Shown: positions 1 to 25,283 of the stretch, one piece after another
How positions within the stretch are numbered: position 1 is the first letter of the stretch
Layout: each line of letters opens with the position of its first letter
IMG/VR virus record: IMGVR_UViG_3300013132_000236
Location: 1 to 25,283 of that record
DNA from: a virus
Reading direction: 5' to 3' (one strand)
Length of the DNA stretch: 25,283 nt
The notes under the pieces: generated by a model
Told to the model about the DNA's origin: nothing
Databases searched by the model: none
What the model saw: only the letters and a program-made list of their open reading frames with translations
Translations under genes and position numbers: made by a program

Positions 1-1256
1 ACATTACCACTCAATTTAGAGTTTGATACAGTTGGGGCCACGGCTCTTAAGTGTGTATTTCTCATACCACTTTCCTTACACCATAATGGTTCACTATATT
101 CTGAAGATAACCATCTACTCGCTCTCTCTGATTCAATCTTGATTTGTGAGAAGATTTTACGTGTTTCAAATTGTGCAGTTAAACCTTCAAACGGTACACC
201 TTTTTGTTGTAAATAAGTGTGCCATCCTAATACACCCAATCCTAACGCTCTACCTCTTTCCGCTGAACGAACAGAGTTTTCAAATCCTCTCATGTTCTTT
301 GCCTTTTGTAAGAATTCTTCCAATACACCATCTAAAAAGATTGTGGAAGTATAGATTAAGTCAGTGTCTTTCCATTCATCATACTTTGCTAAATTCAAAG
401 AAGATAAACAACACACAAATGAATGTGATTCGTCTGTGTGTAAAACAATTTCAGAACAGATATTAGTCATATGAACCTTTAAACCATTCTTCTTATACAT
501 CTCGGGATTTTGTTTATTTACATTTCCTTTGTACATAATATAAGGTTCTCCTGTTGCCTTTCTTTTTTGAAGTAATTTACCCCATTTTCTACGAGCTTCA
601 GAATCACCCTCTTCTAACTTCTTCATAAACTTATCACTAACAACCACACATTGGTGTAGGTTTAATGATTGTCTATTAACATCACCTTTTGGTTCTCTAA
701 TTTCTAAAAAGTCTTCAAAATCTTTATGATCAATTTTAATATTTACCGATGCCGCACCTCTTCTTACTGAACCTTGATTAGTTGCAAGAATGGTCGAGTC
801 GTAAATTTTAATAAATGGAATTACACCATCTGATGTTCCATTGTTTGTAATCTTAGCACCGGCAGGTCTAATCATATTAATACCAACACCAACACCCCCA
901 CCATGTTTTGCTAATAACATTAACTCTAAATTCTTATTTCCAATTTCATAAATTGAATCTCCAACATCAATACCAAAACAAGATATCGGTAATCCTCTAT
1001 CACTTCCTGTATTTGATAATACCGGTGTTGCTAAACATAGCCAACCTTTCCAAATGTAGTCGAAAAATTTAGTCGCCAAATTTGGTTTTCCTAATCTTTT
1101 GGCAACAGTTGTTGCAACTCTCCAATAAGCATCTTTTGGTTTTTCTCCTGGTAGGAGATAACCTTTAGATATTGTCTTTACGTAAATCTCTGTATTTCCC
1201 CAACTTGGGAAGTCGACATCGAGCTCCCAACCGAGTTCTTCTCCGTAGTTCTTCAT
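1..1256 (-). CDS. nrdA: Ribonucleotide reductase class I large subunit, 3' end outside the window
   Basis: This is the catalytic subunit that reduces ribonucleoside diphosphates to deoxy forms for phage DNA synthesis. I translated 418 codons from ATG at 1256 to the window edge, so the C-terminal part, including the tyrosine pair and the tail cysteines, is not visible. Seen: a redox cysteine at C93 (LPISCFG), the active-site motif NICSE with N265, C267 and E269 (E. coli N437, C439, E441), and the partner cysteine C282 (VCCLSSLNL, E. coli C462). The glycine-rich HGGGVGVG segment lies near 118-125. The protein begins almost directly at the catalytic domain, so the N-terminal ATP-cone of about 90 residues found in E. 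coli NrdA is absent. The start lies 22 bases after the nrdB stop, with an A/T-rich leader and no Shine-Dalgarno. The order small then large subunit is the reverse of E. coli nrdAB. The identification is very secure. Confidence 0.96.
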   Translation of the reverse strand, partial: MKNYGEELGWELDVDFPSWGNTEIYVKTISKGYLLPGEKPKDAYWRVATTVAKRLGKPNLATKFFDYIWKGWLCLATPVLSNTGSDRGLPISCFGIDVGDSIYEIGNKNLELMLLAKHGGGVGVGINMIRPAGAKITNNGTSDGVIPFIKIYDSTILATNQGSVRRGAASVNIKIDHKDFEDFLEIREPKGDVNRQSLNLHQCVVVSDKFMKKLEEGDSEARRKWGKLLQKRKATGEPYIMYKGNVNKQNPEMYKKNGLKVHMTNICSEIVLHTDESHSFVCCLSSLNLAKYDEWKDTDLIYTSTIFLDGVLEEFLQKAKNMRGFENSVRSAERGRALGLGVLGWHTYLQQKGVPFEGLTAQFETRKIFSQIKIESERASRWLSSEYSEPLWCKESGMRNTHLRAVAPTVSNSKLSGN

Positions 1257-1278
1257 ATTTCAATAAAATTTTTGTTAA

Positions 1279-2274
1279 TTAAAAAATATCATCCCAATTT
1301 TCACCTTCACCCGATTTACTATAATCAGTAGGTCTGATTGCAAAGAAGTCTGTGTGAGTAACCCCACCCGTAAGATGATAAAACCAATCTAATTCTGATG
1401 CCCTTTTCTCATTAAATTTGAATACTGGTTCATAACCAAGTTCAACTAATTTTTCATTAATTCTTTTAGTTATAAATTCTTTCAAATCACTTGCTTTAAG
1501 ATTTTCAAGGTCCCCCATTTCAAAAATCTTATCAATAAATTTATATTCCAATTCTTGAATTAACTTAGCGGCACCGTAAATATCTTCTCTTGCCTCATCC
1601 AATAATTCAGGATATTCTAAACACATGTGTCTGAATAATTGACATCCCATTTTAGAATGCAAAGACTCGTCTCTAACACTCCATTTCATTTGTTGTCCAA
1701 TACCTTTCAATAGGTTTCTCATTTGAAAGCTATAAAGAACAGCAAATGATGAATATAATGCAACACCTTCTGCAAATGCGGAGAATATCGCTAAACTTCT
1801 ACCAACTTCAACCCTCGCTTTATGGTTCTTAGATAAATCTTCAGGTGTCCAATCTGCGGTTGTGTTTGTAAGTAATTCAAATCTTTCTTTCATTGTTTCA
1901 TCATGTAAGAATCCTTCGAAATCTTCTAAACCTAAAGTTTCATTCAAATATGAATATGCAACTGAGTGGATTGTTTCTTGAGACCCAAATGACATCGCCA
2001 TTTGTTTAATCTCGTGTTTAGGAAACCACTTTGTAACCATACCCGTCCAATAATCTGAAACCGCACATTCTGTTTGTGCAAATCCTAATAAAATATTACC
2101 AACTAAATGTTTTTCGGAATCACTTAAATTCTCATTCCAATCTTTAACATCACCTTGCATAGGTATTTCAGTGTGTAACCAAAACGCCTGCATTTGTTTT
2201 AACCACCCTTCGTTGTAATATTCAGGATACTCAAATGGTTTAAATGGTATTCTTTCTGTGAATAATCTACTCAT
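1279..2274 (-). CDS. nrdB: Ribonucleotide reductase class Ia small (radical) subunit
   Basis: This 331-residue protein carries the diiron-tyrosyl radical that activates NrdA. All expected ligands can be placed: D42 (IPMQGD), E100 and H103 (QETIHS), E169 (FAEGVALY), and E203 with H206 (RDESLH). The radical tyrosine position is Y107 (HSVAYSYL), equivalent to E. coli Y122, so this is an ordinary tyrosyl-radical enzyme rather than a Mn/Fe class Ic type, which lacks that tyrosine. The length fits short phage and bacterial NrdB proteins. It starts 8 bases after the gp41 helicase stop and is followed by nrdA, so it is probably co-transcribed with the replication genes. Confidence 0.97.
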   Translation of the reverse strand: MSRLFTERIPFKPFEYPEYYNEGWLKQMQAFWLHTEIPMQGDVKDWNENLSDSEKHLVGNILLGFAQTECAVSDYWTGMVTKWFPKHEIKQMAMSFGSQETIHSVAYSYLNETLGLEDFEGFLHDETMKERFELLTNTTADWTPEDLSKNHKARVEVGRSLAIFSAFAEGVALYSSFAVLYSFQMRNLLKGIGQQMKWSVRDESLHSKMGCQLFRHMCLEYPELLDEAREDIYGAAKLIQELEYKFIDKIFEMGDLENLKASDLKEFITKRINEKLVELGYEPVFKFNEKRASELDWFYHLTGGVTHTDFFAIRPTDYSKSGEGENWDDIF

Positions 2275-2282
2275 ATCATTAT

Positions 2283-3668
2283 TTAATTTTGTGTTCTTAA
2301 TTTTCTTTCTTGTGATTTCTTAAATACTTCAGCCGCACGGTTTGCTCTCTTCTCTTCTTGTTGATGTTCATGTCCTAAAAGAGTATTTTGAGATTCGGTA
2401 TCAATAACCAAGAATTGATTATCAAACTTACAGTTTTGCCAAATAATACCATCTTTACCAATACGAGACTTCAATAATGTTAATGTTGCCAAGTTATTTT
2501 CTTTTTGTTCAAGTGTTTTACCAATCGATAAGATAATGTGAGCAATTTGTGCCTTCTTAATTGAACCGCCCATTTGGTCACCAGTTACAACTTCAGAAGA
2601 AATTGATTCACGATTACCTTGAGTTGCAGTCCATATCGCAATATCAAATTCAGATGTCATAGCTTCCAAACTTCTCATAATTGACCCTTCTCCTTTCCAT
2701 TCTTCACCATTTACACTTCTTTCAGGTGAAATACAATCAACGTAATCAATTACCACTAAATCGGGTTTAAAACCCTCTGAAATCATTTTTCTAATTTTAG
2801 ATTTTATTTCAGAAATAGTTACGTTATCACTTGGAAGCTTAGATAATTTCAAAGAACCATGTGATCTTTCTTGTTGTTCTCTAACCAATTTCAAAACTTC
2901 ATCTTTAAATTCTGGTTGTTCGTCTGGTGCAACTCCTGACCAAATAGTATAATGTTTCCTTTTAATTTGACCCTCGTTATCCTCAAAAAATATTTGAAGT
3001 ACGTTGAATCCATCATTATATGCGGTATTGCAGAATTTGGTTAATAAGGTTGTTTTTCCTGTACCAGTTGGTGCTAAAACAACACCTAACTCACCTCTAC
3101 CGAGTCCACCCTTAAGAACATTGTCTAAACCAACAATACCCGTTCTAATTGGAAGTCTATAGTCCTTTTCTAATGCGTCGTCAATATTGTGAAATACATC
3201 GACAACACTATCGTTTATTACACCAACTTGCAGTGCCTTTTGGATTTTCTCTTCAATTTTATTGTATGACTCGAATTCACCATTATCAATAATTGATTGA
3301 ATGGTTTTTAACTCCTTTTTCAAGTTTTGTTGTCTACAAAAATTTAATGATTTGTCTTTTACAAATTCATCATTTTTCTCCAAATTTTTAATTGCCTCTA
3401 ATGTATCAATGTGTGGTCTATTAGAGTCCTTATTACCACCTTCAGACATTATTTTTTGGGCTACAGTCTCGTAGTTTGGAACTTTGTTATAAAGTTTATG
3501 AAGTTCTTTAATGTTCTCCATAATAAACTTAAAGGAGTTGTTATCAAAGTATTTACTCTCTAAAACCTCAACGATAACATCTCCAAACTTTTTATCTTCT
3601 ATAATTGCTTTTATCAGTTGTTGTTGAAATGTGTGACCTAAGTACCCAAAATTTTTCTCTTCAGACAT
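2283..3668 (-). CDS. 41: Replicative DNA helicase, DnaB family, gp41-like
   Basis: A 461-residue hexameric replicative helicase that would unwind the fork ahead of the phage polymerase. The N-terminal part (about 1-165) is helical, as expected for the DnaB/gp41 collar domain. The RecA-like motor follows, with Walker A APTGTGKT at about 199-206, a following FFEDN segment near 228-231, Walker B LVVIDYVD at 304-311 (D308), and WTATQGNR near 346-353 containing the likely sensor glutamine Q350. The length is close to T4 gp41 (475 residues). No primase domain is fused and no primase gene is visible in the window. It begins 14 bases after the stop of the 148-residue gene; the leader is A/T-rich without a Shine-Dalgarno. 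Confidence 0.93.
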   Translation of the reverse strand: MSEEKNFGYLGHTFQQQLIKAIIEDKKFGDVIVEVLESKYFDNNSFKFIMENIKELHKLYNKVPNYETVAQKIMSEGGNKDSNRPHIDTLEAIKNLEKNDEFVKDKSLNFCRQQNLKKELKTIQSIIDNGEFESYNKIEEKIQKALQVGVINDSVVDVFHNIDDALEKDYRLPIRTGIVGLDNVLKGGLGRGELGVVLAPTGTGKTTLLTKFCNTAYNDGFNVLQIFFEDNEGQIKRKHYTIWSGVAPDEQPEFKDEVLKLVREQQERSHGSLKLSKLPSDNVTISEIKSKIRKMISEGFKPDLVVIDYVDCISPERSVNGEEWKGEGSIMRSLEAMTSEFDIAIWTATQGNRESISSEVVTGDQMGGSIKKAQIAHIILSIGKTLEQKENNLATLTLLKSRIGKDGIIWQNCKFDNQFLVIDTESQNTLLGHEHQQEEKRANRAAEVFKKSQERKLRTQN

Positions 3669-3682
3669 GTTTATAATTTTTT

Positions 3683-4129
3683 TTAAAGTTGGTAATTCAA
3701 ATATTTTGTTTCTAAGTTTTTCGAAGACAATATGTCAGTCAAATCTGACAAAATCTTCTTAAGTTTCGGACGAATATCTACCGTGTATCTAACTTTTGGA
3801 TGGTAGTAATATGCGGGGAATATTCTTGAAATAAATACATCCTCATTCAACTTAATTTCAATTAAAAATTCCTCTTTTTTATTCTCTTCATCATCTTCCA
3901 CACTCTCCAAATTGAGGAAATAATTTTGATTTTCACATAGATAATCAGAAGTTTTTATTTTCAAATCCTCACTAATTTCTTCTGAAATTTCTTTTACATA
4001 ATAATGAAGATCCATAGACCTCCTTGCTTGAGGATTATGATTTTTTACATTAAAAAATCTTTGGCATACAATGTTACCATCCAATGTTAACAAAAATTCA
4101 AATTTTGTGATTTCTTGTTGATTAGTCAT
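3683..4129 (-). CDS. Unknown 148-residue protein built from two repeats
   Basis: I do not recognise a family. The protein contains an internal duplication: residues about 11-60 and 87-138 share the pattern EFL[LI]...R.F......P..R...D.....K.I.......L. The second copy matches at a constant offset of 78 residues (R24/R102, F26/F104, P33/P111, R36/R114, D40/D118, K46/K124, I48/I126, L56/L134), without gaps. An acidic linker (about 76-86, rich in E and D) separates the copies. It overlaps the end of the upstream 5' nuclease gene by 8 bases and precedes the helicase, so its position suggests a replication accessory role. T4 carries small genes near these functions (40, 59, 33), but I see no sequence resemblance. 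Two cysteines, no membrane segment. It is surely a gene because it fits tightly into the operon. Confidence 0.85.
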   Translation of the reverse strand: MTNQQEITKFEFLLTLDGNIVCQRFFNVKNHNPQARRSMDLHYYVKEISEEISEDLKIKTSDYLCENQNYFLNLESVEDDEENKKEEFLIEIKLNEDVFISRIFPAYYYHPKVRYTVDIRPKLKKILSDLTDILSSKNLETKYLNYQL

Positions 4130-5141
4130 AGTTTTTAATTTTAATTAATTTTTTATTTTTTTCTTTTCTTGTTAATCTTAGGAATGGGTTTAAGAAATTT
4201 GTCCATCTATCATCTGATTTAGGTAATAAATTAAAAATTCCGTCTTCTGTCATCATTTTCATCATGTTTTTATATGATCTACCTTCAGGGTCTAAGACAT
4301 CATTTATTAATGAATCTATTGTATCTCTGGCATCATCAGTCAAAAGGGGGTCTTCTAAACTTACTATCTTTTTATTTATGTGAAAAAATTCCTCACCAAA
4401 TACCCCGTGTTTTGTTACTCCTGTAAGAATATTTTTATATAACCAATTATTTTTATCTTCTTCAAGTAATAAGTTGGTTCTCTCCAATATCTCTTCCAAA
4501 CTAACTGCTCTGTTTTTTATCTCAGGATATAAGGTTAATAATCTTTTTAACCCCATACTTTTTATACCCGATATGTTATCAGACGGGTCCCCACATAACA
4601 TCTTAACCAATTTGACATTACTGATATGAATATCTTCATGACTATAAGTTATAATGTCATCAGTTTTGTATAACTTTCCGTGAGATGGATTGTAGATAGA
4701 TGTTTTTTCAGAAACTAATTGAGTTAAATCACCATCAGATGAATAAATGATTTTTGTCTCGGTAGGTGAGTTTTGAACATAATATGCCACACAATCATCA
4801 GTCTCACAATACTCAAATTCACCTTGTCTTACATAAAGTTCTTCTAAGTATTGTTTTATTCTATTTCTCTGATAATTGTAGTTATCAAGTTCTTCTTCTG
4901 AACGAATTCTATTTCTTCGATTTTCTTTGTAGAGATGATAGATTTGTCGTCTTTGGTGTGAACCATTTTCCCCATCCCAAAAGACGACAATTTTATCTAA
5001 ATGATATGTCTCAAACGATCTTCTAAGAGTATTGATAAAATGATAGATTCCTCCAATATGTTTTCCCTTATAGAAGTGATTTTTAAGACCATAGAAACCA
5101 ATCGTGAGTAAATTGTCACCATCAACTAATAAAACGGACAT
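4122..5141 (-). CDS. rnh: 5'-3' exonuclease / RNase H of the FEN family (T4 Rnh-like)
   Basis: This 339-residue nuclease would remove RNA primers and flaps from lagging-strand fragments. The metal-binding acidic residues of the FEN/Pol I 5'-nuclease family can be placed: D7 and D9 (LLVDGDNLL), D56 (FWDGENG) followed by the basic SHQRR and KENRR stretches of the helical arch, E113, D115 and D116 (YCETDDC), D136 and D138 (YSSDGDL), and D185 and D188 (CGDPSDNISG), which lead into the helix-3-turn-helix. It is slightly longer than T4 RNase H (305 residues), with a Lys-rich C-terminus. It starts 16 bases after the uvsX stop and overlaps the next gene by 8 bases. Confidence 0.92.
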   Translation of the reverse strand: MSVLLVDGDNLLTIGFYGLKNHFYKGKHIGGIYHFINTLRRSFETYHLDKIVVFWDGENGSHQRRQIYHLYKENRRNRIRSEEELDNYNYQRNRIKQYLEELYVRQGEFEYCETDDCVAYYVQNSPTETKIIYSSDGDLTQLVSEKTSIYNPSHGKLYKTDDIITYSHEDIHISNVKLVKMLCGDPSDNISGIKSMGLKRLLTLYPEIKNRAVSLEEILERTNLLLEEDKNNWLYKNILTGVTKHGVFGEEFFHINKKIVSLEDPLLTDDARDTIDSLINDVLDPEGRSYKNMMKMMTEDGIFNLLPKSDDRWTNFLNPFLRLTRKEKNKKLIKIKNYD

Positions 5142-5157
5142 TAATGTTTATTAATAA

Positions 5158-6132
5158 TTATTCATCCTCAGTTACAACTTCAATATCTTCCGCGTCTGTA
5201 ACGTTAACGCCTAACATTTTACTAATATAATCTCCGTGATTTGATTTGTAAAGTTCAATACTTTTCTTTTCTTCAACATCATCTCTACCTTTCATAAAGT
5301 CATGTGCTGTCACAAGAATTCTACCATCTTCATAACCTAAACCATTTACATGGTTTTTCATAATAGAAATTTTTGTTCTTGTTGCAATCTTAACTTTTCT
5401 CTTGTCTTTTGTAATAGAGATTTTAGTTGTACCTGCACCTTTTTGATTACCAAATAAAAATACCAAAGTTGAATTTAACCAAATTGCTTCTCCACCTTTT
5501 GCTTTGATTTTTGGTTGACCGAATGGATTATCAGGAAGTTCTACCCAAGGTTGGTTTACAATAATTAAGGTATTTGTGTATTGTTTGTCTGAACGACGAG
5601 AACCTGAAATTCTTTGGTTCAAACCCATACCAATTTTATCCGCTAAAACAGATGCATTGTGTTGTTTCCCACCTTTACCATCATAAGTCATCTTACATGG
5701 TACTGAACCTACAGAATCCCATAAGAAGAGAATATCGTGTGGAATTTCACCCTTTTCTTGTGCATCCAACACTTCATTAATAAAATCTGTGATTTGTTCG
5801 ATATACTCGAAATCACTATTAAAAAGATAGAAATCATCTTCTTTATTGAAATCCATCAACTCGGCGTGGTCCCAACTCCATTTTTGTTCAGTAATGATGA
5901 ACACAGGTAATATTCCTTTCTTTTGAGCATCCACCGCAGCCTTTAAAAGTGCAGTGGTTTTACCCGTATCACTATGACCTAAGAACATATTTAAATGTCC
6001 AATAGCCGGACCAGGAATACCTGTTGCATCTAAAAATGCGTCACCCAAATCAAAGAACCTATCGGCCTTGTATTCGGCCTCTTTAGAGAACTTTTTCTTT
6101 ATTGAACTAAAATCGTTTTTTTTGATTGCCAT
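5158..6132 (-). CDS. uvsX: UvsX-like RecA-family recombinase
   Basis: A 324-residue strand-exchange protein that would form filaments on single-stranded DNA and drive recombination-dependent replication and repair. Walker A is GHSDTGKT at 52-59; the Walker B segment DILFLWDS ends at D139 and S140. A region rich in R, S and D (SGSRRSDKQ) follows, then IIVNQPW and KAKGGEAIW, which match the RecA/UvsX core L2-type region. The acidic C-terminus ends VVTEDE. It lies directly downstream of gp32, its functional partner in T4, with a 61-base gap that contains a G/C-rich element. Confidence 0.93.
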   Translation of the reverse strand: MAIKKNDFSSIKKKFSKEAEYKADRFFDLGDAFLDATGIPGPAIGHLNMFLGHSDTGKTTALLKAAVDAQKKGILPVFIITEQKWSWDHAELMDFNKEDDFYLFNSDFEYIEQITDFINEVLDAQEKGEIPHDILFLWDSVGSVPCKMTYDGKGGKQHNASVLADKIGMGLNQRISGSRRSDKQYTNTLIIVNQPWVELPDNPFGQPKIKAKGGEAIWLNSTLVFLFGNQKGAGTTKISITKDKRKVKIATRTKISIMKNHVNGLGYEDGRILVTAHDFMKGRDDVEEKKSIELYKSNHGDYISKMLGVNVTDAEDIEVVTEDE

Positions 6133-6151
6133 AATAAATAAATTTAAAAAT

Positions 6152-6179
6152 GGGGCCTTTGACGTTATCGCCGAACCCC
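6152..6179 (-). other. G/C-rich possible hairpin between gp32 and uvsX genes
   Basis: On the minus strand GGGG and CCCC blocks, about 20 bases apart, are followed by ATTTTT. This stands out in an otherwise A/T-rich gap. It could be a weak terminator, attenuator or translation-control structure, but only four base pairs are certain, so I hold it loosely. Confidence 0.3.
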
Positions 6180-6193
6180 TATTGTTTTACCAA

Positions 6194-7048
6194 TTAAAAT
6201 GGTAGATCTCCATCAACATCTTCACCCTCTTGTGGGTCAACCATTGGTGTTGATTTTTTTGGTGCTGCAATTGTTTCTTCTGATGAGGAATCCAATTGAG
6301 ATGCAGAAATCCACTTGTTACTTTCTGTACTCCATTTTGGAGTTTCTCCGTTAGCAACCAATTCTAAATAATCTTCACCCTTTTTAGAATAAACATCTGA
6401 CCAAACTAATTGATCATTAATCCATTCATTTGATTTATCTGAATTATCATGTAATGGATTTGGGTCTTCCGGAATTACAGAATTAATTGAAGTGTACTCT
6501 TTACCTGTACCCGCTTTAGTTAATCCCAAAGAAAGAATCAAATCACGACCTTTATTAATGTCGGTAATGTCTCCTTTGTTTTTAAAAATTGGGAAGATTT
6601 TATCCAAAACACCATCACCTTTTGCGTTGTGTTTGAATCTCCAAAACTTAACACCATCTTCTTCGTGGTCTCTGTCGATTACTTTAACAATGTAGAATTT
6701 ACGAGAACGGTATTGTCTAGCCAATTCTCTGTCCGATTCTACACCTGTTTCCATAAGTCCTTGATAAACCTCGTTCAATGGTGATCTTTTACCCTCTTGC
6801 TTTGGGTCATAAAGTTTCAACCATTTTCCATCTACCTGAACTTCGTGAAAGTACACCTCAACAAAAGGTGAACCACCGTCTTTAGTAGGGAGGATTCTGA
6901 TTCTTCTTTCTTCTCCACGAGAACCTTTAGGAAGGACTGTAGTGAAGTACTTTTTCATTCTGTCTTCTTGTGAGACTTTGTTTGCATTGCCACTTGTGGC
7001 TTGTTTACTTTTTTCGTACTGTGCTAGTACTGCATCAAATGTTGACAT
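6194..7048 (-). CDS. 32: Single-stranded DNA-binding protein, gp32-like
   Basis: A 284-residue protein that would coat single-stranded DNA and organise replication and recombination proteins. The segment from about 35 to 200 resembles the gp32 core (RRIRILPTKDGG, PFVEVYFHEV, KFWRFKHN and then a GRDLILSL helix). T4 gp32 binds zinc through three cysteines and a histidine in its core; this protein has no cysteine at all, and the matching stretch reads KLYDPKQEGKRSPLNEV. The C-terminus is a Ser/Pro/acidic tail ending DVDGDLPF, which resembles the protein-recruiting tip of bacterial SSB (E. coli DDDIPF) rather than the T4 gp32 tail. It is the first gene after the terminator at 7102-7125, so it probably has its own promoter in the 106-base gap upstream. 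I am confident it is the gp32 equivalent because of core pattern and position next to uvsX. Confidence 0.88.
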   Translation of the reverse strand: MSTFDAVLAQYEKSKQATSGNANKVSQEDRMKKYFTTVLPKGSRGEERRIRILPTKDGGSPFVEVYFHEVQVDGKWLKLYDPKQEGKRSPLNEVYQGLMETGVESDRELARQYRSRKFYIVKVIDRDHEEDGVKFWRFKHNAKGDGVLDKIFPIFKNKGDITDINKGRDLILSLGLTKAGTGKEYTSINSVIPEDPNPLHDNSDKSNEWINDQLVWSDVYSKKGEDYLELVANGETPKWSTESNKWISASQLDSSSEETIAAPKKSTPMVDPQEGEDVDGDLPF

Positions 7049-7101
7049 AATAGTTAAAATTTAAATTAATAATATCATTGTCTTAAAAAGATAAATAAAA
7101 A

Positions 7102-7125
7102 AACCCGAATTACAAAATCCGGGTT
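7102..7125 (-). terminator. Intrinsic terminator ending the tail module
   Basis: The arms AACCCGAATT (7102-7111) and AATCCGGGTT (7116-7125) pair over 10 positions with one mismatch around a four-base loop. On the minus strand the stem is followed by a T-rich run (complement of 7092-7101). The + strand side also carries a T7 run (7130-7136), so it could work in both directions. It separates the tail operon from gp32. Confidence 0.85.
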
Positions 7126-7154
7126 AATCTTTTTTTAAAATTATTTTTGAGGGG

Positions 7155-7520
7155 TTATTCCAATGTTAAAAGATACGATAATTTATTGACTTCTCCAATC
7201 ATTTCATCTCTTATATTCAATAAATCCGTGTCTTTTTCATCTAATTCAATTTGTACTAAAGCTTCTCTAACGGTGTTAATTAAACCTTTCATATCCATAT
7301 CAGAAAGATTATTCATTTGAATTGTTTTGGTTTCCTCATCAAGTATAAATCTTCCGTATTTACCCATCGCACTTTCAACAAACGTATCGATTAATCCATC
7401 CATAACGTCGTAAAATTCTCCAAATGCTTTATGTCTAGCAAACCCTTTAGTTTGCCAGTGATTAATTTTCATTTGGGTTTGTAGTCCTAAAAAGAAATTA
7501 ACATTAGAACTTAAATTCAT
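7155..7520 (-). CDS. Dps/ferritin-like small protein
   Basis: 121 residues, mostly helical. Residues 21-49 match the signature of Dps ferritins (HW...G...H......YD..D...D...E). Against E. coli Dps, H21 aligns with H51, H30 with H63, D45 with D78 and E49 with E82, allowing a three-residue deletion in the loop; the D67 position is G34. A later stretch, DTDLLNIRDEMIGEVNKL, fits the last helix. The protein is shorter than typical Dps (about 150-180 residues). It may therefore be a Dps-derived fold with or without iron oxidation activity; I cannot tell whether it assembles a cage. It is the last gene of the tail operon, overlaps the previous gene by 17 bases and is followed by a terminator. The alignment uses Dps residues from memory. 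Confidence 0.6.
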   Translation of the reverse strand: MNLSSNVNFFLGLQTQMKINHWQTKGFARHKAFGEFYDVMDGLIDTFVESAMGKYGRFILDEETKTIQMNNLSDMDMKGLINTVREALVQIELDEKDTDLLNIRDEMIGEVNKLSYLLTLE

Positions 7521-8139
7521 CTTCTTGTTGCTCAGGGTTAAATGATTGTCTTATTGTGTCTTTTGAATAATCGTCAACATCTTGTTTTGTTAAAACATAT
7601 TCGTTCTTACCACTTTGTCTCATTTCCCCTTGTTTTTGTGCAAAGAATTGTTGTGGATTTTGATTAAACGGATAGGAGTCTAATGACCTCATTTCTAATC
7701 TTTCTTGAGCAGATGGTTCCTTCATTTGTTCAACCTTAGAACCAAGATCATCTATTTTAGACATAACTTGATCCATTTGTACCAGTTTACTTTCTAAATC
7801 AGATAGTTTTGTGAAAACGTCATCCATTTTGTTAACAACACCATCATATTCAGACTTATTGTCATCCATATCCTTTTTGATACTCTTAGTCATATTAACT
7901 AAATCGGTGATATCAATTTCTTCTGTACTATCCATTTCAGCGGGTGCCGCGTCCGTCATTGGTGCGGCCGCTGGATCTGCGGGTGCAGCTGGATCAACAG
8001 GTGCGGGTGGTGGTGCATCTGCGGTTGGTGGTTCAACTGGTGCAGGTGGAACATCTTGTTCCATAATCATTTTCTTTCCATATTTATTGATGGCGTTAAA
8101 TCTCATCAATTCTTCGTGTAATTTTTTTTCTAAACTCAT
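7504..8139 (-). CDS. Pro/Ala-rich and coiled-coil protein, function unknown
   Basis: A 211-residue protein with four zones: a basic helical N-terminus (1-27, RFNAINKYGKKM), a Pro/Ala/Asp low-complexity linker (about 29-67), an acidic then heptad-like region likely to form a coiled coil (about 75-140, with spaced L, M, V and I), and a polar C-terminus rich in Q, N and F ending DEFKF. The DNA under the linker is strongly G/C-rich compared with the surroundings. It lies 4 bases after the 68-residue gene and overlaps the Dps-like gene, so it belongs to the tail operon. It may be a virion or assembly factor, but no family was recognised. Confidence 0.8.
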   Translation of the reverse strand: MSLEKKLHEELMRFNAINKYGKKMIMEQDVPPAPVEPPTADAPPPAPVDPAAPADPAAAPMTDAAPAEMDSTEEIDITDLVNMTKSIKKDMDDNKSEYDGVVNKMDDVFTKLSDLESKLVQMDQVMSKIDDLGSKVEQMKEPSAQERLEMRSLDSYPFNQNPQQFFAQKQGEMRQSGKNEYVLTKQDVDDYSKDTIRQSFNPEQQEDEFKF

Positions 8140-8143
8140 GGCT

Positions 8144-8350
8144 TTAATCTTGTAAAAGTTGTCTACCGTCTTCGGTAATATATTTTTTATTAATTCTTTC
8201 TACAATCCCGTCCTTAGACCTGATAACGTAACATTCCCCTGTTTGTAAATCACATTCCTCTCTTTCCATACCATCATTAGAAATGTTTCTAACTTGTTTC
8301 GGATTTAAGAATTGGTCTACTGTGTTTTTCAATTTATTATTATTATCCAT
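8144..8350 (-). CDS. Small unknown protein of 68 residues
   Basis: Not recognised. The C-terminal half contains two cysteines spaced ECDLQTGEC, then an IRSKDGIVERINKKYITEDGR segment which looks like a small beta-rich unit. No signal peptide or membrane segment. It starts 47 bases after the large hub gene stop and ends 4 bases before the 211-residue gene. A TATAAATA octamer (on the + strand, 8362-8369) lies just upstream. Confidence 0.7.
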   Translation of the reverse strand: MDNNNKLKNTVDQFLNPKQVRNISNDGMEREECDLQTGECYVIRSKDGIVERINKKYITEDGRQLLQD

Positions 8351-8397
8351 AATATTTTTATTATAAATATAAATATCCCGTATATTATTAATGTTTC

Positions 8398-11300
8398 TTA
8401 TTTTATTCTAAAATATAGAACATCTCCCTCTGTGATACGTAAATTCTCCATTAATTTGTTTGATAGTGCAATACCATAACCATCAATAAACGGCCCAATA
8501 TTAACAGGTCCCGAAACGTTTAGTGTTTCAACCCTCCTATCTATGTCATAAATTGGGCTAACTTGAAACGTTTTACTGTTATTGGGGTTAAGGAATTCGG
8601 TGGTACCGGTTATGATTTTATCCGCAGTTATACTATTTGTAAACTGAAACTTTGTTGAATAAAAATTATGTGAATTTGACAATACGTTTAGTTCTGACCA
8701 TTTCAATCCCGTTTCACCATCAGAATTAACATTAACAGTATTTTTTAATCTGGTTAACAAAGACATATGTGTTGTGTCCGGTATTGTGTAAATTTTTGAT
8801 TCCATACCCATTCTAACAACTACAGATCTAAACCATTCACCAGTATTTTTATATTTTACTTTCTGAATAAACTTCTCATTACCATAACCATTATATGGAA
8901 TACCGAATTCACTGATACCAGCACTTTGAACTAGTTCCTCTCCATTAATTGTTGTTTTACCTAAATCAGTTATAAAATTACCCTCAGGTGTTCTAATTAC
9001 TTGTTCGGTTGTACCTGTTGTATTTGCGGCTTCTTCTCTCTTAACAATTGCTCGTGCTGCATTTGTTATTTTGTCTAAAAGTGACTTATAACTTGATACG
9101 AATGAATCTTCTGGATCGGGTAAAGCCGCAACCGGTATTCTTGTTCCTTTAAAACTGGTTTCAATATTATTATTTCTTATGTTATGACTAACTTCAGTAA
9201 TCCAGTATGTACCTCTAAACATAGGAATGTTTTTAAGGTAAAAATACATTGTTGGTTGTATCATAACATTACCCATACAAGTTACATCACATGAATATGA
9301 TGCTTGTTTATAATAATCAAAAAGACTTACATCCACATTGTATGTACCTGCACCCGATTCTGACCTCGCTAAGTTTTCTAACACAACAAAAGATTCTGAT
9401 GTATTTCTAAGTGTGGTTTGGTCAAGTGTAACTCCTTTAAAAATATTTTGATATTGGTCACCAAAACTAACCTCAAAAGCAACTACTTTATTGGATTTAT
9501 TTAATTGGTCAATATTATACAATTCGGGTAGAGTTATGATTAACGGATTTTTATTTCTGTTTGAAATATCAAAACTATCATCGTTAAATTTATTGAAATT
9601 TTTGTCTCCGTCCGCATAGTGTTTAGATGATGGTCCAACAAACTGAACAATTATTTTAGGTGACGATTCTTCATAATCGACATCTAAAAATGTTCCAAAT
9701 AAATTTTCTGCAACCTTTTTAGATGGTGTGATTTTTGATCTATTTGATATATTTGTTCCATAAAAGTTTACATATGCGGGTAACGCCCTCATGTCAAATC
9801 CACTATCTTTTAATAACATGGAAATTGTTGAGTAGAGGTTTGCTTTATTATTTTTTTCATTTGTTAATCCAACAAATTTGCTTATGTTCAAATATGCCTT
9901 ACTACCGATGTCCCTATTTGCTCTATCTAAAAATAAAAACTCTTCAAATAATAGTCTTTGTCCCAATGAATTACCCGCAACCCATTTATCATTAAATGAT
10001 TTAAAAGTATTATAAAGTTCTACCTTAATTTGTCTGTTATTATACCCATCCACAAAATCTATACTTGCATTATTTTTTTCTATTTTTAAACCAGAAAATT
10101 TACTTATTAATTGTAATAGAAATAGATTAAGTCTATTATTAGCACCACCATGTATTAACGTAGTACTGGCTTTGTCCAAAATGTTATTTTTCAAATAGTT
10201 TGAAAAGTCGGTTCTATTATTGGTTCCACCATTTTTTATATAACCACCATATATTAATACTAAAGGTCTGAATAATAAAATATTTTCTTCATTTAATGCA
10301 ATGTCTGATATACTGAAAAATTCCAAATAGGTAACTCCTGTATCAGGATTCTCACCCACATATAATTCAAGATATTTGGTGTTTCCGCTTTGAGATGCAA
10401 AGTTATATTCACCAAAAGGTAATGTGTTATTTACGTAATTGTCTAATACATATGAATCAAGTTCTTTAGGGTTTCCAAATGTAACTTTTAACATGTTTCT
10501 CTCACTACATATTAATTCCGATATTTCCGCTAATTTTTTACTTTGTTTGTTTCCAATTTTTATAATAGTCTCTTCTATACTTCCATCACTTGATTCTTTT
10601 TTTACAGTTACTATTTCTTTTAATAATTGTTGAAAATTATCAAATACCACATTCTCAAATTTCTTGATGGGGTTTTCAACTTCAACAAGTTCAGAACTAA
10701 ATTGTAAAAAGATATCCTCAAATTCGTCAAGTATTTGTGGACTAAAAGTTGCAATTAAATCATATATCTTTTCTTGGTCGTTGGATAATTGTAATATATC
10801 TCCTCCGGCCTTTATGTTATATTCTGATGGTGATGTAAATGTTTTACCACTATAAGTTTCCTCAACATATTCGGTTTTCCAAACTAATCTAAAATTGAAT
10901 TGTTCGGATGTACTAAAATCAAAATCAGATGGTTCAATACCATTTACTTTAGATTTTAAATTTATTGCAGGATTAAATCCATCACATGGTAATATTGTAT
11001 ATGTTAAATCATTTGGTGTAAATTTTGAATTGTCTACATATTGTGTCCAATAATTTAAACCATTTTCTCTTTGTCTATATTTTAAATTTATTACATTATT
11101 TGATACGTTGGTTTCAAATGATGTCTTACCTGAGGATACTACAAAATGATTGTAACCATTAATTATTTGGTGATATATCGCATCATAGTATGGATGTATA
11201 CCAACATCTTTACCTAAAGCATGTGAAACTGTTTGACCCGATAATTGGTATATATTTAAACTTGAACTAATAGATGGTATATCAAAGAATTGTTGTCCGT

Positions 11301-14226
11301 TTATGTTTGTGGTTGTAGTATTTGTATTAGATGTTATAAATCCATTTAAAATATCAATACCTTCTAATTTTTTCTTTTTATATCTGTGATATATTGATCC
11401 CCACTTAACAATCAGATGATATGGGATATAATGTGTCGCACCGATTTCTCTAAAAATTGATGATAATCTTTTTGGTGAAAGTAAGTTTACTGTTGATTCA
11501 TTTATAGTTTTACCCTCTGCCCTAACAAATCCAATCTCATCTCTTAAATCAAAATAAGGTAACGTATTTAATAACAAGTAAGCAGATCCAGCATATTTTC
11601 CGAAAGATGTTGTTTTGTTAAAATCACTATATAATTGTTTATGAAAATATGGTGTATTCAATATGTGAGTAAAGTTATCACCAATTGTAAATTCTTGTGT
11701 AAACAAATTGAATACTTCATCAAGAGGTCTATACAATGGTTTTACCCAATTATAAATGTTAAATGGTGTTGTTATAAAATCATCTGTATCTGTACTTAGT
11801 CTAAAAACACCTTTAAATTTAAATTCGTCATCATTAAAACTACTTTTATTGATATAGGACAAATATTTGGTCGAATTAAATGGGAATATATTTTTTCTAT
11901 ATTCTTCTGGAGTGTAATTGATTAAATATTTATCTAATTTCTCATATGGAGTTAAATCAACACTTTTACTTACATCTAAACCCCTATATTGCTCAATTCT
12001 AAATGATTTTGCAATTGTCTCTTTTAAGTAGTTTGTTGTCGGTACCGATTCTTTATAATTTTCATATCTTTCATATGGAGAAAGTTTTTCCATGTATTCC
12101 AAAAGTTTATCTTTTGAATTGATATGTGTTTTTAATATATCTAAAATATCAAGTTCTTCACCCGCAACTTGTTGAATGGTTTTAAATTCAATGTTAGCCA
12201 ATTCAAGTAAAACACTTGCATCAAAAGAATCAACAAGTGTAATCTGTTTTGCTCTTTCATATATCTCATATAAAAAAGAAACGGGAGTTCTATTACCATA
12301 TGGTAATGTGTCTTGTATTCTAAAGAGTTGACTTATATCGTTAATTCTTGATTCTTCCTGATTACTTTCAAAGACATATTGAAAATCATTTACACCTCCC
12401 TCTCTTTCAACTAATGGGTCTTTAACATTTGTTGATACACCAATAAATTCTTCAATAAAAGAAACTTCGGGCCATAACAATCCGTTATATGATTGTAATT
12501 TATCTTGTAATTCCGGCTCACCAGGATATGCAATTACTCTCTGTTTATCACCAGGTGTTGTTTTTTTAATTTCCGGCCACGGATAAATCGCTTCACCAAC
12601 CGACTCATCTGAAAATTTACCAATAAGGTCTTTTCTGTCTTCTGATACATTAAAAGCATCAAAATGAACATCTTTCATCATTCTTACATAAACCTCTGCG
12701 TTTGCTAATACGACAGCAAATAAATTCCTAACAGTTGGTTCAAACCCAAATCCTTTACTTGGATTTTTTATGATATTATTCATCTGTTTTTCAATCTCTT
12801 TTTCAATTTTAGTATTTTGTTCAAAAAATACTTTTTTGATTGAGTGTATATCTGACATTAATTTGTCAAAATATACATAGTATTTTGATGGGTCATCTTT
12901 AATTTTATTATAATAGGTTGTTATTGGTGGTAAAGTGTTTGATAATAATCTTGTATTAATAACGATACCAACAGTTTCACCTTTTTCATTTTTCTTTATA
13001 TTATCGTTAAATGTTTTTTGATGTTTTTTTAATTGTTCTGAATAACTTTTAATAATACCCTCTAATGTTCCGTTTTCGGTTGCACCGGTAACATTTTTTA
13101 AATCAAGTTTATCTTTTTCTTTTAAGGCATATCCTCTTATTAATTCTGAATCAATTGTTTGATCTGTGTATATTGTTAAATCCAAATGTTTATTTTTCCA
13201 ACCATTAACTGCGATTTCAAAGTTTTTTAAAACTTCTCTATATGCTCTTACTCCATCTAAAACCTCTGGGTCAACGACTTGGTCGAAAATTTGTTGTTCT
13301 AATTTTTTATCTAATGTAGAAGCTAACATACAAAGTTCTCTAAGTGTTTTAACAGGAAAATCTTGTGGTATTAGTTTCTTTTGTTTCATTTCTGAATAAA
13401 CAGATTTCAATATTTGATACCCTTTGGAAGATTTTAGTGCCTTCTTTTCGTATAAACCTGTTTTTTCGTTAAATTTTTGTGATCCTTCCACCGTTCTTAT
13501 GAACATATAAGGTGCATTTAAAATAGCCTTCAATGGAATATCATTCATGAAAGCATAAGTAGATCCAACAAATTTAGTTGTTACTTCAAAATTACCTGAA
13601 CCAGAATTAAATCTTGAACTAAATGAAACTAAATGAAGTCTGTATCTTATTGCTTTACCATAATATCCTTTAATTGATAAATAAAATATCGGCCATGGTA
13701 TATGAAAAAACGCTTTGTATGGAGAATTTTCAGGTGAATCAAATAATGTTTTACCTCTTACATCTATAAAATTTATTGCAACTTGAGGAATAAAATTAGC
13801 ACCTTTTATTTGTATAGAGATACTTTCGATACCAAACGACTGTCCCGATCCGTCACTTCTAAAGGGGTCTCCAACAGGATTCCCTTTTTCATCTTTTCTT
13901 TGGTTAGTTTCTAAAAACGCGTCTGACCAATTTGATGTGAATGCTCTGTTTGATGGGTCAGTTGCATCACCAACTTGTGAGGATAAAAAATTTAGTGTTC
14001 CACTTGCAATACTTCTGAGTGAATTTTTGTCACCATCAGAAGCTAAAGTTGTTCTCGGAATTATATCTGCCTCAAGATTAACATACATAACCATCTTTTC
14101 TTGAGACACGTTCCTTGGTTGAACTTGACCATCAACCAATACACTATTAGGATCGACGTATATTAAATTATTTTCATCGGTCTTAATTAAAATGTTTTCA
14201 CTATTCGATAAATCATTGTTCGCCAT
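8398..14226 (-). CDS. Giant baseplate hub-like structural protein (1942 residues)
   Basis: Probably a central baseplate protein. Residues about 138-230 contain INFIDVRGKTLF, FYLSIKGYYG and later GSTYAFMNDIPL, a pattern like the tube-like domain of hub proteins (T4 gp27, Mu gp44, P2 gpD type). Near 1640-1700 the sequence CMGNVMIQPTMYFYLKNIP, FRGTYWITEVSH and ETSFKGTRIP matches the second, barrel-like hub domain ending in the typical 'G.Y.I..v.H......T...R' strand pair. The intervening 1400 residues are not recognised, and neither is the last 240. T4 gp27 has 391 residues, so this would be a greatly expanded hub. It overlaps the gp53-like gene by 14 bases. The hub assignment rests on motif reading, not on a search. 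Confidence 0.55.
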   Translation of the reverse strand: MANNDLSNSENILIKTDENNLIYVDPNSVLVDGQVQPRNVSQEKMVMYVNLEADIIPRTTLASDGDKNSLRSIASGTLNFLSSQVGDATDPSNRAFTSNWSDAFLETNQRKDEKGNPVGDPFRSDGSGQSFGIESISIQIKGANFIPQVAINFIDVRGKTLFDSPENSPYKAFFHIPWPIFYLSIKGYYGKAIRYRLHLVSFSSRFNSGSGNFEVTTKFVGSTYAFMNDIPLKAILNAPYMFIRTVEGSQKFNEKTGLYEKKALKSSKGYQILKSVYSEMKQKKLIPQDFPVKTLRELCMLASTLDKKLEQQIFDQVVDPEVLDGVRAYREVLKNFEIAVNGWKNKHLDLTIYTDQTIDSELIRGYALKEKDKLDLKNVTGATENGTLEGIIKSYSEQLKKHQKTFNDNIKKNEKGETVGIVINTRLLSNTLPPITTYYNKIKDDPSKYYVYFDKLMSDIHSIKKVFFEQNTKIEKEIEKQMNNIIKNPSKGFGFEPTVRNLFAVVLANAEVYVRMMKDVHFDAFNVSEDRKDLIGKFSDESVGEAIYPWPEIKKTTPGDKQRVIAYPGEPELQDKLQSYNGLLWPEVSFIEEFIGVSTNVKDPLVEREGGVNDFQYVFESNQEESRINDISQLFRIQDTLPYGNRTPVSFLYEIYERAKQITLVDSFDASVLLELANIEFKTIQQVAGEELDILDILKTHINSKDKLLEYMEKLSPYERYENYKESVPTTNYLKETIAKSFRIEQYRGLDVSKSVDLTPYEKLDKYLINYTPEEYRKNIFPFNSTKYLSYINKSSFNDDEFKFKGVFRLSTDTDDFITTPFNIYNWVKPLYRPLDEVFNLFTQEFTIGDNFTHILNTPYFHKQLYSDFNKTTSFGKYAGSAYLLLNTLPYFDLRDEIGFVRAEGKTINESTVNLLSPKRLSSIFREIGATHYIPYHLIVKWGSIYHRYKKKKLEGIDILNGFITSNTNTTTTNINGQQFFDIPSISSSLNIYQLSGQTVSHALGKDVGIHPYYDAIYHQIINGYNHFVVSSGKTSFETNVSNNVINLKYRQRENGLNYWTQYVDNSKFTPNDLTYTILPCDGFNPAINLKSKVNGIEPSDFDFSTSEQFNFRLVWKTEYVEETYSGKTFTSPSEYNIKAGGDILQLSNDQEKIYDLIATFSPQILDEFEDIFLQFSSELVEVENPIKKFENVVFDNFQQLLKEIVTVKKESSDGSIEETIIKIGNKQSKKLAEISELICSERNMLKVTFGNPKELDSYVLDNYVNNTLPFGEYNFASQSGNTKYLELYVGENPDTGVTYLEFFSISDIALNEENILLFRPLVLIYGGYIKNGGTNNRTDFSNYLKNNILDKASTTLIHGGANNRLNLFLLQLISKFSGLKIEKNNASIDFVDGYNNRQIKVELYNTFKSFNDKWVAGNSLGQRLLFEEFLFLDRANRDIGSKAYLNISKFVGLTNEKNNKANLYSTISMLLKDSGFDMRALPAYVNFYGTNISNRSKITPSKKVAENLFGTFLDVDYEESSPKIIVQFVGPSSKHYADGDKNFNKFNDDSFDISNRNKNPLIITLPELYNIDQLNKSNKVVAFEVSFGDQYQNIFKGVTLDQTTLRNTSESFVVLENLARSESGAGTYNVDVSLFDYYKQASYSCDVTCMGNVMIQPTMYFYLKNIPMFRGTYWITEVSHNIRNNNIETSFKGTRIPVAALPDPEDSFVSSYKSLLDKITNAARAIVKREEAANTTGTTEQVIRTPEGNFITDLGKTTINGEELVQSAGISEFGIPYNGYGNEKFIQKVKYKNTGEWFRSVVVRMGMESKIYTIPDTTHMSLLTRLKNTVNVNSDGETGLKWSELNVLSNSHNFYSTKFQFTNSITADKIITGTTEFLNPNNSKTFQVSPIYDIDRRVETLNVSGPVNIGPFIDGYGIALSNKLMENLRITEGDVLYFRIK

Positions 14227-14539
14227 AATATAAATTATACAACTCTACTCCTCTTTTGTAATCTTGTAAAGTAGTGTTCAAAGGAAATGGTATTCTTAAA
14301 ATATAGTTATCACCTATTTCAAATTCATTAGTACCCGCTGTTGGATTAGCTAACATTATCAACCAACCAAAAATTGGTGTATTATAAAACTCTTGTGACA
14401 ACTTATCTAATCTATCTTTACCTCTTTTGTACTGATGATATTTGTCTGTACCTTTTATGGGTATTTCAATACCCGGCACAATTCTGAATTTACCATCATC
14501 TACAAAAAACTGATACCTATCAAAATAACTTCTACTCAT
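14213..14539 (-). CDS. 53: Baseplate wedge protein, LysM-like, gp53-type
   Basis: 108 residues with a LysM-like fold at about 34-84: YHQYKRGKDRLDKLSQEFYN, then GWLIMLANP and EIGDNYILRIP. This 'RLD.L...FY....W.I..AN......G..LRIP' arrangement is typical of phage LysM baseplate proteins such as T4 gp53 (196 residues) and the shorter gpX-type proteins. It would join the wedge to the hub and tube. The start overlaps the previous stop as ATGA, a classic translational coupling. Confidence 0.75.
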   Translation of the reverse strand: MSRSYFDRYQFFVDDGKFRIVPGIEIPIKGTDKYHQYKRGKDRLDKLSQEFYNTPIFGWLIMLANPTAGTNEFEIGDNYILRIPFPLNTTLQDYKRGVELYNLYYGEQ

Positions 14540-17500
14540 GAGTTAAAATGGTTTAATTTATTATTTATCGGTTGAGTTTTATTTTTATCTTTTAATTTTT
14601 TTACTTCACTTTTAACCGCATCATCTGTTACTTCTGACTCGGTAGATTTTGTAAATGATATTTCTTTATTATTTTTTCTTTTCTTTAATTTTTTTAACTT
14701 GAATTTTTTGTCTTTAATTGAATCTGATATAAAAGAATCGTATTTTCTTTCTATTTTATTCATTGTATTAGTATCAAAAATTAAAGTATCTTTCAAAAAA
14801 ACATTTTTAAAACTTTCCTTATCTGTTTCTTTTAATAATACGGATAATAATTCAGAAAGTGTACTCGTAGTAATTGTTGGATTATTGAAGTTTATTGTGG
14901 TGTCTAAATCCTCGTATAATTTATTTGTGTTATTTGTAAAATGTTCAATACAATTATCATATTCATCATAAATTAAATTGTATGTAAAACCAGATAATTC
15001 ACATTTAGTTACGGTTGTGGTTCCTGAAATTTTAGCATCATACCCATATTTTACTATGAAGTTCACTTTATCTAACGACTCAATCACTTCATTTCTTTGT
15101 TTAATAAAACCATCGTCGCCATTAATTAAAATTTGACACTTATCCGTAATTGAATTAATCTTAGTTTCAATTATATTCTTGAAATATGGTTGTAATAATT
15201 CGTTTGCTTTATTTTGTTTTGGTGTCGGTAAAACATTATCAAGACCCATCATTTGACATATATCAGTTGTTGACAATGTCTTCAACATGGATTTTTTTAA
15301 CTCAGTCACATAATAAGATAATTGTCTATTTTTTGGATATTCTCCAAACAAATCTATGTTAAGTCCCGCACTTGATGATGTTGTATTATATACATCATAC
15401 TGTTTTATGTCTCTATAATTCGGATGTAAAATGAAAGAAGATATAGATGGACCATATTCTTTTACTATTTCATTATATAGTGATACATATTTTTCAAAGT
15501 AAGTTTCGGTTGCTTTATAAACGTTATCCACTAATTCGGTATAAACTAATTTTAATTTAGTTGAATCTATTTTACCAATGTAACCCTCCTCAAAATTATC
15601 ACCTTTATTATCATTTGCTATGTCTTCAATTTTTGAGAATTTGTCTCTCAGTTTTTCTAAGAATTCTTTTGTAAAATCCTCTCTGTTTTCACCATCAATA
15701 GTTTCGGCGGTATTAATTGACCTTTCATCATACATTTCTGTATTTGCGTAAAAGTTAGAGGATAATGCGTTTTGTAATCTTTCTACAGGTTTTGATAATC
15801 CTTGACCACCAATAAAGTTAACCTGTAGAGATACGTTTGCAATCATTGGTTGTACACCAATTCCTTCAGGGTTTAAATCCCATACATTTTCTTCGAATGT
15901 TATGTTAACATCTCTAATTATAACTTTAGAATGATAAAAATCACCTACCCTTAATATACAAATTGGTGGTGGTCCAAATGAAGTATTTCTCGCATTTAAA
16001 TCAGAAACATCACTCAATCCCTTAATAGGTATAGTGTCACCTGGTCTAATACATTGTAATAAGAATGTTAATCTTGAATTAAGACCCTCTGGTGTTGTTG
16101 AGTGGAAAGCGGGATGAAAATATTTTAATTTTTCTTTTAATGTTTTAAACACCACAGGATCACTTTCTTCTAATTTTTGAAAATAATAACACTCACTAAG
16201 TGTTTTCATGATAATCCTCTTCATCAAGTCAATTGGTGGTTTATTAGATGAAGGAGGTGTTGTTGGTCCGTCTTTTGGTTCCAATCTTGTTTTTATTGTT
16301 GGGTCCGGTTCAGGTGTTGATTGTGTTGGTTCCGGTTTCTCGGTTTTTGTGTATTCAAAAATCACAGTAGATTGTCTACAACCAAATGCAACAGGTGCAA
16401 CAACTTTTAGAGAAATATCCGATGACCCACCGACACCATATTTAAATTCATTCGTTGAGCAGTCTCTTTTTTTATTTGAAGCTAATTCACCAGAACTGAT
16501 TGTCCTAAAATTTATTTTACCATCGGACTCAGCGTAACCCAATTCTTTTAATGTTATTTGTAAATCAAAATTTGTTTGTTGGGTTGCATTTCCACTAAAG
16601 GATGACGGCCATTTAGAATCTAAAACACTTTTAGCATCGACATCTTTTTTTATTCTATCTAAAAAATCTAAAATAATACTATATGTTCTTCTGATAGATA
16701 ATCTAAAGTTATAATTATTATCCGCCAACGCAGAGCAAGAAGAACCTATCTGAACAGACAAATCTTTTACCAAACCAGCTTCAATGTCGGTTTTTAAAGT
16801 TGTAGTTTGTGTTTCATATGTTGTAAAACTAGATTGAGCTTCAAGAATTTCTGTATTTAAATCATTAGATACTTGTGTTTTATATGTTGAGGTCTCTCCT
16901 GTAGGAATGTCCTTTCCAAATAGAATTTTTTTATCGTGTATTGCATTTGCGGTATTATAAGTCGTGGTTCCTGATAATATATCATTTAACACAATATCTA
17001 AGCTGTTAGTAGTATCATTCAACCATCCACTGTAACCAATTGATGTGTTATATTCAGTCGTATATTTTGCACCTTTAAATTGGTCAGAACCAACTACCTT
17101 AGGTTTATCATTTGCAAAGTTTAAACTTACAGTAAGTTTTTCTTTTTTACTATTATCTTTTAAAACTGGTGGTTCTTTTTTTGGAACATCTCCTGTTGTA
17201 ACGCTTTTATATTCTTGAATTCTATCGGGGTCCTTTTTACCATCTAAATAATCAGTGATAGACTTAGCATCATCCGGTGTTATTTCCGCATATCTTCTTA
17301 TTAAATCATAAAAATCTATTTCCTCACAACCCGCAAAAAATGCATTTATATAATTTTCGGACTCTTCGTCTGACATTCCTTTAAAATGTTCTCTTACTAA
17401 AAGATTTAATACACTTGGGTGGTCAACAACCACTTTAAAAGATACCTGTCCACTTCTCTCTGTATTTTGATATGTGTAAATTGGTTCTGGGCGACCTAAA

Positions 17501-19296
17501 AAAGTGTTACTTTCCCATCTAGCAGTATTTTGTTCTGATACTTTTAAATCATATGGTGGAAACCACATAACCCTACCTCCATTATTTCCTCTTTCACAAT
17601 ATGGTAAATCATTAACAGTAAAACCTGGTGTGTTTGATGTTTTCCACGCAAGGTTCTCAATTGAGAACATGTATTTTTTTGCGTAGAATCCGTCTCCTCT
17701 TGGTTTTATGTTCGTAGACTCTGTAAAATCTTTTCCACCGTTAGAAATTGGTGCAATATTAAGATTCCAAGGTCTATCTAAAATACTGTCATCATACTTT
17801 CGTACATTTTGACCCCTTTTCATTGTATCTGAATAATTCAAATAGGATCTATCTTTTGTCCAAACTCTACAATATTCTACACCACTTTCTTCACCAAATT
17901 TATCTACGTATTTGACCGCGGAACCTCTACTTAATAAAACATCACCTTCTCTGAAAATTCTACTTGTTTGGTCGATTACGTTTGCAACATGTGAACGAGC
18001 TTCCCCACCATTCGTTGGTAAAGTATCTAATAATTCTTGTGTATATCCTAAAATTGAATCTTCTCTGAAATCAAAACTTGTTGATGTTGAATTGTCGAAA
18101 TCAGATTGTTGGTTACCCCATTCAGCGTTATTAACACCTAGTTCATTTCTTGAATTTCTACTAATCCAAGTTAATTTACCTGTAATCGAACCACCTTCAG
18201 AATAATTTCTTTTTCTTTGAAACAACTCCGCTTGAATGGGGTCAAACATCAAACTTAAAAAATAATTACTTCTAACAGGTCTGTCGTTAAAATCATTCAT
18301 TGCATATTTTACGTCATTTCCTCTGTCGTCTCCAATATATGCCTCACCTCTTGGTGCCTCAACCCCTAATAAATTTTTTACCCCTTGAGCAACATTATCA
18401 ACAAAGTTAAAAATCTTTGATGTATTTTGTGATCTAGCGGTAGTTGTGTAATTCGGTGCGTATTTTGAATATGATAATAAATCATAAAGAACATTTTTTT
18501 GACCTCCCCCAAGATATTCAATCATTATATCAGATGGTTTTCTTGTTGGTGATTGTCTTCTCTTTATACCAATTAATGAACCTAAAACACCCGTTACATC
18601 TTGAAACGCTTTACCTAATTGAGTTTTAGGGGTTGGTCTTACATTGATAGGATTTCTAGGGTCAGAAAGGTATTGACCAGGTATCTCTGAAAAAGGAAAT
18701 TCAACACCAGCAGCAACTTGAACGAAATCAATAACTTTACCCGGTAAAGTTTTTGCAACAGTAATACTATAATCAGGAGCAACCAAAGGTTCTCTTCCTG
18801 TTACTATGTTTGATGCGGTTGAAATACTTCCATTTAATGCGTCCGCAATTCTAAGTCTACCATTTGTTTGTCTTTCTATATTTTGTGAAATTCTTGAAAA
18901 AACAGGACCATTGTTTGATAATAAATATTTTCCAGCGAACTTCATCAATTCTGACTCAGAATCTAAATTATTCTGTCTAAATACACTTATTAAATTGTGG
19001 TTTTGAAATTGAAAATATGGATATAAACTAAGATTAGCTCTTCTTGGTAGAGTATCTAAATTTTCAGTTACACTAAATTCTAAGGGTTTAAAAACGTTAC
19101 CTGTTTGTGGAAGTTGTAACATTTGAGTCCTATTGTCCACAACAGTACCCGGATTGACGTTAGCACCGTCACTCAAATTTTGAATGGAATAGTTACCCGA
19201 GTTAAACGTTTGAGGACCATTCGGTTGATTCAAAGTTTTACCTAACACATAATCTCTAAATCTTTTAGTAGAATCAAAATCTAAGTAACTTGGCAT
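14536..19296 (-). CDS. Large baseplate / tube-initiator-like protein with OmpA-like domain (1586 residues)
   Basis: A multi-domain structural protein directly after the tape measure gene, where tube-initiating baseplate proteins (gp48/gp54 in T4) are expected. Residues about 545-640 contain WFPPYDLKVSEQ, FLGRPEPIYTYQNTERSG and SFKVVVDHPS, which look like a beta-rich tail domain. Residues about 717-985 resemble an OmpA-type peptidoglycan-binding domain: LNFANDKPK at the start, NYNFRLSIRRTYSIILDFL (like N..LS..RA..V...L), ISSGE, and FGCRQSTVIFEY at the end. A Pro-rich linker (about 983-1022) follows. A conserved-looking block at about 1105-1192 includes GPPPICILRVGDFYHSKV and WDLNPEGIGVQPMIA. 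The C-terminal 55 residues are Lys-rich. Function beyond structural is inferred. Confidence 0.55.
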   Translation of the reverse strand: MPSYLDFDSTKRFRDYVLGKTLNQPNGPQTFNSGNYSIQNLSDGANVNPGTVVDNRTQMLQLPQTGNVFKPLEFSVTENLDTLPRRANLSLYPYFQFQNHNLISVFRQNNLDSESELMKFAGKYLLSNNGPVFSRISQNIERQTNGRLRIADALNGSISTASNIVTGREPLVAPDYSITVAKTLPGKVIDFVQVAAGVEFPFSEIPGQYLSDPRNPINVRPTPKTQLGKAFQDVTGVLGSLIGIKRRQSPTRKPSDIMIEYLGGGQKNVLYDLLSYSKYAPNYTTTARSQNTSKIFNFVDNVAQGVKNLLGVEAPRGEAYIGDDRGNDVKYAMNDFNDRPVRSNYFLSLMFDPIQAELFQRKRNYSEGGSITGKLTWISRNSRNELGVNNAEWGNQQSDFDNSTSTSFDFREDSILGYTQELLDTLPTNGGEARSHVANVIDQTSRIFREGDVLLSRGSAVKYVDKFGEESGVEYCRVWTKDRSYLNYSDTMKRGQNVRKYDDSILDRPWNLNIAPISNGGKDFTESTNIKPRGDGFYAKKYMFSIENLAWKTSNTPGFTVNDLPYCERGNNGGRVMWFPPYDLKVSEQNTARWESNTFLGRPEPIYTYQNTERSGQVSFKVVVDHPSVLNLLVREHFKGMSDEESENYINAFFAGCEEIDFYDLIRRYAEITPDDAKSITDYLDGKKDPDRIQEYKSVTTGDVPKKEPPVLKDNSKKEKLTVSLNFANDKPKVVGSDQFKGAKYTTEYNTSIGYSGWLNDTTNSLDIVLNDILSGTTTYNTANAIHDKKILFGKDIPTGETSTYKTQVSNDLNTEILEAQSSFTTYETQTTTLKTDIEAGLVKDLSVQIGSSCSALADNNYNFRLSIRRTYSIILDFLDRIKKDVDAKSVLDSKWPSSFSGNATQQTNFDLQITLKELGYAESDGKINFRTISSGELASNKKRDCSTNEFKYGVGGSSDISLKVVAPVAFGCRQSTVIFEYTKTEKPEPTQSTPEPDPTIKTRLEPKDGPTTPPSSNKPPIDLMKRIIMKTLSECYYFQKLEESDPVVFKTLKEKLKYFHPAFHSTTPEGLNSRLTFLLQCIRPGDTIPIKGLSDVSDLNARNTSFGPPPICILRVGDFYHSKVIIRDVNITFEENVWDLNPEGIGVQPMIANVSLQVNFIGGQGLSKPVERLQNALSSNFYANTEMYDERSINTAETIDGENREDFTKEFLEKLRDKFSKIEDIANDNKGDNFEEGYIGKIDSTKLKLVYTELVDNVYKATETYFEKYVSLYNEIVKEYGPSISSFILHPNYRDIKQYDVYNTTSSSAGLNIDLFGEYPKNRQLSYYVTELKKSMLKTLSTTDICQMMGLDNVLPTPKQNKANELLQPYFKNIIETKINSITDKCQILINGDDGFIKQRNEVIESLDKVNFIVKYGYDAKISGTTTVTKCELSGFTYNLIYDEYDNCIEHFTNNTNKLYEDLDTTINFNNPTITTSTLSELLSVLLKETDKESFKNVFLKDTLIFDTNTMNKIERKYDSFISDSIKDKKFKLKKLKKRKNNKEISFTKSTESEVTDDAVKSEVKKLKDKNKTQPINNKLNHFNS

Positions 19297-19305
19297 CGAG
19301 TTCTT

Positions 19306-19323
19306 TTATCTATAAATAGATAA
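19306..19323. repeat. Short inverted repeat upstream of the 1586-residue gene
   Basis: TTATCTAT, two bases, then ATAGATAA form an 8-bp A/T-only inverted repeat 10 bases before the ATG at 19296. It contains TATAAATA on the + strand. It may be a regulatory site or a weak structure in the leader. Confidence 0.4.
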
Positions 19324-19353
19324 TTTATAAAAATATTAACCTATAATCTTTAA

Positions 19354-21267
19354 TTATAAATCAACATACAAATAACCATTTGGATTTGTGGAATCTATAC
19401 TGTTGGATATCACAATTTTACCCTTATCATCATATTTGGTTTGTGTTCTTGCATCTCTCATAATTCTCTCCATTTCTGCCGCGGTAATACCTTTATTATT
19501 GGGGTCAGTATTTGTATTGTTTTGATTAGTTTGTTGGTTATTGTTAACATTTGCGGGTTGTTGTGGTGTTGGGTTTGTTTTTGTCGAATTTTCTTGAACT
19601 TTTGTGTTTAATTCCTTTCTTCTACTTTCAATTTCTGCATTTATATCGGTGTTACTTCTATCACCTTTGATATAATTTTTTAACATGTCATCAGCCTGCT
19701 TAACATATTTGTCCATGTCAGCACCCATACTTCTATAAGTGTTTGCAAACTCAACTTTTAACATTGCGGCAATTTCTGAAACTGTTAATGCTAATTTTTG
19801 TGTTTCTGTAAATTGTTCTAACGCAATATCTTTTGGGTCCATTTTTTCAAATGCTTTTTGATTTTCTAAAATTGCATTTGCAGTAGTTTGATTTAAATCT
19901 TCTAATGCAATTGTTTGACCTAATCGTTCTTGTAAAATTGTTGGTACCTCAATAACCATTTTTCCATCTTTACCCATTCTGGCTAAGTTTGTTAAAAACT
20001 CTATTTGTTTTTCATCAGCCGAAACACCTGAAGCAATTATATCTTGTGCTGCAGAGGTTCTTTCCGCCGCAGCAATTGCCATTTGTGATAAGTCTTGATA
20101 ACTCATCCCGAGTTCTTCTGCCATGGCTCTTGCTCTTCTTAAGTTAACACCCGATATTTCAAATTTTCCTTGTTCTGAATTATATGTTGCTAAAGATTCT
20201 GCCGCCCCAATTAACGCATCTTGTAATCCTTCCACGTTATTTGTTGCCATATACATCATTTGGAATGGGTCACCTAATGAACCAATTGCTCCACCTAATA
20301 CTTGTAGATTGGCAGCCAAATCTATTGCTTTCTCAGGTGACATTACTTTTTCTGCAATGTCAAATACATTTTGCATGTTCATTCTAAATTCAACAGATTT
20401 TTGTACCATTCTATTTAATCCCTGAGCACCATTTTCAAAACCATACTGATTTATTTTTCCAATATTTTTTTGAAACTCTTCTGTTGTTTTTCTAATATTT
20501 AAACCTAATACTAATGAAGATTTACCACCAGCGTTAATATTTTCTAATGTTTTTTCAGCTCCAATACCCGTAAGTTCAAAACTTCTTAATATTGGGGCCA
20601 TTTCTTTCATGTCACCTACGAATGCTCTCGATGTTACTGCCATGTTTTCCATAACAGATTCATTCATCGTGAAAAATCTTCCCGTTTCTTTAGTTGCAGA
20701 TATTGCGGTATCAGCTAATTCATCAAATGAATATCCCATACCTTGAACACCGTCATATGCATTTACAATACTATCTCTATACCCTCTTGATAATTCTTTT
20801 CCAATACCAATTTGACTATTTAACTTATTTCTTAATTCAACTTCTTTATTTACGATGTCTACCATACCTTCATAAAGATTTGATAATCCAGTTGAAAAAA
20901 GACCCTTTAACCCATCTTTTAATGATTGACTACCAAATAACGCCTTACCTATTGATACAGCGGCGTCAGCAATTTTGTCGGCACCAATTAATTCAGTTGC
21001 CGCCTCCGCACTTATCATTCCGTATCCTGTTGTAAATCCTTGTGCAGATACCGCTTTAGAAATCATACCTTTTCCACTACTATTATCATAAGATCCCGGT
21101 TTATGATAACGAGATAAAAATTGTTGACTTTCACTTTGTGTTACTGAATAATTACCAGAAATATTATTATTTCTATTGTACATATTCATAGCATCTATAT
21201 ATGCTTTAGAATCTGCGTCAGCACTTCCAAATTTACCAATAAAATCACCTATTAACGGTTTGTTCAT
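19354..21267 (-). CDS. 29: Tail tape measure protein
   Basis: 637 residues, mainly helical, with alternating Ala/Gly-rich and amphipathic stretches (about 95-530) and a low-complexity Asn/Gln/Thr/Pro region at about 556-590 before a short C-terminal segment. Position after tube and assembly-chaperone genes and before the baseplate genes is the usual place of the tape measure. T4 gp29 has 590 residues, so by the known proportionality between tape measure and tail length a tail similar to or slightly longer than T4's would be expected. I cannot see diagnostic catalytic motifs such as a muralytic domain. The ATG is 11 bases after the stop of the frame extension described at 21279-21440. Confidence 0.75.
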   Translation of the reverse strand: MNKPLIGDFIGKFGSADADSKAYIDAMNMYNRNNNISGNYSVTQSESQQFLSRYHKPGSYDNSSGKGMISKAVSAQGFTTGYGMISAEAATELIGADKIADAAVSIGKALFGSQSLKDGLKGLFSTGLSNLYEGMVDIVNKEVELRNKLNSQIGIGKELSRGYRDSIVNAYDGVQGMGYSFDELADTAISATKETGRFFTMNESVMENMAVTSRAFVGDMKEMAPILRSFELTGIGAEKTLENINAGGKSSLVLGLNIRKTTEEFQKNIGKINQYGFENGAQGLNRMVQKSVEFRMNMQNVFDIAEKVMSPEKAIDLAANLQVLGGAIGSLGDPFQMMYMATNNVEGLQDALIGAAESLATYNSEQGKFEISGVNLRRARAMAEELGMSYQDLSQMAIAAAERTSAAQDIIASGVSADEKQIEFLTNLARMGKDGKMVIEVPTILQERLGQTIALEDLNQTTANAILENQKAFEKMDPKDIALEQFTETQKLALTVSEIAAMLKVEFANTYRSMGADMDKYVKQADDMLKNYIKGDRSNTDINAEIESRRKELNTKVQENSTKTNPTPQQPANVNNNQQTNQNNTNTDPNNKGITAAEMERIMRDARTQTKYDDKGKIVISNSIDSTNPNGYLYVDL

Positions 21268-21278
21268 ATCAATAAATA

Positions 21279-21440
21279 CTATTTGGTATTATTTTCCAAT
21301 TCAATCAAATAACTAATATAATATCGTCTGATATAGACAGGCATAAGAAGGATATCTCGATATGAGAACCCTCTTTTAACTAAAAATAAAATTTCGTCTA
21401 ATTGACCTTTACTATAATCCGTAGAAAGGGCGAAAAAATT
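21279..21440 (-). CDS. Frameshift extension of the tail assembly chaperone
   Basis: An open frame lies +1 (equivalently -2) relative to the preceding gene, from just after an in-frame TAG at 21443-21441 to TAG at 21281-21279. After a shift at the T6 run it adds 50 residues, including the segment FSYRDILLMPVYIRRYYI. The composition and the 'M..Y.RRYYI..L' pattern look like real protein and resemble the C-terminal parts of frameshifted tail chaperones. No ATG or GTG opens the frame; the only ATG would leave 21 residues. The frame fills the otherwise unexplained gap up to the tape measure start. A +1 shift would give a fusion of 293 residues, a -2 shift 294. It is an inference from sequence only. 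Confidence 0.65.
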   Translation of the reverse strand, partial: NFFALSTDYSKGQLDEILFLVKRGFSYRDILLMPVYIRRYYISYLIELENNTK

Positions 21441-22161
21441 CTACCCCGAATCCAATTTCAACTTGGATTGTGTCTCCTGACGGGGTTGTTACTGTTTTTT
21501 TAAGATCTAATGATGGTTTATTTTCTTTAACAAATTTTCTGAAATCTTGTGAATCCTTGATTGGTAGATTTTGAACAAAATTATGTATGTTCATCATTTC
21601 TCTGTTGCCAGCAACAGATTTAATCATCATTTCTAATTCTTTTGTTACAAGTGGTGCAACCCCATTACCATTCCAACTTTTTTCTATTTCGTCAAGTTCT
21701 CTTTGTTGTTTTTTAGTTAAAAACTTAAAAGTAACTTCTACTTTAGATTTTTCCATAAAGTATTTGAATTCACCATTTTCATTTGGTGTTAATCCGAAAT
21801 CTTTAAACTTAACTTCACTTAAATCAACCTTCGCGGTAAATGCTTCGCTTGTTTTTGGGTCGGTTACATAAACGTTGAACTCAGGTCCGAACGCGGTGTT
21901 TCTTAAAAAGATTAAAACGGCTTGTCTATCTTCATCAACTAAATCGTCTGTGTTAAAATCTTTATCTAAAATTTTTCTTTTTAGTAATTCATCTACCACA
22001 GCATTACTTTGAATTAGGTTTTGTGCCGATAGTATATTTTCATCAGCAGCGGTTAAGTATGCAACTCTTAAAGATTTTTTTTGTATTGTATAATGAATAC
22101 CTCTACTTGGTAATTCTACAACATCATATGCAATTGTTGGGTCTACTACAAATTGTTCCAT
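21412..22161 (-). CDS. Tail/baseplate assembly protein, gp26/gp51-type (tail assembly chaperone)
   Basis: 249 residues. The N-terminal pattern (VVELPSRGIHYTI, then LTAADENIL and a DELLKRKIL helix, followed by DEDRQAVLIFLRNTAFG) is like the T4 gp26/gp51 baseplate-assembly family, whose members are 208-249 residues long. In many phages the protein coded between tube and tape measure genes is the tail assembly chaperone that coats the tape measure during assembly. The zero frame ends VEFFRPFYGL and a TAG at 21414-21412; ten codons earlier a T6 run could shift the ribosome into the next frame (see 21279-21440). The gene begins about 50 bases beyond the terminator at 22213-22235, so it probably has its own promoter or depends on readthrough. 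Confidence 0.7.
   Translation of the reverse strand: MEQFVVDPTIAYDVVELPSRGIHYTIQKKSLRVAYLTAADENILSAQNLIQSNAVVDELLKRKILDKDFNTDDLVDEDRQAVLIFLRNTAFGPEFNVYVTDPKTSEAFTAKVDLSEVKFKDFGLTPNENGEFKYFMEKSKVEVTFKFLTKKQQRELDEIEKSWNGNGVAPLVTKELEMMIKSVAGNREMMNIHNFVQNLPIKDSQDFRKFVKENKPSLDLKKTVTTPSGDTIQVEIGFGVEFFRPFYGL
21430..21438 (-). promoter_or_regulatory. Candidate ribosomal frameshift site TTTTTTCGC
   Basis: In the zero frame this reads TTT TTT CGC. A +1 move of the Phe tRNA from TTT to TTC, or a -2 move within the T run, both give perfect re-pairing and enter the extension frame. CGC arginine looks uncommon in this A/T-rich coding sequence, which could slow the A site; I did not count codons. Confidence 0.5.
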
Positions 22162-22212
22162 AGAATAAAATATATTAAATAACTATCTTAATGTAAAGTT
22201 TTAAAATAAAAA

Positions 22213-22235
22213 AAGGTATCCTTTTGAGATACCTT
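22213..22235 (-). terminator. Intrinsic terminator after the tail tube gene
   Basis: AAGGTATC (22213-22220) and GATACCTT (22228-22235) form a perfect 8-bp stem with a seven-base loop. On the minus strand it is followed by a T-rich run (complement of the A-run at 22203-22212). It lies 21 bases after the tube gene stop. Confidence 0.85.
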
Positions 22236-22256
22236 ATTTTTGACAGATTTATTATT

Positions 22257-22745
22257 TTAGTAAACTTGGATACATCTATCCATTCTCAAAGAACAAACGA
22301 TAGTTGCAATTTCATCTCTTGAGTAATCTAAATCACCGAAGTTTAAATCGGTAATAAATGTACCTTGTAGAATCCACTTTTCAACCACAACACCTGTTGG
22401 GTCTAACATTTCTAATTCGATATCTTTTTTATATCCAGCAGCATAACCCATACGACCTGTTACTGATTCTGCATGTAAACGGAACCATTCCATAAGTGCT
22501 TGAGAAGCAGATGGACCAATTGGGTCTTTAAAGGTTACTCTCATTTCCTGCCATTCAAATCTTCCTGCTACATATGTCGATGTATTCAAGAAGGGAATAG
22601 CCACAGAATTGATTTTAGCACTTGGTCTAGCCGCTGATGTTACATACCATTCATTGATACCCAAAGATGATGGGAATCTAACAATGAATCGGTTTTGTCT
22701 TTTCGGTTCATAAGGAACCGGCATTTTCATTAATAAATCTGCCAT
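22257..22745 (-). CDS. 19: Major tail tube protein, gp19-like
   Basis: 162 residues, almost the same as T4 gp19 (163). It would form the inner tube through which DNA passes, stacked in rings inside the sheath. Recognisable stretches are RQNRFIVRFPSSLGINEWYV at 16-35, the WQEMRVTFKDP strand, ALMEWFRLHAESVTG, and the C-terminal DLNFGDLDYSRDEIATIVCS strand pair typical of tube proteins. It sits after the sheath gene as in T4, and terminators on both sides make it a separate transcription unit, suitable for high, independent expression. Confidence 0.92.
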   Translation of the reverse strand: MADLLMKMPVPYEPKRQNRFIVRFPSSLGINEWYVTSAARPSAKINSVAIPFLNTSTYVAGRFEWQEMRVTFKDPIGPSASQALMEWFRLHAESVTGRMGYAAGYKKDIELEMLDPTGVVVEKWILQGTFITDLNFGDLDYSRDEIATIVCSLRMDRCIQVY

Positions 22746-22932
22746 TTTGTATTTGTTAAGTTTTTAGTTATTCTTTATTCCTATAAATATATTCAAATCA
22801 AGAAATATTTTTTTTTAACTATAATTGATTCAATACTTGATTTTATCAAAAATTTTAATTAGTTTTTTACTAGTCCCAGTATCCAGTTCTAGAATATTTC
22901 TTAACTTATTAATAAATACTAGAATATCTGGT

Positions 22933-22946
22933 TCCAGTATACTGGA
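22933..22946. repeat. 14-bp perfect palindrome TCCAGTATACTGGA
   Basis: A perfect inverted repeat without loop, of the form of an operator for a dimeric regulator. It is in the tube gene's upstream region. A CCAGTAT half also occurs at 22876-22882. Confidence 0.55.
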
Positions 22947-22978
22947 TTGTATATAAAAGTATAATTATTATAAAAAAT

Positions 22979-22994
22979 GGTTCCGCGTGGAACA
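22979..22994 (-). promoter_or_regulatory. parS-like 16-mer
   Basis: The minus strand reads TGTTCCACGCGGAACC, which differs at one position from the Pseudomonas-type parS site TGTTCCACGTGGAACC. Directly upstream on the same strand there is another TGTTCCACA (23003-22995). The element could instead be a hairpin (GTTCC/GGAAC, four-base loop) or a site for a phage regulator; no parB gene is visible. Confidence 0.35.
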
Positions 22995-23004
22995 TGTGGA
23001 ACAA

Positions 23005-23031
23005 AAAAGGGAATCCAATGGACTCCCTTTT
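23005..23031 (-). terminator. Intrinsic terminator after the tail sheath gene
   Basis: AAAAGGGAATCC (23005-23016) pairs with GGACTCCCTTTT (23020-23031) over 12 positions with one mismatch and a three-base loop. The minus-strand side continues in T residues. It starts 19 bases after the sheath stop. Confidence 0.85.
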
Positions 23032-23050
23032 CATTTTTATATACTTTACT

Positions 23051-25283
23051 TTAGATATTATCGAAAGACGCACCTGTAGGTGTAATAACAAACTCAACAT
23101 CAATAAATTCAAGAGAACGAGTAGGTTTGATATAAATTTTACCTCTAAGTGTGTTAGCATCAATATCCTCTGGATCATTTGATACTGTTACACGGAAGTC
23201 AAATAAACCTCTCTCTTTCTTAATTGATTCAAGAATAGGATTTACTAATCTCAAAAACTCATTTCTTACTTGTTCGTCATTTTGTTCAAATAACAATCTA
23301 ATTGCAACCGCTGAAATTAACTTTCTAGCTCTTAATAATAATCTTCTTACGTTGATTCTATCAAGTGCAGATTCTCTAACCTGTAGGGTTTTATTACCCC
23401 AAATAATTGTACCAGTGTCTGAGAATGTTGCAATTGGGTTAATTCTGTTCTTATAAAGGTCATCTCTTTCATCAAGAGTAAGTTTTTTGTATGCTTTAAT
23501 CGCGTTTATTAAACCTCTTGAATAACCCGCTACAGCGAACCAAGGATATGAAACGTTATCGGTCAATGCGATATTCTTTAAAACTTCCCCTGTTGGTGGA
23601 ATATACAACTGAGTTGCGTTGTCCCCATCTCTTACTTGAATCCAAGGCCAGTATGTTGCTGAGTAGTTACTATCAATTGAAACTGAATCCAAATTGTCAA
23701 TAACCTCTTCTGCGGTTGAAACGTTAGGTGAGTTCATCACATAAAGTGAATCCGCTCTATCATTTTCAATCATGTCGATTGCCTGAGTAACCAATGAACT
23801 GTGGTCGAGGAAGTTAATACCTGGAGTTGCAAATACGTTAATATCAACCGCTTCAGGATTTGCAAATGTTTCCACACCTTGTAAGTAAGCATAATAATCA
23901 GAGTTACCAACACTTGAACTAAATACACCTCCATTGGTTGTATGTCCACTTACATATACATTTTTACCGAAAATGAACGCGTCTCCGTTAGTTCTTACAT
24001 TTCTGTAGATATCCCAACCATCACAACCACCAAACACCGCGAAAGTAAACTTACGGAAAGAAACGTTTTCCAATTTATCTTTACTTAACCCTTCTAAATC
24101 ATATGGTGTACACTGAAATGTTACTCCTGTTATAGAAGATGCGTTTGTTGATAAGTGGAAACCAAAAGTTTCTGTTGACGCTCCTAATCCTTTATATTTC
24201 AATAAGTCTCTATCAAAACCAACTTGAGATGATAGACCCAAGGAAACCTTTCTTACTTTGTCACCATTTGATAGAACAGGTGTACCGTCTACTTCATATG
24301 ATATTACATCGCCAGCGTCAAAATATTCAGTTTTGTATAAAACACTACCTAATTTATTTCCACCACCGAATGTTCCGTTATTTTTAAACCCTTTGAAACC
24401 AGCAGGAAATGCATCGGTTGGGTGATTATCCGCCATAGATAACATAATGTATCTTGAACGTAATTCATATTCACCATCTGATGTACCAACTTTTCTAGCA
24501 ACATAACCTGGTAAATCAGGATTCATATTACATCTTGTAAATTTCTCTAATACAACGATATTATCGTCAGAATCATTGAAATCTCTAACTATTAAATCAA
24601 AATCACCACTATCTAAATCGATGTTTTGAACCGTTATTTTAACTTGGAAGTTTGCCGCTTCACCATCTGAAATTGTGATAACTTCAAATAAATCTGCAAC
24701 TTCACCACCACGAACTTCAGAAACAACCATAGGAGAAATTGTGGTATCCCACTGACCTAAGAAGTTGTTACCATCTGTTTCTACCACAACCGTTGTACTC
24801 AAACCTCTAATTAAACCCTTATCAAAAGCAGATTTTAAAAGAGACGAATAAACTTCGTGTACATATAAAGGAAAATCCGATTTTACTTTATCAAAAACTT
24901 CATGACCTAAAACTTTGGTGATGAATTTTGTTGATGTTGTGTCTAATGAACAAGTGAATGATTTTGCACCACTTGTAGAACCTGTTACATTTAAAGTAAA
25001 CTCACCTAAAGGATTACCTGTGATATCACCCGAAATACTTACAGTTGAACCCGTAACTTCTAAATTTAATGCTTGACCACTATAAGAACCTCTTGATCTA
25101 AGAGCAGCCACCACAACGTCATGATAATCTGAATTCAAGGACGCGTTGTATTCATATCTTGTAACATCAAAGTGGTCATCGTCCCAAACAAATAGGTATG
25201 AATATACATCTGTGATTGTAGCACCACTATTGAAAAATACGTTATACCATTCTTTCTGATGATTAGATGTTTCATTGTCTTGA
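23051..25283 (-). CDS. 18: Contractile tail sheath protein, gp18-like, 5' end outside the window
   Basis: The reading frame is open to the window edge, giving at least 743 residues, so the true start lies beyond 25283. T4 gp18 has 659 residues. A TTG at 25138 is not a start, because the coding frame continues without a stop upstream through 48 more codons (for example VYSYLFVWDDD). The C-terminal part is typical of sheath proteins: WGNKTLQVRES, INVRRLLLRARKLI, then AVAIRLLFEQND and, near the end, VNPILESIKKERGLFDFRV, followed by beta strands that close the sheath interlock. It contracts to push the tube through the cell envelope. A terminator follows the stop. Confidence 0.93.
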   Translation of the reverse strand, partial: QDNETSNHQKEWYNVFFNSGATITDVYSYLFVWDDDHFDVTRYEYNASLNSDYHDVVVAALRSRGSYSGQALNLEVTGSTVSISGDITGNPLGEFTLNVTGSTSGAKSFTCSLDTTSTKFITKVLGHEVFDKVKSDFPLYVHEVYSSLLKSAFDKGLIRGLSTTVVVETDGNNFLGQWDTTISPMVVSEVRGGEVADLFEVITISDGEAANFQVKITVQNIDLDSGDFDLIVRDFNDSDDNIVVLEKFTRCNMNPDLPGYVARKVGTSDGEYELRSRYIMLSMADNHPTDAFPAGFKGFKNNGTFGGGNKLGSVLYKTEYFDAGDVISYEVDGTPVLSNGDKVRKVSLGLSSQVGFDRDLLKYKGLGASTETFGFHLSTNASSITGVTFQCTPYDLEGLSKDKLENVSFRKFTFAVFGGCDGWDIYRNVRTNGDAFIFGKNVYVSGHTTNGGVFSSSVGNSDYYAYLQGVETFANPEAVDINVFATPGINFLDHSSLVTQAIDMIENDRADSLYVMNSPNVSTAEEVIDNLDSVSIDSNYSATYWPWIQVRDGDNATQLYIPPTGEVLKNIALTDNVSYPWFAVAGYSRGLINAIKAYKKLTLDERDDLYKNRINPIATFSDTGTIIWGNKTLQVRESALDRINVRRLLLRARKLISAVAIRLLFEQNDEQVRNEFLRLVNPILESIKKERGLFDFRVTVSNDPEDIDANTLRGKIYIKPTRSLEFIDVEFVITPTGASFDNI

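Follow-up and report, generated by a model that had tools for sequence, protein, structure and literature searches.

A single gene in the window, which is the whole stretch of 25,283 bases of a virus record analysed here, very probably yields two tail assembly chaperones by a +1 ribosomal slip at UUU_CGC, with a hairpin upstream of the slip. Judging from the comparison of sequences, a programmed +1 frameshift producing a T4-like long chaperone (TAC-NC) is very likely, and the same comparison supports short and long products arising from one start by frameshifting. We infer the +1 direction of the slip, its stimulation by the hairpin and by the CGN codon, the ratio of the two products and their role in tail assembly. 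The original prediction of a programmed frameshift in a gp26/gp51-type protein is strongly supported by the relatives, and its coordinates for the gene, the spacer and the second frame were all confirmed (Table 1).

Table 1. Features of the putative frameshift locus and of its neighbours in the window
Feature	Position	Strand	Description
Tail sheath, cut by window end	23051..25282	-	phrog_23 'tail sheath', E 1.1e-54
Tail tube protein, upstream	22257..22745	-	phrog_4542, E 1.2e-25
0-frame gene	21412..22161	-	T4 gp26-type, putative short tail assembly chaperone (TAC-N), 249 aa
Hairpin 5' arm CCCCG	21481..21485	-	nt -50..-46 from P-site codon
Hairpin 3' arm CGGGG	21444..21448	-	nt -13..-9
Slip site UUU_UUU_CGC	21430..21438	-	P-site UUU 21435-21433, A-site CGC 21432-21430, UUU to UUC re-pairing
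+1-frame extension (TAC-C)	21279..21431	-	50 codons and stop, ALSTDYSK...LENNTK
Frameshift product TAC-NC, inferred	21279..22161	-	293 aa, ...VEFF-ALSTDYSK..., TTTC translated as one step
Putative tape measure protein	19354..21267	-	position only

The 0-frame gene ends in TAG, and a spacer of 144 nt separates it from the ATG at 21267. The +1 frame, whose first codon after the slip is GCC (21431-21429), closes at the TAG at 21281-21279, 11 nt ahead of that ATG. Its last upstream stop is the TAG at 21443-21441, just ahead of the slip sequence TTT TTT CGC (21438-21430). Since the +1 frame is closed there, the change of frame must fall between this TAG and the 0-frame stop. The -1 frame stops after about a dozen codons, as had been predicted, and a -1 stop is likewise present in 204/204 relatives. 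Downstream, the position of the gene at 19354-21267 fits the tape measure protein that it had been taken for, and the name stays putative: its product gave no Pfam match and no convincing PHROG match. The gene at the same place in Flavobacterium phage immuto is annotated as tail tape measure, with a BLASTP E of 0.004 over about 105 residues between the two products. A long ORF starts at most 40 nt after the extension in 155/204 relatives and 41-300 nt after it in 37; in 12/204 no long ORF follows or the contig ends. No tRNA genes were found in the window, and an Rfam search over 20800-22800 gave no match to E 1.

A first IMG/VR scan gave 56 loci, with the whole gene in 55; together with the loci of a profile scan, 134 loci with 104 distinct sequences were obtained, and two more scans brought these to 292 loci outside the immuto group, with 204 distinct sequences. 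The relatives are the best 80 per scan by similarity, identical segments were counted once, and all counts hold among the matches listed. The site finder required TTY TTT C near the 0-frame end, a pattern present in 292/292 loci. The peptide patterns of one scan included FGVEFFR, so the conservation of those amino acids is partly selected, with codon choice unaffected. Left out were L056 (only 30 residues), five loci in which the contig ends before the 0-frame stop, L072 and L076 in the set of 104 (duplicates of the L047 and L050 contigs), and loci on contigs that end too early (L083 and L109 in the set of 104; L083, L109, L170 and L258 in the set of 204). A scan with the immuto protein first gave 79 loci of the immuto group, 76 of them distinct. 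Additionally, 17 genomes outside the window's group were hand-picked from hit lists of 8, 64, 9 and 1166 records, as a sample and not a census.

Among the matches listed, the +1 frame is open for 45-66 codons (median 50) in 204/204 distinct relatives. Beyond the overlap, at nt +24 to +138, stops occur in the +1 frame of 0/204 relatives, in frame 0 of 202/204 and in the -1 frame of 204/204. Over this region the pN/pS of 99 sequence pairs was 0.122 in the +1 frame, compared with 1.94 in frame 0 and 1.20 in the -1 frame, and the third positions of +1 codons vary most (0.28 vs 0.10 and 0.04). The bias towards synonymous change that the original prediction had expected in the second frame is visible in these values. 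A broken second frame was found in 0/204 relatives, and a coding signal does continue beyond 21412, in the +1 frame. Taken alone, the AT-rich spacer is only mildly unusual, as 1.4% of shuffled spacers stay open as long; chance is excluded because the frame is open in 204/204 relatives and purifying selection is seen in it. As a control, an opening of like size in the +1 frame behind the window's sheath gene reaches at least 120 nt in only 22/229 relatives, and this sheath-end opening is not conserved. The pattern of substitution thus shows selection on the second frame at the protein level.

The predicted conservation of the T6-CGC site can be seen in a slightly wider form. In-frame TTT CGN is present in 204/204 distinct relatives (CGC 74, CGT 69, CGG 53, CGA 8), preceded by a further TTT to give TTTTTT in 201/204 and by TTC to give TTCTTT in 3/204; in the first scan, T6 followed by CGN was found in 56/56 sequences (the 55 whole-gene loci and the window). 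Among the 8147 codons of the window's genes, in-frame TTT CGN occurs once, at the slip site only, and CGN makes up 32 of the 326 arginine codons (AGA 269, AGG 25, CGT 24, CGA 6, CGC 2, CGG 0). Across 104 relatives, the two Phe codons of the slip site are TTT in 104 (F243) and 103 (F242), compared with 64-90% in five other conserved Phe columns before the slip; F246, which lies in the overlap and is constrained by both frames, is TTC in 103/104. The arginine after the slip is encoded by CGN in 104/104 and R87 by AGA in 92/104.

We take PMC3498833 to be Firth et al. 2012 and PMC5052127 to be Nibert et al. 2016. By its sequence, the motif found in 204/204 members of the window's group corresponds to UUU_CGN, the +1 motif of influenza PA-X and of plant amalgaviruses. 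For influenza UCC_UUU_CGU the +1 shift is established; passages of the same paper cite the loss of +1 shifting on changing UUU_CGU to UUC_AGA and its halving on changing CGU to CGG, and its authors call the role of the A-site codon uncertain (PMC3498833). In the passages available on plant amalgaviruses, all four CGN codons are represented in the motif (PMC5052127). Within the open-licence literature, no phage paper on a UUU_CGN frameshift was found by title or abstract, and among the papers listed on UUU_CGU, frameshifting and bacteriophages, UUU_CGU itself occurs only in the influenza paper.

In 177 distinct sequences, two segments upstream of the slip lie opposite each other: nt -50..-46, which read xCC-CCN and mostly encode Thr/Ala/Ser-Pro, and nt -13..-9, usually YGGGG. 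Standard pairs are formed in 170 of the 177 at -50/-9, in 172 at -49/-10, in 176 at -48/-11, in 177 at -47/-12 and in 146 at -46/-13. The protein code leaves just two pairs unconstrained, the wobble-wobble pairs -49/-10 and -46/-13; the other pairs of the stem are fixed by the encoded amino acids and tell little. At -49/-10 the pair is C-G in 154, A-T in 13, G-T in 3 and T-G in 2 sequences, with 5 unpaired (n=177). This pair (226-239) has the top normalised pairing excess (0.857) of 26,344 wobble pairs in the gene, a first place reached only after normalising by the possible excess, since its rank is 90 when raw excess is used and 19 with mutual information. On a FastTree tree its two sides change 9 and 8 times, which are few independent changes, and in an independent-pairs test 1.4-1.9 pairs on average changed the same way and 0.1 the opposite way, too few for significance. 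In tree simulations of -10 alone, 0/206 and 0/216 kept runs reached 172. For -46/-13, the independent-pairs test gave 5.5 of 16 pairs the same way and 0.3 the opposite way (median p 0.06); this pair is not clearly supported, because 13/256 and 96/294 tree simulations reached the observed value. These comparisons show that the stem 5' of the slip is conserved, with covariation at one pair.

The folding of the region points in the same direction. The upstream 51 nt fold better than their synonymous recodings (mean z -2.25, n=177), compared with z -0.18 to -0.30 in three control windows. At the same place in the immuto group, z is -1.57 against -0.56 and 0.07 in controls, with pairing of the 3' arm commonest at -12..-10 and with other 5' arms. 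The window's own hairpin, taken alone, is unremarkable (z -0.97 vs dinucleotide shuffles). Downstream of the slip no stimulatory structure was found: the most that alifold predicted over +3..+75 and -6..+60 was a 3-bp helix. A GUAGAA/UUCUAC hairpin around the slip, seen by eye, was rejected, as it is broken in relatives with GUUGAA.

The proposed mechanism of the hairpin is based on published refolding hairpins. According to passages of PMC3639245, hairpins that refold by the E site stimulate +1 shifts in yeast and weaken -1 slips. The same two effects are described for an E. coli 70S system, in which in-cis upstream hairpins stimulated +1 shifting at CUUUGA without RF2 (PMC6321510, in part). 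In the window the stem ends 5 nt ahead of the E-site codon, a gap wider than the optimum of the eukaryotic study, in which the effect on -1 shifts halved as the spacing went from 2 to 5 nt (PMC3639245, in part). A rival reading of this element takes the G tract at -12..-9 for an internal Shine-Dalgarno sequence and not for a hairpin arm; it would be compatible with a +1 slip and is considered rather unlikely. It can draw on the presence of GGGG in 183/204 relatives and on a computed duplex with a typical 16S tail of -8.1 kcal/mol, compared with -10.3 for a prfB-like site. However, a T at -10 keeps its pair, facing A or G in 16/16 cases, which a duplex with rRNA would not ask, and the spacing is longer than in prfB. 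The refolding hairpin is preferred here.

As for the direction of the slip, the original prediction had allowed +1 or -2. A shift of this kind is supported, and +1 most likely is its direction, with -2 fitting less well. In the immuto group the +1 frame is open 190-304 nt past the 0-frame stop in 79/79 loci (two cut by the contig end), and the site is YUU_U in 76/76 distinct sequences, with TTT (58) or CTT (18) in the P site and TGG (70), TAC (3) or TTC (3) in the A site. UUC_UUU_CGN is the site in 3/204 relatives of the window and in Streptococcus phage GXN1. At CTT and TTC-TTT sites a tRNA moved back by two bases would be mismatched, and +1 therefore fits best. A -2 shift on U6, as in phage Mu gpGT, would give VEFFF-ALST, one residue longer, and is judged improbable. 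It is favoured by the run of six U in 201/204 relatives, on which the P-site tRNA can re-pair perfectly two bases back, and by the near-invariance of the first UUU, which a +1 slip on the second UUU does not strictly require. Against it stand the mismatches that it would meet at UUC_UUU (3/204 and GXN1) and CUU_U (18/76 immuto-group sites), so that -2 re-pairing of the Mu type is not shared by all members. The base after the P-site codon, needed by +1 and not by -2, is also fixed, being C in 292/292 loci of the window's group and T in 79/79 of the immuto group, a base that the site finder asked for. Passages of PMC6321510 also describe upstream hairpins as promoting +1 shifts and weakening slips in the backward direction.

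The +1 arrangement extends to the seven +1 genomes hand-picked outside the window's group: Flavobacterium immuto (CTT TGG), Microcystis Mel-JY01 (TTT TGG), LR756508 (TTT CTA), Streptococcus GXN1 (TTC TTT CGT), Listeria LIS04 (TTT TTT AGT, in which the first UUU must be the slipping codon), Bacillus SP-15 (TTT TTT CAC) and Rhodothermus RM378 (TTT TTT TGG). Seven contigs in bacterial and archaeal MAGs show the same arrangement, with TTT TTT TGG in 7/7. The extension is in the -1 frame in ten hand-picked homologues from cyanophages and other phages: P-SSM2, Bellamy, KVP40, Atu_ph07 and Desulfovibrio 7757 have the classic T_TTT_TTC, Rhizobium I1_9 has T_TTT_TTG, Vibrio D531, Vibrio 207E48.1 and Aeromonas phiA8-29 have other sites, and LR756511 is the tenth.

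Alternatively, the second frame could be a separate small gene with its start in or near the overlap, either at the AYG of CUAYGG, by coupled re-initiation, or at a TTG or ATG of that frame further upstream. The absence of a usable start codon had been claimed for this frame. No start codon is conserved for it among the 204 relatives; some ATG, GTG or TTG does occur in 171/204 upstream of the slip in the +1 frame, within the 0-frame gene. Extension codon 3 is moreover ATG in 13/204, and the homologous extensions of P-SSM2, Bellamy and the Rhizobium phage are annotated as separate gp51 or hub-assembly genes. This reading is nevertheless very unlikely. From the upstream stop to extension codon 9 or later, 33/204 relatives, the window included, are without ATG, GTG or TTG (24/104 in the smaller set), and the first start-like codon of the window's +1 frame is the ATG at extension codon 29. 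The upstream candidates differ in kind and place, and codon 3 is ACG in 85/204 and a TCN serine in 89/204. A separate gene would also leave the invariant UUU_CGN and the hairpin unexplained, and T4 gp51 comprises the entire long form in a single frame, with PF12322 matching residues 1-201 of 249.

A run of six T is short for transcriptional slippage. Slippage on T6 into a mixed mRNA population is highly improbable: the run is nearly invariant in the window's group, but the homologous sites TTTCTTTGG and TTCTTTCGT are without a run of six, and a +1 change would require the loss of one base. An assembly error, for which the homopolymer at the junction might speak, or a decayed gene can be practically dismissed, since 204/204 relatives are alike with a pN/pS of 0.12; sequencing error is unlikely because no base differs between the window and L001-L003, IMG/VR contigs of three sample numbers (one of which may come from the same source as the window), over -30 to +150 of the slip, and because the two frames stand in the same relation in the relatives.

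The 0-frame protein matches PF12322 (T4_baseplate; E 1.3e-8, 35.2 bits, cut-off 24.5) and phrog_150 'baseplate hub' (E 5.7e-11). AlphaFold2 on 55 unchanged 0-frame proteins gave a model with pLDDT 87.3, and its BFVD matches include the gp26 family (SP-15, E 1.6e-15; Aeromonas phage 25 gp26, E 1.8e-5). With VIA-align 2, the HK97 tail assembly chaperone 2ob9 was the only one of 984 PDB chains with Z of at least 2 (Z 4.8, rmsd 5.5, 85 residues), a match in the range that the tool itself describes as weak (Z under 8), and the link of the model with the HK97 chaperone is weak and suggestive. Foldseek of the model against the PDB gave no match at E 0.001, and a PDB sequence-profile search gave 17 rows with a best E of 0.33. 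Of six +1-class extensions tried against phrog_634 'baseplate hub assembly catalyst', three match (E 4.2e-5, 1.3e-3 and 2.5e-3), and those of the window, immuto and GXN1 gave no match; the Bellamy extension matches at E 1e-28. By hhalign, the extension family of the window's group aligns with cyanophage-type extensions (E 3.5e-4, probability 37%) and these with gp51 (E 6.3e-5, 64%); directly against the T4 gp51 C-terminus, the extension family gave no significant match (E 0.055, 1%). The kinship of the extension with gp51 would accordingly be an indirect one.

PF12322 matches the products of two T4 genes, 26 (208 aa) and 51 (249 aa), in gp51 over residues 1-201. Because PF12322 covers its first 201 residues, gp51 can be described as a gp26-like domain with about 48 residues added. 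T4 gp26 ends in ...KEFFELL, the motif where other phages slip. Only one gp26-like gene was found in each of 8 large contigs from the window's group, which span 116-251 kb and may be incomplete. T4 gp51 is required for assembly and absent from the particle, as stated in passages of PMC3004832.

According to the proposed mechanism, most ribosomes would stop at 21412 and release the short, gp26-like form. In some ribosomes, tRNA-Phe would sit on the P-site UUU (21435-21433) while the A site presents a rare arginine codon (CGN), and would slip one base forward, from UUU to UUC, after which GCC and then 50 codons would be read. The resulting long form may be the equivalent of T4 gp51. The CCCC/GGGG hairpin would re-close behind the ribosome and probably push the slip forward, doing the job of the internal Shine-Dalgarno duplex in E. 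coli prfB. The short and long forms, in a set ratio, could then load the tail tube onto the tape measure, like lambda gpG/gpGT.

The kind of event is known; as far as our searches of the literature tell, a +1 UUU_CGN site with a conserved upstream hairpin is new. A wider reading is plausible but held tentatively: this clade would use the +1 UUU_CGN of eukaryotic viruses, with a refolding hairpin replacing the internal Shine-Dalgarno sequence as a natural counterpart of the constructs built in vitro, and within one homologous gene pair the shift would have changed its sign between clades, being +1 here and -1 in cyanophages and several Proteobacteria phages, and would have given way to gene duplication in T4. 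The locus would offer a natural, testable candidate for +1 shifting driven by an upstream hairpin on bacterial ribosomes, with about two hundred aligned variants, and the story of T4-like chaperones would gain a +1 branch. These comparisons suggest that one ancient gene pair arrived at the same pair of products by three routes: a +1 shift, a -1 shift and duplication. For annotation, an ORF of gp51 type found behind a gp26-type gene is likely to be one half of a fusion and not a gene.

The chaperones of T4 are said, in the abstract of Vladimirov et al. 2022, to be genes 26 and 51, with frameshifting reportedly conserved in several T4-like groups. This assignment agrees with the PF12322 matches of both T4 genes. 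The link between gp26/gp51 and the general chaperone scheme, drawn in the original prediction, is supported and is not new, as Vladimirov et al. 2022 (Virology 566:9-15) had earlier identified the T4-like chaperone genes and found short and long chaperones as separate genes in some T4-like phages, as reported in passages of PMC10885494 and PMC12846349. Poly-T -1 signals are known for T4-like TAC-N genes (PMC12846349, in part). Listeria PSA, which had been named as a +1 example of such chaperones, does not serve as one: its +1 shifts concern the capsid and tail-shaft (tsh) genes in the text available from PMC5009743.

Compared with T4, the same family (PF12322) is present, and an EFF motif closes gp26 as it closes the short form of the window; T4 uses a pair of paralogues, genes 26 and 51, whereas in the window a frameshift acts on a single gene. 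The homologues in cyanophages and in KVP40, Agrobacterium, Rhizobium, Desulfovibrio, Vibrio and Aeromonas phages share the gp26-type gene followed by an extension, which in P-SSM2, Bellamy and Rhizobium I1_9 is annotated as gp51 or hub assembly; their extension is in the -1 frame and that of the window in the +1 frame. In Bacillus thuringiensis phage 0305phi8-36, gp143 and gp144 were proposed as short and long chaperones from two genes without a frameshift, a case of gene duplication instead of frameshifting, and this proposal predates Vladimirov (PMC2147016, in part). Lambda gpG/gpGT, P2 and Mu likewise make short and long forms by frameshifting before the tape measure gene (PMC5009743, in part); their shifts are -1, or -2 in Mu, and their sequences and slip sites differ from those of the window. 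Influenza A PA-X (UCC_UUU_CGU) and the plant amalgaviruses (UUU_CGN) have the same UUU_C tetramer and CGN codon, but on 80S ribosomes, in unrelated genes and with no such hairpin in the passages available from PMC3498833 and PMC5052127. The prfB (RF2) site CUU_UGA resembles the CUU_U and UUU_U of the immuto group, and there too an upstream duplex aids the +1 shift; in the phage sites, by contrast, the A site holds a sense codon and an RNA hairpin would stand in place of the rRNA duplex.

Within the L098-L150 group of homologous loci, 104 sequences were compared at the 0-frame end of the gp26-type gene, which encodes the putative short tail assembly chaperone. In 69 of them the distance between the slip TTT and the stop is 7 codons (RPFYGL-stop), and in 34 it is 5 codons (RPFF-stop). 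The 0-frame tail residues remain similar within each of these end types, suggesting that the tail of the short form may matter in its own right. A homologue found in a 595-kb phage (LR756511) encodes a 0-frame protein that extends beyond the usual slip place with a basic tail, FFFPRRRRKTETVEE..., and its extension-like part lies in the -1 frame.

Upstream of the slip site, Gly229 is encoded by GGA in 99/102 relatives and Ser228 by TCA in 87/104, each far above the use of the same codon at other conserved columns. Among codons 227-229, only the Pro codon overlaps the proposed CCCC/GGGG stem, so the stem would not account for these preferences; in the predicted fold, this stretch may form the small GUC/GAC hairpin.

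Beyond the stop of the sheath gene (23051, minus strand), the +1 frame is open for 142 nt (window 22909-23051). This opening looks like chance: of the 229 relatives compared, just 22 have one of 120 nt or more.

Probable frameshift halves annotated separately in homologous loci, and codons 227-229 of the window
Feature	Sequence	Coordinates	Codons
Frameshift half	L057	3854-3964	
Frameshift half	L064	2821-2940	
Frameshift half	L067	3708-3881	
Frameshift half	L069	3822-3989	
Codons 227-229	Window	21475-21483	CCG TCA GGA

One MAG chromosome, which carries the label candidate division WOR-3, contains a gp26-like gene together with the +1 extension (CP070664.1, 2764961-2768758); this would be either a prophage or phage sequence joined during assembly. 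In public records, the frameshift half has been entered as a gene of its own, named hypothetical or gp51; immuto35A_232, SP15_046, P-SSM2 gp51, and KVP40.0327 look like such fusion halves mistaken for genes.
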